Origin: Persicirhabdus sediminis
GTDB lineage: Bacteria > Verrucomicrobiota > Verrucomicrobiia > Verrucomicrobiales > Akkermansiaceae
Direction: 5' to 3'
Assembly: GCF_016595495.1 (NCBI RefSeq)
Contig: NZ_JAENIM010000042.1
Coordinates: 1 to 64,000, forward strand
DNA length: 64,000 nucleotides
Under the pieces are notes generated by a model. That model saw only the letters and a program-made list of their open reading frames with translations. It did not search any database and had not been told where the DNA came from. The position numbers and the translations under genes were made by a program. Below are positions 1-64,000 of the stretch, piece by piece. Numbering within the stretch: position 1 is the stretch's first letter; the number at the start of each line of letters is the position of its first letter.

Positions 1-779
1 CAGCGCACAATTCAATCTTTCCTACTCCACTTAGTTGTTTCTTCGCTTCTGAACATGCTAGTCAGAATCACAAATTACTTTGTTTCATCTGGCACACTCC
101 TTGCTTAGAACTAGGAACTAAGTTAAGTACACTCTGTAAAAGAACTAATACGAGGAGATAAAAAACCCGACTGGCTACTGGAGCTCGTCGGCGTTTGCTT
201 CTCTCTCGTGCCCCCTTTCGGCTGGCGGGGCGCAACCTACTCAAAATTCGGATTTGCGCAAGATAAAACTACACCGAAAGTGACAAAAAATTCACCCACC
301 ACCCGCAAAGCCCACAAAATCAACCCTTAGCGATTTTCACAAAAATCCACCACCTCACCAATCCACCCGCATCACAGCTGGCCAAAATACAATTTTGCCA
401 AATCAACATCCACCACATCCCCAGTAAAATCGCCTAACCGCCAGCCATTTCAGCAAAATATCCAGCCAGAAACTCCCAGCCAACAAAGCCTCCCGCCTCA
501 CTCGATGTGAATAAGTGGTGAATAACTCCAGCTGGCTGGTCATCAGCTGAAATCACCAGCGCACGAAACCTCTCCCCAGAAAATTTCAGCCAACTGAGGA
601 GCTGTAGGCAAAAGATCTGTTTCGCTCTTTCAGAGCTTTTTTCTTTAGGGCTCCTTCTCCTTGGGTTGCGTTGCCCCTTCGGGGCTGCCTTACCCAAGGC
701 TAGGCTATTTCACGCCTTCGGCGTAGGCATGCACATAATTAACACGCTGGATATATATTGCGCTGGCCCGAATTAAACC
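1..779. other. Non-coding leader region
   Basis: No convincing gene is seen here. The only long open frame (434-697, minus) is rich in charged low-complexity sequence and overlaps a repeat hairpin, so it was not called. At about 640-735 there is a compact run of hairpins (an AGAGCTTTTTTCTTTAGGGCTC-like stem shortened by divergence, then CCCCTTCGGGGC and CGCCTTCGGCG) of the same kind found near 25.0 kb, 41.6 kb and 42.1 kb. Confidence 0.5.
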
Positions 780-1098
780 CAGCTAGCATTGGAACCAGCT
801 AGAATCAAACCCAGCTAGCATTATCCCAGCTAGCACTATCCCAGCTAGCATTATCCCAGCTAGCATTGAAACCCAGCCAGCATTGAAACCCAGCCAGAAT
901 CAAACCCAGCCAGAATCAAACCCAGCCAGAATCAAACCCAGCCAGCATTAAACCCAGCCAGAATGAAACCCAGCCAGCATTGAAACCCAGCCAGCATTGA
1001 GACCCAGCTAGAATGAAACCCAGCTAGAATTGAACCCAGCTAGCAATTGAACCCAGCTAGCAATTGAACCAGCCAGCATTAAACCCAGCTAGCAACTT
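780..1098. repeat. Tandem array of about 20 CAGCYAG-type units
   Basis: About 20 head-to-tail copies of a 15-17 bp unit. Each begins CAGCTAG or CAGCCAG and continues with CATT/AATC/AATT and an AAACC-like spacer. CAGCTAG units sit at both ends and CAGCCAG units in the middle, which suggests expansion by slippage or unequal exchange from the centre. The unit is the same word that is abundant elsewhere in the window. It ends about 150 bp upstream of the next gene. No gene overlaps it. Confidence 0.9.
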
Positions 1099-1248
1099 TA
1101 ACTTGCTTGGTTCCGTGATTTGCTGGAGAAATTCCCCCGCCATTCGCTGATTTCATTTCCTCATCTAATCTTGTGGCGAAATTTCTGGGCGATAATGTGC
1201 AACTTTCATATAAGTAATGTGTTCCATGCTACGTAACCACAAGGAGAG

Positions 1249-1683
1249 ATGAAAGATCACAAGAACATTGAGGATGACCCAATCTGGGATCTCCTAGAAA
1301 AAGCCCCTAGCCAGAAAGCCAGCGGGAGCTTCAGCCAAGACGTGCTGCGCAGTGTGCGCATGCTCGAGGATGAAGGAAAATCCCTACCATGGTGGCGGCA
1401 GTTTTGGCTACCTCAGGCATTGGCTCTTGGAGCAGCGGCTTGCATTGGTTTTGTTCTGGTCGTTCAGCAGCCAGATGGTGTCGAGCCAGCAGGCATGGCT
1501 AATCATCAAAACGAATCATCAATGATTGCGGAGCCAAGTAGCGTAGCGCTTGCTGACTCACTGGTCACCAGTTCAGATAGTGACGAGTTCGGCGAATTGC
1601 TGATTGAAGAAACTTTAGCCATTGCGGCGACTAATCCCGATGAATTTACCCGCGGAGAAATTGCCGCGTTGATTGGATTCTAA
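1249..1683 (+). CDS. Small single-pass membrane protein, function unknown
   Basis: A 144-residue protein with an acidic, charged N-terminal third, one hydrophobic segment at about residues 55-72 following two Trp residues, and an acidic Ser/Glu-rich C-terminal half. This is the layout of an anti-sigma-like or small regulatory membrane protein, but no family motif is recognised. A strong AAGGAG lies at 1241-1246, only 2 bases from the ATG, which is unusually tight; no other in-frame ATG occurs before residue 37. A clear terminator follows, so the gene is probably transcribed alone. Confidence 0.7.
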   Translation: MKDHKNIEDDPIWDLLEKAPSQKASGSFSQDVLRSVRMLEDEGKSLPWWRQFWLPQALALGAAACIGFVLVVQQPDGVEPAGMANHQNESSMIAEPSSVALADSLVTSSDSDEFGELLIEETLAIAATNPDEFTRGEIAALIGF

Positions 1684-1706
1684 GCTGGGTGTTAACTAAA
1701 TATCTC

Positions 1707-1746
1707 TAGGCGAACCTGCAAACTTCAGCGGGTTCGCCTATTATTT
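1707..1746 (+). terminator. Intrinsic terminator
   Basis: A perfect 10-bp inverted repeat, TAGGCGAACC (1707-1716) with GGTTCGCCTA (1731-1740), extendable inward by three further pairs, is followed by TTATTTT. It lies 24 bp after the stop of the small membrane-protein gene. Confidence 0.85.
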
Positions 1747-1864
1747 TGCCCACTATTTATCAGCTCGGCACTGCCGCCATATAGCTGAAAGTTTGTTCTG
1801 ACTGTGTACCTTAAAACAGTGTTTCGGTACTTTCCCTCTTCCCTTCGGAGGAATTTGGGTGTAG

Positions 1865-2968
1865 TTGAATGGAAACTTTGCACCCATGTCTGAACACACT
1901 GTATTAGATCACGTCGACCAATACCTACAAATCGGTAACGAGTATGAATGCTCTGACATTCACTTGGCTACCGCCTCTCCACCAATCTGGCGCCGTCACG
2001 GCAAGCTGCAACCCATTTGGGAAGATCACCAGCCTCTCTCAGAAGAGGACATGGATAGACTGACCAAATCATTCCTCAGTGAAAAGGAATGGAATCGCCT
2101 GCAAGAGATTGGCGATGTCGACTTTGCCTACCAAAATTCTCTTGGCCGCTTCCGATGTTCGGTGGTTCGCCAGCGCCTAGGCTACGACATCACCGCACGG
2201 ATGATTAACCCAACGGTGAGAACCATGGCTGAGCTCGGCCTACCAGAAGAATCACTCATTCCTCTCACCCGTTACCAGAACGGACTCATCCTCGTCACCG
2301 GCCCTGTGGGATCAGGGAAATCTACCTCGCTGGCCAGCATGATCGACTTCATCAATGCTGACCGAGAAGACCACATCCTGACGCTGGAAGATCCAGTGGA
2401 ATTTGTCTTTGAATCTAAAGGCTGCCAGATGACCCAGCGTGAGGTGCATACCCACACCGAGTCATTTGAGAAAGCACTGCGCGGCGCCCTGCGTGAAGAT
2501 CCAGATGTCATCATGGTGGGGGAAATGCGTAACTTGGAGACCATCCAGCTGGCACTCACTGCTGCGGAAACTGGCCACCTTGTTCTCGCCACGCTGCACA
2601 CTGGTAATGCGCCACGTACCCTCGACCGGGTGCTTGACGTTTTCCCAACTGACCAGCGCGAACAAATCCGCATCATGGTATCCGAATCATTGCGCGGCAT
2701 CCTCTCACAAGAGCTGGTTCCACGCATCGACGGCCAAGGCCGCGAACTCGCTGTTGAGCTGCTGGTGAATACAGCTGCGGTTTCCAACTGTATTCGCGAA
2801 GGTAAAACCTTCATGCTGCCTGGCGTGATGCAGACTGGTAAAAACGTCGGCATGATCACCAAAGATGAATCGCTGCGAGACCTCTACGCTAAAGGGCTCA
2901 TCAGTGCTGAAGAAGCGCTCTACCGCTGTGAAGAACCTGCGCAGATGAATGCCTTCCTGCAATCGTAA
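1865..2968 (+). CDS. PilT/PilU-family type IV pilus ATPase (divergent copy)
   Basis: A hexameric secretion ATPase of the PilT family, which powers type IV pilus retraction at the inner membrane. Visible motifs are Walker A GPVGSGKS (about residues 146-153, with Val where Thr is usual), the Asp box TLEDPVE, Walker B DPDVIMVGEMR and the His box ATLHTGN. Length (367 aa) is typical. The start is taken as TTG at 1865 because GGAGGA at 1847-1852 is correctly spaced for it; ATG at 1886 is the alternative. It lies 37 bp upstream of a second PilT homologue, and the pair resembles the pilT/pilU arrangement. This copy is the more divergent and is more likely the accessory (PilU-like) member; that assignment is inference. 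Confidence 0.88.
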   Translation: MNGNFAPMSEHTVLDHVDQYLQIGNEYECSDIHLATASPPIWRRHGKLQPIWEDHQPLSEEDMDRLTKSFLSEKEWNRLQEIGDVDFAYQNSLGRFRCSVVRQRLGYDITARMINPTVRTMAELGLPEESLIPLTRYQNGLILVTGPVGSGKSTSLASMIDFINADREDHILTLEDPVEFVFESKGCQMTQREVHTHTESFEKALRGALREDPDVIMVGEMRNLETIQLALTAAETGHLVLATLHTGNAPRTLDRVLDVFPTDQREQIRIMVSESLRGILSQELVPRIDGQGRELAVELLVNTAAVSNCIREGKTFMLPGVMQTGKNVGMITKDESLRDLYAKGLISAEEALYRCEEPAQMNAFLQS

Positions 2969-3005
2969 CCCGTCATCAAATTTTAACTCATTTTTCTAGA
3001 CTACT

Positions 3006-4115
3006 ATGGCTACTATCGACGCCCTTTTCCAATATTTGATCGACCAAGGCGGATCCGACTTACACCTCTCAGAAGGCCAACCACCTAAACTTCGTGTGCA
3101 CGGTGCGGTTTCGGCTATTCCTGAGCAGCCAGTACTCACCCACGAGTACATCAAAGACATGCTCGGTGAGATCTGCGATCCTACTGCCTTTGAAAAATAC
3201 CTCGAATCAGGCGACCTCGACTTCGCTTACGAGATGAATGAAACCGCACGTTTCCGCTGCAACTACCTGAAGCAACAACACGGCCTCGGCGCAGTTTTCC
3301 GTCTCATTCCTACTAAAATCCTCACCCTCGAGCAGCTCAATGTTCCAGAAGTAATCAAAAACTTCGGCCACATGCGCTCAGGATTGGTGCTCGTCACCGG
3401 TCCTACAGGCTCTGGTAAATCCACCACGCTGGCTGCGCTGATCGACTACATCAATACCAACTACAACCGCCACATCGTGACGATTGAGGAACCGATTGAG
3501 TTTGTTCACACATCCAAGCAATCCATCATCACCCAGCGCGAAGTGCCTATCCAGACACCAAGTTTCGCCGACGGCCTGCGCGCCTCCCTGCGTGAAGATG
3601 CCGACATCGTTCTCGTGGGTGAGATGCGTGATTTGGAAACCATTTCCCTCGCGCTCACCGCTGCGGAAACCGGTCTGCTCGTCTTTGGTACCCTGCACAC
3701 CAACAACGCCCGCAAAACCGTTGACCGTATTGTGGACGTTTTCCCAGCTGACCAGCAGAGCCAAGTGCGCACCATGCTCGCCGCCTCACTCAAAGGGGTA
3801 GTTGCCCAGCTGCTGATGAAGCGCAGTGACAAACCTGGCCGCTGCGCGGTCAATGAAATCATGTTCTCCAATACCGCCGTGTCCGCGATTATTCGTGAAG
3901 GTAAAACTCAGAAACTCTACGACGTCATCATCGGTGGTAAAGCCGAAGGCATGCAGTTCATGGACGAAGCCATCTGGGAAAAACTCCAGCAAGGCATGGT
4001 TTCCCCTGAAGAAGCGTACATGAAAGCGATTGATAAAACTCGCTTCAAACGATTCCTTCCAGCTGAAGCCGCCCATCTTGGCGACGCCTCTGGCGAAAAC
4101 CCAATGGGACATTAA
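3006..4115 (+). CDS. pilT: Type IV pilus retraction ATPase PilT
   Basis: A 369-residue twitching-motility ATPase. It has the canonical Walker A GPTGSGKSTT (from about residue 132), Asp box TIEEPIE, Walker B DADIVLVGEMRD and His box GTLHTNNA, followed by the PilT-type C-terminal domain with the conserved AIIREGKT segment. It hydrolyses ATP to drive pilin depolymerisation, which gives twitching, adhesion and often DNA uptake. It follows the divergent homologue directly, probably on the same transcript, and is closed by a strong terminator. No pilin or assembly genes lie in the window, so these two genes stand away from the main pilus cluster. Confidence 0.93.
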   Translation: MATIDALFQYLIDQGGSDLHLSEGQPPKLRVHGAVSAIPEQPVLTHEYIKDMLGEICDPTAFEKYLESGDLDFAYEMNETARFRCNYLKQQHGLGAVFRLIPTKILTLEQLNVPEVIKNFGHMRSGLVLVTGPTGSGKSTTLAALIDYINTNYNRHIVTIEEPIEFVHTSKQSIITQREVPIQTPSFADGLRASLREDADIVLVGEMRDLETISLALTAAETGLLVFGTLHTNNARKTVDRIVDVFPADQQSQVRTMLAASLKGVVAQLLMKRSDKPGRCAVNEIMFSNTAVSAIIREGKTQKLYDVIIGGKAEGMQFMDEAIWEKLQQGMVSPEEAYMKAIDKTRFKRFLPAEAAHLGDASGENPMGH

Positions 4116-4137
4116 ACTCATCCATTCAGACATTTGC

Positions 4138-4174
4138 AAAAAGCGTGTGACCAGCTGGTTACACGCTTTTTTTT
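4138..4174 (+). terminator. Intrinsic terminator after pilT
   Basis: A stem AAAGCGTGT / ACACGCTTT encloses GACCAGCTGGTT, itself a short palindrome built on CAGCTG, and is followed by a run of eight T. It ends the pilT pair. The loop carries the CCAGCTGG word that is frequent across the window. Confidence 0.9.
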
Positions 4175-4309
4175 GATCTTAAAATTAAACCGTTTAGACC
4201 AATTAACCAAAACGCCGACATAGATCACACAAAAAGGCAGCTATTTGTCCACGGCTGCGCGTTGATAAACGTGTCTATATAAACTCCCCACATCATCCAT
4301 CTCACCATC

Positions 4310-5731
4310 ATGAACACTTTGAAAAAATCGATTGCAGCTGGCTTTTTTGCCCTCACAGCTACGGCCATGACGTCGCAGGCGCAGCAGCCCAATATCATCG
4401 TCATTCTCACCGACGACATGTGCTACAATGCCATCAGCTACACTGGCGGCCCAGTCGCCACGCCAAACCTAGACAGCCTCTGCACCGAAGGCACCTTTTC
4501 CCCACAAGGATACTCTACCCACGCCGTCTGCGCGCCAGCTCGAGCAGGTCTGATGACTGGCCGGTTTCAGGCTAGATTTGGCTACGAAACACTCACTGAT
4601 ACCAACGAGATCGCCAACAAATACGACTACGGCGTGGATACCAATGAAATCATGCTGCCGCAGGTGCTCAAGGAAGTTGGCTACAAAACCAGCTTTTTTG
4701 GCAAATGGCACCTTGGAGGCAACGACAAATACGCGCCATTCAACCGCGGATTTGACTACACACTCGGCTTCGAAGGCCGCTGCTCGTACTTCAGACTCAG
4801 CTCCGGCAAATACCCACTTCTGAAAAATGGCAAACCCGTCAAAGGGCTCGCCGATGATGTCTACCTCGGCGACTACCTCGCTGAAAATGCCAGCAAGTTC
4901 ATTCATGAAAATAAGGACACTCCCTTTTTCATGTACTTTGCAGACTATGCCATGCACGGGCCATTTCAGGCACCCAAGGCTGATATTCCCAAAGGAAAAC
5001 ATTCCTACCACGGGCTCGTCAAAGCCTTCGATCGCACCGTAGGCACCCTGCTCACCGCGCTCGATGAAAGCGGCCAGCGCGACAATACCTTGATCTTTTT
5101 CATGAGCGACAACGGCGGCATAACCAAAGAAGAAATCATTGAAGCAGGCTTCAACAATGGCCCATTGCGCGGCGGCAAAGCCCGTTATACCGAAGGCGGC
5201 ATCCGCGTGCCATACGCCATCAGCTGGCCAGCTCAGTTTGGCGGCAAGGGAGATTTTGACTACCCAATCTCATCACTCGACATCTTCCCCACCTCAGTAG
5301 CCGCCGCTGGTGGAAAATTGCCAAATGACCGCGAGTACGACGGCATCAACCTACTGCCCTACCTCAAAGGCGAAAAAACCGGGCTGGAAAAACGCACACT
5401 CATGTGGCGCGCTATCGACGGCCACGCCATCCGCAAAGGTGACCATAAACTCGTCTGGGTTCGCGACAAAGCCACCACCCGTAAGCTCGACCTCAAAGAA
5501 GGCATCAATCCAAAAAAACGCCCTGAGAATTACAAAATCTTGCCGCCACGCTACCAGCACCGCAAACAAGATGGATATTATTTCCCCGCCGAACTCTACA
5601 ACCTCAGCAAAGATGTAGGCGAAACCAATAACATCGCCGAGCAAAACCCTGAGATCGTCAAGGAACTCATTAAAGAGCTCGACCGCTTCGACAATCTCAG
5701 CAGCCAGCCACAATATCAGCTCAATAAATAA
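4310..5731 (+). CDS. Secreted sulfatase (formylglycine-dependent)
   Basis: A 473-residue sulfatase that hydrolyses sulfate esters, probably of algal or animal polysaccharides, outside the cytoplasm. Residues 1-24 form a signal peptide ending near SQA-QQ. Family motifs in order are the metal-binding TDDM near residue 34, the CAPAR signature at Cys74 (the Cys converted to formylglycine; C-x-P-x-R), GKWHLG around residue 130, and SDNGG near residue 266. Full length for the family. The exact substrate cannot be read from the sequence. It has no visible partner such as a carbohydrate-binding or SusD-like gene. A second sulfatase sits at 61,021. Confidence 0.93.
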   Translation: MNTLKKSIAAGFFALTATAMTSQAQQPNIIVILTDDMCYNAISYTGGPVATPNLDSLCTEGTFSPQGYSTHAVCAPARAGLMTGRFQARFGYETLTDTNEIANKYDYGVDTNEIMLPQVLKEVGYKTSFFGKWHLGGNDKYAPFNRGFDYTLGFEGRCSYFRLSSGKYPLLKNGKPVKGLADDVYLGDYLAENASKFIHENKDTPFFMYFADYAMHGPFQAPKADIPKGKHSYHGLVKAFDRTVGTLLTALDESGQRDNTLIFFMSDNGGITKEEIIEAGFNNGPLRGGKARYTEGGIRVPYAISWPAQFGGKGDFDYPISSLDIFPTSVAAAGGKLPNDREYDGINLLPYLKGEKTGLEKRTLMWRAIDGHAIRKGDHKLVWVRDKATTRKLDLKEGINPKKRPENYKILPPRYQHRKQDGYYFPAELYNLSKDVGETNNIAEQNPEIVKELIKELDRFDNLSSQPQYQLNK

Positions 5732-5822
5732 ACTTCAGCTGGCTCGGAAAGAATCCAGCCAGCTGAACCTTCGTTAGCTCAGAGTCATCTAGCCAGATTT
5801 CCATTGATCATCTAACGATCTA

Positions 5823-5860
5823 ATCTATCTTTTTCTCAGATGTCTGAGGAAAAGATAGAT
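5823..5860 (+). promoter_or_regulatory. Inverted repeat covering the start codon (copy 1)
   Basis: The arms 5823-5840 and 5843-5860 are 18 bp each with a 2-base centre, and the ATG (5840-5842) sits exactly at the centre. One position differs from perfect symmetry, and in RNA it would still pair as U-G. No Shine-Dalgarno sequence lies outside the hairpin. It could block ribosome entry, or be a two-fold symmetric operator. Confidence 0.75.
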
Positions 5861-6409
5861 CTAGCTAGTAGTGAATATGAGCATGAGCTCGAACCGCCCA
5901 AACTAACGGCAAGATCTAAATTCAACACTATATTTCAGATCTCCCTCGCTGGCAGTTGGCTGCTGCTTGACGTTCTGCGCGACGCCCCCTTCCCTTGGCA
6001 TAAGTATCTAATCATTTTAACTATCATACTTGGCTTTTTTGCGCTCGTCTACGCCCACCGACGAGCTGGCTCACCATTTTCCCACCAGCTCCAACGATTT
6101 AATGACTTTTGGAATCGTCCGGTTCAAATCATTCCTAACGAAATCAAAACAATCCAGTTCCGGCGCTGGCCAAAGAAGAGTCCGCGATATCTGATTCGCT
6201 GGAATGATCAATCGCTGTCGCTCATTAGCAAAAGTGCCGACGGTAATATCGAGGAAATCGTCCAGTCCAAATGGGACGAGCTCGTCTCTATCATTACCGA
6301 TCAGGGAGGTTATGATATTCACTTCAAGGGAGGCCGATGCATTCGCCTCTATAATGACGAACTCAGCAAAGAACTCGACGACCAGCTAGAAAAACACCGA
6401 AGTAACTAA
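5840..6409 (+). CDS. Duplicated membrane protein of unknown function (copy 1)
   Basis: 189 residues. A charged N-terminus (MSEEKIDLASSEYEHEL) is followed by two hydrophobic segments at about residues 33-48 and 53-72, then a soluble C-terminal domain with a basic RRWPKKSPRYLIRW stretch. The layout resembles small two-helix proteins with a cytoplasmic PH-like domain, but no family is recognised with confidence. Its twin follows at 6540 with a near-identical upstream region. The start codon lies at the centre of an 18-bp inverted repeat, so expression is probably controlled at initiation. Confidence 0.75.
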   Translation: MSEEKIDLASSEYEHELEPPKLTARSKFNTIFQISLAGSWLLLDVLRDAPFPWHKYLIILTIILGFFALVYAHRRAGSPFSHQLQRFNDFWNRPVQIIPNEIKTIQFRRWPKKSPRYLIRWNDQSLSLISKSADGNIEEIVQSKWDELVSIITDQGGYDIHFKGGRCIRLYNDELSKELDDQLEKHRSN

Positions 6410-6522
6410 GCTGCTAACTGGCTGGAAATAAACTTCAGCTGGCTCGGAAAAATTCCAGCCAGCTGAACCTTCGTTAGCTCAGAGTCATCTAGCCAGATTT
6501 CCATTGATCACCTAACGATCTA

Positions 6523-6560
6523 ATCTATCTTTTCCTCAGATGTCTGAGGAAAAGATAGAT
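6523..6560 (+). promoter_or_regulatory. Perfect 18-bp inverted repeat centred on a start codon (copy 2)
   Basis: ATCTATCTTTTCCTCAGA (6523-6540) and TCTGAGGAAAAGATAGAT (6543-6560) are exact reverse complements with only TG between them. The ATG spans the end of the left arm and the centre. In mRNA this would be a long hairpin hiding the start codon. Confidence 0.85.
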
Positions 6561-7127
6561 CTAGCTAGTAGTGAATATGAGCATGAGCTCGAGCTCAAGT
6601 CACCCGAGCTAACGGCAAGATACATATTCTTCAGAGTATGCCTGTTCGGCTTATGGTTATGGTTATGTTCCCAGTTTTTTCTGCGCTATGGTCGCTTTGA
6701 ATGGCAGCAATTTCTGTTCTTCCTATCCATCATACTCGGCTTTTATGCGCTCCGCTACGCATGCAAAATAGCCTACCGACGAGCTGGCTCACCATTTGCC
6801 CACCAGCTCCAACGATTTGAGGACTTTTGGAAAAGTCCGGTTCAAATCATTCCTAACGAAATCAAAACAATCCAGTTCCGGCGCTGGCCAAAGAAGAGTC
6901 CGCGATATCTGATTCGCTGGAATGATCAATCGCTGACGCTCATTAGCAAAACTGCCGACGGTAATATCGAGGAAATCGTTCAGTCCAAATGGGACGAGCT
7001 CGCCTCTATCATTACCGACCAGGGAGGTTATGATATTCACTTCAAGGGAGGCCGATACATTCGCCTCTATAATGACCAACTCAGCAAAGAACTCTGCGAC
7101 CAGCTAGAAAAACACCGAAGCAACTAA
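6540..7127 (+). CDS. Duplicated membrane protein of unknown function (copy 2)
   Basis: 195 residues and paralogous to the gene at 5840. The first ~17 residues and everything after about residue 80 are almost identical to copy 1. Between them is a longer, different hydrophobic region (aromatic and Leu/Trp-rich, about residues 28-75) with two likely membrane helices. So the soluble domain is conserved while the membrane part differs, as would fit proteins with a common cytoplasmic role and different membrane partners. The function is unknown. Confidence 0.75.
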   Translation: MSEEKIDLASSEYEHELELKSPELTARYIFFRVCLFGLWLWLCSQFFLRYGRFEWQQFLFFLSIILGFYALRYACKIAYRRAGSPFAHQLQRFEDFWKSPVQIIPNEIKTIQFRRWPKKSPRYLIRWNDQSLTLISKTADGNIEEIVQSKWDELASIITDQGGYDIHFKGGRYIRLYNDQLSKELCDQLEKHRSN

Positions 7128-7170
7128 GCTGCTAACTGGCTGGAAATACGCTCACACTAACTTCCTCCAG

Positions 7171-7593
7171 CTAGAACCCACCATCCACGCGCCCGCGGTT
7201 CTTTTTGGTTTCGCTGCGCATTTTTTTTGCCTTCTGGCGTCGCTTCTCAGAGCCACGTGTCGGCTTAGTCGCTTTGCGTTTTTTCTGCTCCACAGTCACC
7301 CCTTTGATGAGCAAATACAGCCGCCGCAATGCCTCGTCGCGGTTTTTCTCAAAGCTGCGAAATTCCTGCGCTTTGATCACAATCACACCATCTTTAGTCA
7401 AGCGCTGGTCGCTCATCGCCAGCAGCCGCTCGCGGTAAAAATCTGGCAATACCTTGGAGTTGGTCACATCAAATCTCAAGTGCGCCGCCGAGCTCACCTT
7501 GTTGACATTTTGCCCACCAGCTCCCTGAGATCGCACCCCTTGGATTTCGATCTCATCCGCCGGAAGAGTAAGTTGGTTCGAAATTCTTAACAT
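7171..7593 (-). CDS. arfB: Peptidyl-tRNA hydrolase ArfB (ribosome rescue)
   Basis: A 140-residue class I release-factor-like protein. The catalytic GGQ motif is in GAGGQNVNK at about residues 26-34, in the context VRSQGAGGQ that is typical of ArfB/YaeJ rather than RF1/RF2 (no codon-recognition domain, short length). The C-terminal ~40 residues are Lys/Arg-rich; in ArfB this tail enters the empty mRNA channel of stalled ribosomes, where the GGQ then releases the nascent chain. It is convergent with the duplicated genes and stands alone. Confidence 0.93.
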   Translation of the reverse strand: MLRISNQLTLPADEIEIQGVRSQGAGGQNVNKVSSAAHLRFDVTNSKVLPDFYRERLLAMSDQRLTKDGVIVIKAQEFRSFEKNRDEALRRLYLLIKGVTVEQKKRKATKPTRGSEKRRQKAKKMRSETKKNRGRVDGGF

Positions 7594-7770
7594 CTTTTAC
7601 AAAATCTATCATAACTCATTTCCTCCCAGCTGAAACCTCAAAGATAGCTAAGGCTCGCGACCCTTTTAGAATAAGGGAATAACTGACACTAGAAACCCCA
7701 GTTCTAGCCATGTCTCAACCCGTGCATTTGCGCATTCTCTTCTGGGCTGAAAATATCTACCGTCCCGCCC

Positions 7771-8211
7771 ATGAATCATCCACATCTCATCGGCCTGCTC
7801 GTTGGCGGCGTTCTGCCAGCCTTTCTGTTTGGCTTGGCCAATCTATTTCAAAAATCAGCCGGCAACCACCCCATCTCCATTGGCATCTACCTGATCATGA
7901 TCAGCATTGGCGTCGCCATCGTAGGTGCCGTCATCGCCATCACCGGAGACAAACAAAACATCAGCCTAGCGGCAGCACTGCCATCCATCGGCGTTGGGCT
8001 CTTCTGGGCCGCTGGTGTCGCCTTTGTTTTTGTCGGCCTCAGGCACTATGGCGCGCCCATTTCCAAGCTGGCTCCGCTGTATAACCTCAATACCCTCGTC
8101 ACCATCGCCTTCGCTTTATTCATCTTCTCAGAGTGGAAAGATACCAATTTCCCCAGCCTCATCAGTGGCTCGTTTTTCCTCATCCTCGGCGGTGTATTGA
8201 TCTCCAAATAA
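7771..8211 (+). CDS. EamA/DMT-family half-size membrane transporter
   Basis: 146 residues with four to five hydrophobic helices and almost no soluble part. The end (YGAPISKLAPLYNLNTLVT...GGVLISK) matches the EamA repeat of drug/metabolite transporters. Full DMT proteins have two such repeats; this has one, as in small SMR-like or paired half transporters that must dimerise. The substrate is unknown. A second start (ATG 7710) gives a different frame and is not used. Confidence 0.75.
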   Translation: MNHPHLIGLLVGGVLPAFLFGLANLFQKSAGNHPISIGIYLIMISIGVAIVGAVIAITGDKQNISLAAALPSIGVGLFWAAGVAFVFVGLRHYGAPISKLAPLYNLNTLVTIAFALFIFSEWKDTNFPSLISGSFFLILGGVLISK

Positions 8212-10041
8212 TCCCGCCGCATCGTCGGCTCAGCCAACAACAAAATCCACCCGACACCGCCTAGTCCAACAAGCGCCAGCTGCAACCGCCAGCAGCCACC
8301 AACGGCACCAAGCGCCGGCGCAAAAAAATACCTCTCACCAGAAAACGGAAAAACCGAGCGGACACCCGCCCGCTCGGCCTACCATAATATTGATGAGATA
8401 ACTAGTATCGAGAGAAAATACCCCACTTCTACATCCACGCAAATGGTTTTTCTCTACAAAAATCTCCCGGGTCAAAAAACACTAAAACCCACCCCAGAAA
8501 AACCCAAAACGACCCGACCCCTTTTGCAGCTGATCCCTTTAGTTATCGCAATCTCGCGGGTTATCGCTTTCAGATGCCTGACATCTTTTTCCAGAAAAAC
8601 CCAAAACGACCCGACCCATTTTGCAGCTGATCTCTTTAGTTATAGGGAATCTCGCGGGTTATCGCTTTCAGATGCCTGACATCTTTTTCTCTCTTTTTCC
8701 AGCTGGCTGGGGTTACTGCTAGTCAACTGTTCTCACGCCCCTTCAGGGCTTGTGATCTGTTTGCGGCCCGTCCCCAGCCCTGCGTTGCCCCTTCAGGCCA
8801 GCCTTGGACTGGGCTGCAATATCTCGGCCCCTTGGGCCTTTGCTTGAACCTACCGTGACATGCAAAATTCCAGCCAGCGCAAAGTTCCAGCCAGCGCAAA
8901 GTTCCAGCCAGCGCAAAGTTCCAGCCAGCGCAAAGTTCCAGCTAGCGCAAAGTTCCAGCTAGCTAGCCCGCAGGGCTAATGGACTTTAGCCGCGGGTCAG
9001 CGAGCCCCAGCGAGTGCAACCCGTGGATAACAGCCCCCGATATCGTGTTTCCCGGAGGGAAAATGGATAACCCGGCTACGTGAAGACATTGTTTCTAAAA
9101 TCACAGCAGACTCGGCGCGTCAGGATGTGCCAGCCGCTAGCTGAAAGCGCCGAAGGATCGGCGCGCTCCAGAGCCTTCGGCCACAGTTGCGATGTCTCAT
9201 ATCGACAATTGGCAGAGCTCGTTTGGACCAGTTATATCAACAATAGGCAGAGCTAGTCTGGGCTAGCACAAAGCTCCAGCTAGCTAGCCCGCAGGGCTAA
9301 TGGACTTTAGCCGCGGGTCAGCGAGCCCCAGCGAGTGCAACCCGTGGATCCCCGCCCCCGACATCATATTTCCCGGAGGGAAAATGGATAACCCGGCTAC
9401 GTGAAGACATTGTTTCTAAAATCACAGCAGACTCGGCGCGTCAGGATGTACGAGCCGCTAGCTGAAAGCGCCGAAGGATCGGCGCACTCCGAGAGCCTTC
9501 GGCCTCAGTTGCGATGTCTCATATCAACAATTGGCAGAGCTAGTCTGGGTCAGCGCAAGGTTCCAGCTAGCTAGCCCGGAGGGCTAATGGACTTTAGCCG
9601 CGGGTCAGCGAACCCCAGCGAGTGCAACCCGTGGATCCCCGCCCCGACATCATATTTCCCGGAGGGAAAATGGATAACCCGGCTACGTGAAGACATTGTT
9701 TCTAAAATCACAGCAGACTCGGCGCGTCAGGATGTGCTAGCCGCTAGCTGAAAGCGCCGAAGGATCGGCGCACTCCGAGAGCCTTCGGCCTCAGTTGCGA
9801 TGTCTCATATCGACAATTGGCAGAGCTCGTTTGGACCAGTTATATCAACAATAGGCAGAGCTAGTCTGGGCCAGCACAAAGCTCCAGCTAGCTAGCCCGC
9901 AGGGCTAATGGACTTTAGCCGCGGGTCAGCGAGCCCCAGCGAGTGCAACCCGTGGATCCCCGCCCCCGACATCATATTTCCCGGAGGGAAAATGGAAATC
10001 CCAGCTACTCAGAGTCAGGGCACTTCAGTTTCCGCGCCTAT
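8212..10041. repeat. Repeat island I, non-coding
   Basis: No credible gene. Contents in order: a ~97 bp direct repeat (about 8494-8590 and 8591-8690, ending GATGCCTGACATCTTTTT); an inverted-orientation copy of the GGGCC/CTGGGCTG hairpin element (about 8740-8845); about six tandem CCAGCCAGCGCAAAGTT units (8868-8965); then four copies (starting about 8965, 9288, 9567 and 9892) of the element GCCCGCAGGGCTAATGGACT...CCCGTGG...TTTCCCGGAGGGAAA. The first three are extended by a ~200 bp tail through TCATATCGACAATTGGCAG. Open frames at 8443 and 9943 are products of the repeats. Confidence 0.85.
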
Positions 10042-10832
10042 CTATTTCTCCTGCTTCTCAGCATGAACCGACTTATCCATCACTTGCGCTTGGACAAGCA
10101 GAGCTGCGTCTTTTTTAAACTTCGCGGTGACAGCATTTTCCATCTCAATGAACTCAGCTCCCGGCCTGAAAAAGGTCCTAACTGTGGTCATGATCAATTC
10201 AGAATCCGTGGTGCCAAAGCCAGCTTTAAGATCTGCTTCAATGAATTTCAAGCTACTAACATACCTCTTGTGCGCAAAATCAGATACTCCCCCCCCTGCT
10301 TCATCAGATGAGGCAAAACAAATGCGCCCTGACCGCCATTCACCACTTTGTATAGAGGTAGTGTGGCAGTTGAAGGGTCGGGTAGATCACCCTGAAATAT
10401 GGGTGTATGGTACCACTTATCGGCAATAGTCTCCACCTTTCGTATGAACATCAATGAAGGCGCGCACTCATACATCGGCACAATACCAAAACTATGCCCA
10501 TCCTCAACCAAATCTAGGACATGCACGACGGCTCTAATATTAGATAGATACTGGCCTTCATTAGCGCATACCGCGATTTCATCCTCAACAACCATACCGT
10601 CTTTCGACCACAAACATTCCTCAACCTTCAACGACTTAGTCTTACAATCGAGATTTATTTCATTTACCAATACCACGGCATCAGCATAACAGAACAAAAA
10701 GGCTAAGTTTCTCGATAAGCCACGGATTTCAAGTGGCTGCGATTGATCAATTCCATCATCATGCCCGAAATGAGCCTGCGATGGCAGAATCATGAGCCCC
10801 ATCAAAAATATTAAATAATAACAATTTTTCAT
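10042..10832 (-). pseudogene. Secreted protein, third paralogue, frameshifted at a G8 tract
   Basis: The reading frame opens at 10832 (signal peptide ending near SQA-HF) and runs 194 residues to a stop at 10248. The next frame (to 10042) then encodes a segment (KAGFGTTDSELIMTTVRTFF) that matches the C-terminal part of the two paralogues at 12,339 and 13,313 (KSMFGTTDREMIYHSIKVFY). The switch falls at a run of eight G on the coding strand (C8 at 10289-10296). Nine or six G would join the frames into about 264 residues, close to the 257-258 of the paralogues. It may be a pseudogene, a phase-variable gene or a sequencing error. The function of the family is unknown. Confidence 0.85.
10289..10296 (-). 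repeat. Homopolymer tract C8 (G8 on the coding strand)
   Basis: Eight consecutive C on the plus strand at exactly the point where the reading frame of the paralogue changes. Tracts of this kind change length by slipped-strand mispairing and can switch genes on and off; they are also a common sequencing error. Confidence 0.95.
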
Positions 10833-10950
10833 ATTACATTACGGTTGTGAGCAACAAGACTAACACTGAATCAGGTTAGAAATCAAAGATCAATTAGCTG
10901 CCTGAAAGACCGAGAGCAAATGAAATCCAGCCAGCGCAAGATTCCAGCTA

Positions 10951-11059
10951 GCTAGATCATTGTCCTATGGGAAAATGGATCACCTCGGGAAAATACATGC
11001 CTCACCCGCGAGGAGAATCCTCTGAAACATGGATTTCAATCCTTTCTGGTCAACGTGCG
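10951..11059 (-). pseudogene. Duplicated 3' end of xerD plus flank
   Basis: About 88% identical by eye to 14203-14312, which spans the last codons of xerD and the sequence just after its stop. The minus-strand translation reads HVDQKGLKSM then diverges, matching residues 279-288 of XerD. It forms a direct repeat with the intact xerD end, so the two copies bracket the 3.2 kb block of secreted-protein genes. Confidence 0.8.
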
Positions 11060-11098
11060 TTCAGATGCCTGACATTCCTTACGGCAAGTTAGATATTG

Positions 11099-11557
11099 CT
11101 ATACTAGCAACCTGCCTATCCATGCTACAATTAGACAGAAGCCTATACCAATGATTTGGGGTATATGAAAACCTGATTTTAAATAATTTTCCTCTGGTGC
11201 ATCTGGGTTCACCAACAATTTAACAGATGTTCCCTTTTTATAACTTTCTAGAAAAGAATTTAATTTCTTTCGTGAAGTAAAGTGCTGAGGTGTCATCTGT
11301 AGAGATACTCCCTCATAGCTGATACCGTTAAATGTATAGTGGCATATAACTTGAGGCTCATACATTTTTTCAGATCCCATCTGAGGCGATCCTTTTCGTG
11401 CTGAGTAATAGTCTTGTATTGCTACAGTTTTTATAACCCCTAGCGTCTCCGCATAAGTGGCCCTAGCATAAAGGTGCCCTCCTAGGGTCTTAACGAGTCC
11501 GAAACAAGTAAGAATACTTCCACAGATTATAAGATAGCCAAAAAATTTCGCAAATAT
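11099..11557 (-). CDS. DUF3592-like membrane protein with no standard start codon
   Basis: The 93 residues from ATG at 11380 carry the DUF3592-type pattern (CHYTFNGISYEG ... YKKGTSVKLLVNPDAPEENYL) and a C-terminal hydrophobic helix. The frame stays open upstream for another ~60 codons and encodes a hydrophobic helix (GYLIICGSILTCFGLV) followed by ARATYAETLGVIKTV, which is what this family has at its N-terminus. No ATG, GTG or TTG occurs in that part. ATA at 11557, about 10 bases after GAAAGGTAG, or an ATT/ATC further on, would be needed; otherwise the gene is truncated. The frame begins at the stop codon of the upstream gene, so the two are coupled. Confidence 0.65.
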   Translation of the reverse strand: MFAKFFGYLIICGSILTCFGLVKTLGGHLYARATYAETLGVIKTVAIQDYYSARKGSPQMGSEKMYEPQVICHYTFNGISYEGVSLQMTPQHFTSRKKLNSFLESYKKGTSVKLLVNPDAPEENYLKSGFHIPQIIGIGFCLIVAWIGRLLV

Positions 11558-11565
11558 TGTAAGCT

Positions 11566-12285
11566 CTACCTTTCAGCAAAAGAAGTCCTCAAGACTGAAT
11601 CCTCAGCAACATCTACAATCACCAATCCGCCGGAGCCATCACTGACAACAAAGCCTGAATTCAGTAGAGCTTGTAGTTTCTGTACATCATTTAAGGGCAA
11701 ATAGGTTCCATCAAATGACGGGGGCAACAATCTAGAATTCAAAACCTTTCCTTCGAGCTCGATAAAAATTGATGCTCGGACGCCAGTTTTCAGCGGACTG
11801 GCTTTATAATCATCAGCGGATTGATAAAGGACAACTAATTGATGACTGCCATTTCCACCTTCGCCCTTGAAACTCACTTCGCCAACGCAGTAAATATCAG
11901 CGAGGGACTTATTCCTGCTGTTTTCTTTATACACTTGGGGGCTTGGGAACAGCTCTTTCGTTTTTGTAAATATTTCGTGAGCTTTCTCATTACTGTCATA
12001 AGTATCTGGAGCATGGAATGATAACCACTTATCAAAATCAATATTGGGCTTGGCCAGAGGAAACCTAGCCGCTTGCATTGCCCCAATCCAGCGTTCACTC
12101 TTCCCGTCTGGGTCTTCTTCGACTTCAGACCATAACAAGTGAACTGGATGCTCATATATCTCAAGAGATAGCTTAGCCTTAATTTCCTTGAGGTAGGTCA
12201 GCTCAGCCTCGATCTTTTCAGCGCTGAGACTCACTTGCGTAAGAAGTAAACTTCCTACATAGATGAATAATTTCTTTAATCTCAT
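11566..12285 (-). CDS. Secreted protein of unknown function
   Basis: 239 residues with a signal peptide (hydrophobic LFIYVGSLLLTQVSLSA, cleavage near residue 22). The mature part is charged, with two Trp-rich patches and a C-terminal region rich in Gly/Val beta-strand-like sequence. No family is recognised. Its stop overlaps the beginning of the DUF3592-like frame downstream, and the paralogous secreted-protein genes lie upstream on the same strand, so the group may be co-transcribed. Confidence 0.75.
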   Translation of the reverse strand: MRLKKLFIYVGSLLLTQVSLSAEKIEAELTYLKEIKAKLSLEIYEHPVHLLWSEVEEDPDGKSERWIGAMQAARFPLAKPNIDFDKWLSFHAPDTYDSNEKAHEIFTKTKELFPSPQVYKENSRNKSLADIYCVGEVSFKGEGGNGSHQLVVLYQSADDYKASPLKTGVRASIFIELEGKVLNSRLLPPSFDGTYLPLNDVQKLQALLNSGFVVSDGSGGLVIVDVAEDSVLRTSFAER

Positions 12286-12338
12286 TATTGTATGGTGTGA
12301 ATTTTCAATGGCTCAGTGGGAGCCACCCCAGAGAGATC

Positions 12339-13112
12339 TCACTTGTCAGCAGTCACCACCGAAAGTGGTTGCTTTGCCATGAGCATCGTCAGCTTGGCTG
12401 AGTCTAGCACATACTTCTTCACCACTGCATTATCCAGCGCGAGAAAGTTTTCAGCCCCTAGGGTATAGAACACTTTGATAGAATGATAGATCATTTCTCT
12501 GTCTGTGGTGCCAAACATGCTTTTGCCCTTTTTCACCTCATAGGGCTGCCCCATCTCAGCGTAGATGTCGTAGAGCCCTTCCTCTACAGCTTTAGCCTGG
12601 TGCGTCATCGTCAGGCGTCCACTACCTGCCATGACACACTTATACACCGCAGCGCCCTTCAAAGTGTCACTTTCAGCGTATGGCCCGAGATCAGTAACAC
12701 TTTTCAGAAACATAAGGCTTGGAACGTTTCGATAGATTAGCATTTCCCGTTCAGATGGAGCGTCTGTATCATCTGCCACTCGTAACTGTCTCGATTCGTC
12801 TTTGTACTGAATAGAATCATTAATGATCACCAACTTAGGCTCTATCTGAGCTCCCTCACGTTGCCAAACAACATCTTGGACATCAACAGCTAAAGAAGCT
12901 GGATCTTTCAAACGATCCTCCCGCAAAACAGACACCACAACATCAGAGCTATTGAGCAAGTAGGCGAGGTTATCCCTAACTCCTGTTAGCTCCAGTGGAA
13001 TTCTATTCCCGTCCTTATCATAGGTAATTTCATCTGAAGCACCGCTAGCAAAGCCCGCCAGTAAAGTACTATTCATGACCACAAACAAACTAAGAAATGC
13101 TATAAGCTTCAT
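12339..13112 (-). CDS. Secreted protein, paralogue 1 of a local family
   Basis: 257 residues with a signal peptide (MKLIAFLSLFVVMNSTLLAG). The same protein family is encoded at 13,313 (about 90% identical) and, frameshifted, at 10,042. Conserved blocks are an early ELTGVRDNLAYLLNSSDVVV segment, a central APSEREMLIY and a C-terminal KSMFGTTDREMIYHSIKVFY. No known domain is recognised. The whole unit, including its promoter region, is duplicated with an offset of about 974 bp. The N-terminal ASDEITYDKDGNRIPLELTG recurs unchanged in the neighbour. Confidence 0.8.
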   Translation of the reverse strand: MKLIAFLSLFVVMNSTLLAGFASGASDEITYDKDGNRIPLELTGVRDNLAYLLNSSDVVVSVLREDRLKDPASLAVDVQDVVWQREGAQIEPKLVIINDSIQYKDESRQLRVADDTDAPSEREMLIYRNVPSLMFLKSVTDLGPYAESDTLKGAAVYKCVMAGSGRLTMTHQAKAVEEGLYDIYAEMGQPYEVKKGKSMFGTTDREMIYHSIKVFYTLGAENFLALDNAVVKKYVLDSAKLTMLMAKQPLSVVTADK

Positions 13113-13117
13113 ATTGT

Positions 13118-13190
13118 TATATACTCTATTATAGAGCGATAACGGATTTATAAGTATCGGACATCATCTAGCAAGTCTGTATTTAGTCTA
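13118..13190 (-). promoter_or_regulatory. Probable promoter, paralogue 1
   Basis: On the minus strand a perfect -10 hexamer TATAAT (plus 13128-13133) lies 15-20 bp before the start codon, inside the palindrome CTCTATAATAGAG (13124-13136). A -35-like CTTATA is 15 bp upstream. The same sequence precedes the neighbouring paralogue. Confidence 0.5.
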
Positions 13191-13312
13191 ATACAAATCA
13201 GACCCAAAAAAGGCTAACAAACACCAGCTGGATCAGGGCACAACTCGCCCCTAGCCAAAAAAACTAAATCACAGTTCGTCAGCGACGGGCTCAGATGCCA
13301 GCCAGCTAGATC

Positions 13313-14089
13313 TCACTTGTCAGCAGTCACCACCGAAAGTGGTTGCTTTGCCATGAGCTCCGTCAGCTTGGCTGAGTCTAGCACATACTTCTTCACCACT
13401 GCATTATCCAGCGCGAGAAAGTTTTCAGCCCCGAGGGTATAGAACACTTTGATAGAATGATAGATCATTTCTCTGTCTGTGGTGCCAAACATGCTTTTGC
13501 CCTTTTTCACCACATAGGGCTGAGTCATCTTAGCATAGACATCGAAGGTCCCTTCCTCCGCAGCTTTAGCCTGGTGCGTCATCGTCAGGCATCCACTACC
13601 TGCCATGACACACTTATAGACCGCAGCGCCCTTCAAAGTGTTACTTTTCGCGTATGGCCCAAGATCAGTAACACTTTTCAGAAACATAAGGCTTGGAACG
13701 TTTTCATAGATTAGCATTTCCCGTTCAGATGGAGCGTCCGTAACATCTGCCGCTCGTAACTGTCTCGATTCGTCTTTGTACTGAATAGAATCATTAATGA
13801 TCACCAACTTAGGCTCTATCTGAGCTCCCTCACGCTGCCAAACAACATCTTGGACATCAACAGCTAAAGAGGTTGGTTCAGCCTTCAAACGATGCTCCAA
13901 CAAAACAGAAACCACAACATCAGAGCTATTGAGCAAGTAGGCGAGGTTATTCCTAACTCCTGTTAGTTCAAGGGGAATTCTATTCCCGTCCTTATCATAG
14001 GTAATTTCATCTGAAGCACCGCTAGCAAAGCCCGCCAGTAAAGTACTATTCATGACCACAAACAAACTAAGAAATGCTATAAGCTTCAT
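13313..14089 (-). CDS. Secreted protein, paralogue 2 of a local family
   Basis: 258 residues and the tandem twin of the gene at 12,339, from signal peptide to identical last 14 residues. Differences cluster in two short stretches (residues about 63-73 and 185-200), where the sequences are also least conserved against the third, frameshifted member. The function is unknown. The 200 bp upstream of both genes is almost identical. Confidence 0.8.
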   Translation of the reverse strand: MKLIAFLSLFVVMNSTLLAGFASGASDEITYDKDGNRIPLELTGVRNNLAYLLNSSDVVVSVLLEHRLKAEPTSLAVDVQDVVWQREGAQIEPKLVIINDSIQYKDESRQLRAADVTDAPSEREMLIYENVPSLMFLKSVTDLGPYAKSNTLKGAAVYKCVMAGSGCLTMTHQAKAAEEGTFDVYAKMTQPYVVKKGKSMFGTTDREMIYHSIKVFYTLGAENFLALDNAVVKKYVLDSAKLTELMAKQPLSVVTADK

Positions 14090-14097
14090 ATTGTTAT

Positions 14098-14165
14098 ATG
14101 CTCTATTATAGAGCGATAACGGATTTATAAGTATCGGACATCATCTAGCAAGTCTGTATTTAGTC
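14098..14165 (-). promoter_or_regulatory. Probable promoter, paralogue 2
   Basis: Same arrangement as before paralogue 1: TATAAT on the minus strand (plus 14105-14110) within the palindrome CTCTATAATAGAG, about 16 bp before the ATG. Confidence 0.5.
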
Positions 14166-14254
14166 TAATACAAATCAGCCCCAAAAAAGCTAACAAACAC
14201 CAGCTGGATCATTGGCCTATGGGGAAATGGATCACCTCGGGAAAAACACGTGCC

Positions 14255-15145
14255 TCACCCACGAGGGTGAATCCTCTGGTGCATGGATTTCAATCCTTTC
14301 TGGTCAACGTGGGTATACACCTGCGTGGTGGCAATGTCGGCGTGACCTAGCATTTCCTGAATCACTCGCAAATCCGCACCATTCTGCAGCAGATGGGTCG
14401 CAAATGAATGGCGCAACAAATGCGGGTAGATTTTGCTATCAAAGCCAGCCAGTTTGGCGCGTTGTTTCACAATCTCACGCACCCGCTCAGAGCTCAGCCT
14501 GCCACCGCGGATGCTAAGAAATAACCACGATGCCGTGCGCGATTTCACTAACTCTTTGCGCTCGCTGGCGAGGTATCGTTGAATCGCCTTCAGCGCTTGA
14601 TCACCAACTGGAACCAAGCGCACCTTCTCCCCTTTGCCCGTCACCCGGATGATGCCTTCGTCGAGGTCGATGTCCTCCAGCCGCACACCACACAGCTCGC
14701 TGAGCCGCAGGCCAGATGCGTAAAACAGCTCTAACATCGCCCGGTCTCGTTTACCTAACGACCGAGTCGTATCAATGCTCTCGAGCAGCTGAGCTAGCTG
14801 GTTTTCATTCATCGTTTCCGGCAGATGCGTGGTGGTTTTCGGCGCAATCAATGGCTCAGCGGGATCACTAACTAGCTCACCACGCGACTGCAAAAAGCGG
14901 AAAAAAATCTTCAAATGCACCACCACAATGCGCTGCGTCGATGGTTGCCAGCCACGCTCTGCCGATTGCGATTTTAAAAACTCACGCAGCTCGTCTACCC
15001 CCAGCTCGCGCCATTCAGTTAGCTTACGGTCAGCGGCAAAATCAGCTAGAAAACTCAACGACTGCACCACCGAGCTCTGGTAAGCCTCAGACAAACCACG
15101 CTCAATCGCCAAGTGGCGGATAAATAAATCAATTTCTCGCTGCAT
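14255..15145 (-). CDS. xerD: Tyrosine recombinase XerD/XerC
   Basis: 296 residues, the usual length for XerC/XerD, which resolve chromosome dimers at dif during division. An N-terminal SAM-like core-binding domain (residues 1-90) is followed by the catalytic domain with all six active-site residues: Arg147 (ASGLRLSE), Lys171, His242 and Arg245 (HLLRHSFATHLL), His268 (MLGHAD) and Tyr277 (TQVYTHV). It lacks the extra insertion near patch III that marks integron integrases, so it is not IntI. The 3' end and following ~50 bp are duplicated at 10,951. Confidence 0.93.
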   Translation of the reverse strand: MQREIDLFIRHLAIERGLSEAYQSSVVQSLSFLADFAADRKLTEWRELGVDELREFLKSQSAERGWQPSTQRIVVVHLKIFFRFLQSRGELVSDPAEPLIAPKTTTHLPETMNENQLAQLLESIDTTRSLGKRDRAMLELFYASGLRLSELCGVRLEDIDLDEGIIRVTGKGEKVRLVPVGDQALKAIQRYLASERKELVKSRTASWLFLSIRGGRLSSERVREIVKQRAKLAGFDSKIYPHLLRHSFATHLLQNGADLRVIQEMLGHADIATTQVYTHVDQKGLKSMHQRIHPRG

Positions 15146-16087
15146 GCACTAGCATCACAGTCCAGCCAGCTGGTCTGGTCAAGCACCCGATGCCCCGACC
15201 TGCGCTAGCTAGCGGATTCAGCACAGCTCTATCATCACCAATCTAGCTGAAAATTTCACCAACTAACACAACAGCTAAAGTAAATCTGCGTAATCTTAGA
15301 TTAGAACATTTATCTAGCAAGCCGATGCTCCTAGATTTTCATACTATAGAGAAAGGCCCAAGGGGCCGAGATATTCCAGCCCAGTCCAAGGCCGAGCTGA
15401 AGGCTCAACGCAGGGCTGGGTTAGAGATCAAAGAAAGTTGGAGGCCTGAAGGGCCGAGAGAAAGTATAGCCCAGCCAACTCAAGTTTCCAGCCAGCTCAA
15501 GTTTCCAGCCCTCTCAAATTCCCAGCCAGATTACGTTTCCAGCTAGCTCAAGGTTCTGGCTAGAGCGAATTCTAACTAGCCCGGAGGGCTAATGGACTTT
15601 AGCCGCGGGTCAGCGAGCCCAGCGAGCGCAACCCGTGGATAGCCGCCCGTGACATCGTATTTCCCGGAGGGAAAATGGAAAAGTGGGCGACACGGAGGGT
15701 AAATGGAAAACCCGGCTACGTGGAGGCATTGTTTTTAAAATCTCAGCTGACTCGGCGCGTCAGGGTGTGCGGACCGCTAGCTGAAAGCGCCGAAGGATCG
15801 GCGCGCTCCAAAGCCTGCGGCCGCAGTTGCGATGTTTCATATCGACAATTGGCAGAGCTCGTTTGGTGCTGCTCAAGGTTCCAGCTAGCTAGCCCGGAGG
15901 GCTAATGGATTTTAGCCGCGGGTTAGCGAGCCCAGCGAGCACAACCCGTGGTAGCCGCCCATGACATCGTATTTCCCGGAGGGAAAATGGAAAAGTGGGC
16001 GACACGGAGGGAAAATGGAAAACCCGGCTACGTGCAGACATTGTTAGTCAAAATCTACACTAAGCTGGGATTAAACTAGCTGTAGAT
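15146..16087. repeat. Repeat island II, non-coding
   Basis: No credible gene. Contains the GGCCCAAGGGGCC...CTGGGCTG hairpin element in forward orientation (about 15352-15475), four CCAGCC(A)...TTTCCAG units (15475-15545), and two copies of the GCCCGGAGGGCTAATGGACT element (from about 15575 and 15889). The first has the long tail with GCGCCGAAGGATCGGCGC; the second stops after GGAAAACCCGGCTACGTG. Short open frames at 15325 and 15675 are repeat products. Confidence 0.8.
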
Positions 16088-16633
16088 CTATCCATTCCCC
16101 AACCCATAAAGCACTCTCATCCCGATCAGCTCCTTATCATCTAATGACATCATAGACTTATATTGAATAAAGAAATCAGCTAGATCATGCAGGAACTGAT
16201 GAACTTGGCTGTTATACCTCCTAACTAACTCGACATACTCTTGGTCTAAAAGATTAGATACAAGCGTGACGTCAGATAATTCTATCAATGGATATTCCCT
16301 ATTCGCGCTGGATAATGGGCCATCCTTGCACTCTATCCACTCCCTGCATTTAACTATGAAATGTAGAATATAACCTGCTAAATAATACGTCCTTGGGCTC
16401 AGCGGCATATATGATAAAACCGTCCATACGGGAGTTCCCTCACTCGTATACCAAGGAAAAGCATCAAATCGGGAATGCAAAAAAACCTCCTCAAACTCTA
16501 GGTATTCATAGTCGCTGTAAAAGAATGATTCAAAGCTCTGCTCACTAGGCACAGCCATTTCTCCCCACACAACTTGCAGTTTATTTTCAAGTGCATTTAG
16601 GTCATGGACCAGCTTTGTAAAGTCGTCTTCCAT
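16088..16633 (-). CDS. Hypothetical protein
   Basis: 181 residues, soluble, acidic and rich in aromatic residues (Phe, Tyr, Trp). No signal peptide and no recognised domain. The C-terminal ~60 residues are predicted helical by their hydrophobic spacing. It lies just beside repeat island II and upstream of no obvious partner. It could be a DUF-type immunity or cargo protein, but nothing in the sequence proves this. Confidence 0.6.
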   Translation of the reverse strand: MEDDFTKLVHDLNALENKLQVVWGEMAVPSEQSFESFFYSDYEYLEFEEVFLHSRFDAFPWYTSEGTPVWTVLSYMPLSPRTYYLAGYILHFIVKCREWIECKDGPLSSANREYPLIELSDVTLVSNLLDQEYVELVRRYNSQVHQFLHDLADFFIQYKSMMSLDDKELIGMRVLYGLGNG

Positions 16634-16887
16634 CTATTAAGTCCCAGTCTTTATATTGATATCTAATTTATTGCCGGGGGAACATGAAAATGGGTCCATT
16701 AATTATCCTTGAACAAAACCAATACGAATACGCTTTAAGAGATCAGCTTGAGGATAATAGACGCCCTCCTCAATCCCATAACACACAAATCTTTGGGTCT
16801 TCTGAGCGATGCCAACATGGATAGATTCAGCTCATATTTTAATTTGTGCGTCTACTTGTCCACATAACAGCTCTTTCAATGATGTCT

Positions 16888-17733
16888 TTAGTGAGCTTTC
16901 CATTCTCCTTCGAGTTCTGAAATATACTTCGACATTTTGACGTCAATCGAGTCCAGATCACAAACAAAGCCTGATTTTGACTCGATTAACAACTTAGGAG
17001 TCCCTGTGATTTTAGCGGTTCCCCGCACTTTTGTCTCAGGCGTATTGGGCGACAAGATAACAATTGAGCCGATCGGCGTAATACTCACTGAGCCACTTAA
17101 TTTACCAGCGAGCTTACTATGAAACTTTCTATCAAGGCTTGCATTCCCCAGCTTTCTATCCGCAGTCACCTTAATATGAATTGGTAGATCTATTGAGTAA
17201 GGAATATTCAATGTGGCCTTCTCCCAGCCTTCAATATTGTGAACATTTTCACTCCACCCTGGGGAAGCTGAATTCCTAGAGCCTTCACAATAGGTATATA
17301 CTCCACTCATAAATACAGCAGCAGGGCTCTCCCCGTTGAGCTGCTTTTTGAGTTTAGTCGCACATGATTTTGCCGCCGCATCAGTTTGTCTATCAAACTC
17401 CTTGGCTCCAGCTAGAATCTGCTCTGCTAGATTCGTTGACGCTTTTGCTCTAAGATCAGCGACAAGTGCCGCATCCCATTTTTTTTCCTTCGCCATTTTA
17501 TCGATCTCAGCTTTCAGCTGTGCTTGTAAAGCGGCTTCATCAATCTTCACGTTTGTCATCAGCTCTTTCATCTTAGCCGATACGCTTTGAGTGAAATCTG
17601 CCGTGATTGTGACATCGCAATAGGCTGTCTCGTTTTTCTTAATGCAAACATCGTCAGCAATCACTGATGCGGCGCCAAAGAGCAGGCAGCCTGCCGCCAA
17701 TATATTTTTAAATATAGATTTCATTAGATTCAA
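16888..17733 (-). CDS. Secreted protein with helical N-terminal half
   Basis: 281 residues with a signal peptide (hydrophobic residues 7-26, cleavage near VIA-DD). Two Cys residues follow at once (DVCIKKNETAYC). Residues about 50-130 are Ala/Lys/Glu/Gln-rich and probably helical or coiled-coil; the C-terminal half alternates Ile/Val/Gly/Ser as in a beta-rich domain. No family is recognised. A start three codons later (ATG 17724) is possible. Confidence 0.7.
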   Translation of the reverse strand: MNLMKSIFKNILAAGCLLFGAASVIADDVCIKKNETAYCDVTITADFTQSVSAKMKELMTNVKIDEAALQAQLKAEIDKMAKEKKWDAALVADLRAKASTNLAEQILAGAKEFDRQTDAAAKSCATKLKKQLNGESPAAVFMSGVYTYCEGSRNSASPGWSENVHNIEGWEKATLNIPYSIDLPIHIKVTADRKLGNASLDRKFHSKLAGKLSGSVSITPIGSIVILSPNTPETKVRGTAKITGTPKLLIESKSGFVCDLDSIDVKMSKYISELEGEWKAH

Positions 17734-18127
17734 TTAGACTGAGTAAGCATCATGCTAGCAGCAAACACAATCATCATTCACGTCAACTTGTTAGCGTAAA
17801 TCACTAAATTTTCACACCTACTTTGGATTTGTCATTCCTGACGGCACGGTTTCAGCACCTTCATCTTCATGGAGTAGTAAAATTGGCTCACATCAACAAG
17901 CAGCTAGCCATCTCAAACTAACACCGCCAGTCCTAACTGGGGAAATACCGACAGCTAGCCCCACCCTCAGTATCTATCTCTTTCTGTTTGACAAAAAATA
18001 TCTATCGTAAAGAAACGGGATCATCAAAAATGATTAGAGACAGACCCCTTCCTCCTCGAGGATTGGCTCGCGCATATTCAACAGCCGCAATCAAATATTA
18101 GGCACCTTTACAACCGCTTACCCTACC
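17734..18127. other. Intergenic region between divergent genes
   Basis: 394 bp between divergent genes, AT-rich in part. It presumably carries both promoters. No hairpin modules or other repeats are evident, apart from isolated CAGCTAGC words. Confidence 0.4.
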
Positions 18128-19384
18128 ATGTACAACACTCTCATTCTGATAGACCCAAGTACTCAGATAAATAGCGACACCCTCGCTGCCGCAATGAAGA
18201 AGGCCTTCGCCTCTAGTGAAAATCAATCCCCTGAGCTGATCAGGCAGGGCAATCAACTCACCCTAACTTGGCCGAGTTTCACTCTAAACTTAAACCTAGC
18301 AGATGATAGTCACATCCTTGAAGAGTCTCGTGAACTAGCGGCCATGTTCGCCCAAAGTCACGCAAAAGAACATGCCATTGCCTCATGCTCTACACGCGTT
18401 GAGATCCATAGCTCCGAGGACCCTTCAATGGCTCACTTCAATGATTTTTGTTTTGCGGTTTCAGCCATCGAACAGCTAGGCACGGTTTACACCTTTGACT
18501 CAGGTACGGGTAAGTTTCTAAACCTTGAAACATTAGAGAATAAACCCTTGCCTGCTACATCTCCCGTTATCAGCCCCGCTACATCACTTGGTTCAACTTG
18601 GGTATATATCATTATCGCCGTGATTATCATCAGCCTAGCCATCGCTAAGATGTCATTTGGCCAAACAAGCACCTCTAGCCCATCACCCGATAGTGATAAA
18701 AAGATGCATTCTGAGGCCTTCGCCAAAGTAGTGAACGAACTCGAGGCAAGCGGCTATTTTAGCCACCTTGCGCCAGACAAACAAATATCAGTAAAAAAAT
18801 ATCTCATCGAGGCGGGCTACTTCTTTCCAGAAGAAACCGAGAGGGTCTTCTCTGCCGATGCGGAAGATTTAGCTGAAATCGGGGTATTCGAATTTATTGG
18901 GCAGATATCTCCAGCCTTAGCGGCTAGAGGCGTCTATTTGCCTACACGAGAGCAAGCACTGAGGCCCATGCGAAAGTTAGACGAGTCAACAGGAGAAGTA
19001 ATTACCTACACTCCGACTCGCTTAGTGCTCGACGACACATTACCGGACGATGGCGACGTAAACTACTTGAGACCATGCAAAGAGAGCCCCAACAGAGACT
19101 CGGAAGTATATGAAGTGCAAATCGGCCGCCATACTCAACTTATAATATCTGATAGTTTCCCAAGCGAACTGATATGGGAAGCCGCTATCAACCATACTAT
19201 AATATTTCTTAATAAGCTCCTTGAAGACGCTAATTCAGAAGATCGAGCTTACGGGCTATACGCAGATAATGATGCTCACATCGTATTACTTTCGCCTCAA
19301 CAATTTACCCTTATTCAAAAAGGCAACCTCATCCCTGACGGAGAAAAACCTTGGGAAGCTAGGTTGATAAATATCTCACAGTGA
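18128..19384 (+). CDS. Single-pass membrane protein of unknown function
   Basis: 418 residues. The first ~150 are soluble with no signal peptide and have an HSSEDPSM stretch. A membrane helix lies at about residues 157-178 (WVYIIIAVIIISLAIAKMSF), and the ~240-residue C-terminal part is soluble and acidic. No known domain is recognised. It lies between two repeat islands, which fits an accessory gene. Confidence 0.65.
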   Translation: MYNTLILIDPSTQINSDTLAAAMKKAFASSENQSPELIRQGNQLTLTWPSFTLNLNLADDSHILEESRELAAMFAQSHAKEHAIASCSTRVEIHSSEDPSMAHFNDFCFAVSAIEQLGTVYTFDSGTGKFLNLETLENKPLPATSPVISPATSLGSTWVYIIIAVIIISLAIAKMSFGQTSTSSPSPDSDKKMHSEAFAKVVNELEASGYFSHLAPDKQISVKKYLIEAGYFFPEETERVFSADAEDLAEIGVFEFIGQISPALAARGVYLPTREQALRPMRKLDESTGEVITYTPTRLVLDDTLPDDGDVNYLRPCKESPNRDSEVYEVQIGRHTQLIISDSFPSELIWEAAINHTIIFLNKLLEDANSEDRAYGLYADNDAHIVLLSPQQFTLIQKGNLIPDGEKPWEARLINISQ

Positions 19385-20489
19385 AGCGCCCCAAATAGAG
19401 TTATTAAATCAAGGCGCTAGACGCATAGATCAGCCTGCCCTGAATTTCCACATCATTGATGAAAGGCCCAAGGGGACGAGATATTACAGCCCAGTCCAAG
19501 GCCGAGCTGAAGGCTCAACGCAGGGCTGGGTTAGAGATTAAAGAAAGTTGGAGGCCTGAAGGGCCGAGAGAAAGTATAGCCCAGCTAGCCCAAGATTCCA
19601 GCTAGCTAGCCCGGAGGGCTAATGGACTTTAGCCGCGGGTCAGCGAGCCCAGCGAGCGCAACCCGTGGATAGCCGCCCATGACATCGCATTTCCCGGAGG
19701 GAAAATGGAAAATCCGGCTGGCTGTATCGCTGGTCAACGGTTGTCTCGCCCCTTCAGGGCTTCTGATCTGTTGGTGGCTATTACCCAGCCCTGCGTTGGG
19801 CTTTCAGCCCGGCCTTGGACTGGGCTGGAATCTCTCGGCCCCTTGGGCCTTTTGCTGAACCTAACATGACACCAGCAACCAAAGTCAGATGTAGGAAAGG
19901 ACCACCGTCCCCCAGCCCACTCAAGTTTCCAGCCCGCTCAAGTTTCCAGCCCGCTCAAGTTTCCAGCCAGATTACGTTTCCAGCTAGCTCAAGGTTCTGG
20001 CTAGAGCGAATTCTAACTAGCCCGGAGGGCTAATGGATTTTAGCCGCGGGTCAGCGAGCGCAGCGAGCGCAACCCGTGGATAGCCACCCGTGACATAGCG
20101 TTTCCCGGAGGGAAAATGGAAAAGTGGGCGACACGGAGGGTAAATGGAAAACCCGGCTAGGAGGAGGCATTGTTTTTAAAATCTCAGGTGACTCGGCGCG
20201 TCAGGGTGTGCCAGCCGCTAGCTGAAAGCGCCGAAGGATCGGCGCACTCCAAAGCCTGCGGCCTCAGTTGCGATGTTTCATATCGACAATTGGCAGAGCT
20301 CGTTTGGTGCAGCCTTGCGGGAAAATCCTGCATTTTTAGGCATTTGCAGAAATAAAATTAGCGTCGACCAGCGGGCACCTGAGATGCCAGCCATTCAGCC
20401 ATTCAGCCATTCAGCCATTCAGCCATTCAGCCATTCAGCCATTCAGCCATTCAGCCATTCAGCCATTCACGACTCAGCAATCCAGCAGA
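19385..20489. repeat. Repeat island III, non-coding
   Basis: Holds the GGCCCAAGGGGAC/CTGGGCTG element in forward (about 19463-19587) and inverted (about 19746-19852) orientation, so the pair forms a large interrupted palindrome. It also holds two copies of the GCCCGGAGGGCTAATGGA element (from about 19606 and 20020, the latter with the long tail) and several TTTCCAGCC units (19915-19985). No credible gene. Confidence 0.8.
20391..20470. repeat. 8-bp tandem repeat CCATTCAG
   Basis: Nine perfect copies of CCATTCAG and a tenth ending in CAC, directly downstream of (on the coding strand, just after) the CNNM transporter gene. A variable-number locus by its appearance. Confidence 0.95.
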
Positions 20490-21926
20490 CTAAGCAGCGG
20501 ATTGTGGTTCCACCTCGAGTGGTGAGAGTCGGCGGAAGTGGACCACACCGACACGGCGGCCGTTTGTATTGGTCACTTTGGCTTCGTAGCCGGAGACGAT
20601 GAGGCTTTCGCCGGGTTTGGGGATGCGGCCCATCTGGCGGGTGATGTAGCCACCGACGGTGCTGACTTCGCCGCTTTCCAGCGTCAGCTCAGGTTCTAGC
20701 CCGCTGAGTTCGTTGAGTGTGAGCCCGCCTTCGCAGACAAACTCACCTTCGGTGATGCGGCGGAATGATACTGATTCGTTATCAAATTCATCGTGAATGT
20801 CGCCGACGAGTTCTTCGATCACATTGTCGAGGAAGACGAGGCCAACGGGATCGCCAAACTCATCCACCACCATAGCGAGGTGGGCGTGTTCTTTGAGGAA
20901 AAACTGCAGCAGACCATCGAGGCGCATGGTCTCAGGCACTACTTTGAGCTCGCGCTTGATGCTCATGAGGTCTGGGTCTTCAGCGCTCACTAGCTTGAGG
21001 ATGTCTTTGATGTGGATCAGCCCCAGGGCGCGGTCGAGATGACCTTTGACGATAGGAAAACGGGTATGCTTCGAGCGCGTGGCGGTTTCAATATTTTCCT
21101 GAAATGGCGCGTCTACATCGAGCACAATCACCTCGCTGCGCGGTGTCATTACGTCTTTTACCGACAGGTCGTTGAGCTCGAGCGCGTTGATCAGGATCTC
21201 GCGCTCGGTATCGGTGACTTCGTCTTGTTTGCCACTTTCGGCTACCAGCTCGGCGAGTTCTTCCGCGCTGTGGGCGAGGTCTGACTCACTCACTGGCTCG
21301 ATGCGCAGGATGTATTTTAAAATAACATCAGCGGCCCACTGCAGCGGTTTGATCACTTTGGTGGAGAACCACGCAAAGGCGAGCAGCGGACGCGCCAGCC
21401 AGAGCGCTGTAGGCTGCGCAAATCGGATGCCAATGGTGCGCGGGATCAGCTCACCCAGAACGACGTGCAAGACCGCCAGACACATGAATGAGGCAATCAA
21501 AGCCACCACATAGATGCCCATGCCGCCAAAGATGGCGAAGTCTGAGAAAATAGGAGCGAGGAAGCTGGTGGCAAATGGCTGGCCCATAAACCCTAGCGCC
21601 AGCGAGCTCAGGGTGATGCCCCATTGGCAGACCAGCTGGTATTCAGATAAATTGTCGGCAATCGCCAGAGCGGCACGGATGCGCTTGGTGGGGCCAGTGC
21701 GCTCGTCTAGCTGAGATTTCAGCTGCGCTGGACGCACTTTGACAATGGCGTACTCAGCCGCCACAAAAAGGGCATTGAGAAATAATAATACCGCTACACC
21801 AGCGGTGTACCACGCTAGCTCGCCGGTGAATAAATCACGCGGGATAGCGAGAGCGCTTGGCGGGAGAGCTGACAAGCAGTCAGAAACACAAGATTCAGCA
21901 GCCACAATGGTCGTAGACTCGTGCAT
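20490..21926 (-). CDS. CNNM/CorC-HlyC family transporter (hemolysin-like)
   Basis: 478 residues. A DUF21/CNNM membrane domain with four hydrophobic segments (about residues 35-60, 90-120, 130-165 and 175-195) is followed by a CBS-domain pair (about 240-360, starting VKDVMTPRSEVIVLD) and a C-terminal CorC_HlyC domain (about 375-465, GGYITRQMGRIPKPGE). This family exports or balances Mg2+ or other divalent ions, with the CBS pair sensing nucleotide. It starts 2 bp after the stop of the FmdB-type gene, so the two are translationally linked. Confidence 0.92.
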   Translation of the reverse strand: MHESTTIVAAESCVSDCLSALPPSALAIPRDLFTGELAWYTAGVAVLLFLNALFVAAEYAIVKVRPAQLKSQLDERTGPTKRIRAALAIADNLSEYQLVCQWGITLSSLALGFMGQPFATSFLAPIFSDFAIFGGMGIYVVALIASFMCLAVLHVVLGELIPRTIGIRFAQPTALWLARPLLAFAWFSTKVIKPLQWAADVILKYILRIEPVSESDLAHSAEELAELVAESGKQDEVTDTEREILINALELNDLSVKDVMTPRSEVIVLDVDAPFQENIETATRSKHTRFPIVKGHLDRALGLIHIKDILKLVSAEDPDLMSIKRELKVVPETMRLDGLLQFFLKEHAHLAMVVDEFGDPVGLVFLDNVIEELVGDIHDEFDNESVSFRRITEGEFVCEGGLTLNELSGLEPELTLESGEVSTVGGYITRQMGRIPKPGESLIVSGYEAKVTNTNGRRVGVVHFRRLSPLEVEPQSAA

Positions 21927-21928
21927 GC

Positions 21929-22189
21929 TTACATCTTTTCATAAACTCCATCATCGCGCTTCTCGAGCACGGTGAAACCAGCCTTCTTGGCATCGGTTTG
22001 GGAAAACGGCTTAGTCACCGTAGGAGTATTGATTTTACTAATGACTTTGCGCACAGGGTGGCGGCAAAGCGGACACTTTTCAAGTGGTGGCCGATCAACA
22101 GGACGACGTAATTCAAATCCACGCGAGCATCTAGGACAACTGTGCTCTGGGTCGTCGGGCTGTTCAGAAAGGTATTCGTAAATTGGCAT
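21929..22189 (-). CDS. FmdB-family zinc ribbon protein
   Basis: 86 residues. The family start MPIYEY is present, and the four Cys of the zinc ribbon are visible as CPRC (18-21) and CPLC (39-42). The C-terminal tail is basic. These proteins are thought to be small regulatory or chaperone-like zinc ribbons; the role is not known. Between it and rpsN upstream lies a stem-loop. Confidence 0.9.
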   Translation of the reverse strand: MPIYEYLSEQPDDPEHSCPRCSRGFELRRPVDRPPLEKCPLCRHPVRKVISKINTPTVTKPFSQTDAKKAGFTVLEKRDDGVYEKM

Positions 22190-22198
22190 AAATAGGAC

Positions 22199-22226
22199 GC
22201 AAGGTGGGGATTTTCACCCACCTTGC
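22199..22226 (-). terminator. Stem-loop between rpsN and the FmdB gene
   Basis: GCAAGGTGGG and CCCACCTTGC pair perfectly over 10 bp with an 8-base loop. On the coding strand it follows rpsN by about 30 bp, and TCCTATTT comes after. A weak terminator or processing site is likely. Confidence 0.5.
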
Positions 22227-22256
22227 GCCGAAATAATAACACGTGCTGAGAATAAA

Positions 22257-22526
22257 TTACCAGCTCGATTTTGTAACTCCTGGGATCAGACCGTGAGACG
22301 CGAGCTCACGGAAGCTGATACGGGAGAGCTTGAAGCGACGGAGGTAACCATGACGGCGACCTGTCACTGCACAGCGATTAACAACACGAGTAGGGCTAGC
22401 ATCGCGTGGCAGCATGCTCAGGCCGATGTAGTCTTTCTCGTCCTTGAGTTGCTGACGGAGCTTTGCATACTTCTCAACAGTCTTCTTTTTGCGCTCGTTG
22501 CGCGCGATCCAGCATTTCTTAGCCAT
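22257..22526 (-). CDS. rpsN: 30S ribosomal protein S14
   Basis: 89 residues. The conserved C-terminal half [20 protein letters not shown] ... IPGVTKSSW identifies S14, which binds the 3' major domain of 16S rRNA in the small-subunit head. It has a single Cys where zinc-type S14 has four, so it is the zinc-independent (C-) form, but at 89 residues it is shorter than the ~100-residue proteobacterial form, as in several Verrucomicrobiota and Bacteroidota. It stands outside the usual spc ribosomal operon. Confidence 0.96.
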
Positions 22527-22602
22527 AGAGGAGGCGGTGTTTAATGGTTTTCAGCCGATAAGCAAGGCTTTTTTAAAAAGTTTTGCATTTCAGCCAATAT
22601 TT

Positions 22603-23571
22603 TTATTTTTTGCGAGCTTCTTCATCCAAGAAGATTTCAGCCATTCTGAAGCTTCGACGCGCTAACTCTCGCGCATCTTTGTCTTGAATCAAGGCCAATC
22701 CTTCTTCGTTAACTTCTCCGTAGAATATTTTCCATGCACACTTCGAGAGTTTCTCGGGGTCGTACTTAGGTTTTTGCGGTTCCGCAGGCTTTTGTTCACC
22801 ATCATTGCCGCGGTTGCGGTTGCGTCCGCGGTTACGTCCACGGCGTTGGTTTGGCTGATCACCAGATTGCTCTTGGTTATCGTTGCCCTCAGCTGCTGGC
22901 TGGTCACCGGCTGCATTCCCTGCCGCTGGCTGCTCGCCACCGTCTTGTTGAGCTTGCTGCTGGTTCTGCTGCGCTTTTTTGCCGCCCTTGCGAGCTGCTT
23001 GTTTTTTGCGCTGCTGGCCTTTGCCTGAGTTTTCCTGTGCTTCGCCAGCTGGCTCAGCATTGCCGTCAGCGGCTTGCTGGTCAGACTGCTTGGCTTCGCG
23101 GCTGCGTGCATCACGCACACCCACTACAGGTCCTTTGCTCTCGCCGGCATCTGCTGGCTTAGCTGGCTCTTTTGAGGCAGGCTTGGCGGCAGGCTCTTCC
23201 TTAGCTGGCTCAGCAGCCGCAGCTGGTGCACTAGAAGCAGGCACCTTCAATGGCTCTGAGGACACTGGAATCACTCTGCTCTCCACAACTACCACAGGCT
23301 TTTCAGCTGCAGGCTTAGTCACAGGTGCTTTCTCTGATTTTGGCTCACTAGAGCTCGCAGGAACATCTTCCACAGGAGCTTTTGGTGTTTCAGAGGCGGC
23401 CACATTTGCAGAAAAGAGTTCGGGAGTTTCAGCGGCGGCTTCAGCTTCACTCTGGCGAGCGGCTTTCTTAGCAGCAGCTTTTCTCGTATTTTTTTTCTTT
23501 GCCGGAACTTGCTGGGCGTCGGATGTCTCCTCGCTCACTGGCAATTCTTCGGCTTTTGATTCTTCTGTCAT
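22603..23571 (-). CDS. Low-complexity basic protein with RG-rich stretch
   Basis: 322 residues. The N-terminal two thirds are Ala/Pro/Glu/Lys-rich and probably unstructured, with a KKKNTRKAAAKKAAR stretch and long Lys/Gln-rich runs. An Arg-Gly/Asn cluster (RRGRNRGRNRNRGN, about residues 241-254) is typical of RNA-binding disordered regions. The last ~55 residues (starting YDPEKLSKCAWKIFYGEVNE) look folded and conserved-like. It lies just upstream of rpsN on the same strand, so an RNA- or ribosome-related role is plausible but unproven. Confidence 0.7.
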   Translation of the reverse strand: MTEESKAEELPVSEETSDAQQVPAKKKNTRKAAAKKAARQSEAEAAAETPELFSANVAASETPKAPVEDVPASSSEPKSEKAPVTKPAAEKPVVVVESRVIPVSSEPLKVPASSAPAAAAEPAKEEPAAKPASKEPAKPADAGESKGPVVGVRDARSREAKQSDQQAADGNAEPAGEAQENSGKGQQRKKQAARKGGKKAQQNQQQAQQDGGEQPAAGNAAGDQPAAEGNDNQEQSGDQPNQRRGRNRGRNRNRGNDGEQKPAEPQKPKYDPEKLSKCAWKIFYGEVNEEGLALIQDKDARELARRSFRMAEIFLDEEARKK

Positions 23572-23736
23572 TCTTTATCGGGATGAGGCTGTGAGAATGC
23601 GCAAGATATTCGTTGTGTAAAGATCAATTGTCCCGCCACTAGCAATCGTGAGAAATTTCCTCCTACGCGTTCACTCTCACAGGAACCCAACAAAAATCAC
23701 CGCACCTGAATCATTGTCAAAATAACCATTCCTGAT

Positions 23737-24876
23737 ATGCCTTTAAGCATGCAAAATGAGATCGTTTCGTGGCTCCAACAACTTGTCCAAACACCCAGTG
23801 TGAACCCACTGCACAGCCAAAATCCTGACCACGCTGGAGAAGCGCGCATGGCCAAGGTCGTTAGCCAATTTCTCACCGAGGCCGGCTTTGATGTCACTCT
23901 GGAAGAAGTGGAACCAGGCCGCTGTAATGTCATTGCCCGCTGCCCTGGACCAGCTGACCGACCACGGATCTTTTTTGGCCCCCATCTGGATACCGTCAGC
24001 GTCAAAGGCATGACCATCGAGCCATTTTCTGGTGAAATCCGCGACGGCAAGCTGTGGGGACGAGGCGCCTCCGATACCAAAGGCCCCATGGCCGCCATGC
24101 TCATGGCGCTGAAAAACTGCGCCGACCACCTGAAAACTTCCGCCGTCGCTGCCGATTTTGTCGGCTTTGTCAGCGAGGAAACCGACCAAGCTGGGGCAAA
24201 ACATTTTGCCAAAAATCACGCCGATGAATACAACTTTGCCGTCGTCGGTGAGCCCACCTCACTGCAAGTCGTCAACGTCACCAAAGGGTGCCTGTGGGCA
24301 CAGCTAGACGCCACAGGAGTCGCCACTCACGCGTCGCAGCCGCATCTCGGGGAAAATGCCGTGCTCAAGCTCTGCAGCGCACTCACCGCCCTGCAGGCAC
24401 AATTTGCTCCGCAGCTGGCAGAATTCACCCACCCAGTGCTCGGCGCCACCAGCCTGAACATTGCCACCATGCAAGGCGGCACGCTGCCCAATATCGTGCC
24501 AGCCGCAGCCAGCGCGCGGCTCGACATCCGCTTCACCCCCAGCCTGCATGACGCCGGCGGACCATTCGCCCTGCTGGAAAAATTCCTCCACGACTACCCG
24601 CTAGACATCAGCGCCAAATCACTCACCTGCAACCCACCCATGGAAGTGGCCGCAGATCACCCGATGATCACCAAACTCTGTGCCGCTGGCCCAGCCACCA
24701 GCTGCACCGGCGCACCGTGGTTCTCAGACGCCGCCCACCTCAATGCCGGCGGCATCCCCGCCATCTGCATCGGCCCCGGATCCATCGACCAAGCTCATAC
24801 CTGCGACGAATTCATCCAGCTCGACGATCTCGAAGATGGGCTCACATTTTTTGAAAAATTCATCCGCTCGCTGTAA
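23737..24876 (+). CDS. M20-family metallopeptidase (ArgE/DapE-like)
   Basis: 379 residues. The dizinc site is visible in order as GPHLDTVS (His/Asp), GRGASDTKGPMAAML (bridging Asp) and FVSEETDQAG (catalytic Glu-Glu), with the dimerisation domain in the middle and a final His ligand near the C-terminus (QAHTCDEF). Family members remove acetyl or succinyl groups from ornithine or diaminopimelate, or cleave dipeptides. Which of these applies is not visible, and no arg or dap genes are adjacent. Confidence 0.9.
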   Translation: MPLSMQNEIVSWLQQLVQTPSVNPLHSQNPDHAGEARMAKVVSQFLTEAGFDVTLEEVEPGRCNVIARCPGPADRPRIFFGPHLDTVSVKGMTIEPFSGEIRDGKLWGRGASDTKGPMAAMLMALKNCADHLKTSAVAADFVGFVSEETDQAGAKHFAKNHADEYNFAVVGEPTSLQVVNVTKGCLWAQLDATGVATHASQPHLGENAVLKLCSALTALQAQFAPQLAEFTHPVLGATSLNIATMQGGTLPNIVPAAASARLDIRFTPSLHDAGGPFALLEKFLHDYPLDISAKSLTCNPPMEVAADHPMITKLCAAGPATSCTGAPWFSDAAHLNAGGIPAICIGPGSIDQAHTCDEFIQLDDLEDGLTFFEKFIRSL

Positions 24877-25498
24877 AAATCAATGAGGGCAATCAAAGCC
24901 AACAGCTAGCTAGCTAGACGATCTATTCCAGCTGGAAAACTCCGCCGAAAATAACAAATCGTCCCAGCTAGCCCATACATCGCTGATTCACGCCAGCTAG
25001 ATTTCGCAATACGCCGCAGGCGTTAAACAGCCTAGCCTAGCGTAAGGCAGCTCCGAAGGAGCAACGCAACGCTGGGTCAAGACGACAACTCAAACAGAAG
25101 CTCCAGCGGAGCGAGACAGCTCGACAGGCGTCAAACTAGCTGGCAACCCCGCCACCAACGAACTCCACGGCTTCCATTTTACCTTCGGCAAATCCATACT
25201 AGCTGCGTCCAACCACGGGGGCGCTCGCAAGCTCGCTTACCCGCGGCTACAATCTTATGAGCCCTTCGGGCTTTCCGCTTCTCAGGCTACAGGAAAACAA
25301 CTAACATCTACAGGCGCACGATGTCATAGACCATCACAGCTGAATAAACCTACCACAGCTTAAGCCTTGTCGGCTAAGTCTAGCTAGCTAATCATTAGGG
25401 CGCTCATTCACCGCTTCTCATGCCTAACTCTCGACATTAAACATTGAGGCGCCCACTCACTAACAACGGGGGAATGCCCGACCTATTGCTCCAAAACC
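24877..25498. repeat. Spacer with hairpin modules
   Basis: Contains ACGCCGCAGGCGT (about 25010), a CCTAGCCTAGCGTAAGGCAG...CAACGCAACGCTGGG module (25030-25077) with an inner CTCCGAAGGAG hairpin, GCTCCAGCGGAGC, and an inverted-orientation copy of the CCACGGG...CCGCGGCTA ... GAGCCCTTCGGGCT element (about 25211-25285). No gene. Confidence 0.7.
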
Positions 25499-25789
25499 AT
25501 GCCATCACCTAAGCATCCAGCCTGCCCTCATTGCGCCAGCTCTGATATTGCGCCGTCCGCTAAAAAATATCGTCTCTACCCGAGCGCTCTGGTCTCCATT
25601 TTTGGTTTTGTACTGGCAATCTTTCACCGAGCGTCACTGTCTAACAACTACCTCTGCAATGACTGCCTAACACCCTTCTCCCGGCGCAGCAAAGCAGCTG
25701 GCTGTTACTACGCCCTATTTATCTTAGGCCTCATTCCTCTGGCCCTTTTCAGCTCCATAATCATTCTCACCTTATTGTTAGGCAGATAG
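25499..25789 (+). CDS. Small zinc-ribbon membrane protein
   Basis: 96 residues. An N-terminal CPHC and a central CNDC pair make a likely zinc ribbon, interrupted by a hydrophobic segment (LVSIFGFVLAIF); a second, stronger membrane helix fills the C-terminus (ALFILGLIPLALFSSIIILTLLL in part). No known family. Start ATG 25499 follows CCAAAACC with no clear ribosome-binding site. Confidence 0.6.
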   Translation: MPSPKHPACPHCASSDIAPSAKKYRLYPSALVSIFGFVLAIFHRASLSNNYLCNDCLTPFSRRSKAAGCYYALFILGLIPLALFSSIIILTLLLGR

Positions 25790-26126
25790 TGCTTAGCGCA
25801 AGAATAGCTAGCTAGACGCTCTAATGATTATAGCCCGCAGGGCTGCCAGACTTTAGCCGCGGGTCAGCGAGCCCTGCGAGTGCAACCCGTGGATCCCTAG
25901 CAGCAGGTTGGTTCCCCGTAGGGGAAATGGAAGCGATACAATTCACCCTGCTCAACTTTCTTACTAGACGGAGGTCGATCACCTAAGCAAATGGTATCAT
26001 TGATCGTTAGTAAGATCATGCCTGATAGATTCCAGATTAATAGCTTAGCCAAAAGCACCCCATCAAGCAGCCCATCAAGCAGCCTTGTCATTTCAGACAG
26101 AAAACATCTAACTGAATAAGTTAACC
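25790..26126. repeat. Spacer with one GCCCGCAGGGC element copy
   Basis: A single copy of the CAGGGCTGCCAGACTTTAGC...CCCGTGG ... CCGTAGGGGAAATGG element lies at about 25828-25930. The small open frame 25897-26091 (minus) overlaps its end and is not supported. Confidence 0.6.
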
Positions 26127-26711
26127 ATGGATTTCACCAAGATAAACCAGCGAGTATTTGATAGAGCAATACGCCTATCATTATTGTTAGTTCTCATTTG
26201 GACGCCTACTCTATTAGCTAGGGAAAACAAGAAGCCACCTGAAGTAGTGATGGGGAAATACGATACAGATGTTATTTTCTATTTTGTCAGCCAAGAACGA
26301 GTTCCATTAGAAGCGAGCAAATATATGCAAAGCCTGCCAGCAGACAGTATCTCTAAGATATTTGACATGTTGAATACTAAGAAAATTTACGGCGGAGGAG
26401 GAATTAGGATCTATAGTTTGGCTTTTGCTCAAATGATGCGTTTCGAAGAAGAGTCAATAGATTGGAATAGGAATGAGGTGATGCCAAAAGTAGTTCGCTT
26501 TTTAGATGGATGCTTAGAAGCAGGGCATGGCATAACAGTCGCTTTCGCTCTATCTAAGTTCCCAGCGAACCAGCTCTATGAGGCGAACCTTGTGACTTTT
26601 GCAAAAAAATGTGAACTCAGTGATGATGTTTGTGCAAGTATACAGGGACGAGCATACCAAGAAGCCTATGCAGCACATCAAAAAACTCTATCCGGACAGA
26701 AGACCAAGTGA
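26127..26711 (+). CDS. Exported or membrane-anchored protein of unknown function
   Basis: 194 residues. A hydrophobic segment (LSLLLVLIWTPTLLA, about residues 17-31) is preceded by Lys/Arg, so it is a signal peptide or an anchor. The rest is soluble, with a Gly-rich turn (KIYGGGGIRIY) and Lys/Glu-rich helices. No family is recognised. It is AT-richer than its neighbours. Confidence 0.65.
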   Translation: MDFTKINQRVFDRAIRLSLLLVLIWTPTLLARENKKPPEVVMGKYDTDVIFYFVSQERVPLEASKYMQSLPADSISKIFDMLNTKKIYGGGGIRIYSLAFAQMMRFEEESIDWNRNEVMPKVVRFLDGCLEAGHGITVAFALSKFPANQLYEANLVTFAKKCELSDDVCASIQGRAYQEAYAAHQKTLSGQKTK

Positions 26712-27156
26712 AACAGTAGGCGCCCTTTTACTTATAGCCCAGTCCCGCCACATCCCCCCACTACCACGGGAGCTCAAGCACCTAGCAGCTGGTTAATTTG
26801 CGGGCTGGCTGCATGAACTAAAGCGGTGCTAAAGCACGCGCACTCTAGACGCCGTGAGCTTAGCTAGACCATCAGCTCATGGGCAGCTGACGCGCTCGCT
26901 CAATGGCTCTGCAGCTGGTAAGCAAATACTTACTGCGGGCTATGAGAGCAGGCGTCAATCCACCCGCCAACTTCGTCCACTAATCCAGCACCATTTGCCC
27001 GCCAACAGCAGATGGCCCGATTCATGTAAACTGGCACAACGAGCCCTCTGGCATAAAATTGCTGTAGAACAGCAATAAGGCTTGCTGCGGCTGTTCCCCG
27101 CGCCCATACAAAGGTACGTAAGGTTTTTTTAGGATCACATTTTACATGAAAATATA
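26712..27156. other. Spacer before the rimK operon
   Basis: Holds the first copy of the 79-bp direct repeat (26781-26859). The stretch 27120-27156 (GGTTTTTTTAGGATCACATTTTACATG) looks like the leader of rimK. No gene seen. Confidence 0.5.
26781..26859. repeat. 79-bp direct repeat, left copy
   Basis: Differs by a single base (GG/GT) from 30096-30174. It contains the hairpin GCGGTGCTAAAGCACGCGC. The two copies flank the rimK-desuccinylase-rimB operon. Confidence 0.95.
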
Positions 27157-28374
27157 ATGCAATTAACTATTCTTTCTCGCGCCCCGCAGTGCTACTCAAC
27201 TCGTAGACTTGTTGAAGCAGCTAACAACAGAGGGCACGAAGTGCTGATCCAGGACCCGTTGCGTTTCGCCATAGACATGGAAGAGGGCGAGCCAGATCTC
27301 TATTACAGAGGGAAAGCCATCGATGTTCCTGACGCTATTTTGCCGCGCATCGGCGCATCGGTCACTCGCTATGGCACCACCGTGGTTCGCCAGTTTGAGC
27401 AAATGGACGTCTATACTCCAAATACGGCGAGCGGCATTGGTAATTCTCGCGATAAATTGAGAAGTTTACAAATTTTGTCACGTCACGACATTGGCATCCC
27501 ACGCACCGCATACGTCAGCCAAAAGAGTGATGTAGCTGGCGCGATCGAGCGAGTTGGTGGCACCCCAGTGATCATCAAGCTGATCGAAGGCACCCAAGGA
27601 GTTGGAGTCATTTTAGCCGACAAACCAGAAATTGCTAAGGCGATTATCGAGACATTGCACAGCGCGAACCAAAACGTTCTCATTCAGAAATTTGTCGCTG
27701 AGAGCAAGGGCAAAGATGTGCGCGCATTTGTCATCAATGACCGTGTGGTTGGTGCGATTCGCAGAACCGCTCAAGGGCAAGAATTTCGCAGCAATGTCCA
27801 CCGTGGCGGCTTAGCTACCGCAATCACCTTAGATCCAGATTATGAAAAGGCAGCCGTTCGCGCAGCTCAAATCATGGGTTTAAAAGTCTGTGGCGTGGAC
27901 ATGCTCGAGGGCAAAGATGGCCCTCAGATTATGGAAATTAATTCATCGCCTGGTCTGGAAGGAATTGAAGGGGCCACCGGCCTTGATATCGCTGGCGAGG
28001 TGATTGATTTCATCTGCGATCAATCCAACATGCCTGAAATTGATTTGCGACAACGCTTAACCGTGAGCCGTGGCTACGGAGTGACCGATATTACGATTCA
28101 CGAAGGCAGCATGTTCATCGGCAAAACGATTGGTGAAACTGGCCTGCGCGACCAAGATGTGGTAATCCTAACACTGAAGCGTGGCGACTCCGTAATATCT
28201 AACCCTAAGTCAACACGACTGCTGGAGGCCAATGATACGCTGCTTTGTTATGGCAGGGTTGATAACATGAAATCGATGATCCCAGATCGACCAAAACGTC
28301 AGCGCAAACTGAAACCGTTGCCGGCAACTCCGGTCACTGAAGGCACAACTCTTGAGGAAAAAACCACATTATGA
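27157..28374 (+). CDS. rimK: RimK-type ATP-grasp ligase fused to an RCK_C domain
   Basis: 405 residues. The first ~300 match RimK, which adds glutamate residues to the C-terminus of ribosomal protein S6 or makes poly-alpha-glutamate; the ATP-grasp core shows VIIKLIEGTQGVGV, the substrate loop RAFVINDRVVGAIRR and the metal-binding end IMEINSSPGLEGIE. Residues about 305-380 form a TrkA-C/RCK_C domain (GYGVTDITIHEGSMFIGKTI ... DTLLCYG), which senses ligands in K+ channels and is uncommon on RimK. The stop overlaps the next gene by 4 bases (ATGA). Confidence 0.92.
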   Translation: MQLTILSRAPQCYSTRRLVEAANNRGHEVLIQDPLRFAIDMEEGEPDLYYRGKAIDVPDAILPRIGASVTRYGTTVVRQFEQMDVYTPNTASGIGNSRDKLRSLQILSRHDIGIPRTAYVSQKSDVAGAIERVGGTPVIIKLIEGTQGVGVILADKPEIAKAIIETLHSANQNVLIQKFVAESKGKDVRAFVINDRVVGAIRRTAQGQEFRSNVHRGGLATAITLDPDYEKAAVRAAQIMGLKVCGVDMLEGKDGPQIMEINSSPGLEGIEGATGLDIAGEVIDFICDQSNMPEIDLRQRLTVSRGYGVTDITIHEGSMFIGKTIGETGLRDQDVVILTLKRGDSVISNPKSTRLLEANDTLLCYGRVDNMKSMIPDRPKRQRKLKPLPATPVTEGTTLEEKTTL

Positions 28375-29510
28375 GCAAACAGCGGCGTAAAAAATTGCCC
28401 ATCGATAGCTGGGGGGATGAGAGCGTTGACCGAGGAGAGAAGAAAAACATCCTACTAAAAGCGGGTGAAACCTTTACCGGAGTAGAAGTCCTGCTGCCGC
28501 TGATGGTTTGGCGTGGCATGGAAGACGGCCCCGTGCTCGGCATCACAGCTGCGGTACATGGCGATGAAATCAATGGCACTGGAGCCATTCGCAGCCTGAT
28601 TCAAGAGCCGCCATTCGAGCTGAAGCGCGGCACGCTGATTCTCGTGCCTGTGGTCAATGTCTTGGGCTTCGAGCGCCATAGCCGCTATACACCTGATCGC
28701 AGAGATCTAAACCGCACATTTCCTGGCAGTAAAAATGGCAGCCTAACGGGTCGCCTTGCTCACTTGATCATGAAAGAGGTTGTCGGTCGCTGCGATTACC
28801 TCGTAGACCTGCATACCGCAGCCGTACGCCGCACCAACTTTCCTAACGTACGTGCAAATATGGATGACGCCGACTGTGAACGTCTAGCAGAGGTTTTTGG
28901 TGCTGAGGTGATCGTCAACAATACTGGTCCTGAGGGATCGCTCCGCCATGAAGCGTGCCAAGCTGGCTGCCCAACCATCATTCTTGAAGCTGGTGAGGCA
29001 TTAAAGGTCGAACCCTCCGTGCAAGGGATTACGCAAAGAGGGCTGATACACATCATGTCTGAGTTAGATATGATAGACGTATCTGATGACTTACGCCCAG
29101 ATACCTCACCACACCAAATGATTGTGCAAAGCTCTAGCTGGGTGCGCGCTAGCAATGGTGGATTTTTGAAATTTCACGTCGCCCCCGGAGATACGGTGGA
29201 TAAAGGTCAACCATTGGCAACAAATACAGGTTTGTTAGGTGGTGAAATCGAGACCATCGTCAGCCCATGCCAAGGGATTGTGTTAGGCATGACCACCATG
29301 CCAGCAGTTTCTCCAGGTGATCCTATTTTGCATATTGCTCTCCCTGATACTCGTAAGCAATTCAGGTCACTAGAAAAAAGTGTAGACGGGCTTGAAGAAG
29401 ATACTCTCGAGAACCAAGTTCGCGATCATCTAGCTACAAATATTACCGTAGTAGATCACATCGAGCTTGATGAGGACGAGATTGAAATCAAAGAAAGTGA
29501 CGAGGCATGA
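28371..29510 (+). CDS. Succinylglutamate desuccinylase/aspartoacylase-family zinc hydrolase
   Basis: 379 residues, an M14-like carboxypeptidase fold. Zinc ligands are visible as His63 and Glu66 (AVHGDEINGT) and His148 (DLHTA); the substrate-binding Arg/Asn are in DRRDLNRTFPGS. A C-terminal beta-rich lipoyl-like extension (PGDTVDKGQPLATNTG) follows. In other genomes such enzymes sit beside rimK and are proposed to trim or release glutamyl or acyl groups. It shares a four-base overlap with rimK upstream and rimB downstream. Confidence 0.9.
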   Translation: MSKQRRKKLPIDSWGDESVDRGEKKNILLKAGETFTGVEVLLPLMVWRGMEDGPVLGITAAVHGDEINGTGAIRSLIQEPPFELKRGTLILVPVVNVLGFERHSRYTPDRRDLNRTFPGSKNGSLTGRLAHLIMKEVVGRCDYLVDLHTAAVRRTNFPNVRANMDDADCERLAEVFGAEVIVNNTGPEGSLRHEACQAGCPTIILEAGEALKVEPSVQGITQRGLIHIMSELDMIDVSDDLRPDTSPHQMIVQSSSWVRASNGGFLKFHVAPGDTVDKGQPLATNTGLLGGEIETIVSPCQGIVLGMTTMPAVSPGDPILHIALPDTRKQFRSLEKSVDGLEEDTLENQVRDHLATNITVVDHIELDEDEIEIKESDEA

Positions 29511-29941
29511 AGCAAATGACAACCATCGGATGGAGAGAATGGGCGAGCTTGCCAGACTGGGGAATCGTCATTCGGGCGAAGGCTGACACAGGAGCAAAGA
29601 GTAGCGCCATTGACTGCTCTAGCATCGAAGAGCTAGCTGGAGATCGAGTTCGCTTCACCTTGCGGCTGTCATTGAAAAGCAACGAAACCCTAACTCTTGA
29701 AACCCCCATTGCGATGCGTAAACATGTGCGTAGCAGCACCGGACATGGCCACGACCGTATCTTCGTAGAGACCACTCTGGAGCTCGGAGGTGCGGAAAAG
29801 AAAATCCTTGTTAGCCTGACTTGCCGCAAGAGAATGAATCACCGAATGCTGCTCGGGCGCGAGGCTCTAGCTGGGAGTTTCCTTGTCGACAGTAGCGTCG
29901 ACCATTGGGCGACGCCACGCGTGAAAAAAGCGCTAAAGTGA
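29507..29941 (+). CDS. rimB: RimB-type retropepsin-like (ATP-dependent zinc protease family)
   Basis: 144 residues of COG4067 type. The retropepsin-like motif ADTGA is at about residues 26-30, and the second conserved block MLLGREAL follows near residue 122. RimB in Pseudomonas acts with RimK on polyglutamylated S6. Its start overlaps the desuccinylase stop by 4 bases, making one three-gene operon with coupled translation. The older family name implies a zinc protease; the aspartic-type motif seen here fits RimB better. Confidence 0.9.
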   Translation: MKQMTTIGWREWASLPDWGIVIRAKADTGAKSSAIDCSSIEELAGDRVRFTLRLSLKSNETLTLETPIAMRKHVRSSTGHGHDRIFVETTLELGGAEKKILVSLTCRKRMNHRMLLGREALAGSFLVDSSVDHWATPRVKKALK

Positions 29942-30095
29942 AACTAGATCGCTGCCAATACAGCTGAGCCCAGCCAGTAGTGATAGAGATTCAAATTCCA
30001 GCTGGAGTCAAATTTCAGCTGGAGTCAAATTTCAGCTGGAACGACGCCTCAACTCCTCACTGGTTTTCATAGCCCTTGGCATAGGCACTAAAGAG

Positions 30096-30174
30096 CCTAG
30101 CAGCTGGTTAATTTGCGGTCTGGCTGCATGAACTAAAGCGGTGCTAAAGCACGCGCACTCTAGACGCCGTGAGC
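30096..30174. repeat. 79-bp direct repeat, right copy
   Basis: Near-identical (78 of 79) to 26781-26859 in the same orientation, on the other side of the rimK operon. Preceded by three AGCTGGAGTCAAATTTC units (29995-30040). Confidence 0.95.
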
Positions 30175-30196
30175 ACCTCATGGCGGCTAACTAACT

Positions 30197-30772
30197 TTAC
30201 GCTGTTGGGCCGACGATTCTGGCTGGCACGCCGCGCACTAACATGCCAGCTGGCACATCTTTGGTGACCACGCTGCCGGCGCCTATCACCACCTCATCAC
30301 CCACGGTGACTCCGCCGACGATGGTCACATTGGCACCTATCCAGACTTTATTGCCAATAGTGATAGGCTGGCTGGATGTGGTATAGGGCGCATCTCCGTT
30401 AGCTGGCTCAGAGACGACGCGCTGGCTAGCATCTAGCGGATGACGCGCACAGCACAGCTGCACACCGGGACCTAACAAACAATCCGCACCAATTTTGATA
30501 TTCCCCGAGTCTTGCAAAAAACAATTCACGTTGATGAACGTGCGCGGACCAATTTCCACATGCGCCCCGTATTCGCAGAAAAATGGTGGTTCTATCCAAA
30601 CATCCTCAGCCAGCTGGCCGATGATGGGTTGTAGAATTTCCATGCGATCGCGGCGCGCCATCGATTGGCCAAACTCAGCTAGGGCAGCGCGCGCCCGCCA
30701 ATACAGCTCAATGAGTTCGTCATCGCGGGTATTGTAGTTTTCGCCAGCTAGCATTTTTTCGCGCTCAGTCAT
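30197..30772 (-). CDS. maa: Maltose/galactoside O-acetyltransferase family (Maa/NodL)
   Basis: About 191 residues from ATG at 30772 (preceded by GGAG); the longer start at 30799 lacks one. The N-terminal MTEREKMLAGENYNTRDDEL is the Mac domain of maltose acetyltransferases. The rest is a left-handed beta-helix of hexapeptide repeats (IGARTFINVN, IGADCLLGPG, IGNKVWIGANVTIVGGVTVG, VVIGAGSVVTKDVP) with the active-site His in ARHPLD. It transfers acetyl from acetyl-CoA to sugar hydroxyls; the acceptor here is unknown. Confidence 0.9.
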   Translation of the reverse strand: MTEREKMLAGENYNTRDDELIELYWRARAALAEFGQSMARRDRMEILQPIIGQLAEDVWIEPPFFCEYGAHVEIGPRTFINVNCFLQDSGNIKIGADCLLGPGVQLCCARHPLDASQRVVSEPANGDAPYTTSSQPITIGNKVWIGANVTIVGGVTVGDEVVIGAGSVVTKDVPAGMLVRGVPARIVGPTA

Positions 30773-30825
30773 ACTCCATGTATAAATCCATCTCGCCAAT
30801 CTGCAACACCATCAGCGTTTGATGA

Positions 30826-33138
<2,313 letters not shown>

Positions 33139-33219
33139 GTTGAATCAAATTCATCCAAAAAAACTCCCCTCCTGACAAACTTGTGTTTATCTTGGCATGT
33201 TCGCTGCTGTGCAGCTGGC

Positions 33220-34701
33220 ATGTCCCAAGTTAAGCTCAATGTTCTTGCGGTGAAGAACCCATCAATCCGCACCCTACACTTCACGTGGATTGCGTTTTTC
33301 ATCACCTTTATGGTGTGGTTTAACCACGCGCCACTCGGTTCCTTCATTACTGAAGCCTTCAATCTAACCAAGGCTCAATGGAAAGCCCTACTCATTGTTA
33401 ACGTCGCCCTAACTATTCCAGCTAGGATTATCGTCGGCATCTTGGTCGACCGCTTCGGCCCCCGCCTAACTTACTCAATATTACTCTTCATTGCAGGTAT
33501 CACCTGTATCGCATTCTCCCTCTCACAGAGCTACGAACAACTAGCCATCACCCGATTCCTCATGGGCTTCACCGGTGCTGGATTTGTTATTGGCATCCGC
33601 ATGGTTGGTGAATGGTTCCCTGCTCGCCAAGTTGGTCTAGCAGAAGGTATCTACGGTGGCTGGGGTAACTTCGGTTCAGCAGCATCCGCCATGATTGTGC
33701 CATCACTCGCTACCTTCTTCGCCTATAAGTTTGGCGGCGAACACGGCTGGCGCTACGCCATTGCTACCACTGGCCTCATCTCCATGGTTTATTCCTTCAT
33801 CTACTACGCCAACGTTCGCAATACCCCTAAAGGAGCTACTTACTTCAAGCCGAAGAAAGCTGGCGGCCTAGAAGTAAGCACACGTCGCGACTTCTACTTC
33901 CTGCTTATCATGAACATCCCGATGTACCTTGCACTCGGCCTGTTAGCATGGAAACTTTCCCCATCAGGTGTAAGCCTCATCTCCACTAACATCATGTATG
34001 TCTGTTATGCCGCTCTGCTAGCGCTGTTCATTTTCCAAGTCACCCAGCTGTACAAAGTAAACAAAGACATGCTGAAGAATGGTGTACCAGAAATGCACCG
34101 CTATCCATTCCGCCAGGTAGCCATCCTCAATGTGAACTACTTCATCACCTTTGGCTCTGAGCTCGCAGTGGTTTCTATGCTGCCATTTTTCTTCATCGAC
34201 ACCTTCGGGTTAGACCCAGTGAAAGCTGGCATGTTAGCCGCTGGCTTTGCATTCATGAACCTCGTTGCTCGCCCAGCTGGCGGTCTTCTGAGTGATAAAT
34301 TTGGCCGTCGTGTCACCATGCAGATCTTCATGGTTGGCCTCGCCATTGGTTATTTCGCTATGAGCCAGATCGGTAGCGCATGGCCTCTAGCACTTGCTGT
34401 TGGAGCCACCATGATGTGCTCATTTTTTGTCCAGTCAGGTGAAGGTGCTGTATTTGCCATGGTCCCGCTGATCCAGCGCCGCATGACTGGGCAAATCGCC
34501 GGCATGACGGGTGCTTACGGCAATGTTGGAGCGGTGGTCTTCCTGACTGCATTCTCCTTCGTTGACGCCTCCACCTTCTTCCTTATCATTGCGGCAACTA
34601 GCGCCGTTGGCTTCGTCGCATCCATGTTCCTCAATGAACCAAAAGGACATATGAGCGAGGTTCTACCTGACGGCTCCGTCGAGCTGATCGAAGTGGGCTA
34701 G
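33220..34701 (+). CDS. narK: Nitrate/nitrite transporter, MFS superfamily (NarK-like)
   Basis: About 493 residues from ATG at 33220, with twelve hydrophobic segments. Nitrate-porter signatures are [23 protein letters not shown] (first part) then GNFGSA, and in the second half [15 protein letters not shown]. It imports nitrate or exchanges it for nitrite at the inner membrane. No nitrate or nitrite reductase genes are in the window. The upstream in-frame start (33181) adds 13 residues that do not fit the family. The PP2C-kinase gene follows after 22 bp. Confidence 0.88.
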
Positions 34702-34723
34702 TCACTAACGAACCCGCTACATA

Positions 34724-36457
34724 GTGAAACTTGAACTATCATTAGGAATATGTGTTGGCCAACACTCCGCTGCAGGAGTGAAGGATGAAAACTGGGACTG
34801 CCTCGGCATCCGAGTACCTAATGATAGTTCTCTCGCAACCAAAGGAATAGCCGCCGTTCTAGCTGATGGAGTTAGCGCCGCCAGCGCTGGCAAAGAAGCC
34901 GCCGCCATCTGCGTACAAAACTTCCTCGGTGATTATTACTCTACGCCAGATAGCTGGCAGGTAAAAACCTCCGCCCAGCGCGTACTAACATCTCTCAATC
35001 GCTGGCTCTATAGCCTCACCCAGAGTGGTGGCTACGAAGAAGAAAAAGGCTACATTTCTACCATCTGTGTGGTGATCTTGAAATCCCGCACCGCTCATTT
35101 ATTTCACGCTGGTGATTCGCGAATCTACCGGCTGCGTAAGGGAAAGCTCGAGCAGCTCACCAAGGACCACGACGTCCAATTTAACAAAACAACACGCTAT
35201 CTCAACCGCGCCATGGGGCTGAATGTCTCACTGCGCGTCGACTACAAAACCGTCGAGTTAGAACAAGGTGACATCTTCCTAACGACGACTGATGGCATTC
35301 ACGATTTTCTCAGCCTAGAAGAAATGACCAGCCAGCTAGAAGCGGCTGAGTCAGCTAGCGAGTTAGACACCATCGCTGGAAACCTAGCAGCTCAAGCTTT
35401 ACTCAACGAAAGCAAAGATAACCTCAGCTGCCAGATCATTCGCGTGGATACGCTGCCCGCAGCTAACCGCGATGAATCGATGCGCCAGCTCAGCGAGCTA
35501 CCATTCCCGCCCGACCTCAAAGCGGGAGACAAACTCGATGGCTTAGAAATCATCCGCACACTCACCGAGAGCCCGCGCAGCACACTCTATCTGGTGCGCG
35601 ATCCAGCCAGCCAGCTGGAATATGTGCTCAAGGCACCGTCGGTCAATTTCATCGACGACCCCGCCTACATCGAGCGATTTGCCATGGAAGAATGGATAGG
35701 CAAACGGCTCGAACACAGAAACTTACTGAAAATCATTTCCCGCCCTAACGAGCGATCAGCACAGTACTACCTGATGGAGCACATCATGGGCACGCGGCTG
35801 AGTGATTGGATTGAAGCCTACGGCAAATCTCCCGACATTCAGGAAGTCATTCGCATAGCTGGCGAGATCATTTCCGGCATTCGCGCGCTGCACCGCAAGG
35901 AAACGATCCACCAAGATCTCAAACCCGACAACATCCTGCTAGATCGAGATGGGCATGTTAAAATCATCGACTACGGGTCTAGCCGCATCGCAGGCATTGA
36001 CGAGATCAGCGTGAATTTCGACCGCGAAGTTGCGCTGGGAACCGTCGACTACAGCGCGCCAGAATACCGACTCAACATCGATGCCACCACCGCCGCCGAT
36101 CAATTTTCCATCGCCATGATCATCTATCACATGCTCACTGGCGACCGCTCACCCTACGGGAAAAAATGGGAAAAGGCTAATAACCTGCGCGATTTCAGCC
36201 TGCTAGAATATCGACCTAGCTACCAGATCCAGCCACTTGTGCCGCTATGGATGGATCAGGCATTAGAAAAAGCACTGCGCATCAACCCAAGCCTGCGCTA
36301 CGACAGTTTGTCTGAATTTCTCCAGGACCTCAAGGCACCTAACCCCGAGTTCCAACGAGCCAAATTCCAGCCACTGCTAGAGCGCAACCCACTGCTCTTG
36401 TGGAAAGGCATCAGCCTGATTTTATTTATCCTGCTAATACTCTCCCTAGTTTTTTAG
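34724..36457 (+). CDS. Fused PP2C phosphatase and Ser/Thr protein kinase, membrane-anchored
   Basis: 577 residues, GTG start. The N-terminal PP2C domain (about residues 8-240) has ADGVSAASAGKEA, DSRIYRL, TTDGIHDF and KDNLSCQ. The kinase domain (about 260-530) has the Lys in EYVLKAPS, HQDLKPDN (Asp398), DYG (416-418, in place of DFG) and GTVDYSAPEY; a C-terminal membrane helix (LLLWKGISLILFILLILSL) anchors it. It probably phosphorylates and dephosphorylates a shared target. In Proteobacteria the same fusion lies beside nitrate-assimilation genes; here it follows narK. Confidence 0.92.
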   Translation: MKLELSLGICVGQHSAAGVKDENWDCLGIRVPNDSSLATKGIAAVLADGVSAASAGKEAAAICVQNFLGDYYSTPDSWQVKTSAQRVLTSLNRWLYSLTQSGGYEEEKGYISTICVVILKSRTAHLFHAGDSRIYRLRKGKLEQLTKDHDVQFNKTTRYLNRAMGLNVSLRVDYKTVELEQGDIFLTTTDGIHDFLSLEEMTSQLEAAESASELDTIAGNLAAQALLNESKDNLSCQIIRVDTLPAANRDESMRQLSELPFPPDLKAGDKLDGLEIIRTLTESPRSTLYLVRDPASQLEYVLKAPSVNFIDDPAYIERFAMEEWIGKRLEHRNLLKIISRPNERSAQYYLMEHIMGTRLSDWIEAYGKSPDIQEVIRIAGEIISGIRALHRKETIHQDLKPDNILLDRDGHVKIIDYGSSRIAGIDEISVNFDREVALGTVDYSAPEYRLNIDATTAADQFSIAMIIYHMLTGDRSPYGKKWEKANNLRDFSLLEYRPSYQIQPLVPLWMDQALEKALRINPSLRYDSLSEFLQDLKAPNPEFQRAKFQPLLERNPLLLWKGISLILFILLILSLVF

Positions 36458-36466
36458 CCAGCTAGA

Positions 36467-37933
36467 TCACTGAGCGATGAGCACAGGATAGTCGCCGCTG
36501 AAATCCCAAACGGATGCATTCCAGCTGACAAATGACGACTGCTCAGCCATCTCAGCAGCGGTCAGGCCAGTCACTGAGCCAGCGGAACTTTGTTGGCCAG
36601 ATCCATCGATGCTCCAATAATTACGCTTTAAATTACCCGAGGCATGAACCCCTAGCAGACCGCCAACAGAAGTCTCAGCTGTAACAAACGCCAGCGAATG
36701 GCATTCGGTGATCGCGGTATTATAGCAACTGCCCAACAGCCCGCCTACCATTTCATAGCCTGTGACATTTCCTGCCGCATAACAATATTGAACGGTGCTG
36801 TTCTCGGCCTCACCTAGCAGGCCACCAGCTCGTGTGGCGCTGGTTTTCCCAGCTAGCATAACAGAGCTCACATCCGATGAGCTATAACAATATTCGATGA
36901 CACATTTGCGCTGAGCAAGGCCTACTAAGCCGCCAACAAATTCCCAGCCAGTAACCTTACCCGTAGCATATGAATTGCGAATCACAGCCTCGTTGCTAGC
37001 ATCACCAACTAAACCACCCACATAGCTGTTGCTAGAGCTTACATTCCCGCTAGCCCAACAATCTTCTACCAAGCCGGTAGATCCATACATCGCGCCGACA
37101 AGACCACCTATGCCGGTCTGGGTGGCGGTAATATTTGCCGCTGAGCTAGATGATATGATTTCCGCATAATACAGAGTTCCTACCACACCTCCCACGGCAT
37201 TGACTCCAGTGACGGAGCCGCCTAGCACATGGCAATTTTCAATCACCGAATCCTCGGCGTAGGCAGCTAATGCACTAACATCAGCCCACCCGACAATATT
37301 AACCTCATCCATCACCACGTTAGAAATTCTCGCATCGTAGAGTTCGCTAAACATGGCCACGCCTGATGCTTCAGGCTGATTGATCGCCAAGCCAGATATG
37401 GTGAATCCATTGCCGTCGAACTCGCCAGAAAATGGTTCCTCGAGGGTACCTACCCCAGCAGCTACCTCTACACCTGCCATAGAAACATTTCTTGTTAGTT
37501 TAAATGAATCGCCCCACAGAGAGCTGTCTGAGAATAGCTTTTGCAAATGGACTGCCGCGGCTATCTGATAGGGATCATCACTCGTTCCTGAGCCCGCGGC
37601 GAAACCGGTTGTTGGATCAGTGGTGACTTCATCTACCAATTGCTCAACTTTGTAAAACCCACAGGCAAAATCAAGCTGCTGCTGCCACGAAGCCGCGCTC
37701 CCATCAGCCAATTCATCAATCAGCTGGAAGCCATCTATCAAGTTCTCACTGAACCAGATTTTGTACCCCGAAGCCTGATCGTTAGCCTGCCAGCTGAGTA
37801 CACAGTTGCCGCTGTCCAGCTGTATGCTGACATTCACTGCTGGATCATTGGCTGAGGCTCCAGCCAGACCAATAGCTAGAAATAAGGGTGTAAAAATGGC
37901 AGTATTGATAGATTTAACGTCAATCATTAACAT
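36467..37933 (-). CDS. Secreted GLUG-repeat protein
   Basis: 488 residues. A signal peptide (about residues 8-29, ending GASA) is followed by a fibronectin-like segment (DSGNCVLSWQANDQASGYKI) and then a parallel beta-helix of GLUG-motif repeats (GGLVGDAS, GGLVGLAQ, GGLLGEAE, GGLLGSCY, GGLLGVHA), about one every 25 residues. Such proteins are adhesins or polysaccharide-binding surface proteins in related genomes. It converges with the kinase gene. ATG at 37927 is an alternative start. Confidence 0.85.
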   Translation of the reverse strand: MLMIDVKSINTAIFTPLFLAIGLAGASANDPAVNVSIQLDSGNCVLSWQANDQASGYKIWFSENLIDGFQLIDELADGSAASWQQQLDFACGFYKVEQLVDEVTTDPTTGFAAGSGTSDDPYQIAAAVHLQKLFSDSSLWGDSFKLTRNVSMAGVEVAAGVGTLEEPFSGEFDGNGFTISGLAINQPEASGVAMFSELYDARISNVVMDEVNIVGWADVSALAAYAEDSVIENCHVLGGSVTGVNAVGGVVGTLYYAEIISSSSAANITATQTGIGGLVGAMYGSTGLVEDCWASGNVSSSNSYVGGLVGDASNEAVIRNSYATGKVTGWEFVGGLVGLAQRKCVIEYCYSSSDVSSVMLAGKTSATRAGGLLGEAENSTVQYCYAAGNVTGYEMVGGLLGSCYNTAITECHSLAFVTAETSVGGLLGVHASGNLKRNYWSIDGSGQQSSAGSVTGLTAAEMAEQSSFVSWNASVWDFSGDYPVLIAQ

Positions 37934-38288
37934 GTTATTTGAAAATTAATTAAAATAAAAAAAAGTCAGACCAATAACAAGCTAGCGCATTGATCTACAG
38001 ATAATTCACCTTCTAATCTAATTAATTTAAAACGTAACAAAAGACCTCAAGCCTATACAGTCGTTCACAACTAAACAACTAAACACCCTTACTCATTGAA
38101 AACCAACAGTGAGATTCCGCGAAAAAATACCACCCCGTTAATGCCTTGATAATAAATGGACTACAATCAAGAATCCAGTTTCTCGGTTTAGCTAAAACCT
38201 AGCAGGATAGATATTTCCCGCATCCAGCCAGCACATCCAAAGCTGATAGAAATACCAGCTGGGTGACAGCCCAACAACTAACAGCATT
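37934..38288. other. Intergenic, no gene seen
   Basis: AT-rich near the GLUG gene start (TTTGAAAATTAATTAAAATAAA, shortened here), presumably its promoter. Otherwise isolated CAGCTAGC words and no clear structure. Confidence 0.4.
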
Positions 38289-39017
38289 CTATACTGTGCT
38301 AGCTTCCAGCTCGGCAGCTAGTTGCTGTTGGCGTCTAGTCATCTTGGTGATCACGAAGTAGGCTAGGATAGCACAGGCAATATCGATCACAGAGGTCACG
38401 GCATCAAACATAGACGAAACCATCAGCTCGTCGATGGTATCCAGAGGTAGCTTGCCTGAAATGCGGCTTAGAAATCTAGCGATGATCCACGTCCACCACC
38501 AAGGGGCTAACTTCATGCCCTTTTCTAATCCAAACGCCACATCACGCATTTGTTGAACAGCTTGCAATGGCTTCCATAAATTCGCAATGGGGCAAAAATA
38601 CCACGCAAGAGAGGCTACGGGAGACATCAAATGATCAGATCCCCCGTGTTTGGCCTCATTCAATGCCCACGTATTTTTCATCGCGCGGATTGTCCACATG
38701 CCAAAAGTTATAAATGTGGCGATGTAAACCACGAGTACCAGAATAGCAATACCGCCCAGAGCACGCTCCACCTGCTCAGCACGAGCATAATTCAGATCAA
38801 CCTCAAAGGTAGTTAGCACCGAATAATAAAGCACGTAAGCCATACCCAGCAGAGCTGACGCCACAGCACACGCGAGCAACAGATAACCTAACACTCTACC
38901 AAGCCCCTTGATATCTCTAAAGGAACCGTACTTAGAATCCGCTCCCACACCTGGGGTTCCAGCATTCACATCTAAGCCACTAGCCGTTACGACATATGGG
39001 TTTGTTTCAGCGCTCAT
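38289..39017 (-). CDS. DUF4328 membrane protein
   Basis: 242 residues with five to six hydrophobic segments. The DUF4328 pattern is visible: ITFGMWTIRAMKNTWALN, then SPVASLAWYFCPIANLWKPL, then PWWWTWIIA, and the C-terminal helix AILAYFVITKMTRRQQQ. The function is unknown; some family members lie beside kinases or GTPases. It diverges from typA. Confidence 0.85.
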   Translation of the reverse strand: MSAETNPYVVTASGLDVNAGTPGVGADSKYGSFRDIKGLGRVLGYLLLACAVASALLGMAYVLYYSVLTTFEVDLNYARAEQVERALGGIAILVLVVYIATFITFGMWTIRAMKNTWALNEAKHGGSDHLMSPVASLAWYFCPIANLWKPLQAVQQMRDVAFGLEKGMKLAPWWWTWIIARFLSRISGKLPLDTIDELMVSSMFDAVTSVIDIACAILAYFVITKMTRRQQQLAAELEASTV

Positions 39018-39364
39018 GGCGGAAAACTAACGAAATAACATCTCATAACAAGTCGATATTTTGCCTAAACTCGCTATTATCAGACTCTGACAGGGCCCAA
39101 CAAACAGGATAGCAATACCAGCTGGTTGATGATTAAGAAAACCAAACTACCTAGCTGGATGATGGCGGCGTCAGCCAGCAGCAAGTGGTTGACGATTAGC
39201 TAAGTCCTAGAAAACCAGAGCTTGGGGAAAATGGGGCAATACAAGTGTTTGCGAATTTTCACAAAGTATTGAGAATAGCGCGTTTAAATCAAAAGTGCGG
39301 CTTGCTATTTGGCTGAAAATGTGAACATTGCCGCGCGCGCATTCCAGCCAGCGCCTTTTATTTT
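39018..39364. other. Intergenic between divergent genes
   Basis: About 347 bp before typA. Several CAGCTGG words and an AT-rich segment at 39240-39300 where the typA promoter would lie. No other structure seen. Confidence 0.4.
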
Positions 39365-41185
39365 ATGACCGAAAAGATCCGTAACATCGCCATCATCGCT
39401 CACGTTGACCATGGCAAAACCACTCTAGTGGATGTACTTCTGGCAGCAGCCGGTTCATTCCGCGAGAACCAAGCAGTCGAAGAGCGCGCCATGGATTCCA
39501 TGGATCTCGAGCGTGAAAAGGGCATTACCATCAAAGCAAAAAACACATCTGTTCTGTGGAATGGCTACACCATCAACATCTGTGATACTCCAGGCCACGC
39601 CGACTTCGGTGGTGAAGTGGAACGCGTCATGAAGATGGTAGACGGCGTACTTCTTCTCGTGGATGCCTACGAAGGCCCACAAGCTCAGACACGTTTCGTA
39701 CTGCGCAAGGCACTCCAGCAGGGACTTAAGCCAATCGTAGTGGTCAACAAGATCGACCGCGACCACTGCCAGCCAGCAGCTGTGCATGATCAAGTACTCG
39801 AGCTCTTCATGGAGCTGGGCGCTACCGACGAGCAGTTCGAGGCACCATTCCTCTACGGATCAGCGAAAAACAGCTTCTTCATCAACAGCCTTGATGACGA
39901 GCACAAGGACGTGACTCCACTTCTCGAGGCAATCGTTGCCAACGTTGAAGCACCAGATGCAGACGAAAACGCACCATTCCAGATGCTGGCAAGTAACATC
40001 CTCTGGGATGACTACGTTGGTCGTGTGGCTATGGGCAAAGTTCAGCAAGGTCGCGTGAAGAAAGGTGACAAAATCTGGCTGCTGCGCAAAGACGGCACCA
40101 AAGTACGCAACACCGTCACTAAAGTATTTGAGTACAGCTCACTCGCTACCGAAGGTGTAGCAGAAGGTGTAGCTGGAAACATCATCGGTGTAGCTGGCTT
40201 CGAAGACGTAGACATCGGCGAGACACTCGGCGCTACCGAAGACACTGCGCAACTTCCATTTGTGGACATCGATCCTCCTACCATCCGCATGCAGTTCTCC
40301 ATCAACGATGGCCCTTACGGTGGCCGCGACGGCAAACACGTGACCTCACGTGCCATCCGCGATCGCCTGCTGCGTGAAGTGAAAACCAACATCTCCATTG
40401 AAGTAGAAGATACCAACCAGGCTGGTGTATTTGACGTTTCAGCTCGTGGCGCCATGCAGATCTCAGTATTGGTAGAAACCATGCGTCGTGAAGGCTACGA
40501 GGTACTCGTATCTCGTCCAAGCGTGATCACTCAGAAGATCGACGGCAAACTCTGCGAACCATACGAAACTCTCTTCGTAGAAATCCCAGAAGAATACCTC
40601 AGCAGCGTCATCAAGGCACTCAACGCCCGCCGCGCTCAGCTGCACAACATGGGCACCAACGCCCACGGATCTACCATCGAGGCCGTCATCTCCACACGTG
40701 GCCTCATCGGCTTCGAGTTCGAGCTGCTCAACCTCACATCAGGTCACGGTATCATGTCTCACCTGTTCAAGGAGTACGCACCACACTGTGGTGACATCGT
40801 CACTCGTACCACCGGTTGTCTCGTTTCAGGCAATACAGGTACCGCCATGACCTACTCCATGAAAGCACTCGAAGACCGCGGCAAGCTCTTCATCGAGCCA
40901 GGCGACGACATCTACGAAGGCCAAATCATCGGTGAAAGCCCACGTATGGGTGACCTCAGCGTCAACGCTATCAAAGCAAAAGCACTCACCAACCACCGTG
41001 CTGCTGGTAAAGACAACAACGGCGCACTCATGCCTCCTGTGAAATTCTCACTCGAGCGTGCTATCGAGTACATCGAGAGCGACGAGCTGCTCGAAGCTAC
41101 TCCTAACCACCTGCGTATCCGTAAGCGCATCCTCTGCCCGCACGAACGTAAGCGCGCCGAGAAAAAACCAAAAACAGAAGAGTAA
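39365..41185 (+). CDS. typA: Ribosome-associated GTPase TypA/BipA
   Basis: 606 residues, a translational GTPase that helps large-subunit assembly and growth under stress. G1 AHVDHGKTT (residues 12-20), G2 region EKGITIKAK, G3 DTPGH, and G4 NKID are all seen, followed by EF-G-like domains II, III and V and the TypA-specific C-terminal domain (GTAMTYSMKALEDRGKLFI). The codon use is strongly biased, as in highly expressed genes. A terminator follows. Confidence 0.96.
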   Translation: MTEKIRNIAIIAHVDHGKTTLVDVLLAAAGSFRENQAVEERAMDSMDLEREKGITIKAKNTSVLWNGYTINICDTPGHADFGGEVERVMKMVDGVLLLVDAYEGPQAQTRFVLRKALQQGLKPIVVVNKIDRDHCQPAAVHDQVLELFMELGATDEQFEAPFLYGSAKNSFFINSLDDEHKDVTPLLEAIVANVEAPDADENAPFQMLASNILWDDYVGRVAMGKVQQGRVKKGDKIWLLRKDGTKVRNTVTKVFEYSSLATEGVAEGVAGNIIGVAGFEDVDIGETLGATEDTAQLPFVDIDPPTIRMQFSINDGPYGGRDGKHVTSRAIRDRLLREVKTNISIEVEDTNQAGVFDVSARGAMQISVLVETMRREGYEVLVSRPSVITQKIDGKLCEPYETLFVEIPEEYLSSVIKALNARRAQLHNMGTNAHGSTIEAVISTRGLIGFEFELLNLTSGHGIMSHLFKEYAPHCGDIVTRTTGCLVSGNTGTAMTYSMKALEDRGKLFIEPGDDIYEGQIIGESPRMGDLSVNAIKAKALTNHRAAGKDNNGALMPPVKFSLERAIEYIESDELLEATPNHLRIRKRILCPHERKRAEKKPKTEE

Positions 41186-41216
41186 AATCTTCCCCAAAAA
41201 ACTAACTCATTTCATC

Positions 41217-41250
41217 AGCCAGCTGGATCCGTCCAGCTGGCTTTTTTTTT
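41217..41250 (+). terminator. Terminator of typA built on CAGCTGG
   Basis: AGCCAGCTGGA (41217-41227) and TCCAGCTGGCT (41232-41242) pair perfectly around a TCCG loop; nine T follow. Both stem arms consist of the abundant CCAGCTGG word. Confidence 0.92.
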
Positions 41251-41287
41251 CACAAAAGTTTTCAGTCGGAAGTTTTCAGTTTTCAGA

Positions 41288-41382
41288 CCTTTGCATTGGC
41301 TCCTTTGCATTGGCTCCTTTGCATTGGCTCCTTTGCATTGGCTCCTTTGCATTGGCTCCTTTGCATTAGCTCCTTTGCATTG
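41288..41382. repeat. 14-bp tandem repeat
   Basis: Seven copies of CCTTTGCATTGGCT in a row (one with TTAGCT). The run is preceded by GTTTTCAGTTTTCAGACC, the same sequence that ends the 7-bp array at 48,081. Confidence 0.95.
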
Positions 41383-42530
41383 GAAGAATATCCTTCCCCA
41401 TTCGACCCGCTGGATCAAACTCATCCACCTGACTAGCCTATAGTTAGGCGGCGCCGAAGGTGCCAAAGAACAAAGCCCAGGGCTTCAGCCCTGGGTAGAT
41501 TCAGCAAAACAAGCGTGTCCTGAAAGGACACCAGAAAACTCCTACCACGCCAGCTAACACATACTCATCTAATCTAGCTAGCTAACTCCCAGCCAAATGC
41601 CAAAGGCATCCAACAGCCTAGCCTATGGTAAGGCAGCGCCGAAGGTGCAACGCAACCATAGGACCCAGCCACACATAAATTCTCAGCTCTGAAAGAGCGG
41701 TACAAGGCATGACCAGACAGACAAACTGAGCCCCCTCTAACAACCCGACCCAAAGTGCTCCACCTAGCTGGCCAGCCCGAAGGGCTGATGGACTCTAGCC
41801 GCGGGTAAGCGAGCCCAGCGAGCGCCACCCGTGGTTAGCCAAGCAAAGCAAAGGATTTCCCGAAGGGAAAATGGAACCCTCCAGCTAGCACATACTCATC
41901 AAACCTAGCTAGCGCCTATCTGACTAGTCTGCGCCCTACAAAAAAGCCGATGCAGTATAACATCCCTGCCTATAGTTAGGCCGCGCCGAAGGTGCCAAAG
42001 AACAAAGCCCAGGGCTTCAGCCCTGGGTAGATTCAGCAAAGCAAGAGTGTCCTGAAAGGACACCAGAAAACTCCTACCACGCCAGCTAGCTCACATTCAT
42101 CCAAACTAGCTAACTCCCAGCCAAATGCCAAAGGCATCCAACAGCCTAGCCTATGGTAAGGCAGCGCCGAAGGTGCAACGCAACCATAGGTCACCAGCAC
42201 CAGACACAATCCCAGCTCTGAAAGAGCGACACACAGAATATATAGACAAACAGTCTGAGGTATGGCCGTTTTCCCCTGTGCTCTGAAGCCATCCCCCCAT
42301 TAGCTAACCATGTCTAACTAGCTGAAATATCCACCTAGCTGGCTAGCCCGGAGGGCTTACAGACTTTAGCCGCGGGTAAGCGAGCCCAGCGAGCGCCACC
42401 CGTGGTTAGCCAAGCAAAGCAAAGGATTTCCCGAAGGGAAAATGGAACCTACCATGCCCTTAACCAACTTGCGCACAAGGCTGCTTTTACATGATTTCCA
42501 TTTCCTCGACTTCAAATAATCAAGAAACAG

Positions 42531-43493
42531 TCAGTTCACTTTTTTAGCAGCCAATTCGTCTAACGAATCAATTCTAGCTTTTTCGTCTTTGGCAACTAAG
42601 CCTTGATACACTCTCAGAGCCTCTTGCATCCCAGCCTTGTGATTGCTTTCAAATTTGTTTGTTGAAATCTGATAATCAACCTGACCAACAATATAAGCGC
42701 CCAGTAACTCCGTACCGTATGGATACTTCAATGTCATCCACGGCATATCATTTTGATTGATAGAAATTGATATTAAAACACTTTCCTCTGCATATGTAAA
42801 AATCTCGGCCAATGCAGCCTTAGCCTCATTGGAATAGGGATTTTCGCGGTAAATTTGAATATTTTTTCCAATATCCTCTTTCAGGTTCGCTTCCAAGACA
42901 CACCCTCTAACATTACGAATAAAAGCGTCCCTTTGCTCATTAGCCTTATCCACCTCATCTTGCTTCGCATGATCAAAACTATATCGAATTTTGATGAAAT
43001 GATTATTATAAATCCCAACACTAATCAGTGAGTGAGTTTGACGCGAGCTTACCTTTTCTTCTGAATTAGCATTTTTTACTATATTATAGCTAGCTGGAAC
43101 GGAAATGAGTGCGAAGGAGCTACCGTCCCCCTGCACACTTGCTTTCCGCCCAATATCTACATTTTCAAACCGCCCCGCCTCTTGCATTGCTCTGATTTGC
43201 TCAGTGACGTTAGAAAGTTCTTCAATGATCAATTTATGACCAGAATCATCCTTAAGATCTTTGCGTCCAGAATCATAGAGATATATGGTTGCTGTTGAAT
43301 TTTGATAATAAAAAGAAACTGATTCCCCCAGTTCCTTTTTATCAAATACATGTACTTCACCGATGCTATGCCCTGCAATTTCAGAAGGTAGTATGATTCC
43401 CGTTTCTTTGTGACAATACACATCCGCCCTCAAGGTGAATACTGGCATGAAAGCCATTAGTATTAGATAACTTATAATCTGTTTGATCTTCAT
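42531..43493 (-). CDS. Secreted protein of unknown function
   Basis: 320 residues with a signal peptide (IISYLILMAFMPVFTLRA, cleavage near residue 23). The mature protein has a Cys pair (YC...GC), a beta-rich first half and a helical, charged C-terminus. The codon use is AT-richer than in neighbours. No known domain. It stands alone between two repeat-rich spacers. Confidence 0.7.
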   Translation of the reverse strand: MKIKQIISYLILMAFMPVFTLRADVYCHKETGIILPSEIAGHSIGEVHVFDKKELGESVSFYYQNSTATIYLYDSGRKDLKDDSGHKLIIEELSNVTEQIRAMQEAGRFENVDIGRKASVQGDGSSFALISVPASYNIVKNANSEEKVSSRQTHSLISVGIYNNHFIKIRYSFDHAKQDEVDKANEQRDAFIRNVRGCVLEANLKEDIGKNIQIYRENPYSNEAKAALAEIFTYAEESVLISISINQNDMPWMTLKYPYGTELLGAYIVGQVDYQISTNKFESNHKAGMQEALRVYQGLVAKDEKARIDSLDELAAKKVN

Positions 43494-43997
43494 TTTTCCG
43501 ATGTCTTGTATTTGTTAGCCGCAAACGCTCACCATTACACTCCCTGAGAGGCCTACGCTTATCAGCCATCTGATGAGCGATCATGTGAACAAGCGCTTAC
43601 CGCACAGTCAGTTAAACAATCCAACACAAACTAACAATACGTTAATCAAATAAAAGCTCATTTTGTTTAAATTTACCATGAGGGCACAGCTAAAAATACA
43701 GTCCCTAAATTTTAGGTCATCTATTCATTACCCCCGACTAATAAATTCCTGAGTAGATTCAGGTAGGAAATCTTCTGGCAAAAGCTAAATCTCAGACGAT
43801 GCCATGCGCAGTCTTCACATTGAAAGCTCTTCTGCCTTCTGCTGCACCCAATAAGCCAGCTAGCCAACACCCAGCCAAATGCCGAAGGCGCCAAAGAACA
43901 AAGCCCGAGGCTTCAGCCCCGGGCAGTTTAAAAAGAACAATAATGTCCTGAAATATCACAGAAACACCACTCCGTTAGGAGGCCAATCGAACCACAA
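43494..43997. repeat. Spacer with a partial hairpin cassette
   Basis: At 43866-43960 there is a divergent part of the island IV cassette (ATGCCGAAGGCGCC, CCCGAGGCTTCAGCCCCGGG, GTCCTGAAATATC with a decayed stem). The rest is AT-rich promoter-like sequence. No gene; the frame at 43879 is a repeat product. Confidence 0.6.
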
Positions 43998-45329
43998 CTA
44001 TTTGGTATTTCTAGCCGCTAGCTTTTCTAGCAACTCGGCATGTGGAAGACCTGAATATTTATCGGCTAACTTCTGACCTTCCGCTTCTCTAGAGGGATTG
44101 GCCTTTTTGTGTTCATCAAGCTTCATGAACTTGTTATAATGTTTGGTCACAAATCTGAAGATATCTTTTTCAGCTAACTGGGCCTGTTGAACTTTGCCAT
44201 TTCCAGCCAGCTTGCTAGCTAGTGATTTAGCGTCGGATTTCACCTGGCTATCACCATCAAAATCGGCCAAAAACTCAGCCCACCCGTACGCTTCCCACGG
44301 TTGATCGTCTACCATCTCCTGCGTCCACTCCCACATCACTTTAGAATATCGATCGCGGTCAGATTTTTCCGTAGAGCTGCGGTTAGCCATAAATGCCTCA
44401 CCTAACACCCTAGCCATACCCTCCTCGATATAAGGAGATCCAGCCCATGAATGCCCCCCTGGGAAAAACCGCAAACGACAGCTCTTAGAGAATTTGTTAT
44501 GTGTCACAGTCGCCCCTGAGCGGTTGAAACAATTGGTCCCTATCAGGCTGTAAATATAGGTAGACCTACTTATCCTAGCCTCACGAGGTTCCCCCTTATC
44601 TGGATACACTTGGTGACCAGAAGCACAGGCTAAAACGCCAGCGACACGTTTATCTAACTCAGCCATCATGAAAGCACAACGTGAGCCGCCAGAAAACCCA
44701 GTAGTCATAGCCAAGCCAGAGCTCAGCGGCAATCTATCATAAACGTCATTGAGAATCGTAGTATTGCACAGGTCACACTGGTCGAAGCCATTCTTCGATT
44801 GTACTGATAGAACTAAGATCACCCCCAAACGATCCGCTCCCTTACGGTAACGATTGAGCGGGCTGGTTTTATTCCCGCCACCAGCAGCCATGATCAACAT
44901 CACTGGCCACTCGCGAGCTGTGTGGAAGCCCTCTGGTAAATACAAATGATAACTCCAACGAGAGTCTGATAGACATTTGATTTCACCGCTAACAACGCCC
45001 GGTTTGGCATCAACTCCAGACACGCTTGTCGCTCCTTTTTCCTCTTCGGGTTCAGGAAGCTCGCGCACGTATTGTTGGTCTTCCTCTGAAAGCTGACTCA
45101 ATTTCAATGTCACTGACTTGCCGCCTGAACGACGCTGCAACTCTAACTGGTCACCACTACGCTTCACCAGCTTGGCTTCCAGCTGGCTGCCGGCTTTACT
45201 TGTCCAAGTTCTCCATTCCTCCGAGCTGGCTTGAGCTGAGGACAACATCAGTATCACCCAACAAGCTAACATCAACAAACTAGCACGAAACAATTTCGCC
45301 AAGCCACTACCGATCATACAAATACACAT
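43998..45329 (-). CDS. SHD1-domain secreted esterase-like protein (copy A)
   Basis: 443 residues with a signal peptide (about residues 12-35). Residues about 38-90 are an SHD1-like domain (WRTWTSKAGSQLEAKLVKRS then LKLSQLSEEDQQYV), often fused to hydrolases in Verrucomicrobiota and Planctomycetota. The central part is an alpha/beta hydrolase: YHLYLPEGF, then the nucleophile elbow TGFSGGSRCA (Ser in G-F-S-G-G), and FFPGGHSW holding the likely catalytic His. It resembles PHB-depolymerase or feruloyl-esterase-like enzymes. The C-terminal ~120 residues are helical. The twin is at 45,558. Confidence 0.82.
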   Translation of the reverse strand: MCICMIGSGLAKLFRASLLMLACWVILMLSSAQASSEEWRTWTSKAGSQLEAKLVKRSGDQLELQRRSGGKSVTLKLSQLSEEDQQYVRELPEPEEEKGATSVSGVDAKPGVVSGEIKCLSDSRWSYHLYLPEGFHTAREWPVMLIMAAGGGNKTSPLNRYRKGADRLGVILVLSVQSKNGFDQCDLCNTTILNDVYDRLPLSSGLAMTTGFSGGSRCAFMMAELDKRVAGVLACASGHQVYPDKGEPREARISRSTYIYSLIGTNCFNRSGATVTHNKFSKSCRLRFFPGGHSWAGSPYIEEGMARVLGEAFMANRSSTEKSDRDRYSKVMWEWTQEMVDDQPWEAYGWAEFLADFDGDSQVKSDAKSLASKLAGNGKVQQAQLAEKDIFRFVTKHYNKFMKLDEHKKANPSREAEGQKLADKYSGLPHAELLEKLAARNTK

Positions 45330-45557
45330 AAATTTAACAGATTTAAACGAACTGTTATTTCAATACGGAAACCTAACTAAGCCAACTAAAATCCCAACAA
45401 AATCAACAAACATGCGTTCTCGCGCTAATTATAACGCAGCTGATGGCTAGAGAGCGGTGTCGCAATTCCCTAAGCTAACTCGGCAATCTGGCAATGCGAC
45501 CATTCGCATCTCCCTGTATCCTTCACCAGCCATGCAGGCCGGTGGACCGTACTCGCG

Positions 45558-46925
45558 CTACTTACCAATTTTTGCAGCTAGCTTTTCTAGCAACTCGGCG
45601 TGTGGCAGCCCTGGATATTTATCAGCTAACTTCTCACCTTCAGCTGCTCTGGAGCTATTGGGCTTCTTCTCGACATCAAGCGCGATGTATTTGTTATAAT
45701 GCTTGCTCACAAACTTGATGATATCTTTTTCCGCCAGCTGCGCCTGTTTGACTTTGTCATTTCCAGCCAGCTTGTTAGCTAGTGATTTTGCGTCGGACTT
45801 CACCTGGCTGTCGCCATCAAAGTCGGCCAAAAACTCAGCCCAGCCATGAGCTTCCCACGGTTGATCGTCTACCATCTCCTGCGTCCACTGCCACATCACT
45901 TTGGAATATCGATCGCGGTCGGATTTTTCCGTAGAGCTACGGTGAGCCATAAATGCCTCACCTAACAACCTAGCCATTCCCTCCTCGATATAGGGAGATC
46001 CAGCCCATGAGTGACCGCTAGGAAAGAACCTCAACCTGAAGTTCTTAGACAATAAGTTGTGAGTCACTGTCGCCTCAGAGCGGTTGAAGCAGTTGGTCCC
46101 TATCAGACTGTATACATAGGTTGATTTTCTAAGCTTAGCTGACCGTGCAGGTCCACTATCAGGGTAGATACCGTGGCCAGACCCGCAGGCTAACACACCA
46201 GCGACACGCTTATCTAGCTCAGCTACCAGATAGGCACAGCGTGAGCCGCCAGAAAACCCAGTCGTCATAGCCAAGTTAGAATGCAGCGGCAGCCTATCGT
46301 AAACGTCATTGAGAATTGTCGTATTGCACAAGCCACTTTCACCAAAGCCATTTTTCGACTGTACGGATAGAACGAGGACCACGCCCAAACGATCAGCCAC
46401 CTCACGATAACGGTTCATTGGATTGCTGGTTTTGCCGCCACCGGGCGACATGATCAACATCACCGGCCACTCGCGAGCCGTATGAAAACTCTCAGGTAGA
46501 TATAAATAATAGCTCCAGCGAGATTCTGATAGACACTTGATTTCACCGCTAACAACACCCGGCTCAGCATCCACTCCTGATACGCTGGTGGCACCTTTTT
46601 CCTCCTCAGGCTCAGGCAGCTCACGCACGTATTGCTGGTCATCAGCTGACAGCTGGCTCAGTTTCAAAATCACTGGCTTTCCTCCTGAACGACGCTGCAA
46701 CTCTAGCTGGTCGCCACTTCGTTTCACCAGCTTGGCTTCCAGCTGACTACCAGCTTTACTCGTCCAAGTCCTCCACTCGTCCGAGCTGCCATGCGCAGGT
46801 GTAGAGGTCAGCAATGCCCAACAAGCGACAAGCACCAACCCTATGCGATAGATACGACTCACCCCTTCAACACCCGAATAAATAGACATATATATTACAA
46901 ATAACGAATCTTCATTCGAATACAT
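45558..46925 (-). CDS. SHD1-domain secreted esterase-like protein (copy B)
   Basis: 455 residues, same architecture as copy A and about 80-85% identical by eye, including SHD1, TGFSGGSRCAYL and FFPSGHSWAG. The first ~25 residues differ, so the signal sequences diverged or the start is not the one used (ATG at 46892, in MSIYSGVEG, is possible). The ~230 bp between copies contains degenerate upstream sequence shared with the region before copy B, as expected for a tandem duplication. Confidence 0.82.
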   Translation of the reverse strand: MYSNEDSLFVIYMSIYSGVEGVSRIYRIGLVLVACWALLTSTPAHGSSDEWRTWTSKAGSQLEAKLVKRSGDQLELQRRSGGKPVILKLSQLSADDQQYVRELPEPEEEKGATSVSGVDAEPGVVSGEIKCLSESRWSYYLYLPESFHTAREWPVMLIMSPGGGKTSNPMNRYREVADRLGVVLVLSVQSKNGFGESGLCNTTILNDVYDRLPLHSNLAMTTGFSGGSRCAYLVAELDKRVAGVLACGSGHGIYPDSGPARSAKLRKSTYVYSLIGTNCFNRSEATVTHNLLSKNFRLRFFPSGHSWAGSPYIEEGMARLLGEAFMAHRSSTEKSDRDRYSKVMWQWTQEMVDDQPWEAHGWAEFLADFDGDSQVKSDAKSLANKLAGNDKVKQAQLAEKDIIKFVSKHYNKYIALDVEKKPNSSRAAEGEKLADKYPGLPHAELLEKLAAKIGK

Positions 46926-46988
46926 TCAGCCTAACCAGCCAACTAAAAAGCGCACAAACAAACTAACGAACATGCGTCCACGACATCG

Positions 46989-47747
46989 TTAAACAGACAT
47001 ATCAACCTTCTCGCCACAACTTTGCTTTTCGTATGAGACGACATGAACGCCTCGGGAGTAGTGACATCTGGGAATATCGGAGCTAACAGGAATGCCAGTC
47101 GCGTCAATGATGTCGTTGCTGAATATTTCGACTTCAGCACTTTGTAGAGGCCATGCCACGTGGTGAACATCTACACGTTGAAGCTCTCTATCACCTGACA
47201 TGGAATACAGGCAATATCGTTCTGTGGCCCAATGCTCAAACGTTCCCGGTATCGCAAAAAACTCTTTTGCTGTCGGTCTATATCTAGCGTGAAAACTGAC
47301 GCTGTCGCTCTTTCTTTGGCTTTGGAACTCATGCCCATCCGTTAGTTTAGACAGCTTTTGCTGCGCGTAGTGATAGGGTAAATTGTAAAGGGCTCTACCG
47401 CCAATGACGATGGGGTATGAATGGGCGTCTAGACTGAAGAACCACACTCCGGGTTTGCCGTCGACCACTACATAAGTACGTAGGTTCAGCTCAGGAAATG
47501 CTGAGAAATACGGCATGTCAGGAAATGGACGTCGCATCACTCCTGACATCATGAATGGCACCAGACCAAGCCACGCGGTGCCTTCATATAAATCTAACTC
47601 GACGCCTGCGGGCAATCTCTTCTCTAGCTCTTGATTGGCCACAGTGTAGTGCAGAAACGCTAAATCTAACTATGACTGCCGCCACTTCCATGGACTGGCT
47701 GGCAATGGCCAAGGTCGGTGATCGATTTCTTTTAGCGATGGATGCAT
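46989..47747 (-). pseudogene. DUF2071 (YqjF-like) gene with in-frame amber codon
   Basis: From GTG at 47642 the frame encodes 217 residues of DUF2071: LPAGVELDLYEGTAWLGLVPF, then FPELNLRTYVVVDGKPGVWFFS. Upstream, the same frame reads from ATG 47747 through HRPWPLPASPWKWRQS, then TAG (47670-47672), then LDLAFLHYTVANQEL. Family members carry RPWPLP..PW.M.QSW.DLLF..W.V at the start, so the TAG replaces a Trp (TGG to TAG). The product is either truncated or restarted at GTG, or the gene is dead. The family function is unknown. Confidence 0.82.
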
Positions 47748-47761
47748 TTTTTGAGGGGTAA

Positions 47762-47965
47762 TTAATACATCATTAGGATAATTGCTAGAAGAACAAAGAT
47801 GCCAATAACAACCGACATCAATGCCTCCGATCCAGACTCTTTCCCCCAATCTAGCTTTACCTTGTTGAGAGTCACAATCCTAACAAAGACATGCCCAATC
47901 AGACTGAAAACAGTCCAAAATAGAAAATCCACAACGACTACAAAAAATATGTCTATAACTAACAT
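47762..47965 (-). CDS. Small two-helix membrane protein
   Basis: 67 residues with two hydrophobic helices (about residues 3-30 and 49-66) and a short charged loop (KVKLDWGKESGSE). It ends 14 bp before the start of the DUF2071 gene on the same strand. No family is recognised. The start has no clear ribosome-binding site, so the call is moderate. Confidence 0.5.
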   Translation of the reverse strand: MLVIDIFFVVVVDFLFWTVFSLIGHVFVRIVTLNKVKLDWGKESGSEALMSVVIGIFVLLAIILMMY

Positions 47966-48080
47966 GGCATGAGCTTTCTAGATGTGTTGGGTTTCACAGG
48001 TCTTGAAGATAGCGTTCGAAGCGACCGCTTTCTATTATAAAACACATCATATTTCGCATCTAGCAGAAATAAGGATTCAG

Positions 48081-48136
48081 TTTTCAGTTTTCAGTTTTCA
48101 GTTTTCAGTTTTCAGTTTTCAGTTTTCAGTTTTCAG
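48081..48136. repeat. 7-bp tandem repeat TTTTCAG
   Basis: Eight perfect copies of TTTTCAG (preceded by ATTCAG). It runs into ACCTTTGCATTG, the sequence that starts the 14-bp array at 41,288. Confidence 0.95.
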
Positions 48137-48149
48137 ACCTTTGCATTGA

Positions 48150-50460
48150 AACTCTGTGCCCCACCCCATTAGCTAGCCCAATATTAGCTAGGGAGAACAT
48201 CCAGCCAGCTGGCGTATGGCCGCCACGCTGTGGCTCCTCCATTCTTCGGCTAGCTAACCCTGGGCGGTGCCCAGGGCTTCGATAGGTCGCCGCTCCGCGG
48301 CTAGCTGAACCTCGTATGATTGCCGCTCCGCGGCTAGCGGGAACATCCATCTAGCTGGCCAGCCCGAAGGGCTGATGGATTTTAGCCGCGGGTCAGCGAG
48401 CCCAGCGAGCGCCACCCGTGGGTCCCATGCCGAGATGACGATTTCCCCGAGGGAAAATGGAACCAAACGCTGGCTGGAACAAACCAGCCAGCTGGCGTAT
48501 GGCCGCCACGCTGTGGCTCCTCCATTCTTCGGCTAGCTAACCCTGGGCGGTGCCCAGGGCTTCGATAGGTCGCCGCTCCGCGGCTAGCTGAACCTCGTAT
48601 GATTCCCGTCCGCGGCTAGCTGAAACACCCATCTAGCTGGCCAGCCCGGAGGGCTGATGGATTTTAGCCGCGGGTAAGTGAGCTCAGCGAGCGCCACCCG
48701 TGGATCCCACGCCGAGAGGACGATTTCCCGGAGGGAAAATGGAACCAAGCGCTGGCTGGTACAAACCGCTACCTGGTGGATGGCCGCCACGATGTGGCTA
48801 CTCCATTCTTCGGCTAGCTAACCCTGGGCGGTGCCCAGGGCTTCGATAGGTCGCCGCTCCGCGGCTAACTCGAACAAATCGCTAGCTAGGAACCAAGCGC
48901 TGGCTGGTGCAAACCACCAGCTGGTGCATGGCCGCCACGATGTGGCTCCTCCATTCTTCGGCTAGCTAACCCTGGGCGGTGCCCAGGGCTTCGATAGGTC
49001 GCCGCTCCGCGGCTAGCTGAACCTCGTATGATTGCCGCTCCGCGGCTAGCGGGAACATCCATCTAGCTGGCCAGCCCGAAGGGCTGATGGATTTTAGCCG
49101 CGGGTCAGCGAGCCCAGCGAGCGCCACCCGTGGATCCCACGGCGCACAGGAGGATTTCCCGGAGGGAAAATAGAACCAAGCGCTGGCTGAAACAAACCGC
49201 TAGCTGGCGTATGGCCGCCACGCTGTGGCTCCGCAATTCTTTGGCTAGCTAACCCTGGGCGATGCCCAGGGCTTCGATAGGTCGCCGCTCCGCGGCTAGC
49301 GGGAACATCCATCTAGCTGGTCAGCCCGAAGGGCTGATGGATTTTAGCCGCGGGTAAGTGAGCTCAGCGAGCGCCACCCGTGGATCCCACGCCGAGAGGA
49401 CGATTTCCCGGAGGGAAAATGGAACCAAGCGCTGGCTGAAACAAACCGCTAGCTGGCGTATGGCCGCCACGCTGTGGCTCCTCCTTTCTTCAGCTAGCTA
49501 ACCCTGGGCGGTGCCCAGGGCTTCGATAGGTCGCCGCTCCGCGGCTAACTCGAACAAATCGCTAGCTAGGAACCAAGCGCTGGCTGAAACAAACCGCTAG
49601 CTGGTGGATGGCCGCCACGCTGTGGCTCCGCAATTCTTCGGCTAGCTAACCCTGGGCGGTGCCCAGGGCTTCGATAGGTCGCCGCTCCGCGGCTAGCTGA
49701 ACCTCGTATGATTGCCGCTCCGCGGCTAGCGGGAACATCCATCTAGCTGGCCAGCCCGAAGGGCTGATGGATTTTAGCCGCGGGTCAGCGAGCCCAGCGA
49801 GCGCCACCCGTGGGTCCCATGCCGAGAGGACGATTTCCCCGAGGGAAAATTGAACCAAACGCTGGCTGGAACAAACCAGCCAGCTGGCGCATGGCCGCCA
49901 CGATGTGGCTACTCCATTCTTCGGCTAGCTAACCCTGGTCGATGCCCAGGGCTTCGATAGGTCGCCGCTCCGCGCTAGCGGGAACCAAGCGCTGGCTGAA
50001 ACAAACCGCTAGCTGACGTATGACCGCCACGCTGTGGCTCCTCCATTCTTCGGCTAGCTAACCCTGGGCGGTGCCCAGGGCTTCGATAGGTCGCCGCTCC
50101 GCGGCTAGCTGAACCTCGTATGATTCCCGTCCGCGCTAGCTGGAACCAAGCGCTGGCTGGTACAAACCGCTAGCTGGTGTGTGGCCGCCACGCTGTGGCT
50201 CCTCCATTCTTTGGCTAGCTAACCCTGGGCGGTGCCCAGGGCTTCGATAGGTCGCCGCTCCGCGGCTAGCTGGAACAAATCGCTAGCTAGGAACCAAGCG
50301 CTAGCTGGAAGAAATTTCCAGCTCGTGTGTTCCGCCACAAGGTGCCTGCACGACTCTTCGGCTACCTTTTCCTTGGCCGATCCCATGGCTTCGCTAGCCC
50401 ACCGCTCCGCGGTCAGCGCGACCTACTATGATCACCGTCCGCGGCTAGCTGGGGAAAATG
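48150..50460. repeat. Repeat island V: ten-copy mosaic of hairpin modules
   Basis: Ten copies of the core AACCCTGGGCGGTGCCCAGG (starting at 48256, 48539, 48820, 48968, 49251, 49500, 49648, 49931, 50060 and 50221) and a degenerate eleventh near 50367. Spacing is 283, 281, 148, 283, 249, 148, 283, 129 and 161 bp. Long units add AGCCCGAAGGGCT, CCGCGGGT...ACCCGTGG and TTTCCCGGAGGGAAA modules; short units lack them. TGGCCGCCACGCTGTGGC and GTCGCCGCTCCGCGGC occur in nearly all. The open frames here are repeat products. Confidence 0.9.
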
Positions 50461-50511
50461 CCGCCCATTCATTTCGCAAATGTTAATCAATGAGCTGCTA
50501 CTTGCTGGGCA

Positions 50512-50552
50512 CAAAAAAACAGCCATCCAGCTGGTAGCTGGATGGCTGTCAG
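50512..50552 (-). terminator. Terminator of rpsU built on CAGCTGG
   Basis: On the minus strand AGCCATCCAGCT and AGCTGGATGGCT pair perfectly with an ACC loop; seven T follow (plus 50513-50519). It lies about 45 bp after the S21 stop. Confidence 0.9.
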
Positions 50553-50591
50553 AAAATTTACTTTTCCACGGGGATTACCCGGTTGGAAATC

Positions 50592-50816
50592 TTAGGCTTC
50601 AGCTGACTCAGGCTTAAGCTTCTTTGAGTCAAAACGCCAACGGATGTTGTGACGCTTAGCTGCTGTGCGGTTCTTACGAAGCTGACGTCTAGCGACAGAT
50701 TCGAATGCACGGCGACGACGCATTTCTTCAAGAATGCCTTCACCGTCAAGCATTGTCTTAAGGCGCTTGAGAGCGCGATCTACTGGTTCTCCTTTTTTGA
50801 GTTCTACTCCACGCAT
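50592..50816 (-). CDS. rpsU: 30S ribosomal protein S21
   Basis: 74 residues from ATG at 50816 (MRGVELKKGEPVDRALKRLK); the longer frame to 50894 adds residues absent from the family. The middle (LEEMRRRRAFESVARRQLRK) and basic C-terminus are typical. S21 helps base pairing between mRNA and 16S rRNA at initiation. Confidence 0.95.
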   Translation of the reverse strand: MRGVELKKGEPVDRALKRLKTMLDGEGILEEMRRRRAFESVARRQLRKNRTAAKRHNIRWRFDSKKLKPESAEA

Positions 50817-50908
50817 AATATCGTTTTCTAAAAATTTTTGGGTTCTCCCTGTGGAAGGGGGGCGGAAATTAGGAGCGAAATTTAGATATGTCAAGACCGA
50901 AAGCTCAA

Positions 50909-52273
50909 TTAATCCCCTCCGGGCAATAACTTTTTAATACTTTGGTAAATTGGACGTCCGGTAATGCGCCTGCGGAACAAATAAACAGCAACAAATGTGA
51001 ATAAGATGTTGGTAAACCAAGCAGCTAAAATTGGCGGCATGGCTCCGGATTCACCAAAGGTCAAAAAGAAGGTGGATGAAAACAACATGCCTGCGCAGAG
51101 CATCACTGCCACGGCGACACCGCCACCCAGTCCACGTCTGGTAAAGACCACGCCCAGAGGTGTAGCCAGCATGATGATGACGAGGCAGATGACTGGCTGC
51201 GACCACCGATAATGCCACTGCGTAAGATAAGGCAGGGTATCTGCCCACTCGAGCCCTTCATTTTCCTTCAGCCAGCTGTTGAGATCGGGAATGCCCATGT
51301 TCTCTTCTTTCAGGCCAGGTTTGATGATCTGCCACGGCGACTCACGCCAATCGGTATAAAATGGATCTGGTGCCTCCAGCTTGGTTGGCACAGGTCGTGA
51401 GCTGAGGTCTACAAAGTTGGTGCCACGGAATTCCCACAAGCGAGTTTCGCGGTCCCAGTGGGCTGACTCAGCGGACATGCGCAGCACGGGCGCACCACCA
51501 TTGGCTTCAAATGTGGTGACGAGGATATTTTCCAGCGGCAGGCCTTTATCAAAATCATAAGGGAAAAAACCCACATACCACTCGCGGTTATCCGCCACGT
51601 TCGGGTACAATACTGAGCGCGCTCGGCTAGCCTTGCGCTGAGTAGCTTCATCGAGAATAGCATCTTTATATCCAGACGCCAGCGGCGCTAGGTGGTAGTT
51701 GAAAATCAGACACACCAGCGAGCACATGGTGCCCACCACTAGCAGCGGCAGTGTGATGCGGAAAATACCACGTCCCGTCTGGATCATCGCCACAATCTCA
51801 CGACCGCGCGAGAGACGCCCCAGCGCCAAGAGCAAGGAAAGCATCAGCGCGTAGGGCAAAATCAGCACAATCACCGCAGGCATCTGCGAGGTGTAAAACC
51901 GCCGCGCGTATTCTAGCGGCTGGCCGCTGTCGCGAAACTCAGATTGGTGGTTTTGAAAATCCATCAATAACCACACACTCAGCAGGCTGATGAAAACCAA
52001 CGCAAAGGCATTAAAAAACTGCTTCGAGAGATAGCGATCCAAGGTGTCAGCAAATCGATACAAAACCGCCGCAATCGCCGGCAAGAAAAACAGCAAAACC
52101 AGCAAATACGGACGCAGCATGTGGCCACGAATGTCAGATTCTGGAAATACGGTAATCTGCTCGTTCACTGAAGCCAGCTCCTGAGGGACAATCCACAGCG
52201 ACAAGCCAATACCTAGCGCGATAGTAATCACCGGCCAGAGCATTGTTCGCAGCAGTTTTAGTAGAGCTGACAT
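50909..52273 (-). CDS. lptG: LptF/LptG-family LPS export permease
   Basis: 454 residues, a YjgP/YjgQ-family permease of the LPS transport complex LptB2FG in the inner membrane. An extra N-terminal helix pair (about residues 10-75) precedes the family core, which starts near DTLDRYLSKQFFNAFALVF; a ~150-residue periplasmic beta-jellyroll lies in the middle, and three helices close the protein (VICLVIIMLATPLGVVFTRR). F versus G cannot be told with certainty. It lies upstream of rpsU on the same strand. Confidence 0.88.
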   Translation of the reverse strand: MSALLKLLRTMLWPVITIALGIGLSLWIVPQELASVNEQITVFPESDIRGHMLRPYLLVLLFFLPAIAAVLYRFADTLDRYLSKQFFNAFALVFISLLSVWLLMDFQNHQSEFRDSGQPLEYARRFYTSQMPAVIVLILPYALMLSLLLALGRLSRGREIVAMIQTGRGIFRITLPLLVVGTMCSLVCLIFNYHLAPLASGYKDAILDEATQRKASRARSVLYPNVADNREWYVGFFPYDFDKGLPLENILVTTFEANGGAPVLRMSAESAHWDRETRLWEFRGTNFVDLSSRPVPTKLEAPDPFYTDWRESPWQIIKPGLKEENMGIPDLNSWLKENEGLEWADTLPYLTQWHYRWSQPVICLVIIMLATPLGVVFTRRGLGGGVAVAVMLCAGMLFSSTFFLTFGESGAMPPILAAWFTNILFTFVAVYLFRRRITGRPIYQSIKKLLPGGD

Positions 52274-52411
52274 GCGCGCAGTGTGTGCCGCCCGCTAGCC
52301 ATTTGTCGAGGCCTTTTAGAGCCCAGCTAGCGCTTTCCGCTACTAGCTGGCTGAGGGGAAAAATTTCCCCCCTCTTGCACCACCATTCCAGCTGTGCTAG
52401 AAATCACGCGT

Positions 52412-53335
52412 ATGCAGCAGCAGCCCATTTACCAATCCGCACGCCCGAGCTTCATGTCGCGCCTAGACGGTGCTCCCGTCACCAAATGGCTGCTCATTCT
52501 CAACATCGCCGTCTACTTCCTCGGCATGGCCAATGCCAACCTCGGCGAATGGCTCGCGCTCAAAGGCCACTTCAGCGTCGCCACCTTCTTTCAGCATGGT
52601 CAGCTGTGGCGCATCCTCAGCTTCCAGTTCCTCCACGCCAGCCCGTCCCACCTGCTGTTTAATATGTTTGCCATCTACATGTTTGGCGCCTTTGTCGAGC
52701 ACTGGTGGCAGAGCAAAAAATTCCTCTTCTTTTACCTCATCGCTGGCTGCGGCGGCGCCCTGCTCTACAGCCTCCTTTTCCAGCTGGGTCAATTTGGCGA
52801 CACCCCATTCATGTACCGTGGCACCATTTACGAGGCCGCTTACATTCCACTAGTTGGCGCCTCAGCTGGCATCTACGGCATCCTGCTTGGCGTAGCCGTC
52901 ATTGCGCCAGACCAGCGCATCATGCTCATCTTCCCACCTATCCCGATGAAAATGCGCACCTTTGCGCTCGGCATCCTCGCAATCTCACTCTTCATCGTGC
53001 TCACCGACGGCAGAAACTCCGGCGGCGAAGCGGGCCACCTCGGCGGCGCCATCCTCGGCTTCATCATGATGAAAAATCCACACTGGCTGGCATTCATCGA
53101 CCGCACCGGTGGTGGCCCACGCCGCCCAGCTGGAGGCACAAAATCCCGCTGGCGCCGTCCTGGCATCCGCGATGCCAAAGTAGTGCGCGAGAAAAAAATC
53201 AAACCGCGCACCATCATCGACCTCCACCATGATGACGAACTCGACGGCATTCTCGACAAAATCTCCGAGCAAGGATTTCAAAGCCTCACCGCTGAAGAAC
53301 GCAAAAAACTAGACCAAGCGTCACAAAAGAAATAA
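52412..53335 (+). CDS. Rhomboid-family intramembrane serine protease
   Basis: 307 residues from ATG at 52412 (GTG 52394 adds six). Six membrane helices; the catalytic Ser is in GASAGIYG (Ser151) and the His in EAGHLGGA (about residue 209). HLLFNMFAIYMFG is the conserved helix-2 block. A basic, soluble C-terminal tail of ~85 residues ends in a helical DELDGILDKISEQG segment seen in Bacteroidota/Verrucomicrobiota rhomboids. The substrate is unknown. Confidence 0.92.
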   Translation: MQQQPIYQSARPSFMSRLDGAPVTKWLLILNIAVYFLGMANANLGEWLALKGHFSVATFFQHGQLWRILSFQFLHASPSHLLFNMFAIYMFGAFVEHWWQSKKFLFFYLIAGCGGALLYSLLFQLGQFGDTPFMYRGTIYEAAYIPLVGASAGIYGILLGVAVIAPDQRIMLIFPPIPMKMRTFALGILAISLFIVLTDGRNSGGEAGHLGGAILGFIMMKNPHWLAFIDRTGGGPRRPAGGTKSRWRRPGIRDAKVVREKKIKPRTIIDLHHDDELDGILDKISEQGFQSLTAEERKKLDQASQKK

Positions 53336-53389
53336 GCCCAGCTGATTCTACCGCTTGAATCCCAGCCAGCTTGCCACTATCTCTCAGTC

Positions 53390-54187
53390 ATGACCGACGA
53401 CGAGATGATCCAATGCGCTGAAGACGGCAAACAAATCCAACGACTGCGCGCCATCATGCACCGGCTGCGCGCACCAGGCGGCTGCCCGTGGGATGCCGAG
53501 CAAACTCACGCCACCCTCGTTCCCCATCTCATCGAAGAAGCCTACGAAACCGTAGACACCATCAAACGACAAGACTGGAACCACCTGCAAGAAGAGCTCG
53601 GTGACCTGCTGCTGCAAGTCGTCTTCCACGCCGAAATCGCCGAGCAAGACGGACGCTACAACCTCGACGACATCGCCCGCGGCATCTCAGACAAACTCAT
53701 CCGTCGCCACCCACACGTCTACGCCACCAGCCAAGCCGACGATCCAGACGCCGTGCTCAAGCAGTGGGACGAAATCAAACGCCAAGAAAAAGGCCTCACC
53801 ACCCAACAAGGGTTTCTGCACGAAACCGGCAAAGGACTGCCCGCCATGCTGCGCGCCGCCAAACTACAAAAAAAAGCCGGCAAAGTTGGCTTCGACTGGC
53901 CAGATGACGCCGGTGTGGTCGACAAAATCCGTGAAGAACTCGCCGAGACTGAAGAAGTCCTCGCAGAAGGCGGTGAGCGCCTCGAAGAAGAACTCGGCGA
54001 CCTGCTCTTCTCCGTCGTCAACCTCGCGCGCAAACGCAAACTCAACCCAGAGATATTGCTCGAAGCCGCCAACCAAAAATTCGAAGACAGATTCACCAAA
54101 ATGCAGCTCGCGCTGGAAAATAACGGCACGTCATTAGATGACGCCGACCTCGATACCATGGAAGCCCAATGGCAAGCCGCTAAATAA
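53390..54187 (+). CDS. mazG: Nucleoside triphosphate pyrophosphohydrolase MazG
   Basis: 265 residues with the two tandem MazG domains. In each, the metal-binding EExxE pattern is visible: EEAYETVD/EELGDLLLQV in the first and EELAETEE/EELGDLLFSV in the second. GGCPWDAEQTHATLVPHLIEE is the N-terminal signature. It hydrolyses NTPs, including abnormal ones and, in E. coli, lowers ppGpp. It stands beside the rhomboid gene with a 54-bp gap. Confidence 0.95.
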   Translation: MTDDEMIQCAEDGKQIQRLRAIMHRLRAPGGCPWDAEQTHATLVPHLIEEAYETVDTIKRQDWNHLQEELGDLLLQVVFHAEIAEQDGRYNLDDIARGISDKLIRRHPHVYATSQADDPDAVLKQWDEIKRQEKGLTTQQGFLHETGKGLPAMLRAAKLQKKAGKVGFDWPDDAGVVDKIREELAETEEVLAEGGERLEEELGDLLFSVVNLARKRKLNPEILLEAANQKFEDRFTKMQLALENNGTSLDDADLDTMEAQWQAAK

Positions 54188-54266
54188 TCCTCACTCACTA
54201 AGCGTGCCCTCCAGCTAGCTGGAAATAAGCACCTACTAACAAACCAACTACTCTACTACTACGGCC

Positions 54267-54569
54267 ATGATCATGGATGTCTCATTTTCCCCAAAAGAAG
54301 GAAGCCCTGCAATCTCCACTAACCAGCTCGTTGAAAAAATCCAAAACAACAGCGTAGACGCCCAGCTAGAACCAGCCAGCGGCGACCAGCCAGCCGTGCT
54401 CAAGCTCACCGACCACGCCAGCAGCTTCCACTTCACCGAAACCGACGGCGCCGTGAGCCTCATCCTGCTCAAATTCGCCCTCACCGATCCCATCGAAAAG
54501 ATCGACAAAGCCGTCTACATCCTCACCCAAAATGGCTTCGTCGACGACTCCGAAGCCGACTTCATCTAA
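54267..54569 (+). CDS. Hypothetical small acidic protein
   Basis: 100 residues (ATG at 54273 is an alternative start). No signal peptide or membrane helix; the pattern of alternating hydrophobic residues suggests a small alpha/beta domain. The codon use fits the neighbouring genes. No family recognised. Confidence 0.6.
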   Translation: MIMDVSFSPKEGSPAISTNQLVEKIQNNSVDAQLEPASGDQPAVLKLTDHASSFHFTETDGAVSLILLKFALTDPIEKIDKAVYILTQNGFVDDSEADFI

Positions 54570-54610
54570 GCTCACTCAGCCACCCCCAGCTGGAAATCTA
54601 GCTAGAAAAT

Positions 54611-54819
54611 CTAGCATCGTTTCGGCACAAGCCCTATGTAAGCCCCCACCTCCATGGCGATAACGGCCCCCAGGAATCTTTTAGAGAGCTTGCTCAAATG
54701 CTCACGCTCATTGCGCAGCTTAAATTCTTCTAGGATGGTGCCAGCTACATCAATAACACATACAGCGTGCGAACGGTCTCAAAGGTCGATGCCAATAGTA
54801 ATCTGAGTCGAGGTAGTCA
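54611..54819 (-). pseudogene. Decayed IS110-family transposase fragment
   Basis: The minus-strand frame from ATG 54819 reads MTTSTQITIGIDL-stop-DRSHAVCVIDVAGTI, then EEFKLRNEREHLSK, then IAMEVGAY, then a stop at 54611. The N-terminal DEDD-type catalytic start (GIDL.D.SH) and IAMEVG identify IS110. An in-frame TGA and the loss of everything after ~65 residues make it a remnant. It lies directly downstream of the cassette array on the strand that reads it. Confidence 0.85.
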
Positions 54820-54839
54820 TAGGTGAGAAGTGTATCACG

Positions 54840-54885
54840 CGGAGCTAGAGCCCCGCTGACGCCTTCTCATCTAATCTTGTTCGCT
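54840..54885 (-). other. Start of a seventh attC site (truncated or divergent)
   Basis: On the minus strand AGCGAAC (plus 54879-54885) is the exact complement of the 5' junction GTTCGCT of the same cassette (55406-55412), as required for R''/R'. The rest of the usual attC (the AGCGGTTGG-type arm) is not found before the IS110 fragment. Confidence 0.6.
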
Positions 54886-54889
54886 AGAG

Positions 54890-55402
54890 TCAATGCTTGC
54901 GTTTGTACATAGCGCCTAGACCAAATACATCCATATCTGGTGTTTGGATACTAATCTCTTCATCAGAATAGATGGCTATATTTATGGGAGTATTAGTGTG
55001 AATAGCAGTAGGAAAGTCAGGTGTAATCCAACGTGTAACCGCAAAAGTAGTATACTCGGTGTTTTGCGCTGAAATAGAAGGGCTGATTGTAATCTGGTTA
55101 TCGGATAGATATGTGATCGTTAGCGTATTAGGTAAACCTGAGTGAGCTTCATCTTCTGAAATAATCCAGGTGCCGTCGAGGTCTTGAGCCGATTCTATAG
55201 CTAGACGATGTTGATGTAACTGCGCCGTAGGCTTTAGGATTAGGTGTAACAATGACCTTTCAGCTGCAGGTGGATAATCTGCGGTTGCTGAATGACCACT
55301 AATGTCATCAAGATCATCGTTGTAGTATGCGTAAATATAGAGAATTCCGTAGAGAAGACTTGCTGTCACGAGGGGTGATAGAATTAGTAAGAGCTTCTTC
55401 AT
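54890..55402 (-). CDS. Cassette 7: exported or anchored protein, unknown function
   Basis: 170 residues. An N-terminal hydrophobic segment (LLLILSPLVTASLLYGILYIYA) is a signal or anchor; the rest is beta-rich and Thr/Ile-heavy (TITYLSDNQITISPSI), suggesting a small beta-sandwich. No family is recognised. It is the last cassette of the array, with attC A just upstream. Confidence 0.75.
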   Translation of the reverse strand: MKKLLLILSPLVTASLLYGILYIYAYYNDDLDDISGHSATADYPPAAERSLLHLILKPTAQLHQHRLAIESAQDLDGTWIISEDEAHSGLPNTLTITYLSDNQITISPSISAQNTEYTTFAVTRWITPDFPTAIHTNTPINIAIYSDEEISIQTPDMDVFGLGAMYKRKH

Positions 55403-55405
55403 TTG

Positions 55406-55528
55406 AGCGAACGTCTAGCACACCAACCGCTGACCGCTCAGCGCGCTACGTTTTGGGGTTGGGATTAAAATTGTCATAAAGGTCAGGAATTCGGCGGGGA
55501 AGCGGTTGGGTGCTGCGCCTTGTTGGGT
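55406..55528 (-). other. attC site A (of the toxin-antitoxin cassette)
   Basis: 123 bp. R'' on the minus strand is the canonical ACCCAAC (plus 55522-55528); the junction with the next cassette is GTTCGCT (55406-55412). Arms AGCACACCAACCGCT and AGCGGTTGGGTGCT pair with one extra base, as in known attC hairpins. Confidence 0.85.
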
Positions 55529-55834
55529 CTATTTTTTCTCGCCCAGTCTTCCGTGCCAGTAGCCAGGCCTACGGCTGCTCGCGGCAATAGCGACAACTAC
55601 CAGAATGCCATCACGAATAACGTAAGCTATGTAGTAGGGAAAAACGGGGCAATTGACGCGCCGATATCCTGCTGCCCTTTCGCGCCATAGATAAGGAGCC
55701 GAAGCAACTGTGTTCAAAATCGTTGCAACTTCGTCCCTAAGGCGTCGACCAAGTCCTCGCTCTTGATCCTCATAGTAGTCGACGGCATCAAATAGATCCC
55801 CCTTGGCCTCAGATGTTAATTCGACAGAAATCAT
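55529..55834 (-). CDS. Cassette 6: ParE/RelE-type toxin
   Basis: 101 residues from ATG 55834. It has the RelE/ParE fold signature: EAKGDLFDAVDYYEDQ near the start, then RRVNCPVFPYYIAYVIRDG and AASSRRPGYW. The usual family His in AxAHxxRxPGYW is Ala here. The start overlaps the antitoxin stop by ATGA, so translation is coupled. Toxins of this superfamily cut mRNA or poison gyrase; which one applies is not visible. The stop lies next to attC site A. Confidence 0.9.
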   Translation of the reverse strand: MISVELTSEAKGDLFDAVDYYEDQERGLGRRLRDEVATILNTVASAPYLWRERAAGYRRVNCPVFPYYIAYVIRDGILVVVAIAASSRRPGYWHGRLGEKK

Positions 55835-56058
55835 GCCCACCTCTGATCCAATTCACGAAAAACATCGGATGCAGGGATTCTTTGCGTCAGACCTTTGTCC
55901 AAGAGCTCAATCCTCCTTACAATTTCATCGCTCCACAGGACCGCAACATCCTCTCCCTCAGTAGAGTCGGATGTCTCCAAAATACGATGAATTAGCGCAA
56001 CTCTCTGGTCATCAGGAAGTTTCATCACTTCACGTTCTAATTCAGCTATCGTTGGCAT
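55831..56058 (-). CDS. Cassette 6: antitoxin of the addiction-module family
   Basis: 75 residues, matching the small addiction-module component (CHP02574-like) pattern: an N-terminal helix EREVMKLPDDQRVALIHRIL, then LWSDEIVRRIELLDKG and a C-terminal SDVFRELDQR. It precedes and overlaps the toxin by four bases, the usual order for this type II pair, and lies in the same cassette. It should neutralise the toxin and repress the operon. Confidence 0.88.
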   Translation of the reverse strand: MPTIAELEREVMKLPDDQRVALIHRILETSDSTEGEDVAVLWSDEIVRRIELLDKGLTQRIPASDVFRELDQRWA

Positions 56059-56104
56059 GTTATGATTGTACAGCGTAATGGTTACTGCGCCAATTCTTAT
56101 TATC

Positions 56105-56238
56105 GCCCAAGGTCATAGCGCACCAAGCCCTGACCATCAGAGACTCAAAGCCATGCATTGCAGAAACCTACATCAAAACCCTTCCCCTCTGTCAAATATC
56201 AGAGCGGGTCAGGGATTGGCTACTGCATCTTGTTATCC
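56105..56238 (-). other. attC site B (divergent)
   Basis: 134 bp. R'' GGATAAC on the minus strand (plus 56232-56238); its arms GCGCACCAAGCCCTGACC and GGTCAGGGATTGGCTACTGC pair. The junction (CTTGGGC) is one base off GTTGGGC. It is the least similar of the six to the others, so this cassette came from a different source. Confidence 0.75.
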
Positions 56239-56748
56239 CTTATTTATATTGGGAAATTTTTCAGGCTTTAGCTTACGAAACTTGGAATGGTCATTAACCG
56301 ACGCCTCGTTAACCCCCAATGACTCCAGCTTACCGTTGCGGAAAGAAACATACATCACCCACATTTCTTCCCACGTTCTCTTGCCGTCGTCACCAATAGG
56401 CTCAAAAAAATATTCTGTGTAAAAATATACCGTCATAGTACGGTTGCCATCCACTGCAATTCCATCAGGGCTGCCGCAATAGTGCTCAAATTGCTTTCTA
56501 CTTACTATTGCCTTTTTCTCTCGAACTACTTTCTCTATAACATCAGCGTTAGCTTTAAACAGCGAGTTGTTCTTAAGCTCAGCATATGGGAGCAAGCGAA
56601 CAATCTCTGGATCAAGTTTAGCTGGTGCTTTTTTAACTCCTTTTATGCCGCCGGTATCCTTCTCGGTTACTTCAGCAGCCCATTGCAAACTAGAAGAAAA
56701 AGTGAGCAATAAGAGCGAGAGTGTCGCCGCTTGAGTTTTGGTCTTCAT
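56233..56748 (-). CDS. Cassette 5: secreted protein of unknown function
   Basis: 171 residues. A signal peptide (AATLSLLLLTFSSSLQWAA) is followed by a Lys-rich segment and a small domain with HYCGSPDGIAVDGN and TVYFYTEYFFEP. The stop codon TAA is part of R'' (GGATAAC) of attC B. The 5' junction GTTATCC (56754-56760) is the exact complement of that R'', which fixes the cassette boundary. No family recognised. Confidence 0.8.
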   Translation of the reverse strand: MKTKTQAATLSLLLLTFSSSLQWAAEVTEKDTGGIKGVKKAPAKLDPEIVRLLPYAELKNNSLFKANADVIEKVVREKKAIVSRKQFEHYCGSPDGIAVDGNRTMTVYFYTEYFFEPIGDDGKRTWEEMWVMYVSFRNGKLESLGVNEASVNDHSKFRKLKPEKFPNINKG

Positions 56749-56753
56749 TTTTT

Positions 56754-56876
56754 GGATAACGTAAAGTTCACCAGCCGCTGACCGCTCAGCGTGCGACGTT
56801 TTTGGGTTTGGATTGAAATGGTCATAAACGTCATTAATTCGGCGGGGAAGCGGTTGGGCTCTGCATATTGTTAGAC
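56754..56876 (-). other. attC site C (of the phosphotransferase cassette)
   Basis: 123 bp and close to sites A, D and F. R'' is the canonical GTCTAAC on the minus strand (plus 56870-56876). Its far arm CACCAGCCGCTGACCGCTCAGC and the AAGCGGTTGGGCTCTG arm pair. Confidence 0.85.
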
Positions 56877-57650
56877 CAAATTGTACCTCTGTCTAAGCCA
56901 TAGGGAGTCTTCTATCACAACCTCCAAATCTCCACGCTCTAAAAAAGTTGCCCAAGGTTCAACACCCTTAACCCCATGTGTCTTCATACGATCTATCTCC
57001 TGATCGTGTATTATTGATATATTTTGTAAAACTAATTCTTTAGACACACCGTACGTTCTACAAAAGAAATCAAAACGTTCCTCTATGTCTTCTGAAGCTA
57101 CTCCAGCTTCGGTTGATCGCCTTGGAGGCTTAAGAGGGATACAATGCCAAGCTACTTGTGCTAAATCTTCTAGGATTGTCCCAGGCTCAGCGAAATCCCA
57201 GTCTATCACACCAACCAATCGATCTCCCATCCACACCATATTCCATGGACCAATATCTCCATGCCGAATAATGCATGAGTCTGTAGTATCACGATCTGCA
57301 AGATGCCACTTAGCACCAATAGGTTCAAATTTAACTACTATCTGATGATATTGCTTCAGCATTCGGGCAATCTGTTCAAGTCCCGATAGTGTGCGAAGGA
57401 CACTCGGCCAAGGACGTAGAGCAACCTCTCCATCAATATAGCTTAAGCACTCACGATTAGATTTTTCGTCAACACCTATGAAATCAGGAGCATACTCAAA
57501 TCCTGAATGATTAAGAAACTGTAGTAACTCGTGCACACTTTTTGACCAGTACCCCATTGGTCTAAAAACGCGATCCCCACATCGAGATACGACATTGACG
57601 CTACCACTAGAACTCTCGCCATCTATGATTGAACGCTGTGTTGGTTTCAT
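56871..57650 (-). CDS. Cassette 4: APH-fold phosphotransferase
   Basis: 259 residues of the phosphotransferase enzyme family that includes aminoglycoside and choline kinases. The Brenner motif HGDIGPWN (His130, Asp132, Asn137) and the metal-binding VIDWDFAEPG (Asp150) are intact. The N-lobe is short and its ATP-binding Lys is not obvious. The stop TAA is inside R'' of attC C. It could phosphorylate an antibiotic, but the substrate is not readable and it is not close to a known resistance gene by eye. Confidence 0.85.
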   Translation of the reverse strand: MKPTQRSIIDGESSSGSVNVVSRCGDRVFRPMGYWSKSVHELLQFLNHSGFEYAPDFIGVDEKSNRECLSYIDGEVALRPWPSVLRTLSGLEQIARMLKQYHQIVVKFEPIGAKWHLADRDTTDSCIIRHGDIGPWNMVWMGDRLVGVIDWDFAEPGTILEDLAQVAWHCIPLKPPRRSTEAGVASEDIEERFDFFCRTYGVSKELVLQNISIIHDQEIDRMKTHGVKGVEPWATFLERGDLEVVIEDSLWLRQRYNLV

Positions 57651-57656
57651 TTTTTA

Positions 57657-57779
57657 GCCTAACGTCTAGCACACCAACCGTTGACCGCTCAGCGTGCGAC
57701 GTTTTGGGGTTGAGATTGAAATGGTCATAAAGGTCATTAATTCGGCGAGGAAGCGGCTGGGCGCTGCGCCTTGTTAGCC
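57657..57779 (-). other. attC site D
   Basis: 123 bp. The junction on the minus strand is the textbook GTTAGGC (plus 57657-57663); R'' is GGCTAAC (57773-57779). Arms CTAGCACACCAACCG and CGGCTGGGCGCTG pair as in the others. Confidence 0.88.
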
Positions 57780-58217
57780 CGATTTGTTCTCGTAGAGCTT
57801 AGCAAAACTATACTCCTTGCTATTCGTTGAATTATAGAAAATGGTGAACGCTTGAGAATTCTTTCGAGATGATAGCTTAATGGTTACAGACGATCCATTC
57901 TTGAGTACATGACGGCTCATACCTGTACCGCACCAGTGCCAGCCTCCTGCTACCCACTTACCTTCAACAAGCTTCTTAAAGTAAAGCTGCGGGGATTGGG
58001 GGCTATAGCCATAATATGATAAATCGAATCCAGTATTATTGCTCACCTTAACTTCTATATGTTCTTTATTTGATGAAATAACCTTGATACTTGGGAGTTT
58101 CGTCAATGCGCGCTCATCCTTCGAGTGGACAATACGCTTATCCCAGCCTTCCGGTTCTTGAGCAGCAGCAAAGCTGATACATATGATGGTGAGAAATGAT
58201 GTGATTGTGGCTTTCAT
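57774..58217 (-). CDS. Cassette 3: secreted protein of unknown function
   Basis: 147 residues with a signal peptide (ITSFLTIICISFAAA, cleavage near residue 19). The mature part is beta-rich, with an Asn/Ser/Gly pattern (VSNNTGFDLSYYGYSPQSPQ) recalling intracellular proteinase-inhibitor or lipoprotein beta-sandwich domains. Its stop TAA is part of R'' of attC D. No family assigned. Confidence 0.78.
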   Translation of the reverse strand: MKATITSFLTIICISFAAAQEPEGWDKRIVHSKDERALTKLPSIKVISSNKEHIEVKVSNNTGFDLSYYGYSPQSPQLYFKKLVEGKWVAGGWHWCGTGMSRHVLKNGSSVTIKLSSRKNSQAFTIFYNSTNSKEYSFAKLYENKSG

Positions 58218-58226
58218 GATATTCTT

Positions 58227-58351
58227 TGCTAACGTCCGAGGCCTGCCACCCCCTACTGGGAGCGCCCCTCCGATTCAGGTTTGGGGTTCTGGTTGCCCTC
58301 CGAATTCGAATCCGGAGCGGTAGCGGGTTGGTCAGCGCCGTCTTGTTCTGC
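58227..58351 (-). other. attC site E, overlapping the end of a gene
   Basis: 125 bp. The junction GTTAGCA (plus 58227-58233) and R'' GCAGAAC (58345-58351) are seen on the minus strand. R'' is exactly complementary to the 5' junction GTTCTGC of the same cassette (59504-59510). The site is more GC-rich than the others and is largely translated as the end of the 414-residue gene. Confidence 0.72.
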
Positions 58352-59497
58352 CTTGGATTTGGTGTAGAGACGTCGAAGCTCCTTCTGAGCCTCTGCTAGA
58401 GAAAGTGGATCTGACGCACCACTAAGAATCAACCGGTAGCCACTCTCAGCAGGAATCACCTCTATACTGCTTCCTCCATTCTTGCCTTCGATCTCGATCT
58501 TTCCGCCCCCACAAACGCGAAGAACAATCTCAACGAGATCATCCTTGGCACCATTCTTCGCGAGCGGTAGTGAATCGATGCAGGCGCCAACTGCTATAGC
58601 CTCTTCCGGTGCTCGCCATTCCCTCAGATCCAATAGCTCATGTTCATTGAGAAGAATGTGATTCAGGAGAGATCGAATCTTAAGCGTTCCTTCGTCCATC
58701 TCTTGGACAAGCTGGGCAAATAGCTTGGGATGGGGAGCTTCCCGTATTGCTTGGATTGTTGCCGAAAGGTGTTTCAAATCAGAATCATCTGGATGCTCGT
58801 CAGCCAGAATTAAATCTCTAAGTGGCTGGGGATAGCGCTGTCGCTTTCGTGCTTTCTCTGCTTCCTCAGCAGCGAACATGTCCGCTCCGGAAAGATACAC
58901 CTCGCGTTCCTTCTGGTTCGTGGGATTAGTCGGTCGAAATTTACCCCTCCGAATTACAAGTTCGTTTACCTGAGTAATTCCCTTCGCTCGCTGCTCCTCA
59001 TTGAACGAAGTATGCGCAAATACACTGATATATGTAAGGCGATTCTCAGCTGACGGGCTGAAGCAAACCCACGAGTGAGAACTATGTATTCCCTTCGGGC
59101 CTCCCCATCCGGAAAAGCTTGGTCGTCCATTACCAAGCAATTCCTTGATCTCAGCAACCGTGGAGCATATGCGAATCTTCTTATTGGTAGGGATTGACTT
59201 GATGTAGACTGGAGCATCACTTCCCAGATAGCTTCCATTCGGATATGTGCGGAGAAGCGCTATCTCACCATCCATGATGCGCCCTTTCTCCAATCTCATT
59301 CTCTCAATCTTGCCATCCTCGTCGGCAATATCGCCGATCCAATCGCGGGCAAGAGAACGCGTGTCCATTGCAGTATCGGCATTGGCCTGCACCTTATCGA
59401 GCATCTCGGATAGTGTCGTAGATTCGTCCGCGACAGCCGTTGGGAGCAAGAGTGCTCCAACAACTCCTAGGAACGTCGTGAAAATTATGTGCTTCAT
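58253..59497 (-). CDS. Cassette 2: secreted protein whose tail is encoded by attC
   Basis: 414 residues with a signal peptide (TTFLGVVGALLLPTAVA). The middle has a Trp/Gly-rich segment (GNGRPSFSGWGGPKG) and long charged helices; the C-terminal domain (about 335-375) has a possible TonB/ExbD-like pattern VLRVCGGGKIEIEGKNGGSS but is not assigned. The last ~30 residues (after KSKAEQDGADQPA) are low-complexity and lie inside attC E, so the recombination site supplies the end of the protein. Confidence 0.75.
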   Translation of the reverse strand: MKHIIFTTFLGVVGALLLPTAVADESTTLSEMLDKVQANADTAMDTRSLARDWIGDIADEDGKIERMRLEKGRIMDGEIALLRTYPNGSYLGSDAPVYIKSIPTNKKIRICSTVAEIKELLGNGRPSFSGWGGPKGIHSSHSWVCFSPSAENRLTYISVFAHTSFNEEQRAKGITQVNELVIRRGKFRPTNPTNQKEREVYLSGADMFAAEEAEKARKRQRYPQPLRDLILADEHPDDSDLKHLSATIQAIREAPHPKLFAQLVQEMDEGTLKIRSLLNHILLNEHELLDLREWRAPEEAIAVGACIDSLPLAKNGAKDDLVEIVLRVCGGGKIEIEGKNGGSSIEVIPAESGYRLILSGASDPLSLAEAQKELRRLYTKSKAEQDGADQPATAPDSNSEGNQNPKPESEGRSQ

Positions 59498-59503
59498 TTC
59501 TTG

Positions 59504-59626
59504 GCAGAACGTCTAGCACACCAACCGCTGACCACTCAGCGCGCTAGGTTTTTGGGTTGGGATTGAAATGGTCATAAAGGTCATTAATTCGGCGGGGAAG
59601 CGGTTGGGTGCAGCGACTTGTTAGCC
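59504..59626 (-). other. attC site F
   Basis: 123 bp, nearly the same as A, C and D. The junction is GTTCTGC (59504-59510) and R'' GGCTAAC (59620-59626), which complements the 5' end GTTAGCC of the first cassette (60125-60131). Confidence 0.86.
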
Positions 59627-59633
59627 CAAATTA

Positions 59634-60113
59634 TTATGAGCCGTCATAAGGTGGAAAAATTCGGCCAATAGGAAATTGGGGTAACTTCCCCTGGCCCTGA
59701 AGGGACTCGACTTGATGCTGCTTGCAAAACACGCAAAATCGAACAACCCTGTCTGAGCAACCATCAACACGGCACGATGAATCACCCTGGTCGTCCCCTA
59801 GCTTCTCGTAATAGTCGCTCATCATTGCGGAGTATATCATCATTGCGGCTGGCTGCTTATATGACTCCTCCAGCCATTCTTCTATGCTGATGGGAGGAAC
59901 CTGAAATAAATATTCTTCGTCGCCAAAATTCCATTCGTGTCCACTCTGCCAGAATTGCTCGCAGCTGGGACATTGAAACAATGATAGCCGCAGCTCTGTG
60001 TTCTCACTCAGAACTACCAAAGACTTACGAATAGCTGGCGATTCTTTGATTCGTCGTTTGATGCTGATTCGGTCTAGCTCTATGGGTTGGTATTGTGTGC
60101 AATTACAGGTCAT
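59634..60113 (-). CDS. Cassette 1: cysteine-rich cytoplasmic protein, unknown function
   Basis: 159 residues, no signal peptide. Three Cys pairs are visible (MTCNC, CPSC near residue 48, CVFC near residue 133) plus CRVDGC, suggesting one or two zinc-binding sites. No family recognised. It is the first cassette in the direction of reading; its junction GTTAGCC is at 60125-60131. Confidence 0.75.
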   Translation of the reverse strand: MTCNCTQYQPIELDRISIKRRIKESPAIRKSLVVLSENTELRLSLFQCPSCEQFWQSGHEWNFGDEEYLFQVPPISIEEWLEESYKQPAAMMIYSAMMSDYYEKLGDDQGDSSCRVDGCSDRVVRFCVFCKQHQVESLQGQGKLPQFPIGRIFPPYDGS

Positions 60114-61020
60114 TTCTTATTATTGGCTAACAGTATTGGTTCGTAATAATGGTAAAGTGATTTAACATTCCAAAAATCCGATTAGCCGAGACTCGTAGCA
60201 TTATCTATGTGGTGCTTGCGGGCGGGATATTTAGCTAGATTGATAGTTTTCATGATAGGAAAGGTTAAAATGAGTGATTGCCGATAGTACTTTTTTGGAA
60301 AGCTGAATGGTGAAGAGTGCTTGAAATCACGATAAAAGTTAGAACTAATTAGACAACTAACAAATCCGCTAATTCGAGTAAAGCGAATGAGTGATTTATT
60401 TTAGACGGCTAGAAGATAAGGATATGTTCTTATGGGTAGTATTCATGAACAGCCTGAGGGGCGGCCTGCTGATTGTAATGATCAGGCTGTGACATCTGCA
60501 CAGCGGCGGCGAGGTGGCAGCCCTCCCTGCGCGTAGGTATATTGCGGAATCGCCACCGGCTGGAAGCTCGCAGCAAGGGCCAAATCAGTATCAATGGATA
60601 GAGTATAGGACTTCGGCGATGGGTAAGGTGCCAGCGGCGGCTAGATGACGCTCAGATTATATGCAGAAAGCTATAATACACGCACTCTACAAGCGCTCCT
60701 TCATCCGGCTCCAGTTGGAGAATCTAGCTAGAAAAAGACCGGCATCTACAACTAGATGCCAGTCCCAATCCCCCACACTCTCTGCAAATGCTGCCTGCCT
60801 ACCGCTGGCATAGCTAGCCAACACTCTCCTAACACCATCAACATCTAGCTAGAAGTATTGGCCCGCCTACCTGTACACGAACTAGCATTTTTGACATTAC
60901 ACTTTAGAAATTTTCTTTCACTCTTGAAAACTGATTCATCTTCCGCATAGTGATCATTCATTACCACTTCGTAAGCCTTGCAGCACAAATCATCGCTTAC
61001 AAAAAACCACGAAACCAAAT
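60114..61020. other. Upstream edge of the array: possible attI, no integrase
   Basis: 60125-60131 is the junction of the first cassette (GTTAGCC, minus). The next ~300 bp is AT-rich with no attC-like arms, as expected if attI or a leading promoter were here. No integrase frame is found on either strand. 60455-60700 is a GC-rich segment of unknown origin. A perfect-but-one 12-bp hairpin is at 60737-60764. The divergent spacer before the sulfatase follows. No gene called. Confidence 0.45.
60737..60764 (-). terminator. Possible terminator-like stem-loop
   Basis: GACCGGCATCTA and TAGATGCCAGTC pair (one mismatch) around CAAC; on the minus strand it is followed by CTTTTTC. No minus-strand gene is seen just before it, so its role is unclear. 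Confidence 0.35.
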
Positions 61021-62484
61021 ATGAAACGCCTATTACCATTAGCAGCTGGGGCACTTATGCTAAGTAACCCAGTGTCTGCTGAAGAGCAGACCAAACCAAA
61101 CTTCATCATGTTGCTGGCCGACGATATGGGTTGGGGTGACATTGGCAACAACGGCCACCCTTTGATAGTAACACCTAACCTAGATGCCATGGCTGACAAC
61201 GGCATGAACCTGAGCCGCTGTTATGCTCCTTGTGCCACCTGCTCACCATCACGCGCTGCTATCCTAACTGGACGCAACAACCTGCGTGTTGGCCTAACCA
61301 GCTACATGAAAACTCCAGCTGATGGATTTGTTGGAAAATGGCATCTGTTGGAATCCGAAATCACCTATGCTGAAGCTCTGCGCGATGCTGGCTACGCCAC
61401 TGCTCACTACGGCAAATGGCACGTTGGCTACTTATGCCAAGAGCAAACGCCAAAAAACTTCATGACTCCAGGCATGGCTGGGTTTGATGACTGGTTCACT
61501 AGTCACAACATTCTCTACACCTACGATCCGTACGCCAAACTACCTAACAACAAGGACGAGAAACATCTCTACTTTGATAACGGAAAATTCATTAGCCTAA
61601 AGGAAGGCCAAGCGCGCCCAGAACTGCGCAAAGATGACGCCACCATCGTCATGGATAAAACCTTAGGTTTTATTGAAGAACAAGCGAAAGCAAAAAAACC
61701 ATTTGCCGTAGCCGTCTGGTTCCACCACGTGCACAACCCGCTTTCACAAAACCCAGAGCTGCGCAAACTCTATCCAGAGGATATGGACGACAAACTTGCC
61801 CTCTATCTCAGCAACGTAACTGCTATGGATGTGGAAGTTGGCCGACTGCGTGAAAAGCTGCGCGAACTTGGCATAGCCGACAATACCATGGTCATGTTCT
61901 CCAGTGATAACGGCCCGCGCGTTGCAGGTCCAGGCCAAGCCAAGCTCATTGCAGGCGAGGCTAACGATGGTAAATTCCGCTACGGTCCTAGCGGCTCACC
62001 TGGGCCATTCAAAGGTGGCAAATATGGCCTTTGGGAAGCAGGCACATTAGTTCCTGGCGTGATCGAGTGGCCAGCCAAGATCAAAGCCGGCAGCACATCA
62101 GCCGTGCCTACAGTACTAACTGACTACATGCCTACCGTCCTAGCAGCAGCTGGCATCCCAATGCCTAACGATCGCACATACGACGGCATCGACATCAACC
62201 CTCTGCTAGAAGGTAAAATGACCGAACGCCCTGCGCCAATTCAATTTGCAGCTGGAGGCAGCCGCTCATTGATCAAAGGCAAATATAAGCTGTTCATCGA
62301 GTCTAAGCGCAATGAGCAAAACATCATGCTATTCGACCTCGAGGCCGATCCGTATGAAGATAATAACATTGCCGCTAAGATGCCTGAGAAAGTTGAGAGC
62401 ATGAAAGCAGAACTACTCAGCTGGTCAAAAGACGCCGAGGCCGACTACGAGCGCTCACTTTCCGAGTATAACGCAAAAAACTAG
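61021..62484 (+). CDS. Secreted sulfatase (formylglycine-dependent)
   Basis: 487 residues with a signal peptide (LLPLAAGALMLSNPVSA). The metal-binding LADDMGWGDIG, the signature CSPSRAAILTGR (Cys74 becomes formylglycine), GKWHVGY around residue 138 and SSDNGP near residue 297 are intact. Closest by layout to arylsulfatase A-like enzymes of marine Verrucomicrobiota and Planctomycetota. Substrate unknown. Its stop and that of the convergent ligase share the palindrome CTAG (62481-62484). Confidence 0.93.
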   Translation: MKRLLPLAAGALMLSNPVSAEEQTKPNFIMLLADDMGWGDIGNNGHPLIVTPNLDAMADNGMNLSRCYAPCATCSPSRAAILTGRNNLRVGLTSYMKTPADGFVGKWHLLESEITYAEALRDAGYATAHYGKWHVGYLCQEQTPKNFMTPGMAGFDDWFTSHNILYTYDPYAKLPNNKDEKHLYFDNGKFISLKEGQARPELRKDDATIVMDKTLGFIEEQAKAKKPFAVAVWFHHVHNPLSQNPELRKLYPEDMDDKLALYLSNVTAMDVEVGRLREKLRELGIADNTMVMFSSDNGPRVAGPGQAKLIAGEANDGKFRYGPSGSPGPFKGGKYGLWEAGTLVPGVIEWPAKIKAGSTSAVPTVLTDYMPTVLAAAGIPMPNDRTYDGIDINPLLEGKMTERPAPIQFAAGGSRSLIKGKYKLFIESKRNEQNIMLFDLEADPYEDNNIAAKMPEKVESMKAELLSWSKDAEADYERSLSEYNAKN

Positions 62485-63995
62485 TACCCTAGGAAATCCA
62501 TCATTTTCACATTCAGCTGGCGGTTTTTTCCCTGATAGGGGTGACAGTGAATGTGAATTGCTGGATTAAAATTCATCTCGATGATCGCATAGTTAGTCTC
62601 ACTAGCTGGCTCATTGATATCGTCTATCATCATGTCCAGCCCGGTGATATTCACCCCCATCGCCGCAGCTGCACGCTCAGCAATTTCAAAATAGCTGGAG
62701 TGAATATCATCAGTGAAGTCAATGCTGTCTCCACCAGTGCTGATGTTGGAGTTCTCTCGCAGATAGACTTTTTTATCAGCTGCAGGTACGCAGTGAAAAC
62801 CTAATCCCTGGGCTTGCAAAAACATCTCCTCAGCTGGCCCAGCGGCAATTTTTTCTAGTGGTGTGCGGTAACCAACACCGCGCAGTGGGTCTAAATTCTT
62901 TTCTTCTATCAGCTGAGAAATGGTGCTTTCTCCGTCGCCCAACACATTAGCAGGAACACGATGCAAGATGCCCTCCACCTTCCCATTGATAAGGAAAAAT
63001 CGGAATTCGCGGCCACTGATAAATGGCTCAACCAATACACTTTTATCTTCCGCAAAGGCCATTTCCAACGCCTGCTCGTAGTTCTGCCGGCTATCATTTT
63101 CCTTCAAAATTGATATGCCTAATCCAAAGTTTGTCGATTTGGGTTTCACCACAATTGCCTCACCTTGATAGATGGCAAAATCTACCTTAGCGCGAGCCAC
63201 ATCGTCATAGTCACCACCCTGCGGCACTCTGATACCCGCATCAGCTAACACCTTCTTGGTAACCACCTTATTCTCCATCATCAACACCGAGCTATAGGTA
63301 TCGTGTGATGTCTTAGTGGCCTGCTGCACGTATTCCACATGCCCAGCCTTTTCAAATTTCACAAAGTTCTCAGCCCGATCTATCAACTCAAATTTCACCC
63401 CACGCAAAACCGCCTCGCGCAACATCAACTGAGTGGAAAGTTCCATGTCCTGATAGGCATAAAAATTAAACCCCTGGGCCAAACTCTGAGCTCGAAAATC
63501 TTTAGCCCGCTGCAAGTTACTCGCCACGAATCCATGCTCGCGGATTTGCCTTTTTGTTAGCTCCAGCGGAGAAATTTGCCCGCCAGCTAGCTGGGCATGC
63601 AAATCAGCCAAGCTACTGCGGTATTCGCCAGCCAGCTCACCGTCATCGACGATCAAAGATTCTAACTCAGATAGAAAATCAACAACAAAGTCTTTTGCTC
63701 CATCGGCAAATGGCACGCCGTGATCATCTAGCAATTCACTATGAAACCCACAGCAAGCGGCGCGATATTGGTTTTGCACCGCCATCATTTGCTCGTCGGC
63801 GTCAAATTCCCTCGTCTCATCTTGCCCCATTGCCCACAGCATAAACAAATGCAAAAGGTGTAATGACTGCGGGCGAATGCCCACCTTTACACTTGGATCG
63901 AGGTCCAAAATCCTCAACTCCAAATGGGTCAGCTCTCCAGTCTTATGATCACACTTCAGGCGAATTGGGCTATAAAGTTCTTTTTCGTGAATCAA
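62481..63995 (-). CDS. GshF-like glutamate-cysteine ligase/glutathione synthetase, 3' part
   Basis: The frame runs off the right end of the window; TTG at 63995 is unlikely to be the true start. Residues 1-60 of the visible part (LELRILDLDPSVKVGIRPQS, HLLHLFMLW) match the end of the glutamate-cysteine ligase domain, and the remaining ~350 are an ATP-grasp domain (VVKPKSTNFGLGISILKEND, VEPFISGREFRFFLING, IIEMNFNPAIHIHCHP). The two-domain enzyme makes gamma-glutamylcysteine then glutathione. ATP-grasp ligases of similar layout make cyanophycin, so a different peptide product is possible. Confidence 0.85.
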   Translation of the reverse strand: MIHEKELYSPIRLKCDHKTGELTHLELRILDLDPSVKVGIRPQSLHLLHLFMLWAMGQDETREFDADEQMMAVQNQYRAACCGFHSELLDDHGVPFADGAKDFVVDFLSELESLIVDDGELAGEYRSSLADLHAQLAGGQISPLELTKRQIREHGFVASNLQRAKDFRAQSLAQGFNFYAYQDMELSTQLMLREAVLRGVKFELIDRAENFVKFEKAGHVEYVQQATKTSHDTYSSVLMMENKVVTKKVLADAGIRVPQGGDYDDVARAKVDFAIYQGEAIVVKPKSTNFGLGISILKENDSRQNYEQALEMAFAEDKSVLVEPFISGREFRFFLINGKVEGILHRVPANVLGDGESTISQLIEEKNLDPLRGVGYRTPLEKIAAGPAEEMFLQAQGLGFHCVPAADKKVYLRENSNISTGGDSIDFTDDIHSSYFEIAERAAAAMGVNITGLDMMIDDINEPASETNYAIIEMNFNPAIHIHCHPYQGKNRQLNVKMMDFLGY

Positions 63996-64000
63996 CTTGC

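Follow-up and report, generated by a model that had tools for sequence, protein, structure and literature searches.

We find that two tandem orphan genes of Persicirhabdus sediminis carry their start codon at the centre of a long palindrome, which is a real and rare sequence feature. Sequence comparisons give moderate support to a leaderless-type promoter for both copies, with its -10 box inside the left arm, and the hairpin that the palindrome encodes is probably absent from the gene's own message. We tentatively propose, with somewhat less than even confidence, that the palindrome straddles a leaderless promoter in such a way that the gene's own mRNA would escape the hairpin and read-through RNA would be silenced by it.

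A palindrome centred on a start codon

The palindrome of copy 2 occupies 38 bases on the forward strand of the window (the whole stretch of DNA analysed, 64,000 nucleotides). Its 18-bp left arm (6523..6540) and 18-bp right arm (6543..6560) are exact reverse complements with a 2-base spacer, and the ATG (6540..6542) lies at the centre, its A being the final base of the left arm; the right arm is also coding sequence (SEEKID). The palindrome of copy 1 (5823-5860, with arms at 5823..5840 and 5843..5860 on the same strand) differs by a single base of the left arm, T5834 in place of C6534, which in RNA still pairs as U-G. Both the ATG-centred perfect repeat and the pairing-neutral difference in the paralogue had been described in a first-pass annotation, and both were confirmed. 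That annotation also depended on the ATG being the true start rather than a codon downstream of the hairpin, and here it holds up well: in either ORF this is the only in-frame ATG, GTG or TTG, and in copy 2 an in-frame TAA at 6513 is separated from it by eight codons, none of which is a start.

RNA carrying both arms is predicted to fold with -25.0 kcal/mol for copy 2 and -22.1 for copy 1, and none of 200 shuffles folded as well in either case. The predicted hairpin has a 17-bp stem and a four-base AUGU loop, in which the AUG is unpaired (predicted probability 1.0). To place this among the hairpins of the organism's own genome, we scanned 1,437,285 bases of it (the window plus fetched stretches) and found 59 perfect hairpins with arms of at least 13 and a loop of at most 10. 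Two of them have arms of 18, so that the start-codon palindrome ties for the longest; the other has arms ending in A7/T7 and looks like a two-way terminator. First-order Markov simulations of 3 x 637,285 bases yielded no arm above 13, and the palindrome is therefore not a product of chance. Several long hairpins of this genome use AGCT, AGCTAGCT or CCAGCTGG, words that are abundant in the 637-kb sample: AGCT occurs 5,876 times where base composition predicts 2,326, AGCTAGCT 159 times instead of 8.5 and CCAGCTGG 260 times instead of 7.9, the last two not exceeding what their sub-words predict.

A transcription terminator was considered and rejected for the palindrome: its stem is A+U-rich, no T-run follows it, and the terminator scan did not report it. 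At gathering score, Rfam has no match over 6523-6560, and the window matches only Acido-Lenti-1, elsewhere. These Acido-Lenti-1 matches are ten in number, at 41450-42027 and 48258-50267, eight of them in a noncoding G+C-rich repeat array at 48.2-50.3 kb. A search of genome_contigs for TTTYCTCAGANNTCTGAGGAAA returned 2 places (L123 and L124) with other centres (AA and CT), where we estimate about 1 by chance, and the viral contigs gave 0 matches to TTTYCTCAGANNTCTGAGGAAA.

In the 637,285-base sample, with 1,323 candidate starts (a figure that includes alternative starts of single ORFs), no other ATG-centred hairpin was found at a start that we credit as real, and the start-codon palindrome is thus not a general device of this genome. 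Two apparent parallels were discarded. At L041 a 13-bp perfect hairpin (15307-15335) is centred on an upstream ATG, between a tRNA-like sequence on the other strand (by eye) and an argC-like ORF, whose likely start lies 25 codons further on. The second, with arms of 11 at L105, is followed by TTTT just past the stop of another ORF and is terminator-like.

Tandem copies of an orphan gene

The palindrome belongs to a unit of 700 bp that is present twice in direct tandem (5726..6425 and 6426..7147, forward strand), with one copy of the gene in each unit (copy 1, 5840..6409, 189 aa; copy 2, 6540..7127, 195 aa; same strand). By eye, AAATA is common to both unit ends, and a simple tandem duplication would suffice. 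Differences between the copies are spread over most of their length, which makes an assembly artefact unlikely. The palindrome itself differs at 1 of 38 positions, the noncoding sequence preceding it at 3 of 97 and the coding bases that follow it at 1 of 33; the C-terminal coding part has 16 differences in 357 positions, whereas the middle has 38 in 141 aligned positions and 18 further positions that are gapped. A codon alignment of the middle (alignment codons 19-80) contains approximately 55 changes, and synonymous divergence is 1.47 there (5894-6052 compared with 6594-6770, a region of predicted helices) and 0.04 in the C-terminal part. Because divergence differs by region, the copies read as a mosaic in which an old or imported middle lies between recently homogenised ends, either through gene conversion of the ends or through import of a divergent middle.

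This bears directly on how the two palindromes should be counted. That the repeat is kept in two copies, as the first-pass annotation put it, is literally true and carries little weight, both copies being part of one 700-bp tandem repeat. The claim that conserved pairing points to function did not survive the comparison: the palindrome belongs to the same homogenised 5' block as its noncoding neighbour and is conserved no more than it, so the two copies are not two pieces of evidence. Moreover, for any Watson-Crick pair 1 in 6 of the possible single changes gives G-U, and one wobble-keeping substitution, often expected by chance, is weak evidence. Given the homogenisation, the palindrome may also be younger than the constraint on the protein.

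Both proteins seem to be produced at present or to have been produced until not long ago. Gaps between the copies preserve the reading frame in the middle, where dN/dS is 0.24 (on 35 synonymous sites and with no error estimate); in the C-terminal part, with 3 synonymous changes beside 13 non-synonymous ones, the value of 1.18 says little. Neither ORF has a family in Pfam or PHROGs, and a single NCBIfam match of copy 1 (E 0.066) falls far below the cut-off. Among solved structures there was no relative (one match at E 1), and a low-confidence structure model of copy 1 (mean pLDDT 48) has long N-terminal helices followed by an alpha/beta part. The genome holds no copies of the gene beyond the two tandem ones. 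Searches of 194 other genomes of the family gave no relative at E <0.001 (best non-self E 0.011), and at that threshold 385 other genomes of the order gave none either (best non-self E 0.0015 over 38 positions), both sets being samples of larger groups. Peptide-pattern scans of genome_contigs and of the viral contigs (two N-terminal peptides in the latter) confirmed no relative either, and neither the unit DNA in plasmids nor the protein in phages gave a match.

An origin without function was weighed against these data. Here, the left arm would have been copied from the right one in a single template switch during replication, or such a switch would have turned a short inverted repeat into a perfect one; later duplication and homogenisation would have copied the result. 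Template switching can generate perfect stems in a single step, as described in PMC8794818, and such correction could leave one copy perfect and the other imperfect, as observed, as could a single C/T change. Also in favour of this view, the palindrome has no match elsewhere in the genome when up to 3 mismatches over 24 bases are allowed, and the gene is an orphan. Yet a neutral hairpin over the sole start would be costly if present in mRNA while the protein is constrained, and the centring on the ATG and on the promoter's start would be left as coincidence. On balance we judge a functionless origin unlikely.

An integron cassette was considered and rejected: 0 of the 10 attC consensus pairs of the window (RYYYAAC/GTTRRRY cores) fall at the tandem units, and the window's own integrase-like ORF scores best as a Xer-type recombinase. 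By eye, the units end in a hairpin bracketed by GCTAAC...GTTAGC, the only such bracket there. The window contains a second tandem pair, of near-identical genes on the reverse strand (12339-13112 and 13313-14089) with upstream DNA that is near-identical by eye, adjoined by a Xer-type recombinase ORF (14258-15145, reverse strand). Elsewhere in the genome (contig C16), a 502-aa ORF at L049 389-1894 scores above the integron-integrase cut-off, with some 200 extra N-terminal residues, and 20 kb scanned with a simple attC consensus contained no convincing cassette array.

A candidate leaderless-type promoter within the palindrome

Each gap upstream of the two genes contains a sole TTG-N15-19-TAnnnT pair, and in both it is TTGATC-16-TATCTT, at -36 and -14 from the ATG. 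In copy 2 the candidate -35 box lies at 6504..6509 and the candidate -10 box at 6526..6531, within the left arm; their counterparts in copy 1 are at 5804..5809 and 5826..5831 (all on the forward strand). Each hexamer matches the consensus, which is that of E. coli, at 4 of 6 bases, and a generic E. coli promoter scan missed the pair because its threshold needs 9 of 12 matches. A TAnnnT some 12 bp upstream of the start is described as a mark of leaderless genes (PMC3160421). A preliminary count had pointed to an excess of TAnnnT and of TTG near gene starts, and a second sample was drawn after it. We counted TTG-N15-19-TAnnnT pairs with the -10 box at -15..-11 across gene starts and compared them with control positions. 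The pair was found at 14 of 292 starts in the first sample (2, 2 and 3 at three control positions) and at 15 of 353 in the later one (controls 4, 2 and 4). Fisher p is 1.9e-4 in the second sample; in the first, with the two palindrome copies left out, it is 4.1e-4.

Pooled, 29 of 645 starts carry the pair, whereas 5-nt intervals from -120 to -30 average 5.5 and hold 13 at most. The nearest control intervals (-25..-21 and -20..-16), with 11 pairs each, lie above the distant mean. From these counts, chance may account for some 20-40% of the 29, and about three fifths to four fifths of them should be real. The -10 box stands at exactly -14 in 7 starts, two of which are the palindrome copies, and TATCTT also serves as the -10 box of two other genes among the 29 listed. 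By eye, the 29 starts share roughly CTTG(A/C)-N16-18-TAnnTT, with about 5-9 bases between its end and the ATG. The features of the leaderless class, a TAnnnT about 10-15 bp before the start and its enrichment genome-wide, are thus both found, with the box of both copies at -14. From the usual spacing, the transcript of copy 2 is predicted to start at 6538-6540.

Such a start would deprive the message of the long stem. For copy 2 RNA that begins at -17 and runs to +60, the predicted folding energy is -34.1 kcal/mol; it weakens to -12.4 kcal/mol if the RNA begins at -2 and to -11.7 if it begins at the ATG. In the leaderless RNA the U and G of the AUG are predicted to be paired downstream (unpaired probability 0.05-0.25), and the A as well if transcription starts at -2. 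This counts against the reading favoured below, since in the full hairpin the AUG is free.

The genome's starts in general are poor in Shine-Dalgarno signals. Among 299 ATG-start ORFs of at least 200 aa, a loose core is found at -20..-4 in 6.7% and at the control position -55..-39 in 7.7%, and a strict core in 4.0% and 2.7%, respectively. The missing Shine-Dalgarno of the palindromic genes, to which the first-pass annotation had drawn attention, is therefore ordinary here and tells us nothing particular about them. Akkermansia is listed among organisms scarce in this signal (PMC10783764). In Prevotella bryantii, where initiation proceeds without Shine-Dalgarno pairing, a pre-start structure of -11.1 kcal/mol lowered protein to 0.7%, as reported in PMC3155529. 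Across 384 ATG-start ORFs of the genome studied here, start-region folding averages -4.4 kcal/mol; a native mRNA with both arms would, by these folding models, rank among the least translatable starts in the sample, though its AUG would be in the loop.

The first-pass annotation had put forward a self-blocking mRNA hairpin, an RNase III target or a palindromic operator. In the first two cases the gene's own mRNA would have both arms, and the hairpin would be opened by a signal (a protein, an antisense RNA or temperature) or cut by RNase III. The stability of the fold, the position of the AUG in its loop and the extreme start-region energies, lowest of the 384 for copy 2 (-25.7 kcal/mol) and third lowest for copy 1 (-22.8), all speak for it. 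A promoter of the leaderless type would leave the left arm out, though, and no TTG/TAnnnT pair exists further upstream in the gap from which a longer RNA could start; the pairing, lying in a shared homogenised block, offers no test between copies. What stands of this claim is a fold far beyond chance with the AUG in its loop whenever both arms are present; that the gene's own mRNA should contain it is doubtful with the -10 box inside the left arm, and we hold a self-blocking native message to be improbable.

As for the operator, transcription would be repressed by a dimeric regulator bound to the 38-bp dyad, a site that spans the -10 box together with roughly the first 20 bases of the transcript. 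An extent from -17 to +21 around the predicted start is suitable for a repressor site, and the dyad symmetry is exact in copy 2. The genome also contains five further core sites with 3 mismatches (0 in a backwards control) and eight further half-sites with 3 mismatches (1 in the control), but no further site within 2 mismatches. Besides, 7 of the 13 loose sites were inspected, and each of these overlaps an ORF of 81 aa or longer; six are contained in ORFs of at least 179 aa, and none is at an ORF start. Neither tandem ORF matches a DNA-binding family in Pfam, PHROGs or NCBIfam, and 18 contiguous perfect pairs per half exceed what a protein half-site usually needs. A role as operator has, to our mind, a low probability.

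Proposed silencing of read-through RNA

In the reading that we favour, of a palindrome straddling a leaderless promoter, RNA polymerase would use TTGATC-16-TATCTT, and the mRNA would begin at the ATG or within two bases of it. Because the -10 box lies inside the left arm, this arm would not be part of the gene's own mRNA, which would carry the right arm only and could not form the long hairpin. RNA entering from upstream would be different. Candidate sources on the same strand are the sulfatase gene ending at 5731, for copy 1, and copy 1 itself, for copy 2; read-through RNA from either would carry both arms, which would form a 17-bp stem with the start codon in its short loop. Such RNA should go untranslated, because its start would be held in a stem-loop in a genome without a Shine-Dalgarno signal. 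The palindrome would in this manner make expression depend on the gene's own promoter. We infer the transcript start, the silencing of read-through and a selective upkeep of the palindrome from the arrangement of the motifs. That the arrangement acts as a full lock on a non-mobile gene, so that only RNA from its own leaderless promoter would be translatable and all read-through, including that from the tandem twin, would be silenced, is a proposal we regard as rather doubtful.

Two strong hairpins on the same strand might already stop read-through. One, just past the stop of the upstream sulfatase gene (5734..5767, -22.7 kcal/mol), was not reported by the terminator scan; its twin (6434..6467, -23.1 kcal/mol) follows copy 1, between both genes. 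Neither has a T-run.

If the proposal were true, it would provide a compact way for translation to depend on the promoter from which a message originates, in a bacterium that lacks Shine-Dalgarno signals, and a logic known from transposons would be found outside them. Independently of this, the sequence evidence for a leaderless class in this genome should be of use in correcting annotated start sites and in understanding how translation begins where Shine-Dalgarno signals are missing.

The transposase genes of IS10 and IS50 are protected from read-through transcription in this way: the two inverted halves are both present in RNA from outside, where they hide the start region, and transcription from the element's own promoter leaves out the first of them. 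The likeness lies in the inverted sequence at the gene start, although in our case the -10 box is placed in the left arm by motif and the transcript start is predicted. In those transposons it is the ribosome binding site that is hidden, whereas here the start codon is the centre of the palindrome and there is no Shine-Dalgarno. Unlike IS10 and IS50, the tandem genes match no transposase family in Pfam, PHROGs or, at its cut-off, NCBIfam and have two copies only in the genome, and so do not qualify as a transposable element. The coat gene of MS2 has its start codon in a hairpin loop. As in MS2, translation would be set by the stability of the stem that holds the AUG in its loop; our case differs in its stem of 17 bp, in the lack of a Shine-Dalgarno and in the probable absence of one arm from the native RNA.

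Small RNAs and 5'-UTR structure have been described for another insertion sequence (PMC8450116). With leaderless bacterial genes the palindromic genes share a -10-like box, here at -14 and joined by a TTG element at -36, but a palindrome over promoter and start codon sets them apart from these genes as described in PMC3160421. A last parallel comes from the mitochondrial genes of Nematomorpha, in which, as in our genes, perfect inverted repeats overlap the coding sequence of translated genes; as described in PMC6649704, those repeats are numerous and lie within genes with both arms coding, whereas ours is a single case with one arm upstream.
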